In this document: positions 1-64,000 of the stretch, piece by piece | How positions within the stretch are numbered: position 1 is the stretch's first letter | Layout of the letters: each line of letters opens with the position of its first letter | Assembly (NCBI GenBank): GCA_003249955.1 | Contig: QKHS01000080.1 | Coordinates: 1 to 64,000, forward strand | Source of the DNA: Bacteroidales bacterium | Lineage (GTDB): Bacteria > Bacteroidota > Bacteroidia > Bacteroidales > ML635J-15 | Direction of reading: 5' to 3' | DNA: 64,000 bases | Translations under genes and position numbers: made by a program | The notes under the pieces: model-generated | The model's database searches: none | The model's input: only the letters and a program-made list of their open reading frames with translations | Told to the model about the DNA's origin: nothing

Positions 1-678
1 ATATCCCTGACGTGCCGGAAAATTATGTGTAACGGTGGTCATTCCAACTCCTGATACAATAGGGGTTCCGTCCTGGAAATTCCAGAAAAAGGTATTTGTC
101 GCATCATCACAGGTATAAGCTGTACTCGGGTAAGTTCCCTGGGCAGTAAATTCTACAGGCATGGACTCACCGGCATCTTCGTCCCAGCATACATTTATAT
201 ATCCATCTCCCTGTATTGCAGGATCTGCTGAAATTATATCTACCTGTCTCGGCTGGCAAACAAAATTACAGGAAAAGGTCCCTGACCATGATGCCCCGGT
301 TGCGGTTCCCGTAAAAACAAAGGTCAGACAACCGCTTTCATTCATATTTGACGCTTGTGCAGCTATTGTACCGCCTACTGTCGAACTGTTAAAACACACT
401 AACAACGGGGCAGATGTTGAACTCCCGTCATAAATGCATAAAGATGTTCCGGAAGGAAAGCTATAGCCACCCCCGATAAAAAGTGTTACATGTCTGTTTA
501 ACGGGTCACTGGAACAGGCTGTCATTGTAAATGTCTGACCGGCACTGTAACTGCCTAACGTAAATGTTCCCGAACAGGATTCTATACTTTGGCCGTTCAG
601 GTTACTCATTACATAAGACTGGCTGAAACCGTAAACAGAAATCACGGCCAGCGCAAACATTAAAATAAACTTTTTCAT
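1..678 (-). CDS. Secreted CUB/PKD-domain protein, N-terminal part (cut by window edge)
   Basis: The ATG at 678 opens a frame that stays open to base 1 (226 codons), so only the N-terminal part is present. Residues 1-20 form a signal peptide (MKKFILMFALAVISVYGFSQ). The next ~110 residues look like a CUB domain, with Cys pairs and the typical C-x-Y-D-G segment (CIYDGSSTSAPLL). After this come an Ig/PKD-like segment with the FFWNFQDGTP core and a THNFPARQGY end, characteristic of PKD domains. Proteins of this build in Bacteroidota are usually long surface adhesins exported by T9SS, with a sorting domain at the C-terminus, which lies outside the window. It starts 7 bases after a small secreted protein gene, so the two are probably co-transcribed. 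The domain calls come from motif reading; the function as an adhesin is inference. Confidence 0.8.
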   Translation of the reverse strand, partial: MKKFILMFALAVISVYGFSQSYVMSNLNGQSIESCSGTFTLGSYSAGQTFTMTACSSDPLNRHVTLFIGGGYSFPSGTSLCIYDGSSTSAPLLVCFNSSTVGGTIAAQASNMNESGCLTFVFTGTATGASWSGTFSCNFVCQPRQVDIISADPAIQGDGYINVCWDEDAGESMPVEFTAQGTYPSTAYTCDDATNTFFWNFQDGTPIVSGVGMTTVTHNFPARQGY

Positions 679-685
679 ATCTGTA

Positions 686-1126
686 TTATTTTATTTTACT
701 GATTCTTTTATTGTTCTCTACGGCATTTTGTATTCCTTCATGAGAGGGAACAACTATTATCTTACCGGTGTCTCCGGCTCTGTAGTAACTGTTAACACTA
801 AGCTCCGATTTAATATTGTACTCCAAAGGGTTAAAATTATCCAGATCATCTTCTGTAATAACCTGATTCGGAGACAGTTCGCCGGTCTTCGGATCTATTC
901 TTTCCAACTCTATAAAGTCTATAGGTTTGTCCGGCATATCAATTATATAACATGCGCTTTCTACAAAGTAACTCAGAAAATCGTATCCGTCCTGATTTTC
1001 TGCTTTTATTCCTGCCAATGTCTGACTATCATATTTTACCAAAAGTTTGGAATCAACAGTTTGTGAAAAACATGCTGTTGCTCCTGTCAAAAAGACAAGG
1101 ACCAAAAAGATTTTTATTGTTTTCAT
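686..1126 (-). CDS. Small secreted protein of unknown function upstream of CUB/PKD gene
   Basis: A 146-residue protein with a clear signal peptide ending near CFSQ (residues 1-22). The mature part is acidic with one Cys (C59), and its C-terminus is basic (NNKRISKIK). I recognise no family. The central part has a hydrophobic segment (YFVESACYIIDMP) followed by an extended acidic region and GDTGKIIVVPS. It is the first gene of a two-gene unit with the CUB/PKD protein (7-base gap), so it may be a periplasmic partner or chaperone of that large cargo; this is inference from position only. A family search of the mature part would be needed to name it. Confidence 0.7.
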   Translation of the reverse strand: MKTIKIFLVLVFLTGATACFSQTVDSKLLVKYDSQTLAGIKAENQDGYDFLSYFVESACYIIDMPDKPIDFIELERIDPKTGELSPNQVITEDDLDNFNPLEYNIKSELSVNSYYRAGDTGKIIVVPSHEGIQNAVENNKRISKIK

Positions 1127-1338
1127 ATTCCATGGTTATTTGTAAATATTTAGTAATCAATTACATGACAGCTTGAATTGTCAAAACGTTGTATTTGTTT
1201 AAAAATAAATTATAGCTAACACCAGAAAATAATACCTATTAATAATACACAACAACTCATTAACAATATAAAAATGAAATATTGTGAGAAATAAAAAAAT
1301 TTGCCTTCTATTATTTATTCATTATAATAAAATTCCAT

Positions 1339-4300
1339 CTACTCCTCCACAAACCTGATTACCGAAATTCTTTTTTTTCCGTCCATTACAACATTAACAG
1401 GCTTTACAAACTCAACATGCCGTGCAAACTTGAGCGATTCCGAAACTTTTTGTTCCCTGATTACATCCCACTTTATAAAATCGTTGCTACCACTATGCTG
1501 AACAGTAAAATAGCCAACATTCATGGACGTTACATTATGAAAAAAATGTGAGCCCAGTGATGCATCAAGCGGAAAATCTTTAAGACTGGTTTCAACAATA
1601 ATTTTAGCATTGCATATCTGTGGCCATACAACAGGAATACCAATAAACGGATCTCTCGTTCCCCACCGCCCCGGACCAATCAGGATATATTTTCTGCCAA
1701 GTTTCATCATTTTCTCATTAAGATACTCTACTTCCCTTGCAATTTCAATAGTTTTACAATTGTCAAATACCTCAGGGTCAATATATATCATATCTGTTAT
1801 ATTTTCGACAGTCCCGTTACCCATACTGCGTTCCGAATACAGCAATATTTCAGGAAAATCAAGAGATTCCACATCAATATTATAATCGTCATCGTTACCT
1901 ACAAGAGGTTTTATCTGTAAAAGATAAAACGATGCTTTTGAGTCTTTATCTTTATTAAGGTCAACAGCATATTCTATTTCGACAGGAGACCCCATTGCTT
2001 CACGGATAATATCAAGAACCTTTGTAATCGTTTCGGCCAAAGGAATGTAGTTATACTTTAATATATTTGCAAAATTTATAACTATCGGGCCGTAAGTATC
2101 GAGACCCGGAACAATTCTTTCATTATCAAAGTCATAAACCGATGCGCAATGCTTTATTGTACCATGTTCTTTTGCTGCAGAAATATCCATACGAACCAAC
2201 CCGGCATCTTCGCCTTCGATAAGATTAATTTTCTGCTTTTTAAGATTTACTGCAAAAAACTCGACCTGAGAGGTTTTATAAATATCTTTCTGTGAATTAA
2301 TTTCTATAGTAGGATATTTCGGAGAAAAACGGAATGTACGTTCCCCTTCAACAACATAGGTACCAAGACCCACTGCAAGCACGGCAAATCCTTCGTCAGG
2401 TTTCATGTGTGATACCGGATAATAATTGTGAGATTGTGCCGTACCACTGATATGCGGATAGAAGCATTCATCGTATTTATTCCCCACAACCTCCTGAATT
2501 ACTATTGCCATTTTCTCCTCTTCAATTTTATAATTTACAGCCTCAAAGTAAGTTCGGGCAGCATTAGAATATATTGATGCATAAACCAGTTTTATTGCAG
2601 TAGTTACCTGTTCGAGCCTTACCACAATATCCTCATCATTATTAGGAAGTAAATAAGTGGCAAAAATACCTGAGAACGGTTGCATCAGAGAATCCTCGAA
2701 CAAACTGGAAGATCTTATGGCAACAGGTTTTTTAATATGCTGAAGCAGAATTTTCAGTTTTCTTTTCAGGCCGGAAGACAACTCCGATTTAACAAATATT
2801 TCTTTCAAAGCATCATAATCCTTTTGCTCAATTGTTATTTCTCTGAGTTTATTCCTTTCTATAAAATAGTCGAACTCATCTGTACCTATAATCGATGTCT
2901 TAGGAGTTGTAATATTAATTTCCGGAAACATTTTTGATAATTCAAACTGGTGTATGAGAGTGTTTATAAATGCAATCCCTCTGCCTTTTCCGCCGAGAGC
3001 ACCTGTTCCCAGACTGACAATATTTTTTTCATCTTCTATTGCCGGTTCTTCAAAAGGTACAACTTTGCCCTTGTTTTGTTCATTGCGGTGTTTATTTATT
3101 GTTTTTATAAGAAATTGTCTCAATTCCTCAACCGTTTTAAAATCCTGTGTTTTATAAGAACTGATATTCTTTGCAATCTGTATTTCGCCACGAGCCATCA
3201 GCCAAAGAGAAAAATGGTTTCTTTGTCCGTGATACAGTAATGATTCTTCCGGAATAGCTTCAAGATTCTTTTCAAACTCTTTTAATGTTTTTGCAATTAC
3301 AAGCTGCCGTCCGCTCTGGTCACGATAAACAAAGTTGCCAAAGCCAAGGTAATGGCGGATAAAACTTTTTATGTCATGTGAAAGTGTCTCCGAATTTTTA
3401 TTAATAAAGCTGGCGTTAAGCTTATATGCTTTTCTGGCATTTTCCGATTCTGAAGATTGCAAAACAATAGGTAAATCGGGATAATCTTTTTTAATATATG
3501 ATATCAGTTGAATTCCTGCATCACCGCAGCAATCCCCGGCCATAGGATAACTTACATCTGAAATCACACATAAAAGATATTCCCGGTATTTTTCATAAAC
3601 AGCTATTGCTTCTTCGTATGTTCTGGCAAGCAGAATTTTAGGGCGTGCCCGAGATTTAAGAACTTTGTACAATTCATCAACATTTGTCTCTTCTATCAAA
3701 TCTTTTGTCTGTTCAAGAATTACCTGATACAACAAAGGTAAATACCGGGAATAATATTTTGAAGAGTCTTCAACTAATAAAATAACACGAACCATCCCCA
3801 CATTAGTATCATTCTCCACATTAACCTTATCTTCCAGGTGCTTAAGCATTGTGAAAAAGATCTTGGAATCGCCGTTCCACACAAACTGTTTGTCTATATT
3901 GCTCAATAACGAAGGCTTTTCTTCAAAAACAGCAATGTCTGTATTATTATTAAGCAGCATAAAAACAGGAATATATGGAAACAAACTTTTAATCTGACGA
4001 CTTAATTCAATCGGATTTTTCTTGTCTATACCCATCATAAGTATAACCAGATCGTAATGCTTGTTTTTTAAATGATCAATTGCATCAGCATTGTCAGAAA
4101 CCCCGGTAATACGAGGTGTTGAAGTAAGATTCAAGCGATAATATTCTCCCAGAATATATTCCGAAAAGCGCCCCTCTTTCTCAATAATATAAGCATCGTA
4201 AAGATTGGCTACCAACAAAATCTCTTTTACCTTAAAAGGCATCAGATCATGATATACGTCCCTGTCGGAATTATGCCGGTTAATAAACCGGGACATAAGC

Positions 4301-4779
4301 TGGTGACTATCCTGATCGTAACCCGGAGCTACACTCTCCTGACTTTTTTTGTCCTGTTCCCTGATTATCTTTTTAGCAAGATTACTATTTATAAACCCTG
4401 AGATTATATTTGCAAGGTTATTAATCAGATCCCGTTCTTCTTTCAGAAAAGGGCCTTCATCAGCAAGAGGAAATTTCTTATTGTAAAATACTGATATTTT
4501 CCCGGAATGCCCGTCAATTGTTTCAAATATCTGGGTGAGTTCCCATTGGCCAATAATAAAATCTTTGGAAAGATACTCCTTGCCGTCATATTCAATCATG
4601 GCAAAGGTGTTTTCCGGAAACTGCCATGCATTGGGCAAAATAAGAGATATATGTTTTAAAGTTTCTTCAACAGATTTGTTTTCTTTGATTATTGCAGTTG
4701 TTGTGTTAATACACATCAGTTCTTTAAGCCGCTCCTTGCTGTCAGCAAGAATTTTGCTCAGTTTTTTATTTTCCTCCAT
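1339..4779 (-). CDS. PEP/pyruvate-binding domain protein with GAF-like and receiver-like domains
   Basis: 1146 residues. The C-terminal half (from about residue 588, SLGTGALGGKGRG) is the ATP/PEP-binding domain of the PEP synthase/PPDK family, with the diagnostic AIRSSSLFEDS and PFSGIFATY motifs. The swivelling phosphohistidine domain and the TIM-barrel PEP-utilising domain of true PPDK/PpsA are absent, so it should not run the full pyruvate-PEP reaction. Residues ~35-130 resemble a GAF sensor. Residues ~184-315 and ~331-475 look like two receiver domains: the first has no Asp at the phospho-site (DLVILMMG), the second keeps acidic residues (LLVEDS, VISDVS). A sensor-regulated phosphotransfer or nucleotide-binding role is inferred. 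Similar long proteins are known in Bacteroidota but are uncharacterised as far as I know. The gene is upstream of nothing obviously related; leuS lies 174 bases upstream on the same strand. Confidence 0.82.
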   Translation of the reverse strand: MEENKKLSKILADSKERLKELMCINTTTAIIKENKSVEETLKHISLILPNAWQFPENTFAMIEYDGKEYLSKDFIIGQWELTQIFETIDGHSGKISVFYNKKFPLADEGPFLKEERDLINNLANIISGFINSNLAKKIIREQDKKSQESVAPGYDQDSHQLMSRFINRHNSDRDVYHDLMPFKVKEILLVANLYDAYIIEKEGRFSEYILGEYYRLNLTSTPRITGVSDNADAIDHLKNKHYDLVILMMGIDKKNPIELSRQIKSLFPYIPVFMLLNNNTDIAVFEEKPSLLSNIDKQFVWNGDSKIFFTMLKHLEDKVNVENDTNVGMVRVILLVEDSSKYYSRYLPLLYQVILEQTKDLIEETNVDELYKVLKSRARPKILLARTYEEAIAVYEKYREYLLCVISDVSYPMAGDCCGDAGIQLISYIKKDYPDLPIVLQSSESENARKAYKLNASFINKNSETLSHDIKSFIRHYLGFGNFVYRDQSGRQLVIAKTLKEFEKNLEAIPEESLLYHGQRNHFSLWLMARGEIQIAKNISSYKTQDFKTVEELRQFLIKTINKHRNEQNKGKVVPFEEPAIEDEKNIVSLGTGALGGKGRGIAFINTLIHQFELSKMFPEINITTPKTSIIGTDEFDYFIERNKLREITIEQKDYDALKEIFVKSELSSGLKRKLKILLQHIKKPVAIRSSSLFEDSLMQPFSGIFATYLLPNNDEDIVVRLEQVTTAIKLVYASIYSNAARTYFEAVNYKIEEEKMAIVIQEVVGNKYDECFYPHISGTAQSHNYYPVSHMKPDEGFAVLAVGLGTYVVEGERTFRFSPKYPTIEINSQKDIYKTSQVEFFAVNLKKQKINLIEGEDAGLVRMDISAAKEHGTIKHCASVYDFDNERIVPGLDTYGPIVINFANILKYNYIPLAETITKVLDIIREAMGSPVEIEYAVDLNKDKDSKASFYLLQIKPLVGNDDDYNIDVESLDFPEILLYSERSMGNGTVENITDMIYIDPEVFDNCKTIEIAREVEYLNEKMMKLGRKYILIGPGRWGTRDPFIGIPVVWPQICNAKIIVETSLKDFPLDASLGSHFFHNVTSMNVGYFTVQHSGSNDFIKWDVIREQKVSESLKFARHVEFVKPVNVVMDGKKRISVIRFVEE

Positions 4780-4953
4780 AATTATTTTTCGCGCTGATTA
4801 TTGAGGATAAATTTAATAAATTTTCTGATAAAAAAGCCGCCGGTTTTATATTAGTGCTGTATAACATTTACAGCAAAACATATCTCCACAACAGTAGAAA
4901 CACAACTACATGAAAAATATGTAAAATAAAAAGTGAGAAAAAGTTCAACAATA

Positions 4954-7734
4954 TTATTTCACAACAATATTTACAATCTTCTTAGGAACAATAATAATCT
5001 TTACTATTTGCATCCCGTCGGTCCATTTATTGGTATTTTCATGAGCAAGAACTGCCTCCTCAATTTGCTTAACATTCATATCAAGTGGTAATTCCAGCAT
5101 AAAACGTGTTTTGCCGTTAAAAGAAACCGGATAAGAAAAACTGCTTTCAACCGTATATGCTTCGTTGTAAACAGGCCATTCTGCTTTTGTAATACTTTCT
5201 TTGTGTCCGAGCAATCCCCATAGTTCTTCTGCTATATGCGGAGCATAAGGAGAAATTAATACACAAAGCGGTTCCAGAATTTCGCGTTTGTTGCATTTGC
5301 CTAATTCGTTCGTACATATCATCATATTACTGACACCTGTATTAAACGAAAATCTTTCTATGTCGTCACTGATCTTTTTTATAGTATTATGAAGAACCTT
5401 TAATTCTTCGGCAGTTGCCTTTTCATCAGACACGGAAAATTCATTGCTTTCGTTGTGGTAAAGCCTCCAGAATTTTTTCATAAATCTGAAAACGCCTTCG
5501 ATCCCGTTTGTATCCCATGGCTTTGCCTGTTCAACCGGGCCAAGGAACATTTCGTACATTCTCAAAGTATCTGCACCATATTTCTCTACCAGATCGTCCG
5601 GGTTCTGAACGTTGTGCATAGATTTCGACATCTTCTCTACTTCCCAGCCACAATGATACTTTCCGTCATCTTCAAGTATAAATTCGGCATTTGAAAATTC
5701 CGGTTGCCAGGTTTTAAATTTATCTGTATCAAGCACGTCATTATCAACAATATTTATGTCAACATGCAATTTCTGTGTTTCATACACGTCTTTAAGATTG
5801 TATGACACAAATTTGTTTGTTCCGGTAATTCTGTAAACAAAATTTGAACGTCCCTGAATCATCCCCTGATTAATAAGTTTCTGGAATGGCTCATCTTTGC
5901 TTGTCAATCCAAGATCGAATAAAAATTTGTTCCAGAATCTTGCATAGATAAGATGCCCTGTTGCATGCTCACGGCCTCCTATATATAAATCGACATTTTG
6001 CCAGTAACTTACTGCTTTATCGGAAACAAGTTCCCAGTTATTAAACGGGTCCATATAACGCAGATAGTAAGCTGATGAACCTGCAAATCCCGGCATTGTA
6101 GATGTTTCGATACGATAACCGTCAAATGTTTCCCATTTTTTTGCTCTTGCGAGTGGCGGTTCCCCATCTTCGGTAGGTAAATATTTGTCAACTTCCGGCA
6201 ATTCGAGCGGTAATTCCTCTATGCTCATTGCATGCGGAATATTGTCTTTATAGTAAATCGGAAACGGCTCGCCCCAATAACGCTGACGGCTGAAAATAGC
6301 ATCACGCAGACGGAAGTTAATTTTTCTCTCTCCTATTCCCATCTCTGTAAGCTTTTCGTTTACTGTGGAAATTGCTGTTTTTACTTCGAGACCGTTAATA
6401 AAATCCGAATTTATCATTATTCCTTCTTTGGAATCGTACGATTCTTCCCATTCTTCAGTCGGAACAGTTTCTTCTCCCTGTTTTTTCACAACCTGAATAA
6501 CAGGCAGATTAAAATGACGTGCAAAAGCAAAATCGCGGCTGTCATGAGCCGGAACTGCCATAATTGCTCCTGTACCATAACCTATAAGTACATAATCAGC
6601 AATGTAAACAGGTATTTCCTGTCCGGTAAACGGGTTTATCGCAAAAGAACCTGTAAACTGTCCGCTGACTTTTTTCTCGGCCATACGTTCAACATCCGAA
6701 CGGTTCTTTGCCCATGTTACATATTCTTCAAGTTTTGATTTATTTTCGACAGTAGCCAGTTTTAATGCAAGCTCATGTTCCGGAGCCAAAACCATAAATG
6801 TTGCCCCGAAAATTGTATCCGGACGTGTAGTAAATACTTCTATTTTTTCATCACATCCTTTAATATCAAACACCATTCTGGCTCCTTCGCTACGTCCTAT
6901 CCAGTTTGTCTGAATATCTTTTACCGGCTCCGGCCAGTCTATTTTCTGCAGCCCGTCAAGCAATCTCTGGGCATAAGCAGTTATTCTCAAAGACCATTGT
7001 TTCATCTTCTTTCGTTCTACCGGATAACCGCCACGAACAGAAAATCCGTCAACAACCTCATCATTTGCCAGAACTGTTCCTAATTTAGGACACCAGTTTA
7101 CCGCGGTATCAGACAAAAACATCAAACGGTAACACATCAGTATTTCCTGTTGCTTCTCATTGGACATTGTATTCCATTCGTCAGCAGAGAAAGGTTCGTG
7201 CTCGCTATGAACAGCATTTATTCCATGAGAACCGGATAACTCAAAATGCTGAACAAGTATTTTTACAGGATTCGCCCTGTCTGCATCTTTGTCATAATAA
7301 TGTTTAAACAACTGGATGACTGTCCATTGTGTCCATTTATAATATTTAGGATCGCTGGTCCGGACTTCTCTGCTCCAGTCAAAAGAAAATCCGATATTGT
7401 CAAGTTGTTCACGATAACGTGCAATATTCTTTTCAGTAGTAATTGAAGGATGTGTTCCGGTTTGTATTGCATATTGTTCTGCCGGCAAGCCAAAAGCATC
7501 ATATCCCATAGGATGTAAAACATTAAATCCTTTGTGTGTTTTAAAACGGGAATAAATATCTGACGCTATATAACCCAGCGGATGTCCTACATGTAACCCT
7601 GCTCCGGAAGGATATGGGAACATATCCAAAACATAAAATTTAGGCTTTGTCTTATCAATTTCAACTTTATAAGTTTCATTGTCTTTCCAGTATTGTTGCC
7701 ACTTTTTTTCAATTTCTCTGAAATTATATTCCAT
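4954..7734 (-). CDS. leuS: Leucyl-tRNA synthetase
   Basis: A class I aminoacyl-tRNA synthetase that charges tRNA-Leu in the cytoplasm. The 926-residue protein has the HIGH motif as HVGH (residues 48-51, within [15 protein letters not shown]). It also has the CP1 editing domain ([19 protein letters not shown], then [15 protein letters not shown]) and the KMSKS loop ([17 protein letters not shown]). The C-terminal anticodon-binding and β-domain are complete. It is longer than the E. coli enzyme (~860), mainly through an insert between the zinc-like/CP region and KMSKS (around [16 protein letters not shown]), which is usual in Bacteroidota. A TTG-N19-TATTTTCG promoter sits just upstream of the ATG, implying a very short leader. 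No T-box or other leader hairpin was seen. Confidence 0.97.
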
Positions 7735-7753
7735 TTCGCTGCGTTTTAGGCTG

Positions 7754-7783
7754 CGAAAATAGAATTTTTTTATGTATTTACAA
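7754..7783 (-). promoter_or_regulatory. Promoter of leuS
   Basis: Reading the minus strand, a TTG (end of a TTTTTG run) is followed after 19 bases by TATTTTCG, one mismatch from the Bacteroidota -7 box TAnnTTTG. The -7 box ends 20 bases before the leuS ATG, so the leader is roughly 10-15 bases. Motif match only; no start-site data. Confidence 0.5.
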
Positions 7784-7817
7784 AAATCGTCGTATAGGGC
7801 TTAAAAACGTGATGTTA

Positions 7818-8957
7818 CTAAAAAGATATTCTGACAAAAGCTCCGGCATCGGGATTATTTCCTGTTTTAATTGCAAAATTATGTAAATCACAAATGTATT
7901 TTGCAAAGAATAAACTTAACCCATACTCCCCATTTTGTTTTTTTACAGGTAAAAACGGATAAAACAACAATTCTTTTTCGAATCCGGGTCCGGAATCCGA
8001 AACCTGTAAAACTATCTTATCTGCCTCCTCGTATGTTTTTATTTCTATAAGAGATTCCTCCGGAGAATATTCTGCAGCATTTAATAATATTCCTGTAATT
8101 ATCTCTAAAAGCAATGACTTGTCTGCCTGTATATTTATACCGCCAAGAAGCATGGTTTCAACCCCGGTTTTTCTTTTCTTTATATACTTGCCGGCCATAT
8201 TTACAGCATCTCCGATAATTTTCTCAAGGTTTACCGTTTCTATACTCAATGCTGCTTCACGATCAATAAAATATTTGGTTTTTTGCTCTATAAACAATGC
8301 TGTTTTATTTTTATTGTAAACCGTATGTTCAATACTATCCAGAATCGAAGATGCCTTCTCTCCTACATTTTCAAGTTTTAACAAACTCAAAGGTGTTGAC
8401 AAAGAGTTAATAAGGTTGTTATATACTTCTGAATACATGTCGATTAATTTAGCCTGCATGACAATAGTATTCTCCAGATCTTTGGTTTTAAATAAAAACT
8501 CCCTGTGTTGCGTATTGATTTTATCGTTATAATAGGTTTCTTTTTTTTCCAGAAATGTCTTATGGTAATTTAATTTATCTCTTGTTTTTTTTAATTCAAC
8601 ATGAGTAGAAACACGCAAAAGCAGTTCATCAGCTTTAAATGGTTTGGAAATATAATCAACACCTCCGTATTCAAAACCAAGTGTTAAGCTGTCAATATCG
8701 GTTTTTGCCGTTACAAAAATAACCGGGATATGTTTCTTGTTTTCAATTTTCTTTATCCGGCGGCAGGTTTCAAAACCATCAATTCCTGGCATCATAACAT
8801 CCAGAAGAATAAGGTCAAAATCTTCCCGTTCAATAATCTGTACAGCTTCTTTTCCGTTTGATGCATATTCCACCTCATAATCATCATTAGTCAGATGTGT
8901 TGCCAGCACCTGAATGTTCTTGGGATTATCATCAACTACTAATATTCTGCTTTGCAT
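7818..8957 (-). CDS. Receiver-HATPase protein without phospho-accepting histidine
   Basis: The ATG at 8957 gives 379 residues; a TTG start three codons upstream is possible but unlikely. Residues 3-120 are a response-regulator receiver domain (ILVVDDNPKN, DLILLDVMMPGIDGFE, with Asp53 as phospho-site and K in ISKPF). A coiled-coil linker (~120-190) follows. The C-terminus is a GHKL ATPase with N box (ILLNAAEYSP), G1 box (DSGPGF) and a G2-like segment (GEYGLSLFFAKY). In the linker, where a HisKA domain would have its histidine, the sequence is INSLSTPLSLL, so there is no phospho-acceptor. It is last in an operon with two hybrid kinases (49 bases after the previous gene). A role as an output or modulating partner is inference. 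Confidence 0.85.
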   Translation of the reverse strand: MQSRILVVDDNPKNIQVLATHLTNDDYEVEYASNGKEAVQIIEREDFDLILLDVMMPGIDGFETCRRIKKIENKKHIPVIFVTAKTDIDSLTLGFEYGGVDYISKPFKADELLLRVSTHVELKKTRDKLNYHKTFLEKKETYYNDKINTQHREFLFKTKDLENTIVMQAKLIDMYSEVYNNLINSLSTPLSLLKLENVGEKASSILDSIEHTVYNKNKTALFIEQKTKYFIDREAALSIETVNLEKIIGDAVNMAGKYIKKRKTGVETMLLGGINIQADKSLLLEIITGILLNAAEYSPEESLIEIKTYEEADKIVLQVSDSGPGFEKELLFYPFLPVKKQNGEYGLSLFFAKYICDLHNFAIKTGNNPDAGAFVRISF

Positions 8958-9006
8958 AACTAACAAATTTTATTTTTATAAAAATACAAAAATTAAGGAT
9001 ATTTTA

Positions 9007-11733
9007 TCACTTTAGAAACTTCTCAATCTTATTTATCAAAATTTTGGAAACAATAGGCTTTTGAATATAATCATCACAATATTCTTCCATTTGCTTATCT
9101 TCTTTAGAATCCAGCCCATATGCAGTTTGTGCAATTATAGGGATTTCAGGATTCATTGATTTAATAATTCTGGATGCTTCAAGTCCATCTATTCCTGGCA
9201 ATCTTATATCCATTAAAATAAGATCAATATCCTGATTCTCTTTTACTATGTCTATCGCCTTTTGTCCATCATCTGCTATCAGATAATCATAGCCCTCCAT
9301 TTCCAGAATCTGACTAAGATAATCGTAATTATAATCCTCATCTTCAACTATTAAAATTTTAGCTTTAACCCCTGCTTTTTCATTTAAAACACCGGCTTCC
9401 GACTCCAGATTACCGGCAGGAATATAAAACGAGAATCTTGAACCTGCTCCCGGTTCAGATACGACCAATAGCTCGCCGCCCAAAACTTCAATATATGCTT
9501 TACATATACGCAGGCTTATGCCCATGCCACGATCTTTGTCATTCATGTCAAACATATCTGTATTTGCGGCCGATGATGTTTCAAACAACGTGTCCGGCTC
9601 TTCAATACCGCTTCCTGTATCAGAAACATAAAACCAAAGACAGTCTGTTCCGTAATAAGTGCCGATATCTATTCTACCGGCATCCGTATATTTTATTGAA
9701 TTCTCAATTAAATGGCCCAAAACAGTCCTTATCTTATTAAGGTCTGAATCAAACAATACTTTATCGGACGGAATATTTATTTCTGTGTAAAAATTCAGTC
9801 CTTTTTCTTTTATTCTATCGGAATAAACCTCTTCAATGTTTTTAATTAATGTTACAATATTAAATTCCGTTTTTCTCACATCCAGCTCGTTAAACTCTGC
9901 CTTCGAAAGTTCAACAACATTTTCAATAATTCCCAGCAATTTATCGGAACTGTCTCTTATAATCTCCACATACTTTTCTTTCTGCTCATTTGAAACCGAT
10001 TTACTCTTCAACAAACTTACAAAACCTACAATTGAGTTTATCGGAGTTCTTATTTCATAGCTGAGATTAGATATAAAATCTGATTTTAATTTACTGTTTT
10101 CTTCAAGAAGCATTCTGGTCCGTTCCGATTCCACTTCATAAGTTTTTCTGTCTGTTATGTCTATTATACTTAAAAGGATTCTCAGCTCATTTTCCACAGT
10201 AAAGACTGTGGTTGACAAGCTGTAAAAGCTTTTCCCCGACTCATGGGGCTTTCCAACCAACGGAAAACTTATCTCCTTGTTGTAAATATTTTCCATGTTT
10301 ACAACAGATTCTCTGATAATTGCCTTAAATACCTCAGAACTGATATCTTGCTGCTTTCCGGAATCATTGGCAAACTCTTCGCAAAGACAACAAATACTGT
10401 TACCAATCAGTTTTTCTTTTAACAAACCTGTTTCGGCAGTTACAACATCATTAACTTCCCTGATATTAAGATTTTTATCTGCAACAATTAACATAATCTG
10501 AACAGAATTATAAATCGCCTCAAGTTTTCGCTGATTATGTTGTAACGTTAAAAGCGTTTTCTTCAGTTCATTAATATAAAGATGTATTCCCAGAATTTTC
10601 CCTTTATCGGAGACATTTGCATTATATACTTTTACAAATTTGCTGTTAAACCATATAAATTCTCCGTCAAATCCGGCAATTCTGAATTCGCTGTCAAAAT
10701 CTCCGGCTTCATCGTCCAGCAATTTATTAAATCCGGCTACAATGTTTTGATAGTCTTCAGGATGAATAAGGTTTGATAATTGTGAAAAACTTATTTTACC
10801 GGTCTTACTATCTCCGAAAATGAAAAGACTTAAAATTTCATTTATTTCCAACTCTTCTGTATCCTGATTAAAAACAGAAATTCCAAGCTTTGCTATTTCT
10901 GTTGCTATTTTAAGTTTTTGTTCGGATGCCTTCAGTAAATTTTCGTTGGCTACTGTTTTAGAAACATCTCTCAATACGCCTTCAAATCCCGTAATAGTAT
11001 TATTCTCATCATAAATTACACGTGCATTAAGAGAAATAGGTAAAGTTTTACCCCATGCATTTTTAAGTAATACAAAACTATCATTTACCTCCCCTTTGGA
11101 TATTAGTTCTCTAAGCAACGGCTCCCTGTGTGAACTGTCTTCATAAAAAAAACTTTCGTGTTGTCCTATAACATCCTGCACCTTGAATCCACTTAGCATA
11201 AAAACAGAAGGACTTACACTTACAACATTGCCATTTATATCAGACCTGTAATATACATCCTGCATAGAATTAAAAATACGCTCGTATTCATCTTCACGCT
11301 TAATCAGTTTTTTTTCCAGGCTATGAACTTTAGATAATTCTTTCTTTAATCTGAGGAAATGATAAATATATGATATTGCAATTATCAGAAGTGACAATAT
11401 TATAAATATCAAAATATTCTGAAATTTTAAAACCCCCATTTCATACTTTAAAGGAGTAATTTCTGTGGTTTCTGCATTATGATTTTCTTCAGATTTATTA
11501 TTACGGATAGAAACTACCGGGTTATCCGGTTTTAAAATTAAGTCAAAAAATATTTTTTCATGACCGTAACTTATAAAATTGCTGATATATGTCTTCAAAG
11601 TTTCTATAGTTACTGGATCTTTTACATTTTCCGCAATCCCACAATTAATGTAAAGGCTGAAACATAAAAAGAAAAGACCTTTCATTGCAACATTTTTAGA
11701 AAAAACTATTATCTCGTATATTTGCAATTCCAT
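9007..11733 (-). CDS. Hybrid sensor kinase-like protein with Tyr replacing the catalytic His
   Basis: 908 residues from the ATG at 11733. A second ATG at 11685 (residue 17) begins a cleaner signal/anchor sequence (MKGLFFLCFSLYINC) and may be the real start. Order: N-terminal hydrophobic segment, short periplasmic part, transmembrane helix at ~107-130, three PAS domains (~148-265, 275-395, 400-525), a HisKA-like helix pair, HATPase with G boxes (DTGSGI, RGMGISLRI), and a C-terminal receiver domain with Asp842 (LMDIRLPGIDG). The HisKA H box reads SNLSYEIRTPIN: the usual SHE is SYE, with the codon TAT at 10057-10059 (Tyr559). This should abolish normal autophosphorylation. It follows the upstream hybrid kinase after only 4 bases, so translation is probably coupled. 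Confidence 0.9.
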   Translation of the reverse strand: MELQIYEIIVFSKNVAMKGLFFLCFSLYINCGIAENVKDPVTIETLKTYISNFISYGHEKIFFDLILKPDNPVVSIRNNKSEENHNAETTEITPLKYEMGVLKFQNILIFIILSLLIIAISYIYHFLRLKKELSKVHSLEKKLIKREDEYERIFNSMQDVYYRSDINGNVVSVSPSVFMLSGFKVQDVIGQHESFFYEDSSHREPLLRELISKGEVNDSFVLLKNAWGKTLPISLNARVIYDENNTITGFEGVLRDVSKTVANENLLKASEQKLKIATEIAKLGISVFNQDTEELEINEILSLFIFGDSKTGKISFSQLSNLIHPEDYQNIVAGFNKLLDDEAGDFDSEFRIAGFDGEFIWFNSKFVKVYNANVSDKGKILGIHLYINELKKTLLTLQHNQRKLEAIYNSVQIMLIVADKNLNIREVNDVVTAETGLLKEKLIGNSICCLCEEFANDSGKQQDISSEVFKAIIRESVVNMENIYNKEISFPLVGKPHESGKSFYSLSTTVFTVENELRILLSIIDITDRKTYEVESERTRMLLEENSKLKSDFISNLSYEIRTPINSIVGFVSLLKSKSVSNEQKEKYVEIIRDSSDKLLGIIENVVELSKAEFNELDVRKTEFNIVTLIKNIEEVYSDRIKEKGLNFYTEINIPSDKVLFDSDLNKIRTVLGHLIENSIKYTDAGRIDIGTYYGTDCLWFYVSDTGSGIEEPDTLFETSSAANTDMFDMNDKDRGMGISLRICKAYIEVLGGELLVVSEPGAGSRFSFYIPAGNLESEAGVLNEKAGVKAKILIVEDEDYNYDYLSQILEMEGYDYLIADDGQKAIDIVKENQDIDLILMDIRLPGIDGLEASRIIKSMNPEIPIIAQTAYGLDSKEDKQMEEYCDDYIQKPIVSKILINKIEKFLK

Positions 11734-11737
11734 AAAA

Positions 11738-14700
11738 TCATTTTTCGTTAGTTAAAAATAAAATCCCGGTAAGATGTTCAATAAGAATAACATTAAAATC
11801 TTCAACAGATTTTGCAAGAGCCTGCACATATCGTTTTAATTCTTCATCATCTTCAAAAGCCTTAGATTGTTTTAATATAAGCAATAATTCGGTTATCTGT
11901 CTGTTTGTTAATCTTGATCCTGCAACAGCAGAAACAGAAGCAAGTGTATCTTTTATCAGGTTCACAGTCATTTCGCTAAATGCAAATCCATCTTTAGTCA
12001 CATCTGTTTCCATCGTAAGTTCTTCATAATCAAGCATTCGTGTGAGCTCTTTTGTTAATGACAATTTTGTAGCCGGCTTAAGAATAAGTCCGTCAAACAT
12101 AGAATTCAGTTCTCCATCCAACATTGCAAAATTTAATGCTGCCGTATAGGCAATTATTTTCACAGATGACAGTTTTTCCGATTTGCGGATTATTTTGGTA
12201 ACCTCTATTCCGCTTATATCCGGCATTCTTAAATCTATAATAATTAAATCCGGGATCAGATTTTCAAGCATCTCCAACGCCTGAGAGCCTGATGATGCTT
12301 CATATACATCAAAGTGATAGTCTCTAAGGTGAACAGTAAGAACATCTCTGTTTGGCTTAACATCATCCACTATAAGGATTTTGGCCGGATTAAACACATA
12401 TTCCGAAAAAACAGGATTAAGCTCTGAAAGGCCTGATTCCGTGGTTTCATAAGATACCTCAGGAATTGTAATTATAAATTTTGACCCTTTTTGCAATTCA
12501 CTCTCAACCTCTATCTTACCATCCATCAAGCCAATAAGCTGATTACAGATACTAAGCCCCAACCCGGTACCTCCTACGTTAAAATCATCTATGTTTTCTG
12601 ACTGACTGAACGGGTTAAAAATTTCTTCCAGCTCATCTGCGGCTATTCCAATGCCGGAATCTTCAACAGAAATAATGAGGTTAACAGTATTATTTTTCTC
12701 AGGAACCATTGAAATTACAACCTTGACAAAGCCTTTTTCAGTAAATTTAACAGCATTCCCTACAATATTTATTAAAACCTGCCTCAACCTGTTTTCATCA
12801 ATAAAAAACAAGAAATCTCCCTGCTTTTGATATTCAACACTGAAATTCAATCCTTTTTCTTCTGTTTTTAAGCTGAATATTTCCAGTATATTTGATTTTA
12901 GTATTTCCAGATCACAATACACCTGGCGTAACTCTATTTTTCCTGCTTCTATTTTTGATAAGTCCAGAATATCATTTATTAAATTAAGCAGAGTATTTCC
13001 GGCAGTAAAAATAGAATTGATGTATTCTTTATGATCCGGGTCACGTAGCTTCTTTTGTAAAATTTCGGCAAATCCTATTATCGCATTCATAGGAGTGCGG
13101 ATTTCGTGGCTCATGTTAGCCAAAAACGATGATTTTGCTTTATTGGCCGCAATTGCTTTTTGCTGAGCTACCCGCAACTTTTGCTCAAGCGCTTTTATTG
13201 TTGTAATATCTGTTCCCTGGGCAACAACTGCATATACATTACCTTTGTGATCTTTTAACGGTGTTTTGGTAACAAGGAAAATCTGTTGTTTATTTTCCGC
13301 AGTTGTTAATTTCTGTTCATATGTACGGGATATTCCCAGATAAATAATTTCGTCGTCAATTGCCTGTATAGCTTTTGCTTCATCCGGCCTGTAAATATCT
13401 GATGATTTTTTGCCCGTTACAAACTCTTTACTTATTCCAAAAGTTGTATTATAAGTTTGATTAGACGCGATTATCTTTCCGTAATTATCTTTTACAACAA
13501 CTACAGAATTAAGCGAGTCTATTATAGTCTGGAGCCAATGTCGGGTTCGCTCAAGATTTTCATGAGTATTGTATATTTGAGTTGTATCTCTTACTATTCC
13601 CAGATATGCAATACTGTTACCATATTCTATTTTAGTAAATCTTATCTGCCCGATAAACTCCTGACCGTCAATTTTTCTGAATCTCCAGTCATAATGCTCT
13701 TCACCGGTTTTATCAATATTCTTTATGGCCATTTTCAGAAGAGCAGAGCTACTTTCTCCGTTTATTTGCTTTGCCGGATAAAGCATTGAATATTTAACTG
13801 CCAGAAGATCTGCTTTTTTATCCGCTCCGAACAGTTTAACGCACGATTCATTGGCATCTATAAATGTCATACATGTTGAGTCAATTATAAAAATTGCATC
13901 TCTTGACATTTCAAACAACTGGCGATAATATTTTTGTTCTTCCGCTATTTTGGTTTGCAACCTGAACCTTTCAGAGACATCAGAATATAACATCGCAAAT
14001 TTATTATCCGTTATGCTGAAAGCAAAAATCTCAAAATGTTTCTTCAGAAAACTGTCATAAACTTCGAAGCGTACCGATTTATTGTTAAACAAATCATTTA
14101 AACGTAGCATAACAGACTCTCCGGCAGAGTGTAAAAATTCTCCGGCACATCTGTTAATTATATCTTTTTCACTTATGTTTACGATATTGCAAAACTCTTC
14201 ATTTACAAACAGGTATCTGAAATCTGAAACAACATGATGCTTGTCAAATACTCTTTCGCAAACACAAAATGCAAGATTCATGTTTTTATACCATGATTTA
14301 AGTTCTGTTGCAGTTTTTATCGCCTCTTCTTCCCTTTCTTTCCTGCGGGTAATATCCTGATGATATCCTATATATTTAAGCACCTTGCCGTTACTGTCAT
14401 AATCAGTTACTTCACCATATCCTTCAATCCATATTTCGCCTTTAACGGGATGATTATATAAATACTCAGTACAGAAATTTTTGCGAATCCCTTCTTTAAT
14501 TTCTCTGTGATTTTGTATTGCAACAGCTTGAGAATCGATATGCATATTCTTTATCCAATCACTGTACTCACCCTTATCGTATTCTTCTCTTGTTATGTTA
14601 AAAACTTCCAGCCATTCATCAGATACTGTAGGTTTAGGTTTACTTATATCAAATTCCCAGTGGCCAATTCTTCCTGCTTTACTTACAGCATTCAGTAAAC

Positions 14701-15793
14701 GCCGGGATTCAAGATTTTTAATCTCAAAATTTTTTCTTTTGGTAATATCATTAATAAAACCAAAAACATGACACGGAATATTATTTTTATCCCGTTCAAG
14801 AACAAAATCAAATCCCTCAATCCAAATAGTTTCTGCTTTTGAATTAATAATAGAAAAAACTGTATAGAACTCACTTTTCTGTGAACCGAGAAATCTTTCT
14901 TTCATTAAATCTGTTGTTAATCCCGGTATCGAATTTATTTTATCAAGAGCAATCTGAACACCGTATTTCAAAAGATCTTCTCTCTTAACATCAAAAATCT
15001 CAAGCCATTTATCACTTACTTCAGGAAGATCATTGTCAAAATGCCAGTCAATCATCCCAAAACCGGCAGATTGTATTGCTGCCTGAAATTTTTTATCTTC
15101 ATTTATCGTCTCCTGTGATAATCTGTTTTTTAAATTTAATTCTTCTATTTCTTTTTTCTGATGCCTTCTTTTTTTATCAGAAATACTGGTAATAATAAGA
15201 ATACAGATCATTAAAAGCAGTAATAATGCCAATACTCCTATAGCAAGTTTCATCAGAATTCCTTTCGTTTCCTCCATCTTTTCTTCCTCATACACAACCT
15301 TTTGCACCGAATTTAAAATAAGCTCTTCACATAATTTATCAGTTTTAATATAAAGAGGGCTATAAGAATTTAAGAAATCGTATTTCGCTGCTTTAATCTC
15401 TCCGTTATAATAACTTTTCAGAATCTCATTCATGAGTAGCAATAAGCTATCATTTCCCTGAACCAATGCCTCTCCCTGAGTTGAAGAATAAAAAAAGTCT
15501 GAATTAAAAATAATAGAATCTATTTTTATTTTTGAGACGGCAATTTTGCTAAGAATACTGTCTTTCGAATAAAAATCTTCATTATATGTAATCATCAGAA
15601 AAAGATTGTTCCTCCTTTCTGAATTATACTGTCTGAATTTATTGTAAGTTTCTGTTTCCAGCCTTACTGTTTCTGCTTTTTGAGTGTGATTTGTTTTAAT
15701 CCAGCTTATGTTATGAATATATATTATGCTTGTTGAAATAATAGTAATAATAATAAGGATTATTACCGTTATCAACGCTTTTGAGTTTTTCAT
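11738..15793 (-). CDS. Multi-PAS hybrid histidine kinase (intact)
   Basis: A 1351-residue membrane sensor. A transmembrane helix at ~7-26 is followed by a ~150-residue periplasmic helical sensor and a second helix at ~180-203. About five PAS/PAC modules (~230-865) come next, including two near-duplicates that share the motif SDKWLEIFDVKRED / SDEWLEVFNITREE. HisKA has the intact H box LANMSHEIRTPMN (His896), then HATPase (N box IVGNAVKF, G boxes DSGIGI and GTGLGLSI), a receiver domain with Asp1187 (IIDLRMPDISG), and a ~100-residue helical tail. The tail lacks an obvious HPt histidine motif. It is the first gene of the three-gene sensory operon and the only one with a complete kinase core, so it is the likely phosphoryl source. 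The signal sensed cannot be read from the sequence. Confidence 0.92.
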   Translation of the reverse strand: MKNSKALITVIILIIITIISTSIIYIHNISWIKTNHTQKAETVRLETETYNKFRQYNSERRNNLFLMITYNEDFYSKDSILSKIAVSKIKIDSIIFNSDFFYSSTQGEALVQGNDSLLLLMNEILKSYYNGEIKAAKYDFLNSYSPLYIKTDKLCEELILNSVQKVVYEEEKMEETKGILMKLAIGVLALLLLLMICILIITSISDKKRRHQKKEIEELNLKNRLSQETINEDKKFQAAIQSAGFGMIDWHFDNDLPEVSDKWLEIFDVKREDLLKYGVQIALDKINSIPGLTTDLMKERFLGSQKSEFYTVFSIINSKAETIWIEGFDFVLERDKNNIPCHVFGFINDITKRKNFEIKNLESRRLLNAVSKAGRIGHWEFDISKPKPTVSDEWLEVFNITREEYDKGEYSDWIKNMHIDSQAVAIQNHREIKEGIRKNFCTEYLYNHPVKGEIWIEGYGEVTDYDSNGKVLKYIGYHQDITRRKEREEEAIKTATELKSWYKNMNLAFCVCERVFDKHHVVSDFRYLFVNEEFCNIVNISEKDIINRCAGEFLHSAGESVMLRLNDLFNNKSVRFEVYDSFLKKHFEIFAFSITDNKFAMLYSDVSERFRLQTKIAEEQKYYRQLFEMSRDAIFIIDSTCMTFIDANESCVKLFGADKKADLLAVKYSMLYPAKQINGESSSALLKMAIKNIDKTGEEHYDWRFRKIDGQEFIGQIRFTKIEYGNSIAYLGIVRDTTQIYNTHENLERTRHWLQTIIDSLNSVVVVKDNYGKIIASNQTYNTTFGISKEFVTGKKSSDIYRPDEAKAIQAIDDEIIYLGISRTYEQKLTTAENKQQIFLVTKTPLKDHKGNVYAVVAQGTDITTIKALEQKLRVAQQKAIAANKAKSSFLANMSHEIRTPMNAIIGFAEILQKKLRDPDHKEYINSIFTAGNTLLNLINDILDLSKIEAGKIELRQVYCDLEILKSNILEIFSLKTEEKGLNFSVEYQKQGDFLFFIDENRLRQVLINIVGNAVKFTEKGFVKVVISMVPEKNNTVNLIISVEDSGIGIAADELEEIFNPFSQSENIDDFNVGGTGLGLSICNQLIGLMDGKIEVESELQKGSKFIITIPEVSYETTESGLSELNPVFSEYVFNPAKILIVDDVKPNRDVLTVHLRDYHFDVYEASSGSQALEMLENLIPDLIIIDLRMPDISGIEVTKIIRKSEKLSSVKIIAYTAALNFAMLDGELNSMFDGLILKPATKLSLTKELTRMLDYEELTMETDVTKDGFAFSEMTVNLIKDTLASVSAVAGSRLTNRQITELLLILKQSKAFEDDEELKRYVQALAKSVEDFNVILIEHLTGILFLTNEK

Positions 15794-15871
15794 TTATATT
15801 ATTTTTTCGACAAACTATGATGTTCATACGAAATTATTGTTTTAAGGTTGTAAATAATGTGCTATAATCTT

Positions 15872-15919
15872 AAAAAAACCATCCGGAAACAAGGATTTAA
15901 ATCCTTGCTCCGAATGGCA
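15872..15919 (-). terminator. Long palindromic terminator downstream of the T9SS adhesin gene
   Basis: A perfect 18-base palindrome (CAAGGATTTAAATCCTTG, 15890-15907) is extended by near-matching arms (CCATCCGGA / TCCGAATGG). On the minus strand it runs straight into seven Ts (15878-15872). It lies after the minus-strand gene ending at 15994 and before the sensory operon, so it fits a Rho-independent terminator with an unusually long stem. Confidence 0.7.
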
Positions 15920-15993
15920 TCCGACACTATGAAAACTATACCTGCACCCTTCCCGTACAGGTACATAAAACCCGGATTTATAAACAGTACAAT

Positions 15994-18900
15994 CTATCTT
16001 ACCAGACTGATTGTTCCGGTTTTTGAGGCACTGCCGTTATTTGGATCAATTATATAAATGTAGGTTCCGGAAGGTAATTCTCCCAAATATGTCCCGTCCC
16101 ATATTTCATTATCCGAAACCGTCTCGAAAACAATCTGCCCCCATCTGTTAAATACCTGTACACTTGCTTGCGGAAACATGCCAATATTTTCAATTTCCCA
16201 CTTATCATTTACTCCGTCATTATTTGGTGTAAAGGCATTTGGTATTATCAAACATTCTTCTTCACTTCGCGGAATTATTACCTGCTGCATACCGGACATA
16301 CATCCGTTGTTGTCAATTACATATGCAGAATAAATACCCGGGAACTTTCCAGTAATTTCATTTTCGGAAAAAACATCTTCTCCTTCCCCGTAACTATACG
16401 GAGGGACTCCACCGCTTGCATTAATAATAAACCATCCGTCATTATTTCCGTTACATGATACAGAGAAAGCAGAAGTATTAAATTCTATTTCGGTAGGTTG
16501 ATCCAGTTCTGTTTGAGTCGTAATTTTACAATTATTAGAATCCGTAATCTCTAACGTGTAAATTCCGGCATACAAATCATTTATACCTTTTCCGTATGTT
16601 ATATATCCGGCATATTCCCATAAATATGTATATGGCTCTGTTCCTCCTGAAGCCTGTGAACTTAAATAACCATCTGCCGACCCCCAACATTTTGGTTCTT
16701 GACCTGAAAGTGTATAATCAAGCGGATTTTGCGGTTCATTAATACTTATATTCTTAACTATTTTACAATTATTTGCATCTGTTGCAGTAAATGTATAAGT
16801 TCCTGCATAAAGGTCAGACATATCCTGTTGCGAAGTTCCATCCTGCCATAAGTAGGCAATTGTCCCGGTACCTCCTTCGGCATTAAGAACAATATTTCCG
16901 GTATTTTCCCCTTTACATTTTACATCTTCAATATAAGTATGTATCACCAGTTCATCCGGTTCTGACAAAACTACCGAAGCATGACCAGTGCAACCCTGAG
17001 CATCACTTATTAAAACAGAGTACTCTCCTGAATAAATGTCACTTAGCAAATTGCTTTGTGTGCCGTCTGACCAGACATAAGTTAATGGTAAAACCCCGTC
17101 AGGAGAAAATGCGCTGACAACTCCGCTGTTATTACCAAAGCAATCTATCCCTGATACAACATCTATAAAAGCATTTATACTGTCTGTTGCTTCAATTGTG
17201 TAACTATAGGTTTTGGTACATAGATTTACATCCTGAACTGTTAACTGATAAATGCCTGCAGGGACTTCGGATAAAACAGAATTTTCATTTTCGTTTGACC
17301 ATAAAAAACTGTACGGGCCAACACCTCCCGATGTATTTGTAAAAATACTGCCCAAGCTGTTCCCGCAATTAACAAAATTTATCTCTTCCTGAACAATTAT
17401 TTCTGTATTTTCTTCGATTTCTACAGTGTCAATTATCTGACAATTTCCGGCATTTGTTATTGTAAAGATATATGTGCCGGCACTTAGATCACTTCTTTCA
17501 AATATACTGCTTCCATCTTCCCAGATAATAGATAACTCTGGATCAGATGTAGTAATATTAATAAAACCATTATCATCCCCAAAACAATTCAGAATTCCTG
17601 ATTTCTCAACCTGAAAAGATGTTTCCTCTGCCTGCGAAATCGTTTGTTCTGCAATAATCCGGCATAAATTACTGTCGGTAACTGTCAGATAATATTCTCC
17701 GGTACCTAATCCGGAAATATTTGGTAAATAAGGATTTTCTCCTGCATTCCATAGATAACTGTAAGGCCCGGAACCTCCTGAAACAACTGCATTAAGCACT
17801 CCGTTTTCTGAATTATAACAAGGAAGGTTTAATGTCCCGCTGATATTTACAGATAATTCTTCTGGAGCTTCAATGTAAACACTATCGTAAATACTGCAAT
17901 CAAATTCGCTGATAACTTCTACGGTATGCCATCCTGCTCCTACACCGGATAAAATATCAGAATTTGTAACAAGCCCGTTATCCCAAATAATTTCATAATC
18001 AGATTCAGCAGAAACAATAGCTCTGATTTCAGCATCTTCGGAATATGAGCAAGAAGGATAATTCAAAATATCAAAAGAAATCTCCGGCAACCCGTGTATA
18101 AAAACAGATTGAAAATAACTATCCGAACAACCGTTGGGGGCGGTGTACGAATATGAAAAAAAGTGTTCGCCGATACCTGTAGTTGATGGTGAGAAGGTAT
18201 TGCCGGAGATTTCAATCCCATTTACACTTCCTCCCCAGGGAGTTGCATGAAATGAGATGTCGTTTGAATTCTTACAATAGTCTGTTGCAATTCCCGAAAC
18301 AATAACTTCGGGAACTTCAAGTATTTCAAAATTTACTGTTTCTTCAGATGTGCATCCGAAATCATTAGTAAAGCTATATGTTATTGAGTTGATTCCTATG
18401 CTTAGATTATTTGTCAAAAAACTATTTTCGGAAGATAATACTGTTCCGCTTATGTCTCCGCCGGAAGGATAAAGCTCTGCTGCCACGCTTCCGTAATTCT
18501 GACAATATGAAGGCTCAATGCCGGAAACTTCAACCTGAGTATATGGAAATACATTAATGTTAAATTCATATGTATTCTGACATGTTCCGTCATTTAAATT
18601 ATAATAAACTGAATTATTCCCTGTATTTGCATTTTCAGGAACAAAATAACCGTCATTTACAGCATCTCCGGTCCAGAAACCTCCGGCAGGATTTGCGGTT
18701 AACAAAGCCTGAGGAGAATTACTGCAATACCCGCTGTCAGACAAAAGTGTTACCTGAGGAACAGCAGAAACTGTGATATTCACGGAATCTATGACAGCAC
18801 ACAAACCTGAACCAATAGTATATGTTAAATAATATTGTCCGTTTCCTGCAGTTCCTGGATTAAATAATGAATCCTGATATACTCCCGGGCCGGACCATAC

Positions 18901-21900
18901 TCCTCCTTCAGGTTCTGCATGCAAAATAAATTCATTTTCATTTTCGCAAACATTTTCCGGAGTATTGAAAATTATTTCTTCGCTTCCGTCATAAACCCAT
19001 AAATATCTGCTACTTACAGAAGTACATTCAGCATTAGACACTGAATAACTTACCAGAGCGGGACCTGTTCCGGCCAATGCGGGACTAAAAATACCCAGTG
19101 AATTATCCGTAATTCCGTCGCCATTCCATACTCCTCCTGAAGTAATACTTTGTAACTGAACATCCGGTTCATTAATACAAAACATGAGTGGGCTTAAAAA
19201 ACCCGGGTCCGGAGCATCAAGTACTTCTATTGGCTTTGTAACTGTATTTATACAAGCCTGATTGATTATTGTGTAAGAAATTTCTGAGAACCCCTCTCCT
19301 GCAACAGATGGGGAAAACATGCCTGAAACAGAATCGGTAATTCCCGAACCGCTCCATATTCCACCGGGGTTTTGAGCTGAAAATTCATATGGATTTTCAA
19401 ATTCACATATTTGTGCCGGACTTGTAAATTCAGCACTCACAAAATCATAAACCGAAATGTTTATAGTGTCAGAAGAACTACATTCTCCATTGGTTAACGT
19501 GTAAATTACCTGCCCGGTACCAACGCCGGAAGATGCCGGAGAAAACAAACCGTCAATGCTTACGCCGTATCCGCTCCATTCTCCGCCCTGATTTTGCGAA
19601 CTTAAAATCACATCCTGATCATTAATACAGAAATTAAGGTCGTTTCCGATATTTGCCGGAATATACGGGTCAACAACTATATCAACAGAATCCATATCTT
19701 CACAATCGGAATTATTAAGAAAATAATATATTCTGTGAGTTCCCGGTCCGGCAACAGACGGATTAAACTTTCCCGTAATCATGTTTACAATTCCCTGACC
19801 TTGCCATATTCCGCCGGAGCTTGCAGCATTTAACCAAAACGGTGCGTGATTTTCACATATACGGTCAACCGGAAAAATTGATGCATCAACTCCCTGATGC
19901 ACTTCAATGCTGTCAGTCCCGGTAATTATACAGACTCCCTGCGTAACGGAATAATTTATTATTGCATTACCTGTTCCTGAAATAAGCGGATCAAATATTC
20001 CTTCCTGAGCATCAGCTATTCCGTTTCCGGTCCATATTACTCCTTCTGTTCCCGCATCAAGTACAACCGGACCTTCATTATTACATAATTCGGAAGGATT
20101 ATTAAGCACAATAACTGGTGCTTCATCAACACTTATGATTGCAGTTTGGGTATCTTCACAACCATCATATCCTATATGATATGTGATAATATGATCCCCG
20201 CTTCCGGCAAGATTAGGACTGAAGTTTCCGGCATCAGGATTAATTATTCCGGTACCAGACCAAACTCCTCCTGAATATAATGAGTGTAAAGTAACATCAT
20301 CTTGATTGGAACAATATTGCAGTAGGCCGGTTATTGATGCATCCGGAATTGTAACCCCAATAAAACTGATGACAGAATCAGTGCAGTTGAATTCATTAAT
20401 TGCATAAAACCCGTAATATCCCGAATTCTGCTCATTAACGTTTACTATTTCTTCAACCGGGTTCTCAGAATAAAATGAATCCGGACCTGTCCACCATACC
20501 TGACCTTCGGCAGTTCCTGATAACAAAAGATTTCCTCCGCGGCAAACAGGATAATTATAATTTACATTAGCAACCGGTGACGGATTTACAGAAATTTCAA
20601 CTGTTGCTGTTCCCGTACAACCAATGTCATCACTTACTGTTAAGTAGTAATTCCCTGAATTAGGTATTATAATATTATTTATCGAAAGACTGTTCTGATC
20701 TGATTCCCAGTTTCCGGGACCTGTCCATAAGTATTGATAAAATTCTCCGGGATTTAAAGATATATTATCTCTTTCACAAAGAGTAACATTTTCCGGAAGC
20801 TGAGGAACCGGCCAATCATGAATCTGTACATCAATCATCTCCTTATACTCGCACCCGTTTTCACCTGTTACTGTTACCCCGTAAATTCCACTTCTTACAG
20901 AACCTGCATTTTCTATTACCGGGCTACTCTCAGAATTAAACCATCCTGATGGACCCTTCCATAAATAAGAAATACCGTTTTCGGATGAAAACTCAAGATC
21001 CTGTCCGGCACAAATAGGAGCATTGGTCTGTACATTTGCCTGCGGCAATGGTAAAATATCAACCCAGGTTGTAAAAATCTCCGATCCGCATGGATAACGC
21101 ACTTCTGCACTAACATTCTGTGATTCTTCCAATGTTGCATAAATCATGTCAGAACCGGTTTGTCCCGTGCTCCATATAATTTCATAATTCTCCGGTAACT
21201 GATCAATATCGAGACTTATTAAAACACTGTCTCCTGCACATTGTGGACCGTTATTGGAAATTGATCCCGTAATCTCAATATTATCATATACATTTATAGT
21301 TTCTTCAATAAATGCCAATCCGCATTCACACCCTGTAAATATTTTTATAGTGATTGTCTCTTCTCCTTCTGTTACATCATCGGTAAACACATCATAAGGT
21401 ACAACAAGAGACTCTTCACCTGCAGGAATTTGTAAAGAAAGCGGGATAGGAGAATAATCAACCCCCGGAATTGCTGTTCCTCCGATTTCGATATTAAAAT
21501 CAAGAGGCTCATCTATATTATTGTTGTCAGATCTGGCAAACGTAAGATTATTACTGCATCCCTCATATGTTGTGTTTACCATAACCCAATCCGTAATATT
21601 TTTAACCAAAGGAATTGTTCCGCTGTTAAAACTACCTGCTTTCAGAAAAACTCCTGAATCGAAAATAGGATCAGCAGCATCTGCAATTGCCAGACGAATA
21701 TGATATGTTTCACAAGGGGTAACCGAAGCAAATGCGGTAAGAGTTCTGGTCATTCCGTCAAACTGCAGGTCTTGTCCGTTATCATTATTGTAATACCACT
21801 CGGTATTCTGCATCTGATTTACATTATTAATACTTACAGGAGTATTTGTTCCGGGAATAAGTGCTATGTTCTGATTATTGTATCCTTCAGGTCCTCCTGA

Positions 21901-22791
21901 TATGTAAAATGTAAAGATATCATTGAATACTCCTCCGACATACTCTTCATATTCTTCAGAGCCAAAAGCATACTGAAAGGAAATAGTATTATTGGCAGGA
22001 ATAAAATCAAACTCCAGTATTGCAGCATCATAAGTCTGTCTGTGTATAAGTGCCGTAAGAAGAGAATCTCCCGGTTGCTGCAGATTTGTACATGTTGCCG
22101 GACTGTTATTGGGGCCCGCAACTTTTGTTACCTTTCCGGTCGATAAAATTAATCCGGAACTAAAATCCAGACCTGGTGTTCCGTTAGTAAAAAATCCTAT
22201 ACTTTCAGGATGTCCTGTAAACTGTATGTTATTTGCCTGTACACAACCCGAAATAAGAACATTGTTTACAAGCTCTTCGGGAGTAGCCGAAAGAACTCCT
22301 ATTACAGGAACTTTTGCTGCATAATTACCCGGATCATCATCTGATTTAAGAATAAAAGATCCTGAATCACTTCCTGAATTTATCCATATTCTACCTGTAA
22401 TTACATGTCCGGCAAGTACAGAATCAGATATTTCAACTTCAGAACTTTTGGCTATAACCTGAGAGCATGCAAGTTCTGACCATTCAGAACCGGATACTGT
22501 ATAAAGTGCAATTCCGTGATCAACAACATATTTGTGTAAAACTTCCAGTTTAACGTGCCCGCTTTCGGGTAAGATGAAACTGAAATAAACATTTTTACCG
22601 GAATAGTTTCGGCTGCATGACGGTTGAAAAATATCATTATCCTGCTCCAACTGATAAAGACACAATAATTCTGTTGCCCCCCCGCAAACATCAATCTGTA
22701 CAGGAGCATTACTGTCTGTTCCCAGAGTTGTCTGAGACAGTGCAGCAAAGCTAAACAGTAAGATTATCGTTAAAAAAGTAAAGGTTTTCAT
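15994..22791 (-). CDS. Giant modular T9SS type B adhesin (choice-of-anchor L, Ig-like and SprB-type repeats)
   Basis: The ATG at 22791 (MKTFTFLTIILLFSFAALSQ) gives a clean signal peptide and 2265 residues; the longer frame would need a TTG at 22815. Order: ~160 residues of N-terminal domain; a choice-of-anchor L-like domain (SGLILSTGKV, FAFGSEE-type motif as YAFGSEEYEEYVGG); a Calx-β-like domain (~400-510); three Ig-like domains; about ten ~75-residue repeats with the core GGxWSGxGI and two conserved Cys; then seven or eight SprB-like repeats (CxGxxxGxI... GPYSYLW... LxAGTYxxTxTDxNxC). The last ~85 residues are the CHU_C/type B sorting domain (AFTPNNDGVNDKWEI, FNRWGQIVFE, SGTYIYII). SprB-type repeats are known from the mobile gliding adhesin of Flavobacterium. 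A surface-adhesin role is inferred. It follows the type A protein gene after 16 bases. Confidence 0.92.
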   Translation of the reverse strand: MKTFTFLTIILLFSFAALSQTTLGTDSNAPVQIDVCGGATELLCLYQLEQDNDIFQPSCSRNYSGKNVYFSFILPESGHVKLEVLHKYVVDHGIALYTVSGSEWSELACSQVIAKSSEVEISDSVLAGHVITGRIWINSGSDSGSFILKSDDDPGNYAAKVPVIGVLSATPEELVNNVLISGCVQANNIQFTGHPESIGFFTNGTPGLDFSSGLILSTGKVTKVAGPNNSPATCTNLQQPGDSLLTALIHRQTYDAAILEFDFIPANNTISFQYAFGSEEYEEYVGGVFNDIFTFYISGGPEGYNNQNIALIPGTNTPVSINNVNQMQNTEWYYNNDNGQDLQFDGMTRTLTAFASVTPCETYHIRLAIADAADPIFDSGVFLKAGSFNSGTIPLVKNITDWVMVNTTYEGCSNNLTFARSDNNNIDEPLDFNIEIGGTAIPGVDYSPIPLSLQIPAGEESLVVPYDVFTDDVTEGEETITIKIFTGCECGLAFIEETINVYDNIEITGSISNNGPQCAGDSVLISLDIDQLPENYEIIWSTGQTGSDMIYATLEESQNVSAEVRYPCGSEIFTTWVDILPLPQANVQTNAPICAGQDLEFSSENGISYLWKGPSGWFNSESSPVIENAGSVRSGIYGVTVTGENGCEYKEMIDVQIHDWPVPQLPENVTLCERDNISLNPGEFYQYLWTGPGNWESDQNSLSINNIIIPNSGNYYLTVSDDIGCTGTATVEISVNPSPVANVNYNYPVCRGGNLLLSGTAEGQVWWTGPDSFYSENPVEEIVNVNEQNSGYYGFYAINEFNCTDSVISFIGVTIPDASITGLLQYCSNQDDVTLHSLYSGGVWSGTGIINPDAGNFSPNLAGSGDHIITYHIGYDGCEDTQTAIISVDEAPVIVLNNPSELCNNEGPVVLDAGTEGVIWTGNGIADAQEGIFDPLISGTGNAIINYSVTQGVCIITGTDSIEVHQGVDASIFPVDRICENHAPFWLNAASSGGIWQGQGIVNMITGKFNPSVAGPGTHRIYYFLNNSDCEDMDSVDIVVDPYIPANIGNDLNFCINDQDVILSSQNQGGEWSGYGVSIDGLFSPASSGVGTGQVIYTLTNGECSSSDTINISVYDFVSAEFTSPAQICEFENPYEFSAQNPGGIWSGSGITDSVSGMFSPSVAGEGFSEISYTIINQACINTVTKPIEVLDAPDPGFLSPLMFCINEPDVQLQSITSGGVWNGDGITDNSLGIFSPALAGTGPALVSYSVSNAECTSVSSRYLWVYDGSEEIIFNTPENVCENENEFILHAEPEGGVWSGPGVYQDSLFNPGTAGNGQYYLTYTIGSGLCAVIDSVNITVSAVPQVTLLSDSGYCSNSPQALLTANPAGGFWTGDAVNDGYFVPENANTGNNSVYYNLNDGTCQNTYEFNINVFPYTQVEVSGIEPSYCQNYGSVAAELYPSGGDISGTVLSSENSFLTNNLSIGINSITYSFTNDFGCTSEETVNFEILEVPEVIVSGIATDYCKNSNDISFHATPWGGSVNGIEISGNTFSPSTTGIGEHFFSYSYTAPNGCSDSYFQSVFIHGLPEISFDILNYPSCSYSEDAEIRAIVSAESDYEIIWDNGLVTNSDILSGVGAGWHTVEVISEFDCSIYDSVYIEAPEELSVNISGTLNLPCYNSENGVLNAVVSGGSGPYSYLWNAGENPYLPNISGLGTGEYYLTVTDSNLCRIIAEQTISQAEETSFQVEKSGILNCFGDDNGFINITTSDPELSIIWEDGSSIFERSDLSAGTYIFTITNAGNCQIIDTVEIEENTEIIVQEEINFVNCGNSLGSIFTNTSGGVGPYSFLWSNENENSVLSEVPAGIYQLTVQDVNLCTKTYSYTIEATDSINAFIDVVSGIDCFGNNSGVVSAFSPDGVLPLTYVWSDGTQSNLLSDIYSGEYSVLISDAQGCTGHASVVLSEPDELVIHTYIEDVKCKGENTGNIVLNAEGGTGTIAYLWQDGTSQQDMSDLYAGTYTFTATDANNCKIVKNISINEPQNPLDYTLSGQEPKCWGSADGYLSSQASGGTEPYTYLWEYAGYITYGKGINDLYAGIYTLEITDSNNCKITTQTELDQPTEIEFNTSAFSVSCNGNNDGWFIINASGGVPPYSYGEGEDVFSENEITGKFPGIYSAYVIDNNGCMSGMQQVIIPRSEEECLIIPNAFTPNNDGVNDKWEIENIGMFPQASVQVFNRWGQIVFETVSDNEIWDGTYLGELPSGTYIYIIDPNNGSASKTGTISLVR

Positions 22792-22807
22792 AGGTGTCTT
22801 TTCGTAT

Positions 22808-25543
22808 CTATTCAATAAATAATCTCTTTAATACAACACTCTCGTTTTCAGTAAATGCTACATTATAGATTCCTGAAGCCAGACTGCTGAGATCAATAGT
22901 CTGTGTTGCAGCAGAAATAACCGAGCTATAAACCTTTCTGCCGGCAGAATCATATACATCAAAACTTACCGGGACAAAAGCATTACCGTTTTCTATTGTA
23001 ATTTGCCCTTCTGAAGGATTCGGGTAAATGTTATAAGTATTGGTTTCTGTAGATTCAACAGGAAGTTTTTTTACCGAAATTGTCTCTGTCCTTGTACAAT
23101 ACTCATTTGAAACGGTAAAACTGAAATTACCCTCTTCATTAAGAATAATTTCGTCCGTAGTATCGCCTGTACTCCATAAATAATTGCTATTAATTTCATA
23201 CAAGTCTGCATTTGTATTAACATCTGCAACAACTGTAAACGGGAACTCCTTTACATTAAAAGAATTTTTATCTGAATTATTAAAAATTATATCCTGTGTA
23301 ATCTTTATATAACTAACTGTAACAGTATGATTTCTTATTCTTTTAAAATCGTCTGAAAGTGTAACCCGTACAAAATTTTGTTCATCATCGAAAACAAAGC
23401 CTGTTGTTGTTGAAAACGGATATTTTTCTCCGGGATTCAGATTAGAACCAAGGGTTATACTTTCGTACATAAACATACTCTTATTAAGAAAATTTATTGT
23501 GTATTTTATCTCTGTACCGGCAGGTATTGTACGGGACCCTTCATTTAATATGTATAAATCCACAAAGTGATATTCATTATCATAATCGCAAACATAATTT
23601 TGCTGATTAACAGCAGCTACAGAAATAATCATTTGTGTATTAACCGGATTTTCAATATGTACATCAGGGAGAGAATCTGATGGATCGTTGTCATCAATAC
23701 TGTCTGCCATAGTGATAAAAGTGTACTTCCCGGTCCAGTCAGAGACTCCGTTAAATTCACTGCAAACGGCCTGTACATATACATCGTATTCAGTGTTATC
23801 AAGCAGTGAATTAAGAGTAATTTCAGGACTATCTGTGTTTAATGTAGTGCCATTTCCCTGTGCAAAGCCTGACAAGCCGAACTCTACATTAAATAGTGTC
23901 TGATGTTCTGAACTTGTCCAGTTTATTAAAGCAGATGATTTTGTAATCTGATTTGCACTAACTTCTGTAACATTTTCACATATCCCGTCTGTAAAAAAAC
24001 TTATTACTTCTGAATAGACTCTGATTCCTTCACAATCTGTTATTACATACGCATCGTATTGCGTAAAAGAATTAAGGTTTTCAATAAGACACGAATTGTC
24101 TGTAAAATTATAAATTATATTTCCTGAGTTTTTGGCAAAACCATGTTCTCCATATTCAACAGCAATAATATTTCCTGTATTTTCCCAGGATAATAAAGCG
24201 TAATCAGTTCCCGAATCCTGAACTGTCAGGTTCTGTGCAGCATTACAATCCACCGGGAATCCGAATCTTATATCATCAATATAAAGGTAATATTCGTAAA
24301 CACTTTGATAGTGAATAACAACATATTTTGTATTTTCAGGTATTATTGTCCTGTATTCTCTCCATGTTTCATCTGCATTCGTTGTTGTCTCCTGCCATGT
24401 AACGGAACTAAGCGGATTAACAGGATCTGTTGAAAATCCTACTGCAAAAGATTCATCACTTCCGGATAATGTACGATATCTGAAGCTGATTTCAGTATTC
24501 GGGGCAAGATCTAAAGACGGGCTGATTAAATACTGGTCGTACGGAGAACCAACAGCGTAAGAGCTAAAGCGAAAAGAGTTCTGTCCTGAATAAGCAACCG
24601 AATTATCAACAATTACCTGATTATCTGCCGGATAATTATAATTTGCATATAATACCTGCCAGCATTCCAGCGGGTTTTCATTATTCTCAAAACTTTCTGT
24701 ATAAGGTAAAACCTGTCCTATTTCGCAATCAGTAATAAAACTAAGCGGATCTGACCAATCGCTGACACCCTCACTGCAATATGATCTCAGATAGAAATCA
24801 TATTCAATCCATGGGTCAAGCCCGTTTATTTGTAAAAAAGCATCATTTATATTACTTATTCGGGTTCCGGTTCCGGGGACAAAACCAGATACTCCATACT
24901 CTGCTTCAAAGCTATCGTTTCCGGTTTGTTGCCACCTTATAAGTGCCGATGTTTCTTTTACATTTACAAAACTTATACCTTTTGGCTCACTGCAAAAACT
25001 TCCTGTTATAATGGAAAGATCATCAATCCCGACTCCGTATCCGTATCCTGATTTTGCACTAAACGCAATATAATAATCAGAAGAAGCGTCCGGTAAAACA
25101 ACAACTTCTTCTGTCCAGTCATTAATGTTTTCAGAAAATTCTGACAGTAAAATCCATTGACTTTCTGCTGATGTTTTGTAATATACTTTTAATTGATCCT
25201 GATCGCTGCTCCATACCGGTTGAACGTGACGAAATTTCAAAACAGGATTTTGTGCATCAGATAAATCTATAGCAGGACTTATTAACATTGTCTCATCTTC
25301 ATTATAATTATAAGAATAAAAGCAGGCATTTAAATTACCTTCATAGGCTGACGCAACATCTCCGTAAACAAGACCGGAATTAAGCATCCATGAAACATTT
25401 CCGCTAATATTTTCAAAAGTCCATAAATCAAAATTTTCCTGAGATTCGAAATTTTCGTTATAATAATTTTCGGGTAAATCCTGTGCACTAACTGCAACTA
25501 CAATTACCTGAAATAAAATGAGTAATGTAAAAATCTTTTTCAT
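22808..25543 (-). CDS. Secreted T9SS type A protein with fibronectin III-like and MAM/anchor-J-like domains
   Basis: 911 residues. The signal peptide ends near VSAQ (residue 20). Two ~160-residue jelly-roll domains of the MAM/choice-of-anchor J type are seen (ENFESQENFDLWTFEN... YYIAFSAKSGYGYGVGIDDLSI, and a second around YTESFENNENPLECWQ... YYLYIDDIRF). They alternate with three fibronectin type III-like domains (VKETSALIRWQQTG, YALLSWENTG, ITKSSALINWTSS). The C-terminus is a type A sorting domain (YNIYPNPSEGQITIEN ... LSSLASGIYNVAF ... LKRLFIE). It is the first gene of a two-gene unit whose second member carries a type B sorting domain. A -7 box (TATATTTG) lies ~50 bases upstream. Its binding target is unknown; no catalytic domain was seen. 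Confidence 0.92.
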   Translation of the reverse strand: MKKIFTLLILFQVIVVAVSAQDLPENYYNENFESQENFDLWTFENISGNVSWMLNSGLVYGDVASAYEGNLNACFYSYNYNEDETMLISPAIDLSDAQNPVLKFRHVQPVWSSDQDQLKVYYKTSAESQWILLSEFSENINDWTEEVVVLPDASSDYYIAFSAKSGYGYGVGIDDLSIITGSFCSEPKGISFVNVKETSALIRWQQTGNDSFEAEYGVSGFVPGTGTRISNINDAFLQINGLDPWIEYDFYLRSYCSEGVSDWSDPLSFITDCEIGQVLPYTESFENNENPLECWQVLYANYNYPADNQVIVDNSVAYSGQNSFRFSSYAVGSPYDQYLISPSLDLAPNTEISFRYRTLSGSDESFAVGFSTDPVNPLSSVTWQETTTNADETWREYRTIIPENTKYVVIHYQSVYEYYLYIDDIRFGFPVDCNAAQNLTVQDSGTDYALLSWENTGNIIAVEYGEHGFAKNSGNIIYNFTDNSCLIENLNSFTQYDAYVITDCEGIRVYSEVISFFTDGICENVTEVSANQITKSSALINWTSSEHQTLFNVEFGLSGFAQGNGTTLNTDSPEITLNSLLDNTEYDVYVQAVCSEFNGVSDWTGKYTFITMADSIDDNDPSDSLPDVHIENPVNTQMIISVAAVNQQNYVCDYDNEYHFVDLYILNEGSRTIPAGTEIKYTINFLNKSMFMYESITLGSNLNPGEKYPFSTTTGFVFDDEQNFVRVTLSDDFKRIRNHTVTVSYIKITQDIIFNNSDKNSFNVKEFPFTVVADVNTNADLYEINSNYLWSTGDTTDEIILNEEGNFSFTVSNEYCTRTETISVKKLPVESTETNTYNIYPNPSEGQITIENGNAFVPVSFDVYDSAGRKVYSSVISAATQTIDLSSLASGIYNVAFTENESVVLKRLFIE

Positions 25544-26198
25544 AAATCTAATTTTAAAAGCGCGAACATGAAAGCATCTTAGCTGCTAAAACAAATATAT
25601 GCAGGTATGTAAGCAATCGCCAAACCGGTAAGAGAGTAATGATATTAGCAGTGATTTTCAGGCCATAATACACAGTATCATATAGATTTGCAACAAGATT
25701 TTTCCCGTTTCTTTTTTGTTTTACAAATTCCGGCTTTAAGCTATACTTATTGGCTGGATATTGAATTAAAGCCGGGTTTCGTATAAATATACGTTCATTT
25801 CAGAGCCCGTTTTCCACTTCTTTTTTTTATCAATTTTAATGTGCTTTTTTCTTAATTCTGCGTAAAAATCAAAAAAACATTTTGGACGGATTTATTAAAT
25901 GCTGATTTAATAATTATTCAACTGTTTTTACTCTTTTTTTATGATTAATTCAGTAACATTTCACCAGTACAAGTAAAAAATATTTTGACACAACAGCAGA
26001 TAGTATTATCTCATTTTTTGTACAATATGGGATACTATCAACTTATTTACACATACTACATTGTTATGTGTTTTTTATGTTTTTCAAAATTTAACAAGAT
26101 CTGTTAAATTGGTTTTTGCAACTTACGCAAATCTGTATTTTATGGAATTAATCGGCAAAAAGTATCTTCCGACCCGGAACTTTTAAAATTATACAACT
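25544..26198. other. 655-base divergent intergenic region
   Basis: No ORF worth calling. It holds the minus-strand promoter of the T9SS operon near 25592 and a short perfect palindrome, CGTATAAATATACG (25780-25793), possibly an operator. On the plus side there is a weak TTG-N17-TATTTTAT promoter ~60 bases before the MuiA-like gene. The rest is very AT-rich with no repeat or RNA structure that I could see. Confidence 0.5.
25592..25624 (-). promoter_or_regulatory. Promoter of the two-gene T9SS cargo operon
   Basis: The minus strand carries TATATTTG (exact TAnnTTTG, 25599-25592) with TTTG 21 bases upstream (25624-25621). It lies ~50 bases before the ATG at 25543. Confidence 0.65.
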
Positions 26199-27863
26199 AT
26201 GAAAAAATTTGTTTTAAGCACGGTAATTTTTATGTCAATAATCATAAACTTATCAGCAGCAGAAATCACTGTAAAATCAAAAGTATCAAATGTAACCGTT
26301 TTTCCGGGATCGGCACAAATCACAAGAACATCAACGTTCAGTGCCGGTAGCGGAATAAATGAAATTGTGTTTGAAAATGTTTCAGTATATCTTAATACAT
26401 CAAGTATTCAGGCAAAAGGGAAGGGAAATTTCACGATCCTTGATGTAAAATTCCGCTACAAACAACCCGAACTTGTTCTTCCTGCACAAAACGGGGAATT
26501 ACCTCCAAAAATTGTAAGAGAAATTTCATTACTCGAAGATTCTCTGGCATATCTTAATTTTGATTTATCAGATATTACCACACAAATTGATGCTTATAAT
26601 CTGGAGAAATCAATTCTGCTGAATAACCAGCTTGTAAAAGGAAACGGCGGTGATACCATTACTGAACTGAAAGCAACAATGGAATACTTCAGATTAAGAA
26701 TAAATGATATCAACAGCCAGGTTCAGAAACTACGCAAACAGGAATTTGTAATGAGAAAAAATTACAACAGGATGAATTTAAGACTGAATGATTTAAAAGC
26801 CTACAATCAGCAACAAAACCCTGTTCAACCGGCAAAATCTCCAATTCCGCAAATAGTAGTTGTTGTTTCCTGTGATGCCGCCGTAAACGGAAATATTGAG
26901 ATCAGCTATATGGTAAACAATGCGGGATGGTCGCCGTCATACGATCTTAAAACCACAGGCATTGATCAGCCGGTTCAGCTTATTTATAAAGCTGATGTAT
27001 GGCAAAATACCGGGGAAGATTGGGAAAATTCAAAACTAAGACTTTCGACGATAACACCATCAGACAATAATGTAAAGCCTGTTTTGCCGGTATTTTACTT
27101 AAATTATTACAACTATACAACGACTACGTCTACGGGAGGATCAATAAATAAAAAAGATGCCTGCGCAGAAAAAACAAACGCTCCGTCTTTAGGCAGTGCT
27201 TACGAAGTTGACGCTGGCTATGCATATGATTACACCAGTGCCATACAAACAATGACAAATGTAGAATTTGATATTAAGCTTCCGTACTCTGTACCCTCAG
27301 ACGGACAGGTTCACATAATTCCGATACAAAATGAAACAATTCCTACGACTTATGTTTACCATATTGTACCAAAACTTGAATCACAAGCATTTTTGGTAGC
27401 AAAACTGACAGACTGGCAAAAACTTGATTTATTGCCGGGAAATGCAAATATTTATTTTGACGGAACTTTTGTAGGAGAAACACAAATAAATCCGGCAACT
27501 TTGTCAGACACTCTTGAACTTGCTCTTGGCCGCGACCGCAGTTTACAGATACAACGCAAACAAACAAAAAACGAGACCTTAAACAAATTAGTAGGCAATA
27601 CGGCAACAAAAACTATCACTTACGAGATTTCAGTTAAAAACACTAAAATGGTAAAAACAGACATTGTTTTGCAGGATAATATACCTCTTAGTCTTGTCGA
27701 AGAAATAAAAGTTAACCTGACTGACAAAGGAAAAGCAAATCATTCGGAGTCAACAGGTTTGCTGCAATGGAATGATAAACTCGCTGCCGGAGAAACAAAG
27801 AAATATTCATATACATACACGGTAGAATATGATAAATCAAAACCCATTAATTTCAACTTCTGA
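26199..27863 (+). CDS. MuiA-family (DUF4139/DUF4140) secreted protein
   Basis: 554 residues. The signal peptide ends at INLSAAE (residue ~22). The N-terminal DUF4140 part has the typical opening VSNVTVFPGSAQITRT, followed by a coiled coil (~125-205). The C-terminal DUF4139 domain follows (VSYMVNNAGWSPSYDLKTTG, KADVWQNTGEDWENSKLRLST, and VEFDIKLPYSVPSDGQVHIIPI towards the end). Members are called mucoidy inhibitor A-like after a regulator of exopolysaccharide in enterobacteria; the biochemical role is unknown, and in Bacteroidota they are envelope proteins. It stands alone: divergent from the T9SS operon and closed by a strong terminator 10 bases after its stop. Confidence 0.88.
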   Translation: MKKFVLSTVIFMSIIINLSAAEITVKSKVSNVTVFPGSAQITRTSTFSAGSGINEIVFENVSVYLNTSSIQAKGKGNFTILDVKFRYKQPELVLPAQNGELPPKIVREISLLEDSLAYLNFDLSDITTQIDAYNLEKSILLNNQLVKGNGGDTITELKATMEYFRLRINDINSQVQKLRKQEFVMRKNYNRMNLRLNDLKAYNQQQNPVQPAKSPIPQIVVVVSCDAAVNGNIEISYMVNNAGWSPSYDLKTTGIDQPVQLIYKADVWQNTGEDWENSKLRLSTITPSDNNVKPVLPVFYLNYYNYTTTTSTGGSINKKDACAEKTNAPSLGSAYEVDAGYAYDYTSAIQTMTNVEFDIKLPYSVPSDGQVHIIPIQNETIPTTYVYHIVPKLESQAFLVAKLTDWQKLDLLPGNANIYFDGTFVGETQINPATLSDTLELALGRDRSLQIQRKQTKNETLNKLVGNTATKTITYEISVKNTKMVKTDIVLQDNIPLSLVEEIKVNLTDKGKANHSESTGLLQWNDKLAAGETKKYSYTYTVEYDKSKPINFNF

Positions 27864-27872
27864 TAATCAGGG

Positions 27873-27904
27873 AATCCTGCTGTATAATCAGCAGGATTTT
27901 TTAT
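27873..27904 (+). terminator. Rho-independent terminator after the MuiA-like gene
   Basis: The perfect 10-bp stem AATCCTGCTG / CAGCAGGATT with loop TATAAT is followed by a T-rich tract. Confidence 0.9.
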
Positions 27905-27997
27905 CTTTTTTCAGAAAGACTTACAGATTACAATAATAAATAACACTGTTTTTCTGTTAATAAAAAAATGCTCTCTTTTTCCAATGAAGATATTTCT

Positions 27998-28005
27998 TAT
28001 TTTTG
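27998..28005 (+). promoter_or_regulatory. -7 box of the DUF4837 gene
   Basis: TATTTTTG matches TAnnTTTG exactly, 21 bases before the ATG. No clear TTG box is seen at the expected distance. Confidence 0.55.
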
Positions 28006-28026
28006 TAACATAAAAACTTATTTGAA

Positions 28027-29013
28027 ATGAAAAAACTACTGTTTATTCTGGTTCCGGTATTTGTTTTTTTTATATCCTGCAACAATACGGGATACAAAAA
28101 TACTCCTGTTGCCCATGGTAACCCCGGAGACATTGTTGTGGTAATGAGTAATGAAAGCTGGAATTCAGAAGCCGGTGATACTTTAAGGGCTGTATTTTAT
28201 GAATATTGTCCCGGAGTGCCAATGGAAGAACATCTTTTTGATCTTCACCAGATTCCCAAAGACAAATTTATTGATCAAAACAAATTGCACAGAAACATTA
28301 TCTTTCAGGAAATTAATCCTGATGTTTCTGAAGCTACAATTACAATAAATAAAGACCGGTATGCACAAAAACAGGTGTTTGTAAACGTTGTTGCTCCAAA
28401 TCAGGCCGAGTTTGTTAAAATTATTTACAAAAATAAAAACAATCTTATAAAACTATTTCTTGATGCGGACAGAGACAGATGGGTGGAACAGCTTTCTGAA
28501 CACACCAATAAAACCGTTTCAGATAAAATACTAAAACAATACAATGTGTCACTAAAAATTCCGGCAAGTTACTATCTGGACGAAGCAAGAGACAATTTTG
28601 CATGGATATCAAATGAAACAAGATCTTATACCATGAGCATTTTGGTCTATTCATGGCCGTTATCCGACACATCGTCTCTTGACAGAGAATATTTAATTGC
28701 CATGAGAAATGCCGTTTTAAAAGAAAACATCCCGGGAGAGCGGCCAGGATCATTTATGTCCACAGAAACAAAATTCGACTACCCTTATTACGAAATTATT
28801 GATCATAAAAATCAACAGACTGCAATATTGCGCGGACTCTGGAAAGTCAAAGGAGATTTTATGGGTGGCCCGTTTGTAAGCTATACCAAAATTGATAAGC
28901 CAAGAAACCGAATGGTCACAGTTGAAGGTTTTGTCTATCATCCTAACGAAGAAGTCAGAGACAAAATAAGACAACTTGAAGGAGTGCTGTACACTTTTGA
29001 TCTCGTCAAATAA
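28027..29013 (+). CDS. DUF4837 family lipoprotein
   Basis: 328 residues. A lipoprotein signal peptide with lipobox FFISC (Cys at ~18) predicts attachment to a membrane on the periplasmic side. The body matches the DUF4837 pattern (GNPGDIVVVMSNESW, FDLHQIPKDKF, LKIPASYYLDEARDNFAWI, LRGLWKVKGDFMGGPFVSY). The family is largely restricted to Bacteroidota and has no known function. It is close upstream of ssb-gldE-gldD but has its own promoter, and ssb has another, so it is probably a separate unit. An envelope role is inferred from the lipobox only. Confidence 0.85.
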   Translation: MKKLLFILVPVFVFFISCNNTGYKNTPVAHGNPGDIVVVMSNESWNSEAGDTLRAVFYEYCPGVPMEEHLFDLHQIPKDKFIDQNKLHRNIIFQEINPDVSEATITINKDRYAQKQVFVNVVAPNQAEFVKIIYKNKNNLIKLFLDADRDRWVEQLSEHTNKTVSDKILKQYNVSLKIPASYYLDEARDNFAWISNETRSYTMSILVYSWPLSDTSSLDREYLIAMRNAVLKENIPGERPGSFMSTETKFDYPYYEIIDHKNQQTAILRGLWKVKGDFMGGPFVSYTKIDKPRNRMVTVEGFVYHPNEEVRDKIRQLEGVLYTFDLVK

Positions 29014-29044
29014 TTATCGACAGAAATATTATTGATTAAATTAA

Positions 29045-29075
29045 TTGACAGAAAAACAAAATATTAATACCTTTG
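29045..29075 (+). promoter_or_regulatory. Promoter of the ssb-gldE-gldD operon
   Basis: TTG (29045-29047, within TTGACA), a 20-base spacer, then TACCTTTG (29068-29075), an exact TAnnTTTG. The ssb ATG is 16 bases further on. Confidence 0.75.
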
Positions 29076-29091
29076 TAAAAAAAATCAAAAC

Positions 29092-29565
29092 ATGAATCTT
29101 AATAAAGTTCAGTTAATCGGAAGATTAGGAAAAAAACCTGAAGTAAATTATATTAAACCTGATGTGCCTGTAGCACGTTTTTCCCTTGCTACCACCGAAA
29201 CATACAAGAATAAAGAGGGAGAAAGAGTAGATACTACAGAATGGCATAATATTGTTGCGTGGAGAAACAATGCAAAATTTGCAGAGAGTTACCTTGATAA
29301 AGGAATGTTGGTTTACATCGAAGGTAAATTACAAACCCGAAAATGGGATGCTCAGGACGGAACCACAAAATATACTACAGAAATAGTTACGGACCAGATT
29401 AAAATTCTTGAAAAAAGGTCTGACAGCATTCAACAGCCTAAATATCCAGATCAGCCTACTGAAACAGAAAAACCGAAAATATCACAACCTGTTGCTGATA
29501 ATGATCCTTTCGATCCGATTGATGAAGCACTCAAGTCTGATATTGATGACGATTTACCATTTTAA
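29092..29565 (+). CDS. ssb: Single-stranded DNA-binding protein
   Basis: 157 residues, usual for bacterial SSB. The N-terminal OB fold starts MNLNKVQLIGRLGKKPEV and contains the conserved EWHNIVAW and LVYIEGKLQTRKW segments. The tail is acidic and ends DDDLPF, the canonical tip that docks repair and replication partners. The protein coats single-stranded DNA during replication and repair. It is the first gene of an operon with gldE, gldD and a phosphopantetheinyl transferase, an arrangement common in gliding and T9SS-positive Bacteroidota. Confidence 0.95.
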   Translation: MNLNKVQLIGRLGKKPEVNYIKPDVPVARFSLATTETYKNKEGERVDTTEWHNIVAWRNNAKFAESYLDKGMLVYIEGKLQTRKWDAQDGTTKYTTEIVTDQIKILEKRSDSIQQPKYPDQPTETEKPKISQPVADNDPFDPIDEALKSDIDDDLPF

Positions 29566-29581
29566 TTAAAAACACACAACT

Positions 29582-30910
29582 TTGGACCCTGACCCGCTCA
29601 GATACGGATTTTCTTTTTTGACAATTACTCCCGATTCATCAAATTCTGTGATTCTGGGTATAATAGCAATCGTTATTTTACTGACTTGCTCAGGTTTGAT
29701 TTCTGCAAGTGAAGTAGGCTTTTTCAGCCTGTCTCCCAAAGACAGAAATAAACTGAAACACTCTAAAATGAAATCAGCAAAACTGGTTGAAAAACTGATG
29801 AAGAAACCTGATTTGTTGCTGGCAACCATTTTAGTCGCAAATAATTTTGTTAATGTAGCAATTGTAATTTTATCAACATATTTGTCTGCTTTCTTTTTTG
29901 CAGGTATCGATAATGAATTAGTGTATATTTTACTGCAAATGGTTGGCGTTACTTTCCTTATCCTGTTGTTCGGCGAAATGCTTCCCAAAATTTTTGCAGG
30001 AAAATTTCCGGTTAAAACAGCAAAAATGATGGCATATCCACTCATGCTTGCAAATAAAATTTTCTTCCCGTTAAGTTTTATACTCATAAAATCGACAGGA
30101 ATCGTTAACCGAAGGCTTGAAGAGAAGCATAAAACCAATATCAGCATTGAAGAATTATCTCACGTAATTGAACTTGCTTCCGACGATCTTAAAGAAGATA
30201 AAGATATGCTTGAGGGGATTGTTAACTCTGCAAATCTTGAAGTGAAAGAAATTATGACTTCCCGTGTTGATGTTTTTGCAATTGAGTATAGTTCTTTATT
30301 TACAAAAGTAATCGGACAACTGGTCGAATCGGGATTTTCGAGGATTCCGGTTTTTGTTGATAACCTTGACAACATCAAAGGCGTGCTGTACATAAAAGAT
30401 GTTTTGCCTTACATTTATCTTCAGAACAAAGAAGATTTTAAATGGCAGAAGCTCATAAGGCCTCATTTTATTGTCCCTGAAACAAAAAAAATAAATGATC
30501 TTTTATCAGACTTCCAGAATAAAAAACTGCATATTGCTATTGTGGTTGACGAATATGGTGGTGTAAGCGGGCTTGTAACTCTGGAAGATATTCTTGAGGA
30601 ATTTGTCGGCGAAATACACGATGAATCTGATGATAATGAAAATTATTTTGTAAAAATTGATGAGCATAATTACGAATTTGATGCAAAAACAAGCATCGTG
30701 GACTTTTGTAAAACTATAGATACGGAATATTCACAGTTTAATGAACTTAAAGGAGAATCCGACAGTCTGGCAGGACTGGTTCTTGAAGTACACGGAGATA
30801 TTCCCAAGAAACACAGTGTAATAAAAGTAGGTGATTATGAGTTTACTATTACAGCGGCAGATAACAGAAGAATAAAAAAAATAAAAGTAAAATTACCGGA
30901 TGAAAAATAG
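29582..30910 (+). CDS. gldE: Gliding motility-associated CBS-domain membrane protein GldE
   Basis: 442 residues from a TTG start at 29582, 16 bases after ssb. The N-terminus (MDPDPLRYGF) resembles other GldE proteins, and no in-frame ATG occurs before residue ~60, so the unusual start codon is well supported. A CNNM/DUF21 membrane domain with three or four helices (~20-165) precedes two CBS motifs (~205-330; MTSRVDVFAI, VVDEYGGVSGLVTLEDILEEFVGE) and a C-terminal transporter-associated domain. The family is related to CorC/TlyC magnesium-efflux proteins. In Flavobacterium, GldE works with GldD in gliding and T9SS assembly. The last 11 bases overlap gldD, which suggests coupled translation. Confidence 0.92.
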   Translation: MDPDPLRYGFSFLTITPDSSNSVILGIIAIVILLTCSGLISASEVGFFSLSPKDRNKLKHSKMKSAKLVEKLMKKPDLLLATILVANNFVNVAIVILSTYLSAFFFAGIDNELVYILLQMVGVTFLILLFGEMLPKIFAGKFPVKTAKMMAYPLMLANKIFFPLSFILIKSTGIVNRRLEEKHKTNISIEELSHVIELASDDLKEDKDMLEGIVNSANLEVKEIMTSRVDVFAIEYSSLFTKVIGQLVESGFSRIPVFVDNLDNIKGVLYIKDVLPYIYLQNKEDFKWQKLIRPHFIVPETKKINDLLSDFQNKKLHIAIVVDEYGGVSGLVTLEDILEEFVGEIHDESDDNENYFVKIDEHNYEFDAKTSIVDFCKTIDTEYSQFNELKGESDSLAGLVLEVHGDIPKKHSVIKVGDYEFTITAADNRRIKKIKVKLPDEK

Positions 30911-31469
30911 AATAAGCATATTAGTAATTGTTTCAGTATTATTTTCTCTGATTTCATGTAGCAGCAACCCTCCTGTTCCAAAGCCACGCGGTTACTTCAG
31001 AATTGATTTACCCGAAAAAGAATATAAAACATATGATGACGATTGTCCTTTTACTTTTGAACTGCCGGTATATGCTTTTATCATAAAAGAAAAGGAAGAT
31101 TATTGCTGGATGGACTTATATTTTCCACTAAATAATGCAACGGTTTACCTTACCTATAAAACCATAAACAACGACCTTAGTGCTCATCTGGAAGATGCGC
31201 ATGAGTTTGCATATAAACATACCGTTAAAGCTGATGCCATAGAAGAAATACTTTTTGAAAATGATAGCTTAAAGGTTTACGGAATGTTGTATAATTTAAA
31301 AGGGAATACGGCTTCGCAGGTTCAGTTTTATCTGACCGACAGCACAGATCATTTTCTGCGCGGATCTTTATATTTTAATGTTGCACCGAATAAAGATTCT
31401 CTGGCCCCTGTTGTTGATTTTATAAGAGATGATATCCAACATCTTATGGAAAGTTTCCGTTGGAAATAA
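30900..31469 (+). CDS. gldD: Gliding motility lipoprotein GldD
   Basis: 189 residues with a lipobox (LFSLISCSS, Cys20). The signature PVPKPRGYFRIDLPEKEY directly after the lipobox and the segment SLYFNVAPNKDSLAPV are typical of GldD. In Flavobacterium johnsoniae, GldD is a lipoprotein required for gliding and for T9SS-dependent surface protein display. The start overlaps gldE by 11 bases (ATG at 30900). The presence of gldD/gldE together with T9SS cargo elsewhere in the window supports a functional type IX system, although no core secretion gene is present here. Confidence 0.92.
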   Translation: MKNRISILVIVSVLFSLISCSSNPPVPKPRGYFRIDLPEKEYKTYDDDCPFTFELPVYAFIIKEKEDYCWMDLYFPLNNATVYLTYKTINNDLSAHLEDAHEFAYKHTVKADAIEEILFENDSLKVYGMLYNLKGNTASQVQFYLTDSTDHFLRGSLYFNVAPNKDSLAPVVDFIRDDIQHLMESFRWK

Positions 31470-31474
31470 TTTAT

Positions 31475-32086
31475 ATGATTTTAACTGAAAATTTCAGCTC
31501 CGCCCCTTCCGTATCAGGAATCAGAGAAATAACAAATGATATTGATTTTCTTTATTCTTACTGTGACCTTACTGATGTTGACAATATGATTATCAGTCAG
31601 TCAGGATCTTTATTAAGGCGCCTGGAAATTCTTAATGTACGGGCATTAATAAAAGATCTTGGTTTAAATCTTAAAATCACTTATAAGAACAGGAAACCTC
31701 AATGTGACAATGGCTTTATAAGCATTTCGCACTCCGACACTCTGGCGGCTGTTATCTGGAATCCGGATACTGAAACAGCAATAGATATAGAAGAAATAAG
31801 TGAGCGCGTTACAAGAATTGCAAAAAGAGCTTTTTCTTTACCCGAACTTGAATTTGCAAACAACGATATATTAAAGCTCAATCTTTTATGGAACTGCAAA
31901 GAATGTGTTTATAAACTGGCAGAAATAAAAGGGCTGGATTTTAAAAAGCAAATACAGGTATTGCCATTTAATGCAGAAGATAAAATAAAAGCAGAACTTA
32001 TATCCGGCGGGAACATTCGTTATTTTGAATTTGAATACGGAAAAATCTTAAATCACAGTTACGTGTGGGGCAAGGAAATGAAATAA
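31475..32086 (+). CDS. 4'-phosphopantetheinyl transferase superfamily protein
   Basis: 203 residues from the ATG at 31475, five bases after the gldD stop; an upstream TTG at 31460 would overlap gldD and seems less likely. Sfp-type motifs are present: GFISISHS, TAIDIEEI (Mg-binding acidic pair) and LLWNCKECVYKL (WxxKE...K). The enzyme moves the phosphopantetheine arm of CoA onto acyl or peptidyl carrier proteins. It is the last gene of the ssb-gldE-gldD operon, where such genes are regularly found in Bacteroidota; why they travel with gliding genes is not known. Whether it acts on fatty-acid ACP or on a secondary pathway cannot be told from the sequence. Confidence 0.88.
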   Translation: MILTENFSSAPSVSGIREITNDIDFLYSYCDLTDVDNMIISQSGSLLRRLEILNVRALIKDLGLNLKITYKNRKPQCDNGFISISHSDTLAAVIWNPDTETAIDIEEISERVTRIAKRAFSLPELEFANNDILKLNLLWNCKECVYKLAEIKGLDFKKQIQVLPFNAEDKIKAELISGGNIRYFEFEYGKILNHSYVWGKEMK

Positions 32087-32115
32087 AAAAGAGCCTCTTA
32101 CGAAGCTCTTTTTTT
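32086..32115. terminator. Terminator between the PPTase and S46 peptidase genes
   Basis: AAAAAGAGC pairs with GCTCTTTTT around a 10-base loop, with A and T tracts on both sides. It can serve both convergent genes. Confidence 0.85.
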
Positions 32116-32167
32116 ATAATCAAATACATATTGCAGTTATTACATAAATAACCGCATAAGATTAATT

Positions 32168-34330
32168 TTATTTTACAATTTTCATTTCATCAATCAGATT
32201 TTTTGCACCTGCATATTTGTCAATAGTAAACAATGCATATCTTATGTCAAGGTTAATACATCTCTGAAGATTTTCTTCGAAATCAATATCTCCCGACATA
32301 GCTTCGCTGTTACCGTCAAATGCAATACCAATAAGTTGTCCCTGTCCGTTTATAACAGGAGATCCCGAGTTACCTCCGGTAATATCATTATTGGTTATGA
32401 AACAGGTTACCAGTTCACCTTTTTTATTTGCATACTGTCCGAAATCTTTTGCCAGATATAGCTGTTTAAGTTTTGCCGGAACATCAAATTCTATGCTTCC
32501 CGGGTCTTCTTTCTGCATTACTCCTTTTAATGTTGTATAGTAATCATATGCAACAGCATCTCTGGGATCATATTTACCAACATTACCATAAGTTAAACGA
32601 ATAGTTGAATTTGCATCCGGAGCCATAACTTTGCCCGGATTCATTTTCATCAAACCGTCAACAAAAAGCCTTTCGCCTTTTTCAAGTCCTTCGGATGCAT
32701 TCCAGAATGAATTATTAATCTCACGATACTTATTTATAATGCTGGTTCCTGTAACTAACATCAGGTCTTTTTGTAAAGTTTTGAGGTTTGGTTTCTCAAG
32801 AAATGTATTAAATTTTTCTTCTGTAGCAAATACTGATTTTGCAAACATTTCATCAACATATTTTTGAATATCTCCTTTGTACTTGCCATCTATTGTAGCA
32901 AAAAAGTCAGGATAAAACTGTTTGTCAAGGTTTTTGTAAACATACTCAAACATTGCCGCAATAAGTTTCTTTTCTGTTTCAGGATTATAGTCTTTATAAA
33001 ATGGTGTTGCTGAGGCTTTTATTGCTTCAACATTTTTATTTATTTTATCCTGATCTTTAGATTCCAAAGCTGTTATCAAACCTGAGCACTGATAAGCAAA
33101 ATAAGGTAATTCAGGACCGGAAATGAGCCCTTCGATAAGATACATTCTTGCAACAGCGTATTGAGCTCTGTTTTTATATGCATTCTCAACAAGACTTAAA
33201 GACTCTTTGTATTTCGAATCTGAATTTTTCTCTGCCCATTTCATAAAGTCTTTTTCTATGTCTTTTTTAACACCCATAGTATTCAGGTTTTTCAGAGCTT
33301 TATTTTGTTCTTCAGAGTATTTCCAGTAATTTGAGCAACGGGCATATTTTGATGCATATTGAATTTTTACCTTCTGACTTGACTGCATTTCTTCACGAAG
33401 AATTTTAATTTTAACATCTCTGATTTCGAAACGAAGTTTATTGGTAATATTCATTGTTTCTTCAAGTCCGTAAGAAGTAATATATCTTTCGGTAGTTCCC
33501 GGAAATCCCATAACCATTGCGAAATCGCCGTCTTCAATTCCTTTAATACTTACAGGAAGGAAATGTTTGGGTTTAAGAGGAATATTTTCTGCAGAATATT
33601 TTGCCGGAGAACCATCAGGAGCAGTATATACTCTGAACATAGAGAAATCGTCAGTGTGGCGTGGCCATTCCCAGTTGTCGGTATCGCCGCCAAATTTACC
33701 CATTGATGAAGGAGGTGCACCAACCAAACGAACATCCTGATAAATTACATAAACAAAAACAAAAAACTGATTGCTGTTAAACATATCAGCTACGTAGGCT
33801 TTGTAATAAGTTCCTTCTACAGCTTTGTCAGAAATTTCTTTTGAAATTTCCTTGATTTTGGCATTTCTTTCATCTTCAGTCATGTCATCTTTCAGCACAG
33901 CAAGAACCTGGTCTGTAACATCGTCCATTCTTACAAGAATTGATGCTGTTGTTCCCGGATTAGACAATTCCTGATCTTTTGAATATGCCCAAAAACCATC
34001 TTTTAGATAATCGTGCTCAACTGACGAATGTGCCTGAATAGCTCCAAAACCGCAATGATGATTTGTAAAAAACAACCCCTGGTCAGAAACTATCTCGCCT
34101 GTACAAAAATGGCGGAACGGAGCTCCGTCGTTTCCCAATCCAATTACTGCATCTTTAATACAACCATTATTAACATTATAAATGTCCTCTGGTGTAAGTT
34201 TAAACCCGGCCTTTTGCATGTCTTCGTAATTTTTTCCTAACATTGATAAAAGCCACATACCTTCGTCTGCGCGAAGATTTAAATTAAAAATCAGGGTGAA
34301 CCCTAATAAAATTGATAAAATTCTTTTCAT
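32168..34330 (-). CDS. S46 dipeptidyl-peptidase, DPP7 type
   Basis: 720 residues, the usual S46 length. The signal peptide ends near NLRADEG (residue ~22), so it acts in the periplasm or at the outer membrane. The chymotrypsin-like core has the catalytic His in FFTNHHCGF (~91-92), the GDTDNWEWPRHTDDFSMFR segment with a candidate Asp, and the nucleophile in GGNSGSPV (Ser655). Eighteen residues after the Ser, the specificity position is Gly673 (IAFDG); in the family, Gly here marks DPP7-like enzymes with hydrophobic or broad P1 preference, and Arg marks DPP11 (Asp/Glu). The enzyme cuts dipeptides from the N-terminus of peptides, feeding amino-acid use. Single gene with its own TTG-N18-TATTTTTG promoter. 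Confidence 0.94.
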   Translation of the reverse strand: MKRILSILLGFTLIFNLNLRADEGMWLLSMLGKNYEDMQKAGFKLTPEDIYNVNNGCIKDAVIGLGNDGAPFRHFCTGEIVSDQGLFFTNHHCGFGAIQAHSSVEHDYLKDGFWAYSKDQELSNPGTTASILVRMDDVTDQVLAVLKDDMTEDERNAKIKEISKEISDKAVEGTYYKAYVADMFNSNQFFVFVYVIYQDVRLVGAPPSSMGKFGGDTDNWEWPRHTDDFSMFRVYTAPDGSPAKYSAENIPLKPKHFLPVSIKGIEDGDFAMVMGFPGTTERYITSYGLEETMNITNKLRFEIRDVKIKILREEMQSSQKVKIQYASKYARCSNYWKYSEEQNKALKNLNTMGVKKDIEKDFMKWAEKNSDSKYKESLSLVENAYKNRAQYAVARMYLIEGLISGPELPYFAYQCSGLITALESKDQDKINKNVEAIKASATPFYKDYNPETEKKLIAAMFEYVYKNLDKQFYPDFFATIDGKYKGDIQKYVDEMFAKSVFATEEKFNTFLEKPNLKTLQKDLMLVTGTSIINKYREINNSFWNASEGLEKGERLFVDGLMKMNPGKVMAPDANSTIRLTYGNVGKYDPRDAVAYDYYTTLKGVMQKEDPGSIEFDVPAKLKQLYLAKDFGQYANKKGELVTCFITNNDITGGNSGSPVINGQGQLIGIAFDGNSEAMSGDIDFEENLQRCINLDIRYALFTIDKYAGAKNLIDEMKIVK

Positions 34331-34358
34331 TATGCTAAGTATTTATGATATTTGTGAA

Positions 34359-34387
34359 CAAAAATAATTGAATTTTCGTGTTCGCAA
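34359..34387 (-). promoter_or_regulatory. Promoter of the S46 peptidase gene
   Basis: Minus strand: TTG, an 18-base spacer, then TATTTTTG (exact TAnnTTTG) ending 28 bases before the ATG. Confidence 0.7.
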
Positions 34388-34530
34388 TTTTTTTTGTGTT
34401 AATAAGTACTTAAAATTGATGTAATACTACGGTGTTATTAATCGGTTGTGTAAATTATTTAATTTATTTTACCGGTTTTAATTAACTGCCGCATTATGTT
34501 TTTTGCCCGTTAAATAAAAGGTTAAAAAAA

Positions 34531-35415
34531 ATGAAACAACAAATAAAAAAGATTGAACTTTTAATAATAGCACTGACATTTTCAGGATTTATCTTCTCGC
34601 AGGTTACTGTTCCGGTAAGCTTAAAAGAACTGGCAGCCTATAACCGTGAACGCGAAGCTATGAAATTCATGAAAATTGATCTGTCCCAATCCTGGCTTTA
34701 TCTGGTTAAAGACAATATCATTTCTTCAAACAAATTACTGGTCCAGGAAATTTACTACAATAAAGAAGGTTTACCGGAACGTATTCTTCAATATGATGAA
34801 ATGCAGAAAATAAAAAACTTTATTGTCGTAAAATATAACAGCCGTCACTTGCCTTTTGAAGAAATAAAATTTTCGGCAGATTCTGTGCTTATAAGCGGAA
34901 TAATGTTCGAATATGATAAAAATGACCTGTTAAGCAAGCAGGTCGATTACGATGCTGATGCGGAAATTATTGCAGCCCAGACTTACACACGTTCGGGAGA
35001 CAGTATTAATGTTTTGGTAACCGACAAATCAGGAAACTTCATTTATAAAAACCATATAAGTCTCTCCGGAGATATGGATAACAGCCTGATAAAGAGTATG
35101 GTAAAATCAGATAAGAATAACACTGTTTTTGAAGAGACGGTTTTCGAATATGATGAATTACAGTCTCTGAGACGAAAATTTGTTTATGACAATAAAAATC
35201 TGGGAACACGCCGGGATTTTGTATATAACGATGAAGGTGCTCTGATCAGAACCGTAACTTATGATGATAATTCAAAAACCTTGTCTGACTCATCATTTGA
35301 ATATGACGAATACGGAAATGTTATCAGAATAATTGATCTTGATTCTGCAAACGGGACAACAAAAGTATATTTTATCAAATATCTGGCAAAGGTAGCAGGA
35401 GATGTGAAAGAATAG
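34531..35415 (+). CDS. Secreted protein with YD/RHS-like imperfect repeats
   Basis: 294 residues with a signal peptide ending at FIFSQ (~24). The rest contains repeated short strands ending in F-E-Y-D or Y-D-x-x (ILQYDEMQK, IMFEYDKNDLL, QVDYDADAE, TVFEYDELQSL, KFVYDNKNL, DFVYNDEGALI, SSFEYDEYGNVI). These resemble the units of RHS/YD proteins and MORN-like secreted proteins of Bacteroidota. No catalytic motif is visible. The first ~90 residues (YNREREAMKFMKIDLSQSWLYLV) are not repetitive. It is 41 bases upstream of the thioesterase gene on the same strand and may be co-transcribed. Function unknown. Confidence 0.75.
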   Translation: MKQQIKKIELLIIALTFSGFIFSQVTVPVSLKELAAYNREREAMKFMKIDLSQSWLYLVKDNIISSNKLLVQEIYYNKEGLPERILQYDEMQKIKNFIVVKYNSRHLPFEEIKFSADSVLISGIMFEYDKNDLLSKQVDYDADAEIIAAQTYTRSGDSINVLVTDKSGNFIYKNHISLSGDMDNSLIKSMVKSDKNNTVFEETVFEYDELQSLRRKFVYDNKNLGTRRDFVYNDEGALIRTVTYDDNSKTLSDSSFEYDEYGNVIRIIDLDSANGTTKVYFIKYLAKVAGDVKE

Positions 35416-35456
35416 TGGTCAGATACAAATGATGAATAAAAAGAACTTTAGAACTT

Positions 35457-36170
35457 ATGAAATATAAAAAAGAATATCTTGTTAATTCTTACGAATCAGA
35501 TGTAAATCTTAATCTGAAAATAAACAGCTTATTTCAATGGTTTTCCGAAATAGCCTGGGAGAATGCAAAATTGTTGGGAGTGGGATTTGAGGAGTTGGCT
35601 GATGCTGATCGCTTCTGGGTATTAACCGGTATAAGTTTGCAAATTAATCAGTTGCCAAAATGGCAGGACAAAGTAATTCTGGAAACCTGGCCAAGCGGTA
35701 TAAGCGGGCTGCATTACACCAGAGAGTTCAAATTATATTCTTTGGGAGGAGAGTGCCTTGCTTCTGCCGGCTCAACCTGGGTAATCTTCGACAAAGCAAC
35801 GGCAAAGCCTGTTGCCCCGGAAGAATTTAATTATCTCACCGAAATTTCAAAAGAAAAAGCCATTGACAATGTTTTTTCAAAAATACGCCCGCGCAAAGAC
35901 TTATTTCCGGCATTTAAAGAAACCGCTCAACATACCGACATAGACATGCACAAACATGTAAATAATGCTGTTTATATCCGCTGGATCGAAAACTGTACCG
36001 GAGATATTTTCCCGCGCAGGATAAATACCCTGAAGATTCAATATCTGCACGAAGTTAAACTGCATGACGAAATTGTAATTTTTAATGAAAAAACTCAAAA
36101 TCACTATTACTGGGAAGCAAGAATCAACGGAGACAAATTATGCTTCAGGGCAGAAGTGGGTTTGTATTAA
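35457..36170 (+). CDS. Acyl-ACP thioesterase (double hotdog)
   Basis: 237 residues with the acyl-ACP thioesterase fold. The first hotdog half contains INSLFQWFSEIAWENAKLLG, with the conserved WVLTGISLQINQLPKWQDKV and TWPSGISGLHYTREF segments. The second half has HTDIDMHKHVNNAVYIRWI, the signature around the catalytic Asn/His region. It releases free fatty acids from acyl carrier protein, and in anaerobic Bacteroidota it may tune membrane lipid composition. The 3' end overlaps the convergent methyltransferase gene by 26 bases. A carrier-protein-modifying PPTase is encoded 3.4 kb upstream, but no link is shown. Confidence 0.85.
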   Translation: MKYKKEYLVNSYESDVNLNLKINSLFQWFSEIAWENAKLLGVGFEELADADRFWVLTGISLQINQLPKWQDKVILETWPSGISGLHYTREFKLYSLGGECLASAGSTWVIFDKATAKPVAPEEFNYLTEISKEKAIDNVFSKIRPRKDLFPAFKETAQHTDIDMHKHVNNAVYIRWIENCTGDIFPRRINTLKIQYLHEVKLHDEIVIFNEKTQNHYYWEARINGDKLCFRAEVGLY

Positions 36171-36855
36171 ATTTATTGCTCTGTTCAAAACAGAGTTTCA
36201 TAATATCTGAGTTTTGGGTTGTTTTATTTTTTCTCATCACCACAACCCTTTTATCATCACAAAATATAATTTCAAAACCATATTGCTGTGAGATATAGTT
36301 TATGGTCTCGTAATTATAAAAACAAACATGAGTCGGGTCTTTAATGTAATACCAATCCGGAAAATTATTTAAATCTGTCCGGAATTCGGTCATAACGGCA
36401 AGAACTCCGCCGGGCTTTAAAATGCTGTTAATTGTTGCAAGTTCCGTGGCAGGAGAAAAGAAATGCTCAAAACATTCAGTGGCAAAAATAAAATCGTATT
36501 TCTTGCTTATATCTGATTCAGGGAAAAAATAAGGATCGTAATAATCGCATTTAAAGCCACTTTGTTCAACCAGTTTTGACAACACAGGGTCCGGGCCACA
36601 ACCAAAGTCCAGTCCATGTAATCCTGGTTTTAATTCTTTAAGTACCGGGTTAATTATCTGGTTTAAAAATTTAACATATCCCTCATCATTAATATTATTC
36701 TGGTGAAAAGAATAACGTTTTCTCTCCTCTTCTTCGGTTAACCTGAATTCCGGGTCAACAAAAATCAATTTACAGTTGTCGCAAAGAAAAAAGTTCCTGT
36801 TTACAGCATAAATGCTGTTTCCGGCTATGTTACTGTTGCATAAAGGACAGTTCAT
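36145..36855 (-). CDS. Zinc-ribbon class I SAM-dependent methyltransferase
   Basis: 236 residues. The N-terminus has CPLCNSN ... CDNCKLIF, a four-Cys zinc ribbon. The methyltransferase domain has motif I as LDFGCGPDPVLSKL (about residue 82), then FIFATECFEHFFSP and LKPGGVLAVMTEF. The architecture matches small-molecule or sugar methyltransferases (Methyltransf_23-like). No sugar-biosynthesis neighbours are present, so the substrate is unknown. It is convergent with the thioesterase gene and overlaps it by 26 bases. An exact minus-strand -7 box (TACTTTTG) lies 16 bases before the ATG. Confidence 0.83.
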   Translation of the reverse strand: MNCPLCNSNIAGNSIYAVNRNFFLCDNCKLIFVDPEFRLTEEEERKRYSFHQNNINDEGYVKFLNQIINPVLKELKPGLHGLDFGCGPDPVLSKLVEQSGFKCDYYDPYFFPESDISKKYDFIFATECFEHFFSPATELATINSILKPGGVLAVMTEFRTDLNNFPDWYYIKDPTHVCFYNYETINYISQQYGFEIIFCDDKRVVVMRKNKTTQNSDIMKLCFEQSNKFNTNPLLP

Positions 36856-36870
36856 AAATCTGTTTTTTTA

Positions 36871-36878
36871 CAAAAGTA
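36871..36878 (-). promoter_or_regulatory. -7 box of the zinc-ribbon methyltransferase gene
   Basis: TACTTTTG on the minus strand is an exact TAnnTTTG, 15 bases before the ATG; no clear TTG box upstream. Confidence 0.5.
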
Positions 36879-37122
36879 AATAAAAGTTGGGAGACATAAG
36901 ACATAAGTCGGGCGGTGAGAAGATAAATGTCAAAAGTCAGTACAATCTGAAATATATGTAGTTTAGGGCATTACAACATTCGCAGAATCTGGAATCGTCA
37001 AGGACGGTGGAAGATTACAATACAATCCTGAATAGTCAGAGAAATAAAAAATCCTTCCAACCGTCCGACTTCCGTCTTCAATTTCCGTCTTCAAACTTCC
37101 GTCAATATTACAAAATTTATAT

Positions 37123-37130
37123 TATATTTG
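37123..37130 (+). promoter_or_regulatory. -7 box of the secreted coiled-coil gene
   Basis: TATATTTG, an exact TAnnTTTG, 45 bases before the ATG at 37176. Confidence 0.6.
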
Positions 37131-37175
37131 CATAGAAAGTAGAATTGATAAAATAACCTTTTAAAATATCGGATT

Positions 37176-37841
37176 ATGAAAAAACTGTTTTTGTTATTTG
37201 TTTTTGCTCTTATTGCAGCCGGGGTATATTCTCAAAAAATTGAAGCAAAAGAAACTTCAGGAAAATTCGGAAAAGAAAACCATAATGCAATTGTAACAAC
37301 CGTTTATCACAGTAATTTAAAAGACGTTGAAAAAGAATTTAACAGTCTTCTTAAAGATTACAAAGGAAAGATTTCCTCCAAAAAAGGAGTTATTTTCGGA
37401 GATGATTTATTAATCACATCTATCAGTAACAACACTATAGACGTTTATGCAACCGTGACCGAAGGCAAAGACGGAGAAGTTAACGTTACTGCGGCTTTCG
37501 ACCTTGGCGGAGCGTTTTTATCCTCTCAGATGCATCCTGACCAGTTTGCAAGAGCATCGCAGATTATGCGTGAATTTGCTCTTAAAATAACAGAAAAAGC
37601 TTATGCTGAATTTCTTAAGGACGAAGAGAAGAAACTTAATGATGCAGTAAAAGAGCACGAGAAAATGGTCAGTACCAAAGACGGCCTGATTAAAGACAAT
37701 GAAGATTACAAAAAGAGAATAGAGGATAACGAAAAAGAGATTGAAGATCTCACCAAAAAGATTGAAGAAAAAGGAGCTTTGGTAAAAGAACAGCAAACTG
37801 CTTTTGAAAAACTTAAAAATGATGCTTCTCAAATAAAGTAA
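37176..37841 (+). CDS. Secreted coiled-coil protein of unknown function
   Basis: 221 residues. The signal peptide ends at AGVYSQ (~20). A compact α/β-looking domain (~25-140) contains KGVIFGDDLLITSISNNTIDVYATV. The C-terminal third is a strongly charged coiled coil (~145-221, EKKLNDAVKEHEKMV and EKEIEDLTKKIEEKGA). No lipobox and no sorting domain are seen, so it is probably periplasmic. I do not recognise a named family, although similar signal-peptide plus coiled-coil proteins are common in Bacteroidota. It is a single gene with its own -7 box and a clean terminator directly after the stop. Confidence 0.75.
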   Translation: MKKLFLLFVFALIAAGVYSQKIEAKETSGKFGKENHNAIVTTVYHSNLKDVEKEFNSLLKDYKGKISSKKGVIFGDDLLITSISNNTIDVYATVTEGKDGEVNVTAAFDLGGAFLSSQMHPDQFARASQIMREFALKITEKAYAEFLKDEEKKLNDAVKEHEKMVSTKDGLIKDNEDYKKRIEDNEKEIEDLTKKIEEKGALVKEQQTAFEKLKNDASQIK

Positions 37842-37847
37842 TAAAGG

Positions 37848-37871
37848 AACCGGCATTTTGCCGGTTTTTTT
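37848..37871 (+). terminator. Terminator after the secreted coiled-coil gene
   Basis: Stem AACCGGC / GCCGGTT, loop ATTTT, then a T tract; it begins six bases after the stop codon. Confidence 0.88.
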
Positions 37872-37944
37872 ATGTCTGAAGTCAACAAAAAAACAGTGTT
37901 GACTTTTTTTTAAAATAATATTTCAATATTTTTTGCAATAGTTC

Positions 37945-37952
37945 TATCTTTG
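37945..37952 (+). promoter_or_regulatory. -7 box of purQ
   Basis: TATCTTTG, an exact TAnnTTTG, 22 bases before the ATG. Confidence 0.6.
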
Positions 37953-37974
37953 GACAAAATTTAAAACAATTTTT

Positions 37975-38691
37975 ATGAAGTTTGGTGTAATTATTTTCCC
38001 CGGTTCAAATTGCGATCACGATATGGTTTATGCTTTAAGAGACATTCTGAGGCAGGAAGTTGTTGAATTATGGCATAAAGATACAGATCTTCAGAACTGC
38101 GATGCTATTGCAGTTCCCGGAGGTTTTTCTTATGGCGATTATCTTCGTTCGGGTGCGATTGCAAGGTTCTCTCCTATTATGGAAAAAGTGGTCGAATTTG
38201 CAGCAAACGGAGGGTTTGTTTTTGGTGTATGTAACGGATTTCAGATTTTATGCGAAGCAGGTTTGCTGCCAGGAGCGTTATTGCACAACGACAACCAGAA
38301 GTTTATCTGTAAAAATCAGTTTATAAAAGCTGAAAATGCTGACTCTGCAATGACACAATTTGTTTCAAAAGATAAACCTCTTAAAATTCCCGTTGCACAT
38401 GGCGAAGGAAGATATTATGCTCCTGAGGAAACTCTTAAAGAAATGATTCAGAATGAGCAGATAATATGGAGATACTGCGACGAAAACGGAAATCTTTCCG
38501 AAAAAAGTAATCCTAACGGCTCGTTAATGAATATTGCCGGAGTATGTAATGAAGGTAAAAACGTTTTCGGAATGATGCCACACCCTGAAAGAGCAGCTGA
38601 TCCTGAGTTAAGAAACACCGACGGGATTGCAATTCTTAAATCAATAATTGTACATATCAGCTCAAAAAGAGACAAAGAAAAAACAGCTTAA
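37975..38691 (+). CDS. purQ: Phosphoribosylformylglycinamidine synthase subunit PurQ
   Basis: 238 residues; the glutamine amidotransferase subunit of FGAM synthase in purine biosynthesis. It supplies ammonia to PurL, which converts FGAR to FGAM. Visible motifs are the start FGVIIFPGSNCDHDM, AVPGGFSYGDYLRSGAIA, the nucleophile Cys in GVCNGFQIL, and the His/Glu pair in MMPHPERAAD. All are diagnostic of PurQ. The length fits the two-component (PurQ/PurL/PurS) form rather than the large fused PurL. No other pur gene is in the window. No purine riboswitch was seen in the short leader. Confidence 0.95.
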   Translation: MKFGVIIFPGSNCDHDMVYALRDILRQEVVELWHKDTDLQNCDAIAVPGGFSYGDYLRSGAIARFSPIMEKVVEFAANGGFVFGVCNGFQILCEAGLLPGALLHNDNQKFICKNQFIKAENADSAMTQFVSKDKPLKIPVAHGEGRYYAPEETLKEMIQNEQIIWRYCDENGNLSEKSNPNGSLMNIAGVCNEGKNVFGMMPHPERAADPELRNTDGIAILKSIIVHISSKRDKEKTA

Positions 38692-38709
38692 TGCTTTGAA
38701 TATTATAAT

Positions 38710-38748
38710 AAAAAAGCCTGATATGAAAATTACATATCAGGCTTTTTT
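38710..38748. terminator. Bidirectional terminator between purQ and the rhodanese gene
   Basis: A perfect 16-bp stem (AAAAAAGCCTGATATG / CATATCAGGCTTTTTT) with a 7-base loop. A and T flanks let it work for both convergent genes. Confidence 0.92.
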
Positions 38749-38767
38749 ATTGCAACTGTCAAACGGT

Positions 38768-39203
38768 TTATCCGCAACCGTTACAACCACAGCCACAAGT
38801 ATTTGTGTTGCACGATTCTGATCCGCATTCAATATCATTTAAACCTCCGTCGGCAACAGGCAGGCCTTTTTCTTTCCATGCATTTATTCCTCCGTCAAGA
38901 TTTGCGACATCTGCAAATCCTTGTCTGTTAAGCACGTTAGCAACTTTAGTGCTCCTTACTCCTTCTGTGCATACAATTACAAGCGGAATATTCCCCGGAA
39001 TATATTGCAATCTGTCCATTATTACAGACATAGGATGAAAGAATACATTGTCAAAATCAAAATATTCTCTCCTGAATTCTTCCTCTTCGCGTACATCAAT
39101 AAAAAAGACTTCGTCATTGGTTATCAGTAGCCTCTTCGGGTGAAATGTGCTTAACTCCTTCCAGTTGAAAGTCCTGAATAAGCGGTTTTTCTGTTAAATT
39201 CAT
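38768..39203 (-). pseudogene. Rhodanese-like protein with a +1 frameshift
   Basis: The ATG at 39203 opens MNLTEKPLIQDFQLEGVKHI followed by SPEEATDNQ, then stops at TGA (39116-39114). One frame over, the sequence continues NDEVFFIDVREEEEF and runs through the whole rhodanese domain, with active-site loop VCTEGVRS and LDGGINAWKEKGLPV, to 38768. Removing a single base near 39119-39131 restores one open frame of 145 codons. The tail is unusual: six Cys in the last 20 residues (CGSESC, CGCGCNGCG), which looks metal-binding. An exact -7 box lies 30 bases before the ATG at 39203, supporting the full-length start. It may be a pseudogene, a sequencing error, or a programmed +1 site (the stop is TGA followed by C). 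An internal start at 39031 would give only 87 residues and lose the first third of the fold. Confidence 0.75.
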
Positions 39204-39232
39204 CGTATTAATTTTATATTACTTTTTTAAAA

Positions 39233-39240
39233 CAAAAATA
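39233..39240 (-). promoter_or_regulatory. -7 box of the rhodanese gene
   Basis: TATTTTTG on the minus strand, an exact TAnnTTTG, 29 bases before the ATG at 39203. Confidence 0.5.
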
Positions 39241-39262
39241 GTGACTTTGAGTTCATTTTATT

Positions 39263-40072
39263 TTATTCTTTTTTGAAAATCATTATATCCTGAAAATCTA
39301 CTGAATCCTGCCTGTATCCAGTTCTCCACCATCCTTCGAACCGGTTTTGCAGTAATAGCCCGGATTTCTTAGCTGTATTTGTTATAAAATCTGTATCATA
39401 AGCAACATTTGCATTTTTTACTTTAAGATCATGCAAATGATATTCGCCATAGTCGTAGCAAAAAAAATCTGACTTATCGCCACTGTTAAGCAAAAAAAAC
39501 GAGGCATAACAATATCCTCCCGGTTTAAGAACCCGGCTTATCTGCCTTAAATAATTTTCCACTTCTTCTTTCTGCATGTGGGTAAACACCGAAATAAGAA
39601 TCGCCAATCCGAATTTGTTTTGTTCATAAGGAAATTCAAATTCTTCTGCTTTTGCTCCTGTACTAAGATTATACAAATCATTTTTTAGAGGAAACAAATC
39701 AAATACAAAATTCGGATATCTTTTATAATTTCTTTTGCACCAGTTTATTCCGTAATCAATAATGTCAAATCCCTGGTATAATCCCTCCGAACTTAAAAAT
39801 CCGGCAAAAGGTCTGGCAATCCTGCCTATTCCACAACCAATATCCAGAATTTTTTCATTGCTGTTTATATTTGTAGTATCAAGGATATGCTTAAAAAACT
39901 TGTCTCCGATAAGGGCAAAATTGCCGCTCCCGACAAATGTCATACCTTTGGGAGGGACAAGGTTGTCTGTTTTGAGAAAAAGACGGCAAATTATATCCTT
40001 AGGAAGATAATATATTCTCCTGGCCACACGTCTTCCTCCGGGTGATAATCTGAAATATAGTTTTCTGAGCAT
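39263..40072 (-). CDS. Class I SAM-dependent methyltransferase
   Basis: 269 residues. The Rossmann methyltransferase core has motif I ILDIGCGIGRIARPF (~94-108), an acidic residue in YQGFDIIDYGI, a post-II segment FGLAILISVFTHMQ, and RVLKPGGYCYASFF. The basic N-terminus (LRKLYFRLSPGGRRVARRIYYLPK) could bind membrane or nucleic acid. The C-terminal lobe is Trp/Tyr-rich (EGWWRTGYRQDSVDFQDI). The substrate is unknown. An exact minus-strand -7 box (TATATTTG) lies 33 bases before the ATG. Its neighbours are a rhodanese and a DUF2795 gene, giving no pathway hint. Confidence 0.83.
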   Translation of the reverse strand: MLRKLYFRLSPGGRRVARRIYYLPKDIICRLFLKTDNLVPPKGMTFVGSGNFALIGDKFFKHILDTTNINSNEKILDIGCGIGRIARPFAGFLSSEGLYQGFDIIDYGINWCKRNYKRYPNFVFDLFPLKNDLYNLSTGAKAEEFEFPYEQNKFGLAILISVFTHMQKEEVENYLRQISRVLKPGGYCYASFFLLNSGDKSDFFCYDYGEYHLHDLKVKNANVAYDTDFITNTAKKSGLLLQNRFEGWWRTGYRQDSVDFQDIMIFKKE

Positions 40073-40104
40073 TAATCTGCCGGTTAGTGAAAAATAAATT
40101 TATG

Positions 40105-40112
40105 CAAATATA
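40105..40112 (-). promoter_or_regulatory. -7 box of the 269-residue methyltransferase gene
   Basis: TATATTTG on the minus strand, an exact TAnnTTTG. It sits just beyond the terminator of the upstream DUF2795 gene. Confidence 0.55.
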
Positions 40113-40134
40113 AAACTTATGTCTGATTTTCTCA

Positions 40135-40163
40135 GGCAAAAAAAAGAGGGCTCAAACCCTCTT
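40135..40163 (-). terminator. Terminator after the DUF2795 gene
   Basis: Minus strand: AAGAGGG / CCCTCTT with a 6-base loop, followed by a run of Ts. Confidence 0.85.
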
Positions 40164-40179
40164 ATAAATTTTATTAAGA

Positions 40180-40401
40180 TTAATACTCATCTTCATTGAA
40201 GAAAAAGTCATCCTTACTTGGATAATCAGGCCAGATATCCTCTATACTTTCGTAGATATCACCTTCATCTTCAATTTCCTGAAGATTCTCAATAACTTCC
40301 ATAGGTGCTCCGGAGCGGATAGCATAGTCTATCAACTCGTCCTTGGTTGCAGGCCAGGGAGCATCTTCAAGTTTCGATGCTAATTCCAGTGTCCAATACA
40401 T
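40180..40401 (-). CDS. DUF2795 family small acidic protein
   Basis: 73 residues. The whole protein is one DUF2795-type unit: YWTLELASKLEDAPWPATK, IDYAIRSGAPMEVIENLQ, and an acidic C-terminus ending DDFFFNEDEY. The family is short and helical, and is highly conserved in Bacteroidota without known function. The strict conservation in such a small protein suggests a core cytoplasmic role; this is inference. It has its own terminator, and a gap of 68 bases separates it from the adenosyltransferase gene upstream on the same strand. Confidence 0.88.
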   Translation of the reverse strand: MYWTLELASKLEDAPWPATKDELIDYAIRSGAPMEVIENLQEIEDEGDIYESIEDIWPDYPSKDDFFFNEDEY

Positions 40402-40469
40402 AATATCTTTTTTTGTTTGAGGTTAAACATTTTAAAAATTGGTTTGCGAAATAAATAAAAATTTTTCAA

Positions 40470-41027
40470 TTACAAATCATTATTCCATAAAATTTCATTA
40501 ACATTAAAGTCTTTAGCATATTTTCTACCCATTACAAATAGCAAATCAGACAGCCTGTTGATAAAAATAATAATTTGAAGATATTTATTATCCTTGTCTT
40601 CTATTGAAATTATTCTTCTTTCTGCTCTTCTGCAAACAGTTCTGGAAATATTACACCAGCTAATCAGCGAACTGCCTGCGGGAATAATGAAATTCTTAAG
40701 CCTGGGTAAATCTTTATCGAATCTGTCGATTGATTGCTCCAGAAAACTAATATCCTGATCATTAATCTTTCTTAAATCAGGTAACGGGTACTCTGCACCT
40801 TCGTCCTCTGCTGCAAGAAAAGCTCCTATATCAAACAATCTGTTCTGAATAAACAAAATCAGGTTTTTGTCATATTCATCTATAGGAAAATTAAGAATCA
40901 TGCCGGTAAAAGAATTAAGCTCATCAATTGTTCCGTAGGCTTCAAGTCTTATATTGTCTTTTCTTACTCTCTGGCCTCCCAATAATGATGTTTCTCCTTT
41001 ATCCCCGGTTTTGGTATATACTTTCAT
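40470..41027 (-). CDS. Cob(I)alamin adenosyltransferase, PduO type
   Basis: 185 residues, the normal PduO/MMAB length. The N-terminal signature KVYTKTGDKGETSLLGG is the ATP-binding loop. It is followed by RVRKDNIRLEAYGTIDELNS and the C-terminal helix RTVCRRAERRI with the family Arg/Glu residues. It adenosylates cob(I)alamin to make coenzyme B12 for enzymes such as methylmalonyl-CoA mutase. No B12-dependent enzyme or cobalamin riboswitch is present in the window. It is 37 bases downstream of the ABC ATPase gene on the same strand, perhaps in one unit. Confidence 0.93.
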   Translation of the reverse strand: MKVYTKTGDKGETSLLGGQRVRKDNIRLEAYGTIDELNSFTGMILNFPIDEYDKNLILFIQNRLFDIGAFLAAEDEGAEYPLPDLRKINDQDISFLEQSIDRFDKDLPRLKNFIIPAGSSLISWCNISRTVCRRAERRIISIEDKDNKYLQIIIFINRLSDLLFVMGRKYAKDFNVNEILWNNDL

Positions 41028-41064
41028 TTTTAAAACTTATTTTTACATTTTAACTCTGACTAAT

Positions 41065-41772
41065 TTAAACCGAAGCCATTGCCGGATTCTCATTTATTAC
41101 ATCAGATTCTATAATGCCGTCTCTCAGTCTCACAATTCTTCTTGCATGACGGGCAATGTCTTCTTCATGTGTTACAACAACAATTGTGTTCCCTTGTTTA
41201 TAAATTTCCTCAAATAATCCCATTATTTCTATAGAGGTTTTCGTATCAAGATTTCCGGTCGGCTCATCAGCCAGAATTAAAGACGGCTTGTTTACCAATG
41301 CCCGGGCAACTGCAACTCTCTGTCTTTGTCCTCCCGACAGCTCGTTGGGTCTGTGATGTGAACGGTCTGACAGGCCTACCTCATTTATTACTTTTTCGGT
41401 ACGTTCGGTTCTCTCTTTTGACGGCATTCCCGCATAAACTAATGGTAACATTACATTTTCAAAAGCTGTATAGCGAGGTAATAAATTAAAAGTCTGAAAT
41501 ACAAACCCTATTTCTTTATTTCTTGTTGTAGCAAGCTCATTGTCGGTCATAAAACTGACATCTGTACCGTTTAAAACATACCTGCCTTCTGTAATAGTAT
41601 CCAGACAACCAAGTATGTTCATTAAGGTAGATTTACCACTTCCCGAAGGCCCCATTATGGCGACATACTCGTTAAGACCTATTGTAAGATTTACTTTACG
41701 CAATGCCTCAACAGTAATTGACCCTACGTAATAATTCTTTACAATATTTTCAAGTTCTATAACTTTTTCCAC
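41065..41772 (-). CDS. ABC transporter ATP-binding protein (MacB/LolD type)
   Basis: 235 residues starting with GTG at 41772. Motifs are complete: Walker [12 protein letters not shown]-loop [11 protein letters not shown], signature LSGGQRQRV, Walker [13 protein letters not shown], and H-loop VVTHEED. The ETG-N-LD extension and overall pattern place it with the MacB/LolD/FtsE export subfamily. These drive lipoprotein release or macrolide/peptide export with an FtsX-like permease. No permease gene is adjacent; the upstream gene is a methyltransferase on the same strand, 38 bases away. The partner must be encoded elsewhere. Confidence 0.93.
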
Positions 41773-41810
41773 TTTTACTTATTTTTAAGTCTAAAAATAA
41801 ACAATAATAA

Positions 41811-42629
41811 CTACATACTCCGGTTATTAACAAAATTTATAGAAAATTTTCCTTCAGGCAGTTCGTATCCTGATAAAATAACCCCGCACCGGAATAAGTT
41901 CAGATAAGTTTTGTTGTTATCCGTTCGCGTTATTTTTTTCCATGCCAGATACATATCTCTGCTCCAGTTTATATCGTCAACTATTACAACGTATTTATCC
42001 TTAACATATTTTGCCTGTAATACATCAAAGTATTTAAGCAAAGACCGGCCTCTGTGATTACCGTCAATAAAAACCAGATCAAATTTATCATAACCCAGAA
42101 AATCACCGTCAAACACACTGTCAAAATCATTATTTATAAGCGAAACATTGTCAATTCCGTTTTCTTTTAATTTGTCCGATAAAAATGAACAGGTTTGCGG
42201 ACATGCTTCAATTCCGGTCACTTTTACAGATTCGGACGCTGTGGAAAAATACATAGTACCAATGCCTGCTGAAGTCCCCAATTCAAGAACATTATTAATC
42301 TCAAAATACTGTATAAGTTTCTGATAAAAATGTCCGAATTCAGGTTTTGACCCGGAAATTTTTACGATATCTGAAACAAAACGAACAGGAGATTTCATTT
42401 TATGGGAACCTGCTCCGAAATCTTTCACAGTAATTTTTTCATCCGAATTCAGTAACTGCTTTCTGTAGTTATCCCCTTTTAACACCGAATAAGGTTGTAA
42501 ATCTGTGTTAAGTAAATAATTGTCAAACACTTCCGGTAAAAAATGATTTTCTTTTGCTTTGAATAAATACGATATGTTACCTGGTAATCTCAAATCATTG
42601 TATTTTATAAATAACGGGTAAAAATACAA
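41811..42629 (-). CDS. O-methyltransferase-like SAM-dependent methyltransferase
   Basis: 272 residues if translation starts at the TTG at 42629; a TTG at 42593 (giving RLPGNISYLFKAKENHF at the N-terminus) is equally possible, and there is no early ATG. The core has VLELGTSAGIGTMYF (motif I), VTGIEACPQTCSFL, and KFDLVFIDGNHRG, the pattern of class I O-methyltransferases. The opening resembles a Bacteroidota family that begins with an AKNEHGLHSPFVF-like segment. It is divergent from recG, with the two promoters packed into the same ~60 bases. The substrate is unknown. Its last base is 38 bases from the ABC ATPase start. Confidence 0.8.
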   Translation of the reverse strand: MYFYPLFIKYNDLRLPGNISYLFKAKENHFLPEVFDNYLLNTDLQPYSVLKGDNYRKQLLNSDEKITVKDFGAGSHKMKSPVRFVSDIVKISGSKPEFGHFYQKLIQYFEINNVLELGTSAGIGTMYFSTASESVKVTGIEACPQTCSFLSDKLKENGIDNVSLINNDFDSVFDGDFLGYDKFDLVFIDGNHRGRSLLKYFDVLQAKYVKDKYVVIVDDINWSRDMYLAWKKITRTDNNKTYLNLFRCGVILSGYELPEGKFSINFVNNRSM

Positions 42630-42633
42630 AAAA

Positions 42634-42653
42634 TAGGTTTGATGTTAAATTTG
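42634..42653 (+). promoter_or_regulatory. Two -7 boxes upstream of recG
   Basis: TAGGTTTG (42634-42641) and TAAATTTG (42646-42653) both match TAnnTTTG exactly. They lie ~105-125 bases before the ATG chosen for recG and would fall inside the coding region if the longest frame were used. Confidence 0.5.
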
Positions 42654-42758
42654 CGGTATATTTTGTTTTGGTTGCGGCAAGTGTTGTTCAAATTCAATCT
42701 ACAATTATTTTCTCACCACCGAACATTTTACTATTTTTACCGTCAATACGGTTTTGTG

Positions 42759-44867
42759 ATGAATATTCTTGATAACGAACTGACATATTTACCGGGAGTA
42801 GGCCCCAAAAGAGCTTTGCTGTTTAAAGAAGAACTTGGGTTATCAACCTGGAAAGATTTATTGTACACATTCCCTTACCGTTATATAGACAGAAGTAAAT
42901 TCTACAATATTTCCGAACTTAACAAAGACTTGCCATATATTCAGATAAAAGGAAAATTTACACACTTTGAGCTTACCTCAATAACCCGAAACAGTAAAAA
43001 ACTTACCGGATATTTCGGCGACGGAACCGGAGTGGTTGAAATTGTCTGGTTTCAGGGAATAAACTGGATAAAGGATTCCATCAATAAAAATAACGAATAT
43101 GTTTTATTCGGGAAACCTAAAGCTTTTGGAAACAGGATTAATATTGTGCATCCGGATATTGAAGAGTATGAAAAATGGCAAAAACAACTGGTAAATAATC
43201 TTTATCCGCAATATAGCACAACCGAAAAGCTTAAACAGAATTTCGTCAATTCAAAGACAATCCAGAAACTTTGCGACACTCTTTTAAAACAATTAAAAGG
43301 GAAAATTCCGGAAAGTTTACCGCAATGGTTCCGTGAAAAGTACAGGCTAAAAGGAATTGAGGATACTCTTATACAACTTCATTTCCCTACCGATACAAAA
43401 GAACTGACAGCAGCTCAGTACCGGATAAAATTTGAAGAATTATTTTACATACAGCTAAATTTACAACAAATAAAGCTCAACAGGAAACAAAGTTCTGTTG
43501 GTTTTATCTTTGACAAAAACCGGGACAATATTGTAAAAGAATGTTTTTTTAAAAAAATACCTTTCAAACTTACAAATGCACAAACACGGGTTCTGCGTGA
43601 AATAAGAACCGATCTGGGAAGCGGAAAACAAATGAACAGACTGCTTCAGGGCGATGTAGGAAGCGGGAAAACTCTGGTGGCTCTGCTCACAATGCTGATG
43701 GCTGTTGACAACGGTTATCAGGCATGTATTATGGCTCCGACCGAAATTCTTGCACAACAACATTATCGTTCGGTAAGCACATTTCTCGAAGGACTTAATG
43801 TAAAAGTAAACTTACTGACAGGATCGGTAAAGAAAAAGAAACGTACGGAAATACATGAAGGCCTTGTGTCCGGAGAACTAAACATATTAATAGGTACACA
43901 TGCTTTAATCGAAGATAATGTTGAATTTAAAAATCTTGGTCTGGTAATTATTGACGAACAACACAGATTTGGGGTAGAACAAAGAGCTAAGCTCTGGGAA
44001 AAAAACGATTCTCCGCCTCATGTCCTTATTATGACAGCTACTCCTATTCCACGTACTCTTGCTATGACCCTGTACGGAGATCTTGACGTATCGGTAATTG
44101 ATGAACTGCCGCCGGGACGTACAAAAATTCTGACCCGGCACTTTAAAGACAAAGATGTTTTAAGAGTTTTCGGATTTATAAAAAAACAGATAGATCTTGG
44201 CCGGCAAATATATGTGGTTTTTCCGCTTATCAGCGAATCCGAAAATATGGACTACAAAGATCTGGAAGATGGTGTGGAAGGTTTTAGCCGGGCATTTCCA
44301 AAACCCAAATACCAGATTTCGGTTGTACATGGCCGGATGAAACCTGCTGAAAAAGAGTTTGCAATGAAAATGTTTACTGATAAAATCACTCAGATAATGA
44401 TTGCAACAACAGTAATTGAAGTAGGTGTTGATGTCCCGAATGCAAGCGTTATGGTTATTGAAAGTGCCGAAAGATTCGGGTTATCTCAGTTGCATCAGTT
44501 GCGTGGTCGTGTGGGAAGAGGGTCCGAACAATCATATTGTCTTTTAATGACAGGAGATAAACTTTCTGAAAATGCCTACAACCGTATAATGACAATGGTA
44601 AACAGTAATGACGGATTTGAAATTGCAGAAACAGATCTGAAACTGCGCGGACCCGGAGACCTGGAAGGAAAACAACAAAGTGGCTTTGCATTTAACCTTA
44701 AAATGGCAAATCTGAGTCAGGACGGACAACTAATACAATATGTTAAAGATGTTGCATCAAATATACTCGGGTCAGATCCACAACTCATAAAAGACGAGAA
44801 CCATATCATGTCCTTAAATATCAGAGAAATGAACAAAGGAAAAGTGGACTTCGGGCTGATAAGCTAA
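42759..44867 (+). CDS. recG: ATP-dependent DNA helicase RecG
   Basis: 702 residues from the ATG at 42759 (MNILDNELTYLPGVGPKRA). The open frame extends 40 codons upstream, but that part is Phe/Tyr-rich, unlike RecG, and overlaps promoter boxes. The N-terminal wedge/OB domain is followed by helicase motifs: Walker A GDVGSGKTLVA, TGSVKKKKR region, DEQHRFG (motif II, DExH), TATPIPRTLAM (motif III), and the C-terminal IATTVIEVGVDVPNA and QLRGRVGRGSEQSYC. RecG reverses stalled replication forks and migrates Holliday junctions. The length matches the family. It is divergent from a methyltransferase gene. Confidence 0.95.
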   Translation: MNILDNELTYLPGVGPKRALLFKEELGLSTWKDLLYTFPYRYIDRSKFYNISELNKDLPYIQIKGKFTHFELTSITRNSKKLTGYFGDGTGVVEIVWFQGINWIKDSINKNNEYVLFGKPKAFGNRINIVHPDIEEYEKWQKQLVNNLYPQYSTTEKLKQNFVNSKTIQKLCDTLLKQLKGKIPESLPQWFREKYRLKGIEDTLIQLHFPTDTKELTAAQYRIKFEELFYIQLNLQQIKLNRKQSSVGFIFDKNRDNIVKECFFKKIPFKLTNAQTRVLREIRTDLGSGKQMNRLLQGDVGSGKTLVALLTMLMAVDNGYQACIMAPTEILAQQHYRSVSTFLEGLNVKVNLLTGSVKKKKRTEIHEGLVSGELNILIGTHALIEDNVEFKNLGLVIIDEQHRFGVEQRAKLWEKNDSPPHVLIMTATPIPRTLAMTLYGDLDVSVIDELPPGRTKILTRHFKDKDVLRVFGFIKKQIDLGRQIYVVFPLISESENMDYKDLEDGVEGFSRAFPKPKYQISVVHGRMKPAEKEFAMKMFTDKITQIMIATTVIEVGVDVPNASVMVIESAERFGLSQLHQLRGRVGRGSEQSYCLLMTGDKLSENAYNRIMTMVNSNDGFEIAETDLKLRGPGDLEGKQQSGFAFNLKMANLSQDGQLIQYVKDVASNILGSDPQLIKDENHIMSLNIREMNKGKVDFGLIS

Positions 44868-45113
44868 AGCAGACCCGGACATGTCTTAATATACAGAAAT
44901 AATAACAGTCAAAAAATACATTTATCTCAGTCATATTATTTCTGTTTTATTGTACTTTCCATTAATTTTATCGAAATTACTTTCGTTTTTAATTTAGAAT
45001 CTATCTAAACTCACAAAATACTGTTTTATAACATTGGACTTGCTGTTCGTAGGAAAAAAAATAATTCCTATTATTGTAATGCGTAAAAATAATTAAACAT
45101 TTTATTAATTTAA

Positions 45114-46457
<1,344 letters not shown>

Positions 46458-46471
46458 TCTTTTTATTTTTC

Positions 46472-46498
46472 AAAAGTCCCGCCTTTCGCGGGACTTTT
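46472..46498 (+). terminator. Terminator after gdhA
   Basis: Perfect 11-bp stem AAAAGTCCCGC / GCGGGACTTTT with loop CTTTC, flanked by T-rich sequence. Confidence 0.92.
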
Positions 46499-46576
46499 AA
46501 TTTTTTGAACAACAATAATTGTTGTTGTACTGGTATTTTTATAATTTTACCTTAACAAATTTTAAAATTCCGTATC

Positions 46577-47095
46577 ATGCGAATTAATCGAATTCTTCAG
46601 GAGAAAACACGTGCAGAGCAAAGCGAAATTGATTTGTCTCTTCTTGATTCAGTTATAGAAAAATCCCGCGGAAAAAAAGGAAATGTAATTCCGCTGTTGC
46701 AAGCTGCTCAGGCTTTTTACGGGTATTTGCCCGATGTAGTTTTTGAAAGACTTGAGCACGAATTAGGCATAAGTAAAAGCCAAATGTATGGTGTTGCCAC
46801 TTTTTATTCACAATTCCGGTTGTCTCCTGTTGGCAAGCATATCATTAAGGTTTGTCACGGAACAGCATGTCACGTGCAAAATGCAACCGAACTTTCCGAA
46901 TATCTTTCCGAAGCTTTAAACGTCAACGATGGTGAGACCACCGAAGACAGAATGTTTACCCTGGAATCCGTTGCCTGTCTGGGATGCTGCTCTTTAGCTC
47001 CGGTAATTATGATAGGTGACGAAGTATTCGGCAAACTGGACGGCAATGCTGCTGTCAAAATTATTAATGAAATTAAACTTAAAGAAAAACAATAA
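46577..47095 (+). CDS. NuoE/HydC-like thioredoxin-fold [2Fe-2S] subunit
   Basis: 172 residues. Helical N-terminal part, then the thioredoxin-like 2Fe-2S domain. The four ligands are Cys93 and Cys98 (VCHGTACHV, C-x4-C) and Cys134 and Cys138 (ACLGCCSLAP, C-x3-C). This is the NuoE/HndA/HydC subunit that passes electrons to or from the NuoF-like flavoprotein. It is the first gene of a three-gene operon, four bases from the NuoF-like gene. Genes for complex I membrane subunits are absent, so it belongs to a soluble complex. In HydABC-type bifurcating enzymes this subunit is essential to the core. Confidence 0.93.
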   Translation: MRINRILQEKTRAEQSEIDLSLLDSVIEKSRGKKGNVIPLLQAAQAFYGYLPDVVFERLEHELGISKSQMYGVATFYSQFRLSPVGKHIIKVCHGTACHVQNATELSEYLSEALNVNDGETTEDRMFTLESVACLGCCSLAPVIMIGDEVFGKLDGNAAVKIINEIKLKEKQ

Positions 47096-47099
47096 CATA

Positions 47100-48878
47100 A
47101 TGAGCAGAACTCAGGTTATAGTCGGTTTGGGCAGTTGTGGAATTGCCGCCGGTGCATCAAAAGTTTATAACAAATTATCAGCTTTAAAAGAAGCCGAAAA
47201 TCTGGACTTTATTCTTAAAAAGACCAGTTGCGTCGGAATGTGCTATAAAGAACCGCTTGTAGAAGTAATTGACGAAAACGGATCTTTTTTGTACGGAGAA
47301 ATTAACGAAGATAAAGCTGTTGAAATTATTCAGGAGCACATTATTAATCAAAACCCTATAAAGGACTACGTTGTAAAAAGCGAAATGTTCGGAACCGGTG
47401 AAGAAGATTTCTTTGATTCTCAGGTAAAAATTGCTTTACGGAATTGCGGAGTAATTGAACCGGAAGATATAAACGACTATTTGCAAAAAGACGGATACGC
47501 CGCTCTTAAAAAAATTGCCAGCGAAGGAGTAAGCCGCGAACAGGTAATTCAGATAGTTAAAGACTCCGGACTCAGAGGTCGTGGAGGAGGAGGATTCCCC
47601 ACAGGCATGAAATGGAAATTTGCCTATAACTATCCTTCCGACGAAAAATATATTATCTGTAATGCCGACGAAGGTGATCCCGGAGCATTTATGGACAGAT
47701 CTTTATTAGAAGGGGATCCTCATGCCGTGCTGGAAGGTATGATTATCGGAGCCTATGCAATCGGGGCAAATCATGGTATAATTTATTGCCGTGCCGAATA
47801 TCCTCTTGCTATTAAACGACTTAACATTGCAATTAAACAAGCTCATGAAAGAGGTTTCCTCGGAAAAGATGTTTGCGGAATAAACGGTTTTGATATTGAT
47901 ATATACGTAAAAGAAGGTGCCGGAGCATTTGTTTGCGGAGAAGAAACAGCGCTTATGGCTTCTATTGAAGGCCATAGGGGAATGCCTCGTAAGCGTCCTC
48001 CTTTTCCTGCAGAGGCAGGATTATGGAGAAAACCTTCAAATGTTAACAATGTCGAAACTTTTGCAAACATACCATGGATAATTTTCCACGGAGCCGAAGA
48101 ATATTCAAAATACGGAACAAAAAATTCCGGAGGGACAAAAGTTTTTGCCCTTACCGGTAAAATCAACCGGGGAGGTCTGGTAGAAGTTCCATTGGGAATA
48201 ACTATAAACGAAATAATTTTTAAACTGGGTGGCGGCATACAAAAAGGAAAGAAATTTAAAGCGGTACAGCTTGGAGGACCTTCCGGCGGTTGCGTTCCGG
48301 CCTATCTTGGCGACACTATTATTGATTACGACTCTGTCCGTTCTACAGGAGCAATCATGGGATCGGGTGGTATGGTTGTAATGGACGAAACAACATGTAT
48401 GGTTGATATGGCTAAATTCTTCCTCGATTTTACTGCTAAGGAATCATGTGGTAAATGTACTTTCTGCCGTATCGGGACTAAAAGAATGCTCGAAATACTT
48501 ACCAGAATAACAGAAGGTGAAGGAAAAGAAGGCGATATCGAAAAACTGGAAGAATTATCACACCAGATTATTGATAATTCACTTTGCGGTCTTGGACAAA
48601 CTGCTCCAAATCCTGTTCTTACGACAATCCGCTATTTCAGGGATGAATACGAAGCACACATACGTGATAAAAAATGCCCGGCTAAAAAATGCCGTCCGTT
48701 GCTTACTTATACGATTGATGCCGAAAAATGTACAGGATGTACTGTTTGTGCAAAAAAATGTCCGACTGAAGCAATTACAGGCGAACGTAAAATGGTTCAT
48801 CTTATTAATCAGGACAAGTGTATCAAATGTGGTGTTTGTTTCTCAAAATGTAAGTTTGAGGCAATCAGTCTAACTTAA
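47100..48878 (+). CDS. NuoF/HydB-like NAD(H)-, FMN- and Fe-S-binding subunit
   Basis: 592 residues from the ATG at 47100, four bases after the NuoE-like stop; a longer frame from 47016 would overlap that gene and is unlikely. Order: N-terminal thioredoxin-like 2Fe-2S domain (GSCGIAAGA, with Cys13, Cys44, Cys48 in SCVGMC); the NuoF core with FMN/NAD loops (RGRGGGGFPTGMKW, NADEGDPGAFMDR, CGEETALMASIEG); the 4Fe-4S site SCGKCTFCRIGT with a later Cys in SLCGLGQTAPNP; and a C-terminal two-cluster ferredoxin (CTGCTVCAKKCP, CIKCGVCFSKCK). This build is that of HydB/HndC rather than complex I NuoF, which lacks both end domains. It would be the flavin subunit and probable bifurcation or NAD(H) site. 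Confidence 0.93.
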   Translation: MSRTQVIVGLGSCGIAAGASKVYNKLSALKEAENLDFILKKTSCVGMCYKEPLVEVIDENGSFLYGEINEDKAVEIIQEHIINQNPIKDYVVKSEMFGTGEEDFFDSQVKIALRNCGVIEPEDINDYLQKDGYAALKKIASEGVSREQVIQIVKDSGLRGRGGGGFPTGMKWKFAYNYPSDEKYIICNADEGDPGAFMDRSLLEGDPHAVLEGMIIGAYAIGANHGIIYCRAEYPLAIKRLNIAIKQAHERGFLGKDVCGINGFDIDIYVKEGAGAFVCGEETALMASIEGHRGMPRKRPPFPAEAGLWRKPSNVNNVETFANIPWIIFHGAEEYSKYGTKNSGGTKVFALTGKINRGGLVEVPLGITINEIIFKLGGGIQKGKKFKAVQLGGPSGGCVPAYLGDTIIDYDSVRSTGAIMGSGGMVVMDETTCMVDMAKFFLDFTAKESCGKCTFCRIGTKRMLEILTRITEGEGKEGDIEKLEELSHQIIDNSLCGLGQTAPNPVLTTIRYFRDEYEAHIRDKKCPAKKCRPLLTYTIDAEKCTGCTVCAKKCPTEAITGERKMVHLINQDKCIKCGVCFSKCKFEAISLT

Positions 48879-48890
48879 AACTTTCAGACA

Positions 48891-51800
48891 ATGGATAAAA
48901 TTAATATAATATTAAACGGGAAACCGGTAAAAGCTAACCCAGGTGAATATATAGTTGATGTAGCCAAACGCGAAGGAATAATTATTCCTACTTTATGCAA
49001 CGATGAAAGATTGGAACCATATTCATCCTGTTATGTTTGTGTTGTCGAAATCGAAGGTAATCCCAAACCACAGCCTTCATGTTCTACCCGGATAGCAGAA
49101 GGAATGGTAATTAATACCGAAAGCGAAAAAGTTGTAAAAGCAAGACAAACGGCAATGAACCTGCTTATGAGTAATCATTATGCCGATTGCGTTGCCCCTT
49201 GTAAAGAAACCTGCCCTGCCGGTGTTGATGTGCAGGGATATATTTCTCTTATTGAAAAAGGATTATACAGTGAAGCCGTTGCATTAATAAAACAGGTTAA
49301 CCCGCTGCCTGCAATTTGCGGACGTGTTTGTGTAAGGCCATGCGAAGCTGCCTGCCGCCGTAACTTACTTGACGAAAAAGCCGGTGTCGGAATTGATTAT
49401 ATGAAACGTTTTGCTGCTGATTATGACCTTAATTCTGCAAATAAGTTCATACCCGAAAAAGCACCTTCGACAGGGAAAAAAGTTGCTATAATCGGTGCCG
49501 GACCCGGAGGATTGTCAGCAGCTTATTATCTGCAACTAAAAGGTCATCAGTGTGATATTTATGAAGCTCAGTCTCATCCGGGAGGCTGGTTAAGATACGG
49601 AATACCGGAATACAGGCTTCCAAATAACATAATTGACGCAGAAACAAAAAATATTACAGACCTTGGCGTTAATATTTTTTACAATAAAAAACTGGGCGAA
49701 AATCTGAAATATGCCGAAATACAGGAAAAATACGATGCTACGGTTCTTACAATAGGTTCGCAACGCGGTACCTTGCTGGGAGCAGAAGGCGAAGATGCCG
49801 ACGGCGTTTTTTCAGGTATAGACTTCCTGCGCAACATGGAAACTACCGGACAGAGATATGATTTCAGAGGTAAAAAAATAATTGTTGTAGGTGGCGGAAA
49901 CACAGCTATGGACTGTTGCCGTTCTTCTCTGCGTTGTAATTCAACAGATGTAAAAGTTGTTTACCGTCGTACAGAAAAAGAAATGCCTGCAAACCCTATA
50001 GAAATTCACGAATCCAAACTGGAAGGAGTTGAATATTTATTTCTGCACAATCCTGTTCGCGTAAATAAAGACAGCGAAGGAAAACTGAAATCGGTAACTC
50101 TCATTAAAATGGGATTAGGCGAACCTGATGCTTCGGGCCGTCGTCGTCCCATACCAATAGAAGGATCAGAATTTGATCTGGAAGCTGACTATATCCTGGC
50201 AGCTATCGGGCAAAAAACAGATATAAACTTTTTAAATGATGTAAATTCCGTTGTAAAAGAAGGGGAATTAAAAGCAAATAAATGGGGCGATCTGGATGCA
50301 GATCCCAAAACCCTGCAAACCGGAGTTCCTTCAATTTTTGCTGCCGGCGACGGTGTTACAGGACCGGCTACACTTATTGAAGCCATTGCTCAGGCAAACA
50401 AAGCCTGGGTTAGTTGCCATCAATATCTGACAGGACAAAAAATTGAACCTTTGAAAAAAGTATTTGTCAGCCGTAAAGACAATTTCAAAAAACAGGAAAG
50501 TCCGGATTATCTTGGCAGATACCAAAAACAACTACGTCAGGAAATGCCGGTTCTTGATCCAAAAAACAGGGTAAACTACAACGAAGTAGAATTGGGCTAT
50601 CCCGATGAAAATACAGCAAAAACAGAAACATCAAGATGCTTTGAATGCGGATGCTCCGAATTTTTTGATTGCAAACTTCAGCAATACGCAGATAAATACA
50701 ATGCAGATCAAAAATTCTATGACGGAACATTCAGACAATATAATGTAGATTTTGCACACCCTTTAATTGAGATTGACAATAATAAATGTATTTTATGTGC
50801 AAAATGTATCAGGGTTTGTAATGAAATTGTAGGGGCAAAAGCTCTCGGTTTGGTAGAACGCGGATTTGAAACATTTGTGGCACCAAGCATGAATAAATTA
50901 CTTACAGAAACAGATTGTGAATCATGCGGAATGTGCGTTTCTATCTGCCCAACAGGTGCAATTACAGAAAATGTTCCGTTTAAAATAATGCCTGTAAAAG
51001 CCGATAAAATCAACACTATAGACTGTTTTGGTTCCGAAGGTGCAGCAATTGAACTTCACCATAAATCAGGATTCATTTTCAGAGCAGAAGGAACACCGGG
51101 ACTGGTAAATAAAAAAGGCAGCATTGGTAAACATGCGAAATTCGGGTACAGGGTTTTCAATGACCCGGAAAGAATTACCAAACCTATGGTTAAAGATAAC
51201 GGCAACTGGAAAGAAGTAAGTTTCGACGAAGCTTTTGCTGTAATCAAACAGAAAATCACCGGAAATGAAAAAGATACAATGGTTTTTGCCGGTGGAAGAA
51301 TGAGTAATGAAGAGCTGTTTTTGACTCAGAAATTTGTTCGTAATGTGCTTAAAACCAACAATATTGCCAGTCTGAATTATATTGGAAGAGGTGCCGGTTA
51401 TACATACGATACATTCAAAAACACATCTCTCAGCAATCTTAAAGATGCATCAAAAATTTATGTTTTTGGCTCCGATTTAAATTACGACAACAGCCTTATT
51501 AATCATATGATTTTTGGAGCAGCTCATAAAAACGGTGCTGAGGTAATCCTGATTACAGATAAAGAAAATGCAAAAATCGCGTACAAGTGTAACAAGATAA
51601 TAAAAACCGACTCTTATTATAGTTTTGTTAAGGCAATGAACAAGGCTGTTGTAGAAAACACATGGTACAACAAGTTCTTTATCGAAACTAATGTTGACGG
51701 CTTTGGCAAATATCTGAGTGATTCTTCAAAATCAGATTTTAATGCTCTTTCGGGCAGATCTGGTATAAATGCAGAAGAACTGAAATTATTTACTGAGGAT

Positions 51801-52502
51801 TTTAACAAGGAACAGAATGCAGTAATTATTTTTCAGGAAAAAGAGCTTAGTTCAGCAACCGCTCAGGAAATAATGAATCTGGTTATGCTTACCGGAAAAC
51901 TTGGTAAAACAGGAAGTGGTGTTATTGCTGTGAAAGAAAAAAATAATTCTCAGGGACTTATTGACATGGGTGTTAAGCCAACTCTTGCTACAGGAGGAAT
52001 AAAAGCGGAAGGCGAATGTCAGTGTGACAGAGTTTCAGCAGGTGATTTCTCAAACTTTATGATTTTTGGTGAAGATCCTATGGGAACAGCAAAAGATAAG
52101 GCAGAAGTTGAAAAATGGTTTGCAAAGCGCAAATTTGTAGTTGTTCAGGATTATTTTATGACAGAAACAGCAAAAATGGCAGATGTTGTTCTCCCGGCAA
52201 GTTTCAATTTTGAAACCGGAGGAAGCTTTACAAATACTCAGAAATATATACAGCAATTTGAGAAGTGCCTGAAACCCAAAACAGAACTTGACAATCTTGA
52301 GCAACTTGCCGGTATATTTAAAAAATTCGGAATTGAACAATCATCTGATTCATCTGTTATTTTTGATGAAATTTCTACAATACTTGCAAACATTCCTGAA
52401 TACAAACCGGAGTTTGTATATAGGGAAAAAGATTCTGCAACCGGAAATTTCAACCACAGTTGCGATATTTTAATTAAAAAAATTAATGATATTTTTGATT
52501 AA
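48891..52502 (+). CDS. Fusion flavoprotein: 2Fe-2S + GltD-like NADPH module + 2x4Fe-4S + degenerate molybdopterin-oxidoreductase-like domain
   Basis: 1203 residues. Residues 1-80 form a plant-type 2Fe-2S domain (Cys36, 47, 50, 64). Residues ~95-580 are a GltD/NfnL-like module: Fe-S cysteines (100, 104, 108 and 143-155), FAD loop IIGAGPGGLSAAYYL, an NADPH loop VVGGGNTAMDCC with downstream VYRRTEKEMPA, and AAGDGVTGPATLIEA. A Cys cluster at 583 (CFECGCSEFFDC) leads to two 4Fe-4S motifs (C633-C643 and C676-C686). The last ~500 residues resemble the NuoG/FdhA molybdopterin fold (PERITKPMVKDNGNWKEVSF), but the CxxCxxxC start is gone (DCFGSEGA, only Cys712) and no SeCys/Cys catalytic site is seen. 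No H-cluster is present. It closes a NuoE-NuoF operon, 12 bases after the NuoF-like stop. An NADPH-linked bifurcating transhydrogenase (Stn-like) is the best inference. Confidence 0.88.
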   Translation: MDKINIILNGKPVKANPGEYIVDVAKREGIIIPTLCNDERLEPYSSCYVCVVEIEGNPKPQPSCSTRIAEGMVINTESEKVVKARQTAMNLLMSNHYADCVAPCKETCPAGVDVQGYISLIEKGLYSEAVALIKQVNPLPAICGRVCVRPCEAACRRNLLDEKAGVGIDYMKRFAADYDLNSANKFIPEKAPSTGKKVAIIGAGPGGLSAAYYLQLKGHQCDIYEAQSHPGGWLRYGIPEYRLPNNIIDAETKNITDLGVNIFYNKKLGENLKYAEIQEKYDATVLTIGSQRGTLLGAEGEDADGVFSGIDFLRNMETTGQRYDFRGKKIIVVGGGNTAMDCCRSSLRCNSTDVKVVYRRTEKEMPANPIEIHESKLEGVEYLFLHNPVRVNKDSEGKLKSVTLIKMGLGEPDASGRRRPIPIEGSEFDLEADYILAAIGQKTDINFLNDVNSVVKEGELKANKWGDLDADPKTLQTGVPSIFAAGDGVTGPATLIEAIAQANKAWVSCHQYLTGQKIEPLKKVFVSRKDNFKKQESPDYLGRYQKQLRQEMPVLDPKNRVNYNEVELGYPDENTAKTETSRCFECGCSEFFDCKLQQYADKYNADQKFYDGTFRQYNVDFAHPLIEIDNNKCILCAKCIRVCNEIVGAKALGLVERGFETFVAPSMNKLLTETDCESCGMCVSICPTGAITENVPFKIMPVKADKINTIDCFGSEGAAIELHHKSGFIFRAEGTPGLVNKKGSIGKHAKFGYRVFNDPERITKPMVKDNGNWKEVSFDEAFAVIKQKITGNEKDTMVFAGGRMSNEELFLTQKFVRNVLKTNNIASLNYIGRGAGYTYDTFKNTSLSNLKDASKIYVFGSDLNYDNSLINHMIFGAAHKNGAEVILITDKENAKIAYKCNKIIKTDSYYSFVKAMNKAVVENTWYNKFFIETNVDGFGKYLSDSSKSDFNALSGRSGINAEELKLFTEDFNKEQNAVIIFQEKELSSATAQEIMNLVMLTGKLGKTGSGVIAVKEKNNSQGLIDMGVKPTLATGGIKAEGECQCDRVSAGDFSNFMIFGEDPMGTAKDKAEVEKWFAKRKFVVVQDYFMTETAKMADVVLPASFNFETGGSFTNTQKYIQQFEKCLKPKTELDNLEQLAGIFKKFGIEQSSDSSVIFDEISTILANIPEYKPEFVYREKDSATGNFNHSCDILIKKINDIFD

Positions 52503-52618
52503 CAGGTTATGACACAAAGTCCCTTTAAGAATTACAGTGAACACAATAAAATAAAGTTTTGTGTAACTTAATGATTCCCGGGGTTCTTTGTGTAACAAAA
52601 AAATAAAAACTTTAGAGT

Positions 52619-53077
52619 ATGAAAGAATTCACAAACACAAATGACATTTTAGATTTTGCAATTGCACGGGAACAGGGTGCTGTTGATTTTTACACCCGTT
52701 TATCATCTGACGTAAGCAATACCGAAATGAGAGATATTTTTCTTCAATTTGCAAAAGAAGAAATGGGACACAAAGCATTTCTGCAGAAAGTCAAACAGGA
52801 AGGTTCATTTGAATTGTCAGCAACAAAAATTGCTGATATCAAAATTGCCGATTACATTATTCCACAGGAAAAGGATTCTGATAAACTCACTTATCCGGAA
52901 GCTTTGGTTCTTGCCATGCGCCGGGAAAAAGCTGCTTATGATTTATATAAGAAGTTAAGTGCAACAATAGAAGATCCTGCTTACTCAACATTATTTGCAT
53001 CATTAGCTCAGGAAGAATTAAAGCATAAAAACAGATTCGAAACCGAGTATGATGATTATCTGAGCAGAGAAAACTAA
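52619..53077 (+). CDS. Rubrerythrin-like ferritin-family diiron protein
   Basis: 152 residues forming one four-helix ferritin-like bundle. The iron-ligand motifs are seen as duplicated E-x(n)-E-x-x-H: AREQGAVDFY and KEEMGHKAFL in the first half, MRREKAAYDLY and AQEELKHKNRF in the second. The rubredoxin tail of full rubrerythrin is missing. Such proteins reduce peroxide or oxygen in anaerobes or handle iron, with electrons from ferredoxin- or rubredoxin-type donors. It lies 116 bases after the bifurcating-like operon on the same strand and has its own terminator. A protective role for the Fe-S complex is plausible, but positional inference only. Confidence 0.88.
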   Translation: MKEFTNTNDILDFAIAREQGAVDFYTRLSSDVSNTEMRDIFLQFAKEEMGHKAFLQKVKQEGSFELSATKIADIKIADYIIPQEKDSDKLTYPEALVLAMRREKAAYDLYKKLSATIEDPAYSTLFASLAQEELKHKNRFETEYDDYLSREN

Positions 53078-53127
53078 AAGAATAAACGCGGTGTGATAGT
53101 TTCTGCAGACTATGACACATTTTTCAG

Positions 53128-53168
53128 GAGCAGCCGGTTATTATTGCCGGCCTGCTCATTTTTTTTTC
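53128..53168 (+). terminator. Terminator after the rubrerythrin-like gene
   Basis: Stem GAGCAGCCGG pairs with CCGGCCTGCTC (one bulged C) around a 9-base loop, followed by a long T run. Confidence 0.85.
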
Positions 53169-53216
53169 TTACAGAAGAATAAAATTTGTATTTTGCATAA
53201 AATTTAATTCCGTATT

Positions 53217-54386
53217 ATGTTAAACATCGCTTTATTCGGACCTCCAGGAGCAGGAAAAGGTACCCAGTCAGAATCTCTTATAAAGGAATATAACCTGTTT
53301 TATATTTCGACAGGGGATTTACTCCGGAAAGAAATAAAAGACCAGACAAGACTCGGAAAAGAGGCTCAGAGCATTATTGCGTCAGGAGGGTTGGTTTCTG
53401 ATGAAATTATCGTTCAGATTATTGAAAAAACAATTACCGACAATCCAAATGCAAACGGGTTTTTATTTGACGGTTTTCCGAGAACTTACATACAGGCATA
53501 CATTCTCGAAGGATTAATGATTAAACTTAATACGTCTCTTAACTGCCTCATCAGTCTGGAAGTTCCGGAAGAGGAATCGGTGGCACGTTTGCTTAAAAGA
53601 GGGGAAACATCGGGACGAACTGATGATAATGAGAGAGTTATCAGAAACAGGCTTAAAGAGTACAACGACAAAACTCTGCCCGTATTAAACTTTTACAAAG
53701 ACAAAGGCCTTTATAACGAGGTTGACGGAGCACAAAGCATAGAGTCGGTACGTGAACAGATTCAGCATATTGTTAAAAACGAACTCAGCAAACGGCTTCT
53801 TAATATTGTTCTTTTCGGATACCCGGGTTCAGGACGTGGATCACAGGGCCGGGCAATTGCAAAAAAATACGGCCTCGAATATGTTGCAACAGGCCCAATG
53901 CTTGGTGAGGAAATCGCTAAAAAAAGCGAAACAGGAAAACAAATCCAGGAACTTTACAATAACGGGCAATTAATTCCTGATGAAATTGTTGTTCAGCTTA
54001 TTGAGAAAAAGCTTGAAAACTCAAAAGGCGTTAAAGGTTTTATTTTTAAAGGTTTCCCGCGTACTTTGGTTCAGTCTTACATTCTCGACGGACTTCTGAA
54101 AAAACATGGCTCATCGCTGTCTAAAATCATCGAAATAGAAGTCCCGACTTTAGAACTAATAAAGAGACTTGATGAAAGAAGTAAAACCGAAGAATGCATG
54201 CCTTATGATTCAAGCACGGCAAAAATTGTTCAGAGACTTCAGGATCACGAAAATAAAACTGTCCCTGTAATCGAAAAATACAACGAACTTCATGGCGTTG
54301 TAAAAATAAGCGGTATGGGGAGCTTTGAAGAAGTTTTTGAAAGAATAAGTTTTGAAATAGAAAACGGATTCAAAAACCTGAAATAA
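53217..54386 (+). CDS. adk: Tandem adenylate kinase with degenerate second domain
   Basis: 389 residues, twice the normal adenylate kinase length. The first half (1-~190) is complete: P-loop GPPGAGKGTQ (Lys14), STGDLLRKEI, DGFPRT, and a short LID with RGETSGRTDDNERVIRNRL. The second half (~193-389) repeats the fold (LLNIVLFGYPGSGRGSQ; GFPRTLVQ retained), but the P-loop Lys is Arg207, STGD is ATGP, and the RTDD LID motif is replaced by ECMPYDSS. The first domain should interconvert ATP+AMP and 2 ADP; the second is probably a pseudo-kinase. This gene may be the organism's only adk or a second copy; that cannot be told here. It is a single gene between two terminated units. Confidence 0.9.
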   Translation: MLNIALFGPPGAGKGTQSESLIKEYNLFYISTGDLLRKEIKDQTRLGKEAQSIIASGGLVSDEIIVQIIEKTITDNPNANGFLFDGFPRTYIQAYILEGLMIKLNTSLNCLISLEVPEEESVARLLKRGETSGRTDDNERVIRNRLKEYNDKTLPVLNFYKDKGLYNEVDGAQSIESVREQIQHIVKNELSKRLLNIVLFGYPGSGRGSQGRAIAKKYGLEYVATGPMLGEEIAKKSETGKQIQELYNNGQLIPDEIVVQLIEKKLENSKGVKGFIFKGFPRTLVQSYILDGLLKKHGSSLSKIIEIEVPTLELIKRLDERSKTEECMPYDSSTAKIVQRLQDHENKTVPVIEKYNELHGVVKISGMGSFEEVFERISFEIENGFKNLK

Positions 54387-54419
54387 TTGATTCTGATTAG
54401 AATATCTTTCCGAGCCGTA

Positions 54420-54505
54420 CCTTGTATTTTTAAAGTATAAATTTAATATTTGCCTTGTATTTTTAAAGTATTTTTATTATATTTGCCTTGTATTTTTAAA
54501 CTTAG
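54420..54505 (+). repeat. 33-base tandem repeat, 2.6 copies, carrying promoter boxes
   Basis: CCTTGTATTTTTAAA begins at 54420, 54453 and 54486, an exact 33-base period. Each unit holds a TTG box and ~20 bases later a -7-like box (AATATTTG in copy 1, exact TATATTTG at 54478-54485 in copy 2); the third copy is truncated. It ends just upstream of the DUF4143 ATPase gene. Confidence 0.85.
54455..54485 (+). promoter_or_regulatory. Promoter of the DUF4143 ATPase gene
   Basis: TTG (54455-54457), a 20-base spacer, TATATTTG (54478-54485, exact TAnnTTTG). The ATG at 54512 is 26 bases further on. Confidence 0.7.
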
Positions 54506-54511
54506 GTAATT

Positions 54512-55825
54512 ATGAAAAGAATTGCTGATGATTATTTAGTAAAATGGAAATCAGATGAAAGGCGAAAACCACTACTTATAAGAGGAGCCCGCCAAATAGG
54601 GAAAACATTTACAATAGCCGGTTTCGGTAAAAACCATTTTGAAAATTTTATTAAAATCGATTTTGAAAGAGAGCCTGGGTTAAAACAAATTTTTGATCAG
54701 GATTTAAACCCTCGAAGAATCTGTAATGAAATAGAAATTATAAAGAACGTAAAAATTGTAACAGGAGAAACACTACTGTTTTTTGATGAGATTCAGGAAT
54801 GTGGCAATGCAATAATGTCTCTCAGGTATTTTTATGAGGAAATGCCGGAATTACACATAATAGTAACAGGTTCTCTACTCGAATTTGCTTTATCGGATAT
54901 TTCTTTTCCGGTAGGCAGAATTCAATTTTACAATATGTTTCCGTTAAATTTTTCAGAATATTTGGCCGCAACCGGAAAAGAAAACTTACAAAAGCTTATT
55001 GATAAAGAACCAAAGAATCTTTCAACCAACATTCATGAATTATTAAACAGAGAATTAAAAAACTATTTTTTTATCGGAGGAATGCCGGAATGTGTAAAAA
55101 CATATATCGGGACAAACTCAATTATGGAATGTTCCGAAGTGCAGTCAGAAATTATTAATTCATTAAGAATGGACTTTTCCAAGTATTCTCCTAAAGTTGA
55201 TAAAGACTGTCTGAATTCAGCACTATCCGAAATCGCAAGAAATGTTGGCAATCAGACAAAATATAGTTCTTTAGCACAAGGCTTTAGTAATCCCACATTA
55301 AAAAAAGCCTATCAGGCATTGTTAATGGCAAAACTTATTAACCAAATAAATGCTGTTAACCCGATTGGTTTTCCGGCACAAATTGTATCAGGCAGAATAT
55401 TTAAAACAAGCTTTTTGGATATAGGGTTAATGAATTTTATTAGTGGAATTACAATAAGCGAAGAATATTTTAAAACAGACCTGTTGTCAATATACAGAGG
55501 CTCTCTTGCAGAACAATTTGTTGCACAAGAATTTGCAGTAAATCAATCTAACAATTTATATTACTGGAGCAGACAATCGAAAAGTAGTACAGCAGAAGTT
55601 GATTATGTAATTCAAAAACAAAATAAATGGATTCCGGTAGAGGTTAAAAGTGGTAGTAGTGGCAGTTTGCGTAGTATGCACAGGTATCTGGATGAATTTA
55701 ATGATTGTAGCTATGGAATTATTTTATCATCACAGGAATATAAAGAACTTCCTGAACAAAAGCTGATATTTATGCCCATATATTTTGCCGGAATAATAAG
55801 CAAAAATACAAAACAGGAACACTAA
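54512..55825 (+). CDS. AAA ATPase with DUF4143 nuclease-like domain
   Basis: 437 residues. N-terminal AAA_14 ATPase with Walker A GARQIGKTFT, Walker B LLFFDEIQEC, and the sensor segment IIVTGSLLEFAL. The C-terminal DUF4143 domain ends with a PD-(D/E)xK-like core (AEVDYVIQKQ ... WIPVEVKSG). These genes occur in many paralogous copies in Bacteroidota and other anaerobes; the function is unknown, with proposals including mobile-element or defence links. The promoter is amplified in a 33-base tandem repeat, and the gene stands alone between adk and a convergent cytochrome gene, as expected for a mobile or recently acquired gene. Protein intact. Confidence 0.9.
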   Translation: MKRIADDYLVKWKSDERRKPLLIRGARQIGKTFTIAGFGKNHFENFIKIDFEREPGLKQIFDQDLNPRRICNEIEIIKNVKIVTGETLLFFDEIQECGNAIMSLRYFYEEMPELHIIVTGSLLEFALSDISFPVGRIQFYNMFPLNFSEYLAATGKENLQKLIDKEPKNLSTNIHELLNRELKNYFFIGGMPECVKTYIGTNSIMECSEVQSEIINSLRMDFSKYSPKVDKDCLNSALSEIARNVGNQTKYSSLAQGFSNPTLKKAYQALLMAKLINQINAVNPIGFPAQIVSGRIFKTSFLDIGLMNFISGITISEEYFKTDLLSIYRGSLAEQFVAQEFAVNQSNNLYYWSRQSKSSTAEVDYVIQKQNKWIPVEVKSGSSGSLRSMHRYLDEFNDCSYGIILSSQEYKELPEQKLIFMPIYFAGIISKNTKQEH

Positions 55826-55874
55826 ATTAATACATGTCCCTGTTACATCTTACGTAATTTGCAATTGCAAAAAA

Positions 55875-56285
55875 TTATTTCTTAAGCGATCTTATATAAT
55901 TTACAACATTCCATCTGTCGTTTTCATCTGCAACAGCTTTGCGGAAGTCGTGCCATTTTTCACGTCCGATAAATGATTGGTAGTAAATTTCACCGTCTGT
56001 AAATTTTGACTGATAATCAGCAGTGGAAAGATCATACAATTCTATCCCCAGATTTTTTGCTTTTACCCCGTTACCTTTCCCACCTGCTCCGTGACAACTT
56101 GCACAAGCCATGTCAAAAATTTCTTTTCCGTCTGCAATACTGTTTTTAGAGGAAGGAACTTTGTTTTTCATTGTTTTGTAGTCTGCCGGGACCTGCCACG
56201 GATCTTTAACCAATCTCATTGCTGTCAACCCACCTATAACCATCACCGATGCAAGTGCAATAAATAATACATTTTTTGTTTTCAT
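55875..56285 (-). CDS. Secreted monohaem cytochrome c
   Basis: 136 residues. An uncleaved or cleavable N-terminal hydrophobic segment (~5-25) exports it to the periplasm. The haem motif is CASCH (MACASCHGAGGKGNG). The domain matches class I cytochromes c of the CytC_6/Cbb3 type, with the C-terminal helix WNVVNYIRSLKK. A late Met as the sixth ligand is not obvious. It is the last gene of a unit with a DUF5777 β-barrel and a haem-motif lipoprotein (63- and 45-base gaps). It probably carries electrons in the periplasm in a respiratory chain, together with the neighbouring haem lipoprotein. Confidence 0.9.
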   Translation of the reverse strand: MKTKNVLFIALASVMVIGGLTAMRLVKDPWQVPADYKTMKNKVPSSKNSIADGKEIFDMACASCHGAGGKGNGVKAKNLGIELYDLSTADYQSKFTDGEIYYQSFIGREKWHDFRKAVADENDRWNVVNYIRSLKK

Positions 56286-56348
56286 TTTTCTATATTTAAT
56301 TACTTAACGCCGTAAATTTCTGAAAATTGAAATTCCGGCAATATTTTT

Positions 56349-57305
56349 TTAAAATTTCACGAGTACATTGAAACCAAGCATTATGCCAGATTTGTCTGTA
56401 AAGTCATAATTATTCATAATTAAATTGTTTTGAGGCACAATTCCTCTGTATGACGATGCAAACAACTGGAAAGAATGTGACATTGTTGTTATTTCAAATC
56501 CGAATGCAAAATCGGGTTTTGCTTCAATTTGGGCCGTAGTTTCGCTATTATTCCCGGTTTTACCAATAGCAAACGGTTTTTCAAACTCACTTATCAGCGA
56601 AAATGCTCCCGTAATTTTATATCTCGCAGAAATTGCAATTCCCATAGCATCGTTATAATATTTAGGGTAATACGCAATTGTTTCAGAAACAGAATCTTCG
56701 GTTACAACCCTGTAGCTGTCCACTTTATTAACATGTGCATAACCAATTCCAAGCATCGTTGCAAAGTTATTTGTCCATTTGCGCGAGACAATTACCTGCG
56801 AAAAGTATGAAAGTCTGTCGGTGAACTTGTAACCTGTTCCCCAATACTCTTTTTCCCGGGCATTTATACAGGTATTTGCAAAAACAGCAACCGATACCGG
56901 AACAGCATTGTCTTTTGATTGTTCAAGAATATTGTATTTGGCCAGAAATTCCTGCATTTTTTTATCCTTTTCGCTGCCAAATCCAACCATAAAATTATCT
57001 GTAATGCCATAATTCAATCCAAGGCGTATATTTGAAGCTCCGTAAAATCCGAACAAATCTGTTATCCCGTTATCAATAGCTGTAAACCTGTGTTGTATAA
57101 CCATTTCAAGTCTTCCTTCAGCAGTTACTGCTGTTGTCTGATTATCAATAAATGTTGTAGTGTACCAGGGACTTATAACAGGTTTGTGCTGTATTTTTTC
57201 CGGAATAAGTGTATCATTCTGGGCAAAGCCGTTAAAAAAAACTCCTGTTAAAACAATAATGAATCCTAACTTTTTAATTAAACTTAATTCTTGTATATTG
57301 TTCAT
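56349..57305 (-). CDS. DUF5777 family outer-membrane β-barrel protein
   Basis: 318 residues. The signal peptide ends at GFAQ (~28). The body has the pattern of DUF5777 proteins: TFIDNQTTAVTAEGRLEMVIQHRFTAIDNG, GASNIRLGLNYGITDNFMVGFG, and alternating aromatic strands ending in a C-terminal Phe (GFNVLVKF), as in outer-membrane barrels. Such barrels are typically next to c-type cytochromes and YceI-like proteins in Bacteroidota. It is the middle gene of the haem operon. It may carry a substrate or anchor the electron-transfer proteins at the outer membrane; this is inference from context. Confidence 0.82.
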   Translation of the reverse strand: MNNIQELSLIKKLGFIIVLTGVFFNGFAQNDTLIPEKIQHKPVISPWYTTTFIDNQTTAVTAEGRLEMVIQHRFTAIDNGITDLFGFYGASNIRLGLNYGITDNFMVGFGSEKDKKMQEFLAKYNILEQSKDNAVPVSVAVFANTCINAREKEYWGTGYKFTDRLSYFSQVIVSRKWTNNFATMLGIGYAHVNKVDSYRVVTEDSVSETIAYYPKYYNDAMGIAISARYKITGAFSLISEFEKPFAIGKTGNNSETTAQIEAKPDFAFGFEITTMSHSFQLFASSYRGIVPQNNLIMNNYDFTDKSGIMLGFNVLVKF

Positions 57306-57350
57306 AGTTTGATTGTTCTGTTTTTAATTATTTATCCGGTTCTCCTTCTG

Positions 57351-57740
57351 TTAATTCTCCAAAGCCCCCTGCTCTATCCATTTTACAATAAGAACATGCT
57401 CCGTTGCAGTTAAATAATCGTCCGCATGTCCGGGATCAGGCAAATAAAACAAATTGCTGTTCTCCGGATCAGCAATATTCAGATAATTTCCGTTTATAAG
57501 ATTATTATACATATCCGGTGACTCAAAATCCGGATTATTACCGGCAAAATGACACGAACCACAATTATTTTGAAAAACAGGAAGTATCTGTGTAGTAAAA
57601 AAAACAGTATCTACAGTTGTTGTATCTGTAGTATTTTTAGGATATACCCCCGCATCATCAAAACGGATATTTGAACTTTCACAGTTAAAAAAGAAAAAAG
57701 AAACAGCAATTATAATTATGTATAACAATTTAATTTTCAT
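57351..57740 (-). CDS. Lipoprotein with cytochrome c-type haem motif
   Basis: 129 residues from the ATG at 57740; an in-frame extension upstream adds 26 residues that do not look coding. Lipobox FFFFNCES (Cys ~20) predicts lipidation. After a Thr-rich linker (TTDTTTVDTVFF) comes a CxxCH haem site (NNCGSCHFAG), then a short helix-rich domain ending WIEQGALEN. The layout is that of the small planctomycete-type haem-binding cytochromes common in Bacteroidota. It is first in the operon with the DUF5777 barrel and cytochrome c, and divergent from the T9SS propeller gene. Confidence 0.82.
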   Translation of the reverse strand: MKIKLLYIIIIAVSFFFFNCESSNIRFDDAGVYPKNTTDTTTVDTVFFTTQILPVFQNNCGSCHFAGNNPDFESPDMYNNLINGNYLNIADPENSNLFYLPDPGHADDYLTATEHVLIVKWIEQGALEN

Positions 57741-57850
57741 AGAAATCACGATTATTAAGAATCTGCAATTTATAATAATTTTACTTTCAAAAGCAAAGCA
57801 ACCACATAAAATATACAACGTTTATAAAAACAGTACTAAAATGCTTAAAT

Positions 57851-59716
57851 ATGAAAACAAACTTTACTTTTTTATTTCTGATTATTTTATCAGGATTAGC
57901 TTATTCGCAGGAATGGACAGTAACAGAAATAGGAACATGTCCCAACGACAAGGCTTATGGCATTTGTCTCGGCAACGGACATAACGACGGCATAAACCGT
58001 ATTTACGTAACAACACGCGGCGAAGCAACAGACGGTGCAATATACGAATACACATATTCAGCAGGAAGTTGGCAAATGACTGCAACAGTAGGAACAGGCT
58101 TGCGAAATCTGGTTACAGTTGCTGTCGGAGATGGCAGAAACGACGACATTAACAGACTTTACGCTGTTGAGTGGGGAGGAACTTCCAGCAATATTTACGA
58201 ATATACATGGAACGGAACTACATGGAACAGAGTAACTGTTGCAAGTCCGGGAAAAGGAATGTTATCTTTAATAATAGGCGATGCCCGCGGTGATGGTGTA
58301 CACAGGGTTTATGTCGCTGGCTGGATAATTCAGAGAGAATATGAATGGAACGGAGCAGGCTGGAACTATACCGATATCAGTATTTCTCACGGAGCCGAAG
58401 GCCCGGTATGTTTCGGCCGTGGAAGAAATGACGGTATTTTAAGATATTATACTCCCGGCAACCATGTTAAGGAATTTACATGGAGCGGAACAGCATGGAG
58501 TGACTCATCTTCTGTTTCATCATTAAACGGGGCCCCGGAAACGGTTGTTGTTACTAATGGCAGAAATGATGGTGTTGAAAGAATTTACACACAGGATAAT
58601 AACGGAACACATGAGATCACCAGAAACGGATCTTCATGGGTATCTCAAATGATAAGCAACCAAAGCGGAAGATCGTTTTTATTCAGTGCCAAAACCAAAA
58701 GCGACGGCAGATATTATCTTTATAGCTCTGATGTTGGTTCTCCCTTCAGAGAGTATTCATATAATTCAACCACAGGTCAGTATGATTACACAACTATTGA
58801 TGCAGCAACCGGTGCAACTGCTCTTATTGATGCCGGAGCAGGAAGAAATGACAATGTAGTAAGAATATACACTCCCGGATATGCAACAGGAAAAGTTTAC
58901 GAAATAACAAATAACAATCCTTTTATTCTTGACATGCCGCTCACCGTTTCGGGAGAAAACATGCTTTGCCCGGACGGAACCGGAGTTGTAAGTACCGGCG
59001 AATTTGAAAGTTATCAGTGGTTCCGCAGATATTACGGATCTTCTGAAACTACTCCTATAAGCGGAGAATACGGACAAAGCGTTACTATGAATTTTAACGA
59101 ATATGCGGCCTCTTATTTAAGTGTTGAAGTTTCTGTCGGCAGTTCAACATTTACATCAGAAGAATTTTTTGTAGATGGATATGCCTTCTCCCCTGCAACT
59201 GTTTCAAGCTCCGGCGATTTTACCATCGGAACAAACGGAGATTTGCTGCTATGTGAAGGAAGTACAATGTATCTCTCGCTAAATGACCCGTACAACACAA
59301 ATATTATCTGGTACAAAAACGGAAATCCGGTAATCGGTGAAACCGGACAAACATTAACAATTACCGAACCAGGGGAATATTATGTTGAAGGTGCTCCGGC
59401 AGAATGTCCGGATTACATACAGGGACCGGGGCTTAATTTAAATGTCGTTGATTGCAATGTTAATTATTCCGGTTTCAGGAATACAGGCCACATATCTGAT
59501 TTTTATCCAAACCCGGTTAATGACCGCCTGCATTTTAGTAATCCGGATAATCTTAAAGGCTCTGTATATACGATCTCAGACAATACCGGGCGTGTTGTAA
59601 AAAAAGGGAAAACCGGAACAGATGCAAGTATAGATTTTACAGAAATTAAAAACGGAATATATTATTTGCAATTTGACAAAACTCCTGATGTGAAATATAA
59701 AATCAGCAAGAGATAA
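57851..59716 (+). CDS. T9SS type A secreted protein with seven propeller-like repeats
   Basis: 621 residues. The signal peptide ends at LAYSQ (~19). Residues ~25-370 contain seven repeats with a shared loop: GNGHNDGINRIYV, GDGRNDDINRLYA, GDARGDGVHRVYV, GRGRNDGILRYYT, TNGRNDGVERIYT, KTKSDGRYYLYS, GAGRNDNVVRIYT. The spacing of ~45-55 residues and the NDG-type acidic loop suggest a seven-bladed, FG-GAP-like propeller with possible metal sites. Two Ig-like domains follow (~375-580; SYQWFRRYYGS, IIWYKNGNPVIG). The end is a type A sorting domain (SDFYPNPVNDRLHF ... IDFTEIKNGIYYLQF). It is probably surface-attached or released by T9SS; the ligand is unknown. A perfect 17-bp terminator follows. Confidence 0.9.
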   Translation: MKTNFTFLFLIILSGLAYSQEWTVTEIGTCPNDKAYGICLGNGHNDGINRIYVTTRGEATDGAIYEYTYSAGSWQMTATVGTGLRNLVTVAVGDGRNDDINRLYAVEWGGTSSNIYEYTWNGTTWNRVTVASPGKGMLSLIIGDARGDGVHRVYVAGWIIQREYEWNGAGWNYTDISISHGAEGPVCFGRGRNDGILRYYTPGNHVKEFTWSGTAWSDSSSVSSLNGAPETVVVTNGRNDGVERIYTQDNNGTHEITRNGSSWVSQMISNQSGRSFLFSAKTKSDGRYYLYSSDVGSPFREYSYNSTTGQYDYTTIDAATGATALIDAGAGRNDNVVRIYTPGYATGKVYEITNNNPFILDMPLTVSGENMLCPDGTGVVSTGEFESYQWFRRYYGSSETTPISGEYGQSVTMNFNEYAASYLSVEVSVGSSTFTSEEFFVDGYAFSPATVSSSGDFTIGTNGDLLLCEGSTMYLSLNDPYNTNIIWYKNGNPVIGETGQTLTITEPGEYYVEGAPAECPDYIQGPGLNLNVVDCNVNYSGFRNTGHISDFYPNPVNDRLHFSNPDNLKGSVYTISDNTGRVVKKGKTGTDASIDFTEIKNGIYYLQFDKTPDVKYKISKR

Positions 59717-59720
59717 ATAA

Positions 59721-59760
59721 AAAAAATACAGGATGTCTGTTTGGACATCCTGTATTTTTT
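59721..59760. terminator. Bidirectional terminator between the T9SS propeller and WD40-caspase genes
   Basis: A perfect 17-bp stem (AAAAAATACAGGATGTC / GACATCCTGTATTTTTT) with a 6-base loop, between convergent stops at 59716 and 59771. Confidence 0.95.
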
Positions 59761-59770
59761 TTATTTGTTT

Positions 59771-62700
59771 CTACCGCACAATAAAATCATTCATCAGGTT
59801 CTCTTTACGTGAAGTAGGCTGTTGTTTTCCGTTACTGAGACGTTTTACACCATCAAAAACATAATTACGTAATTCCGAAACCGAAATTTGTTTATCACCA
59901 TTTGCATCTGCTTTGTTTTTGGCAACAGCCTGTATAAGACAATAAGTAAAAATTCCGTTTTCTATTTCTTCGTTTTCCAAAGCATACCCGCCACCCGATG
60001 CTGCTGAAATTACCACGGTACCGGTTCCTTTTCTGAGATCGGCAAATAAAAGCCTCATCAATTCGTAAGAATTCTGCAGGCCTGTTTTAGGTTTATTTTC
60101 GTTCTTAGTAGCAAACATCGTTACTCCACGGGTCTGGTCTCCGTCCTGAACAGAATTAATCGCAAAATCGTCACCTTTATCAACCTCTCCCGAGTGACAG
60201 GCATCCATTAACAGCAGCTTATTCCTTGCAGGAATTCCATCTAAAATACCTTCTATCTCGTCATATTTTAACCCGTTTTTTGACGGGTTTGAGAAATCTA
60301 TATTTGCTGTAGCAAAGTAAAAATCCAGATTATCATCAAGCAATCCATGTCCGGCAATGTGCACATATACATAATCATCCACACCTGTTTTCATAAGTTT
60401 ATCCTTTAGTGCCAGTACATTTTCGCGTGTACAGGATGAATTATACAAAGTATCAATATAAATATGGTCAAATTCTCTTGTATTGCCACTGAAAAGTTTG
60501 ATGAAGCCCTTGCCGTCGTTAATAGTGTAACGCAGATTATATTGCGCCTGAGAGTATTCTGCAACTGCAAGTGAAATCAAATACAGATCCGGTTTCTTTT
60601 TGTCTGCTTTATCGTAAAAAATTTCCAGCTCTTCTTTAAGCGACTCAATACCTTTTTCGTTAAGACATGAAATCTGAATCACATTTTTCCCTGCCGACAA
60701 CGGAATACTGATATCCTGAACCGCTGTTTTTACCCGTTTTTCCTTTAACGAAAACCCTCTGGTACCATAAAGCGGGACATCGTTAACATATACATTTATA
60801 CGATCAAGGTTATAATTATCGTCCTGCATTTTTAACTGAACATTTGCATCAGGTTCGTTAGTTTTAAGCTTAATACTTCCAATATTGTTAATTGATAATT
60901 CCGGAAGATTAATTTTTCCGTTAAGCATTTGTTCATCAAACCCAAGCTTGGACAAGCGTTTAAGGTAAGCTTTATGATATAGTTCAACCATATCCTTATC
61001 GAAGTACCTGAATGACTCAAGAACATAATCGGGACGATTGTATTTTAAGTCAAATTGTTCGGCAGGAAAAACTTTTCCGTCAAAATTAAAACCGAGGCCG
61101 GTAAGAGCATCACCTGTTGCCATGTAATAATTATCAGGAGTAATAAACACGAGTTTACCCATGTCAACCACATAAATGCTTAACAATTTTGTCCCTGTAT
61201 TAAGATCCCATATATTCATAGATGCATCTTCAGCCGAACTTATCAAATAGTTTTTACCTTTAATTATTTCAAAGTCGTTGATATATCCGCGATGGCCTGA
61301 AAATTTTATAGTTTTATCGTTTGTCTGTCTTTCGATATCGAAACCTCTGCAAGTATATACATCGTTATTTAAAGGATCTGTTTTTATAATATAATCAGAC
61401 TCCTGACTTTTTGGGAAAACAGCCTGTAGAACAAGAGTGTTTTGAGGTTTTTTATTCCTGTATATAGATGCAAAACTTGTTTTATCTTTTTCCGAATAAC
61501 CTGTAATAGTAGTATTAAATCTTACAGCTTTATCCCGGTCTTCTCCAAATCCGTAAAATTCCTTATCGGATAAGAAATATAACTGATTAAAAATATGCTC
61601 ATTATTTTTTGACATTAACCCTATTTCATCTTTTTTATGTTTTCTTTCTTCTTTAGGCCCGGCTATATTGAGATTGGAAATTGATGACACTTTAAGAACA
61701 GGATTGGTAAGGCCCCATTTTCCTCCCGAATATGCTATAGTTTTTCCGTCCGGGCTTATTGCTACTGAATATACATTCTCGTCGAACCAGAGCTTACCTT
61801 TTTCTGAATTCGATGCTTTTTCCTGAATTCCTTTTACATTAAAGGATTGTTTTGCCTTTACAGCACGTGGATGCAGAATAAAGTACTGCAAGACTTTTTT
61901 ATTTTCAAAGTCAACAACAGCAGCACGGTTATCACTTCCTGCAGTTGCCACAATCGCCGGATTAGGAGAAAAATTTATATCGTTTATTTTACCATTGTGT
62001 CCGTTTATGCCTTCGCATGTAATTTTATCGTTGTCAAACTTAAGCAAATAAACAAAACCTAATTCATCACCAAATGCCACAACACTATCCTGCGGATGCG
62101 ACTGAATCGCAGACACATTAAAACTCCTCGGAATAATCCTCTTTTCAAATTTGAACTCGGGCAGGCTCCAGATTGAAATTGACCTGTCTGCTGAAGCAAT
62201 AGCAACAAATTTTCCGTCAGCAGAATAGTCAATATCATTTATATCTAAAAAATGTGTACGTTCAAATTTTTTAATTTTAAGATTCTTATTGCAGAAATAT
62301 AAACATCCTTTTTCATCCCCCGCTATAACATAATTACCGTCATTTGAATTTGCAGCAAATGTAAAATATGTGTATGCATCACGGTTAAATAACGATTTTC
62401 CTCCTTTTTTAAGAACCGATCCGTAAATTTTAATGTCATCACTTAGTTTTTTTCGATGAATTTGTCCGGATGATTTTTCAAGTTTTAAGGTTTTCATATT
62501 AAACCTGTATGTCTGATTTTGTGTAGCAAGAATCAGGCTGCTTTCATCATCAAAATTCATAGCCAGTACTTTATTGTCACCCGGTACTTTGATGCGATAA
62601 AACATCTTTCCTGAAAAAAGGTCATTAATAACCAGCTCGTTATTTACATCAATACTGGCTATATATCTGCTGGCAGGGTCCCATTCAACATATAAAATAC

Positions 62701-62800
62701 TTCCGGAATGACCTGCCTGAACTACCGGAACAACATTTTGTGAATTCATCCCGCAAACTACGGTCAGGGCAATTATTATTGTAATTATTGACTTTTTCAT
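59771..62800 (-). CDS. Secreted WD40-repeat caspase-like peptidase (C14)
   Basis: 1009 residues. The signal peptide ends near GMNSQ (~20). Residues ~25-660 contain WD40-type repeats (GHSGSILYVEWDP, DINDIDYSADGKFVAIASADRSISIWSL, GHNGKINDINFSPNPAIVATAGSDNRAAVVDF, GHRGYINDFEIIKGKNYLISSAEDASMNIWDL), enough for a large or double propeller. Residues ~660-720 are β-rich. The C-terminal ~250 residues are a caspase/metacaspase domain with His818 (HIAGHGLLDD) and Cys868 (MDACHSGEV), the catalytic dyad. Caspase-fold proteases with WD40 are known in Bacteria, and they usually cut at basic or acidic sites; specificity here is unknown. With a signal peptide, it should act outside the cytoplasm. No T9SS sorting domain is seen at its C-terminus (RKENLMNDFIVR). 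Confidence 0.92.
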   Translation of the reverse strand: MKKSIITIIIALTVVCGMNSQNVVPVVQAGHSGSILYVEWDPASRYIASIDVNNELVINDLFSGKMFYRIKVPGDNKVLAMNFDDESSLILATQNQTYRFNMKTLKLEKSSGQIHRKKLSDDIKIYGSVLKKGGKSLFNRDAYTYFTFAANSNDGNYVIAGDEKGCLYFCNKNLKIKKFERTHFLDINDIDYSADGKFVAIASADRSISIWSLPEFKFEKRIIPRSFNVSAIQSHPQDSVVAFGDELGFVYLLKFDNDKITCEGINGHNGKINDINFSPNPAIVATAGSDNRAAVVDFENKKVLQYFILHPRAVKAKQSFNVKGIQEKASNSEKGKLWFDENVYSVAISPDGKTIAYSGGKWGLTNPVLKVSSISNLNIAGPKEERKHKKDEIGLMSKNNEHIFNQLYFLSDKEFYGFGEDRDKAVRFNTTITGYSEKDKTSFASIYRNKKPQNTLVLQAVFPKSQESDYIIKTDPLNNDVYTCRGFDIERQTNDKTIKFSGHRGYINDFEIIKGKNYLISSAEDASMNIWDLNTGTKLLSIYVVDMGKLVFITPDNYYMATGDALTGLGFNFDGKVFPAEQFDLKYNRPDYVLESFRYFDKDMVELYHKAYLKRLSKLGFDEQMLNGKINLPELSINNIGSIKLKTNEPDANVQLKMQDDNYNLDRINVYVNDVPLYGTRGFSLKEKRVKTAVQDISIPLSAGKNVIQISCLNEKGIESLKEELEIFYDKADKKKPDLYLISLAVAEYSQAQYNLRYTINDGKGFIKLFSGNTREFDHIYIDTLYNSSCTRENVLALKDKLMKTGVDDYVYVHIAGHGLLDDNLDFYFATANIDFSNPSKNGLKYDEIEGILDGIPARNKLLLMDACHSGEVDKGDDFAINSVQDGDQTRGVTMFATKNENKPKTGLQNSYELMRLLFADLRKGTGTVVISAASGGGYALENEEIENGIFTYCLIQAVAKNKADANGDKQISVSELRNYVFDGVKRLSNGKQQPTSRKENLMNDFIVR

Positions 62801-62865
62801 AACTTTTCTATGGTTAATAAATTAAATACACAATACAATCCTTTTCATTGTTTACTTAATTTAGC

Positions 62866-63621
62866 CTACTGTTTATAATATTGTAACAATCTCGAATCGT
62901 CTTCCTTTCCAAGTGGCATCAGGTAAGTGGCTCCAAAACCTACATATCCCCTAAGTGCAGGGTCCTGCGTATAATTTGTAAGAGGTGACGAAGTATAATA
63001 TAAGTTTGTTACCAGATACCTGGTAATATGAATATCAAAACCTATCCTCGGATTAACATGCATTCCCAATCCGGCAAGATTTGAATACACAGTATTTGTT
63101 TTAAAAATCATGTGGTCTTCTCCATCCTGCGGTGTTTCATTATACTCTATAAGATCAGTTTTATCACTTGTTGTAAGTGTAATACTGTTTGAAACAGGAA
63201 ATTTAAAGTCTAACCCGGCACCGATTGAAAAATGCAATTTTTTTACATAAAAATGATATTTATACATAATTCCTAACTGGGGAACAATCATAAAAGATGA
63301 TAATCTTAAAGTATCTCCTGCAAGTGATGGTAAATCCCTGTCAAGTTCAAGCGAATAATTTGATGTCATAAAATCAAGGCCAGGGGTAAAAACCAACCGG
63401 CTTCGGTTAAAACCCAAATCAAAAGGAAACCCCAAAGAAAGACAACTTCCCTCAGTTTTATCTGCAGTTGCAAGATAATCTGACCCTTCATAATGAATTG
63501 TAAAATCATCTCCTTTCGAAAGTATTCCATAAGAAAAAGAAGCCATATAGCCCCTGACAACTTGCTGGGAATACGCCCCTAAAGAAATGATAAACAACAA
63601 TATAAAACAGATTTTTTTCAT
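62866..63621 (-). CDS. Outer-membrane β-barrel protein
   Basis: 251 residues. The signal peptide ends at LGAYSQQ (~19). The rest has alternating hydrophobic strands with aromatic girdles (SRLVFTPGLDFMTSNYSLEL, LHFSIGAGLDFKFPVS, TRYLVTNLYYTSSPLTNY, YVGFGATYLMPLG), as in the PorT/OmpA-like small barrels of Bacteroidota. No plug or periplasmic domain is seen. It is 65 bases upstream of the WD40-caspase gene on the same strand and may be co-transcribed with it. Function unknown. It is divergent from another barrel gene at 63741. Confidence 0.8.
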   Translation of the reverse strand: MKKICFILLFIISLGAYSQQVVRGYMASFSYGILSKGDDFTIHYEGSDYLATADKTEGSCLSLGFPFDLGFNRSRLVFTPGLDFMTSNYSLELDRDLPSLAGDTLRLSSFMIVPQLGIMYKYHFYVKKLHFSIGAGLDFKFPVSNSITLTTSDKTDLIEYNETPQDGEDHMIFKTNTVYSNLAGLGMHVNPRIGFDIHITRYLVTNLYYTSSPLTNYTQDPALRGYVGFGATYLMPLGKEDDSRLLQYYKQ

Positions 63622-63628
63622 AGTATTC

Positions 63629-63659
63629 TTGCTAAATTATATTCTTTTAACTAATTTTG
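63629..63659 (+). promoter_or_regulatory. Promoter of the 3'-terminal β-barrel gene
   Basis: TTG (63629-63631), 20-base spacer, TAATTTTG (63652-63659), an exact TAnnTTTG; the ATG is 81 bases further on. Confidence 0.6.
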
Positions 63660-63740
63660 TTAATTATTCAAATGACAAATACTAATTGGTTTTTTAAGGT
63701 CACAAAATTAAAGCTAAAATAAACATAAATTTTATAAATT

Positions 63741-64000
63741 ATGAAAAAAATAATATTAATAACTGTTTTAATTGTTTCTATAACAGTACTAAATGCACAA
63801 GGTTTATACTTTGGCCCTCAGGTCGGATTCAGTTCTACAAGCATAATAGAAAAAAGTTCTTTCGGTAGTGTGGATAAAAAAATTAAAATAGGTTATCAGA
63901 TTGGTGCTGCTGCAGAATTTGAATTAATGAGTTTTTTATATGTTAACGGAGCTGTTACTTTTTTCCAGAAAGGAGATAAAGCCGGCGATGATACTTTTAC
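63741..64000 (+). CDS. Outer-membrane β-barrel protein, N-terminal part (cut by window edge)
   Basis: The ATG at 63741 opens 86 codons that run off the window. The signal peptide is MKKIILITVLIVSITVLNAQ. The visible mature part (GLYFGPQVGFSSTSII, KIGYQIGAAAEFELMSFLYVNGAVTFF) has the Gly-rich alternating strands of PorT-family or OMP_b-brl_2 barrels. It is divergent from the barrel gene ending the window's minus-strand set, and has a well-spaced promoter. The rest of the protein is outside the window, so the family call is provisional. Confidence 0.7.
   Translation, partial: MKKIILITVLIVSITVLNAQGLYFGPQVGFSSTSIIEKSSFGSVDKKIKIGYQIGAAAEFELMSFLYVNGAVTFFQKGDKAGDDTF

Follow-up and report, generated by a model that had tools for sequence, protein, structure and literature searches.

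A putative Stn-type electron-bifurcating transhydrogenase in a Bacteroidales bacterium: loss of cluster C1 and linkage to a rubrerythrin-like gene

Introduction

Three tightly packed genes at positions 46577–52502 of a 64,000 nt stretch of DNA from a Bacteroidales bacterium (the whole stretch is referred to here as the window) combine NuoE-, NuoF- and GltD-like modules, and raise the question of which redox complex they encode. A preliminary description put forward an NADPH:NAD+:ferredoxin bifurcating complex of the Stn sort, without a hydrogenase part. The Stn family (also Nfn-Bfu or NfnABC) is already described, and has already been reported in Bacteroidetes (PMC9304861). New here are the loss, as a set, of the cysteines of iron–sulfur cluster C1 from the large subunit StnC, the linkage of a rubrerythrin-like gene (Rub) after stnC, and, in one relative, a fusion of a rubrerythrin-like domain with the C-terminal half of StnC. 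The repeated loss of one cluster, together with a linked diiron gene, makes the role of the StnC side branch testable.

Results

The region consists of three intact plus-strand ORFs with intergenic gaps of 4 and 12 nt, bearing out the close packing first described. The stnA gene (46577..47095) encodes a NuoE/HydC-like subunit of 172 aa with one [2Fe-2S] cluster, stnB (47100..48878) a HydB-type NuoF of 592 aa counted from an ATG, and stnC (48891..52502) a NuoG/GltD fusion of 1203 aa. The longest stnB ORF starts at a GTG at 47016 and overlaps stnA. The RecG encoded beside the stn genes shares 66–85 % identity with same-genus genomes (74–85 % in 11 of 24) and 52–60 % with most genomes from other families of the order; the same-genus identities ruled out contamination of the contig. 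The host is probably an anaerobe. The set of loci used for comparison comprised flanking stretches from 124 of the 130 Stn genomes and the window (G440, G489, G520, G582 and G731 were left out), plus five more genus members (G784, G791, G793, G796 and G801).

The assignment of the first two subunits as NuoE-like and HydB-type NuoF was confirmed. StnA matches PF01257, has its best PDB matches in 9bov_C, 8oh5_A and 9n5u_C, and carries [2Fe-2S] cysteines (Cys93, 98, 134 and 138) that are invariant in 114 of 114 rows. Profile searches of StnB detected PF01512, PF10589 and two Fer4 domains, and its PDB matches were 9n5u_B (859.7 bits), 8oh5_B (853.9) and 9bov_B (845.7). The protein has an FMN/NAD site, a [4Fe-4S] cluster B1, an unusual [2Fe-2S] cluster B2 (ligand set C433, T471, H520, C526 and C531) and a C-terminal two-[4Fe-4S] ferredoxin domain. 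His520, Cys433, Cys526 and Cys531 of B2, and the eight C-terminal cysteines, are present in all 118 StnB rows, leaving position 471 as the sole variable core-ligand position (T in 103, C in 10 and other residues in 5). The N-terminal region contains three cysteines (13, 44 and 48) versus four in 7t2r_B and other HydB proteins; 8oh5_B, the StnB of Sporomusa ovata and a founding member, likewise has three at this [2Fe-2S] position. The N-terminal [2Fe-2S] cluster B5 of BfuB is counted as part of the Nfn-Bfu family (PMC9304861), and a single [2Fe-2S] cluster is listed for StnB of S. ovata (PMC10482914).

StnC matched PF13510, PF14691, PF07992, a Fer4 dicluster domain and PF00384. Its GltD/NfnB-like FAD and NADPH domain (49182..50441, residues 98–517; PF14691 and PF07992) sits as an insertion inside the NuoG His-Cys cluster motif, and NfnL (5jca_L) aligns to residues 101–517. 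A two-[4Fe-4S] domain (50787..50948, residues 633–686; clusters C3 and C2) and a degenerate formate-dehydrogenase-like domain (51003..52499, residues 705–1203; PF00384 without PF04879 or PF01568) follow. The GltD/FAD/NADPH fusion had been recognized correctly in the preliminary description, but its tally of one 2Fe-2S and two 4Fe-4S clusters was too low. Judged from motif layout, StnC carries ligands for six predicted clusters. Besides a [2Fe-2S] and a His-ligated [4Fe-4S] cluster, there are two within the GltD part, of which one is held by three cysteines and Lys172, and the dicluster domain holds the remaining two. These ligands, including His96 and Lys172, are conserved in 3095 of 3096 cells across 129 rows (omitting rows <1000 aa and L162, which shares its genome with L172), and those of C3/C2 are whole in every row except for one cell (L256). 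In residue counts that excluded L022–L041, which are 20 short PRK12814-like proteins, as well as loci whose StnC ORF was <850 aa, Lys172 (K170 of S. ovata, a ligand of the FAD-proximal cluster) was retained in 73/73 near and 25/25 far rows with data, Arg242 (R239 of S. ovata StnC) and the cluster cysteines of the GltD domain were conserved, and Val occupied the position of S. ovata StnC Cys114 in the window, as it did in 71 of the 72 near rows that had data there. A loss of FAD/NADPH residues, named beforehand as evidence against the proposed enzyme, was looked for and not found in the domain, Lys172 or Arg242.

The S. ovata large subunit has seven clusters versus six in the window, where the four cysteines of [4Fe-4S] cluster C1 (51021..51128) are replaced by other residues, at 711, 714, 718 and 746. 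All four C1 cysteines are missing together from 25 of 129 StnC rows, including that of the window. On trees that omitted L103, L105, L112, L130 and L136, the C1 state changed eight times on the whole-protein and N-part trees and four times on the C-part tree; neither of the groupings tried was rejected by AU tests on a single origin of the loss. Cys-to-Ala exchange at C1 or C2 abolished tetramer formation in S. ovata (PMC10482914), where both clusters lie off the main electron path. Since C1 is needed for the S. ovata tetramer and is naturally missing in the window, assembly must differ here or the enzyme may be impaired. We did not take the seven-cluster count as family-defining, because NfnABC of Thermococcus sibiricus lacks C2. 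We regard the formate-dehydrogenase-like domain as a structural remnant, here without C1.

All three subunits find their best PDB matches in StnABC of Sporomusa (8oh5) and NfnABC of Caldicellulosiruptor (9bov) and Thermococcus (9n5u). Residues 4–1180 of StnC align with 9bov_A (736 bits), and with E-values no higher than 1e-215, chance is excluded for the StnC and StnB matches. An AlphaFold model of StnC built from 24 rows (mean pLDDT 74, pTM 0.47, residues 612–702 <50), poor in the Fe-S regions, served for Foldseek ranking alone and not for cluster distances; 9bov, 8oh5 and 9n5u ranked first. StnABC of S. ovata (8oh5; PMC10482914) shares with the window its three subunits, StnC domain order, core ligands, and Lys and Arg near the FAD, whereas the window lacks C1 and has Val for Cys114. 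The window also has the rubrerythrin-like gene after stnC, the S. ovata flanks lying outside the comparison. NfnABC of Caldicellulosiruptor saccharolyticus (9bov), compared by sequence and entry title, supplies top matches for all three subunits and a near full-length StnC match (34 % identity in structure alignment), but keeps the C1 cysteines. NfnABC of T. sibiricus (9n5u; Nfn-Bfu, PMC9304861) has the same module set and the best StnB match; its large subunit of 963 residues retains C1 but has lost C2, opposite to the window.

Two further systems were compared. NfnAB resembles Stn in overall reaction and in its homologous GltD domain, but has another bifurcation site and no StnAB core. The predicted Rub-Bfu type 4 (PMC9304861) also places a rubrerythrin gene beside a Bfu core, but lacks BfuA, whereas the window has a full StnC. 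Of the Stn family features, the window contains the BfuB core with FMN domain, B1, B2 and C-terminal two-[4Fe-4S] domain, a NuoE-like [2Fe-2S] subunit, GltD inside a NuoG frame and the Lys ligand. Classification as NfnAB (no NfnA–NfnB pair found in the genome), HydABC (no PF02906), Fdh-Bfu (no PF04879 or PF01568) or Rub-Bfu type 4 (StnC present) was rejected.

The distributions of Stn and NfnAB in the order are largely complementary. Within the host genus, 7 of 26 genomes encode Stn, 18 NfnAB, none both and one neither (hypergeometric 1.2e-5, not corrected for kinship); in G788, G797 and G798 the match covers NfnB alone, with nfnA adjoining nfnB in each, and the G799 match is a fragment (positions 1–407 of 752). 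Across 393 genomes of the order, about a third (130) carry Stn and 86 NfnAB, with 3 carrying both versus 28 expected. This count used the 100 nearly full matches among the 118 genomes matching NF009414; the 18 partial matches were left out, and 0 of these 18 genomes have Stn. Exclusion is not universal: of 14 genomes whose NfnAB match is longer, 13 encode Stn as well, and the two often share a contig. The window genome yielded no NF009414 match at E 1e-150 and no NfnA (PF10418/FNR) plus NfnB pair; its sole PF10418 match is PyrK-like, with an adjoining ORF read as PyrD, and its PntB family match fell below the cut-off. RnfC is present, as are a bifurcating-type HydA and HydB together on one contig. 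The alternation of Stn and NfnAB within the genus is natural evidence that both do the same job.

A feature absent from the preliminary description is the gene downstream of stnC (52619..53077, plus strand), which encodes a rubrerythrin-like diiron protein of 152 aa without a rubredoxin domain (PF02915, 59 bits). Its profile matches were to ferritin-like families alone. No terminator-like site was found on the plus strand of the stnC–Rub gap, and rub is possibly co-transcribed with stnABC. A limited literature search found no paper on an stn–rubrerythrin operon.

Discussion

We consider it very likely, judging from the best solved relatives and the core ligands, that stnABC encodes a putative Stn-type (Nfn-Bfu, NfnABC) electron-bifurcating transhydrogenase, in support of the initial proposal. 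Bifurcation in this family takes place at the FMN core of StnAB and not at the FAD of GltD (PMC10482914). By analogy with solved homologues, NADPH would reduce the FAD bound by the GltD module of StnC, and the StnAB core would pass one electron pair as hydride to NAD+. The other pair would reach ferredoxin via the [2Fe-2S] clusters and the C-terminal ferredoxin-like domain of StnB. The reaction would be reversible, in a fermenting cell mostly yielding NADPH from NADH and reduced ferredoxin, and Stn appears to take the place of NfnAB in the window genome. Counting against this identity are the replacement of Cys114, the missing C1, the three rather than four N-terminal cysteines of StnB and the genomes that carry Stn beside a longer NfnAB match.

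It is improbable that the core is instead a relic and the complex a simple oxidoreductase acting between NADPH and either NAD+ or ferredoxin. The loss of C1 and of Cys114, a residue whose mutation in S. ovata StnC halves activity, would fit such an enzyme, but non-bifurcating homologues lack the B2 His and B3/B4 Cys (PMC9304861), which every StnB row retains, and the reciprocal distribution of Stn and NfnAB also argues for bifurcation. We regard as highly implausible that the stnABC module is used by a catalytic partner, be it a hydrogenase or a formate dehydrogenase; gene context largely refutes this reading. The genome encodes a formate dehydrogenase and FeFe-hydrogenase-like proteins elsewhere, but these enzymes have their own adjoining NuoF-type genes, on other contigs, and no such partner gene, named at the outset as contrary evidence, was found around stnABC from gdhA to the adenylate-kinase-like gene. 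Profile searches also upheld the reported lack of an H-cluster motif and of a working Mo/W site: PF02906 was not matched in the stnABC proteins, nor PF04879 or PF01568 in StnC, though PF00384 was, and those domains were matched in the positive controls, a hydrogenase and a formate dehydrogenase encoded by this genome.

The role of Rub concerns the neighbour of the Stn-type transhydrogenase. Rather probably, Rub does no more than shield the cell or the oxygen-sensitive complex, through free peroxidase activity or iron handling with other donors, and the linkage reflects co-regulation, which is compatible with the Stn identity. Ferriperoxin, a rubredoxin-less and rubrerythrin-like protein, is described as an NADPH/FNR-dependent peroxidase in Hydrogenobacter (PMC3317640), and the lack of Rub at 50 of 115 stn loci also fits a protective role. 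Rub follows stnC on the same strand within 1 kb at 61 of 115 loci (gap <100 nt in 49 of the 61), and its six putative diiron ligands, inferred from invariance, are invariant (47/47). These data would fit Rub being a fourth partner that docks near the formate-dehydrogenase-like branch and is reduced by StnC, so that the complex would act as an NAD(P)H/ferredoxin-driven peroxide reductase besides its transhydrogenase role. We consider this unlikely, yet protection by Rub leaves unexplained an intact natural fusion of 757 aa, in which a rubrerythrin domain is joined to the StnC C-terminal half (L174:1425-3698). NF009413 likewise joins GltD and ferritin domains, with a strong match to StnC and a weak one to Rub (23 bits), both below cut-off. 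Against a fourth partner, the fusion is one among 131 loci, Rub was missing from the flanking stretch searched at 50 of 115 loci, it was not found beside stn at the Ignavibacteria-side loci L116–L132, and in S. ovata C1/C2 do not lie on the main path. Rub was commoner at C1-keeping (57/92) than at C1-lacking loci (7/22; Fisher p 0.016), but phylogenetically independent pairs (3.8 the same way, 0.1 opposite, 2.1 no difference) gave a median p of 0.125, which is not significant, and the window has Rub despite its own lack of C1. Perlabentimonas gracilis strain M08_MB (L073) is a relative with both C1 and Rub. A tie of the formate-dehydrogenase-like domain to peroxide reduction is possible. A more elaborate scheme, in which the C2/C1 branch of Bacteroidales Stn would be a live exit to Rub, coupling the NADPH, NADH and ferredoxin pools to peroxide removal, and lineages that loosen this tie would lose C1, seems to us doubtful.

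The suggested fit with the adjoining NADP-specific glutamate dehydrogenase gene (gdhA; 45126..46457, plus strand; NF006929, 768.5 bits) fared less well. A terminator-like hairpin (46472..46498, plus strand; a stem of 11 pairs, 6 of them GC, with a T run after it) lies between gdhA and stnA; it is a consensus match and in itself no evidence of function. Glutamate dehydrogenase lies upstream of stn on the same strand at 16 of 97 loci. With this hairpin and this frequency, the case for a functional partner is weak, and gdhA is probably a separate transcription unit from stnABC. Rub is the more conserved neighbour of stn (61/115 versus 16/97 loci).

Identification of a Stn-type transhydrogenase

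Three intact ORFs on the forward strand, assigned by domain profiles, encode a NuoE-like subunit (StnA, 46577-47095), a HydB-type NuoF-like subunit (StnB, 47100-48878) and a NuoG/GltD fusion (StnC, 48891-52502). Phmmer searches of the PDB ranked Stn/NfnABC complexes first for all three: 9bov_A, 8oh5_C and 9n5u_A for StnC (736, 722 and 584 bits), 9n5u_B, 8oh5_B and 9bov_B for StnB, and 9bov_C, 8oh5_A and 9n5u_C for StnA. Foldseek, queried with a mediocre AlphaFold model of StnC, returned the same ranking, its entries being titled Nfn-ABC of Caldicellulosiruptor saccharolyticus, StnABC of Sporomusa ovata and NfnABC of Thermococcus sibiricus. The preliminary description had proposed a complex of the Stn sort, and we classify it with high confidence as a Stn-type bifurcating transhydrogenase.

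Such enzymes and their coupled reaction are already described in the discovery (PMC7483475), structure (PMC10482914) and Bfu family (PMC9304861) papers, the last of which includes Bacteroidetes among the carriers; the kind of enzyme in the window is therefore known. According to PMC10482914 and PMC9304861, it is the FMN core that bifurcates, and the GltD FAD merely supplies electrons. For the window StnABC, the sequence, ligands, distribution and gene linkage are direct observations; we infer the reaction, the electron path and any role of the neighbouring rubrerythrin-like protein. The window enzyme is a variant, with one cluster lost and a diiron protein gene as neighbour.

Cluster ligands and loss of C1

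The StnB [2Fe-2S] (B2) ligands C433, T471, H520, C526 and C531, numbered by eye from the 7t2r_B alignment and residues named in PMC9304861, are all present in the window. Across 118 rows, the ligands other than 471, and eight C-terminal Cys, are invariant, while position 471 is Thr in 103, Cys in 10 and another residue in 5. The StnB N-terminus has three Cys, as does 8oh5_B, versus four in HydB-type proteins. In StnC, 3095 of 3096 cells (129 rows) retain the ligands predicted for six clusters; the position of Cys114 is Val in the window. No loss of FAD/NADPH residues, which the preliminary description had named as evidence against its proposal, was found: Lys172 and Arg242, equivalents of K170 and R239, are invariant in rows with data.

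All four Cys of the StnC [4Fe-4S] site C1, in the degenerate formate-dehydrogenase-like domain, are replaced in the window. Loss is nearly all-or-none: of the 129 rows from the order and genus, all four Cys persist in 103, none in 25 and three in one. An initial set of 74 near rows, overlapping in part with these, gave 50, 23 and 1, and none of the 26 far rows has lost any of the four. Whole-protein and N-part trees each require eight changes and the C-part tree four, a number that AU tests did not settle. T. sibiricus is the mirror image, C2 being lost and C1 retained (sequence; PMC10482914). Cys mutation at either site abolished tetramer formation in S. ovata, according to PMC10482914, which makes these natural losses of interest. 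Neither PF04879 nor PF01568 matched this domain in the window StnC, whereas the host's real formate dehydrogenase has both, in agreement with the suggested lack of a working Mo/W site.

Distribution of Stn and NfnAB

Genes for RnfC, a HydABC-type hydrogenase, other FeFe-hydrogenase-like proteins and a formate dehydrogenase are present in the host genome, which spans 4.7 Mb in 101 contigs; searches of it found no NfnAB and no PntB above cut-off. It also encodes a 914-aa HdrA-GltD fusion-like protein (L002:1045-3786; HdrA2 and PRK12771 models below cut-off). A 550-aa FeFe-hydrogenase-like protein (L006:1495-3144) scores well under what the family models require (219 bits, where TIGR02512 has a cut-off of 406) and is perhaps non-standard.

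Among 26 genomes of the genus, 7 have Stn, 18 an NfnAB match, none both and one neither (nfnA-nfnB adjacency was checked in four); the 11 whose RecG is 74% or more identical comprise 6 with Stn, 4 with NfnAB and 1 with neither. Stn occurs in 130 of 393 genomes of the order. Nearly full matches to the NfnAB profile NF009414 number 100, and 3 of the 86 of normal length share a genome with Stn, versus 28 expected (Fisher 2e-13, uncorrected for kinship). Contrary to mutual exclusion, Stn is present alongside 13 of the 14 longer matches; the four inspected comprise an NfnA gene and an NfnB gene with a zinc-ribbon-like extension, adjoined by a zinc-ribbon protein and stnABC. At L168-L171, where stnABC is adjoined by the zinc-ribbon protein, NfnA and NfnB, the extension is N-terminal on NfnB. 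An nfnB-like gene lies in 18 of 131 stn loci.

Stn of two genus members (L172, L173) is 56-57% identical to that of the window, and the other kind in the genus 74-77% (L159-L161, 76-77%); two such diverged versions suggest horizontal transfer. In G788 (L296), nfnAB lies near recG on the same side as gdhA-stnABC in the window, possibly reflecting replacement in place.

Neighbouring genes

Glutamate dehydrogenase lies 5' of stn on the same strand at 16 of 97 loci (12/33 within 700 nt in a first set); a terminator-like hairpin separates the two in the window.

Downstream of stnC, after 116 nt that hold no terminator-like site on the forward strand, lies a gene (52619-53077, +) for a 152-aa rubrerythrin-like protein, Rub. 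A homologue follows stnC within 1 kb on the same strand at 61 of 115 loci, 57 of them without an intervening zinc-ribbon-like ORF and 49 with a gap below 100 nt; accepting a fusion or inserted nfn block gives 65, and a first, partly overlapping set gave 41/62 within 700 nt. None was seen at L116-L132. Chance adjacency should be rare, since the whole host genome has only four PF02915 matches. E18, E48, H51, E103, E133 and H136, the putative iron ligands, are invariant in 47 sequences. Rub accompanies 57 of 92 loci keeping C1 versus 7 of 22 lacking it, a trend to which the window is an exception and which was not significant by phylogenetic pairs. Ferriperoxin, a rubredoxin-less rubrerythrin-like protein, is described in PMC3317640 as an NADPH/FNR-dependent peroxidase. 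Directly after Rub, 53217-54386 encodes a 389-aa tandem adenylate-kinase-like protein with two P-loop domains (by eye).

In G499, an intact 757-aa ORF on the minus strand (L174:1425-3698), inside a stn-nfn gene cluster, combines a rubrerythrin-like diiron domain with the half of StnC that holds the Fe-S dicluster and FdhF-like parts, a fusion unique among 131 loci.
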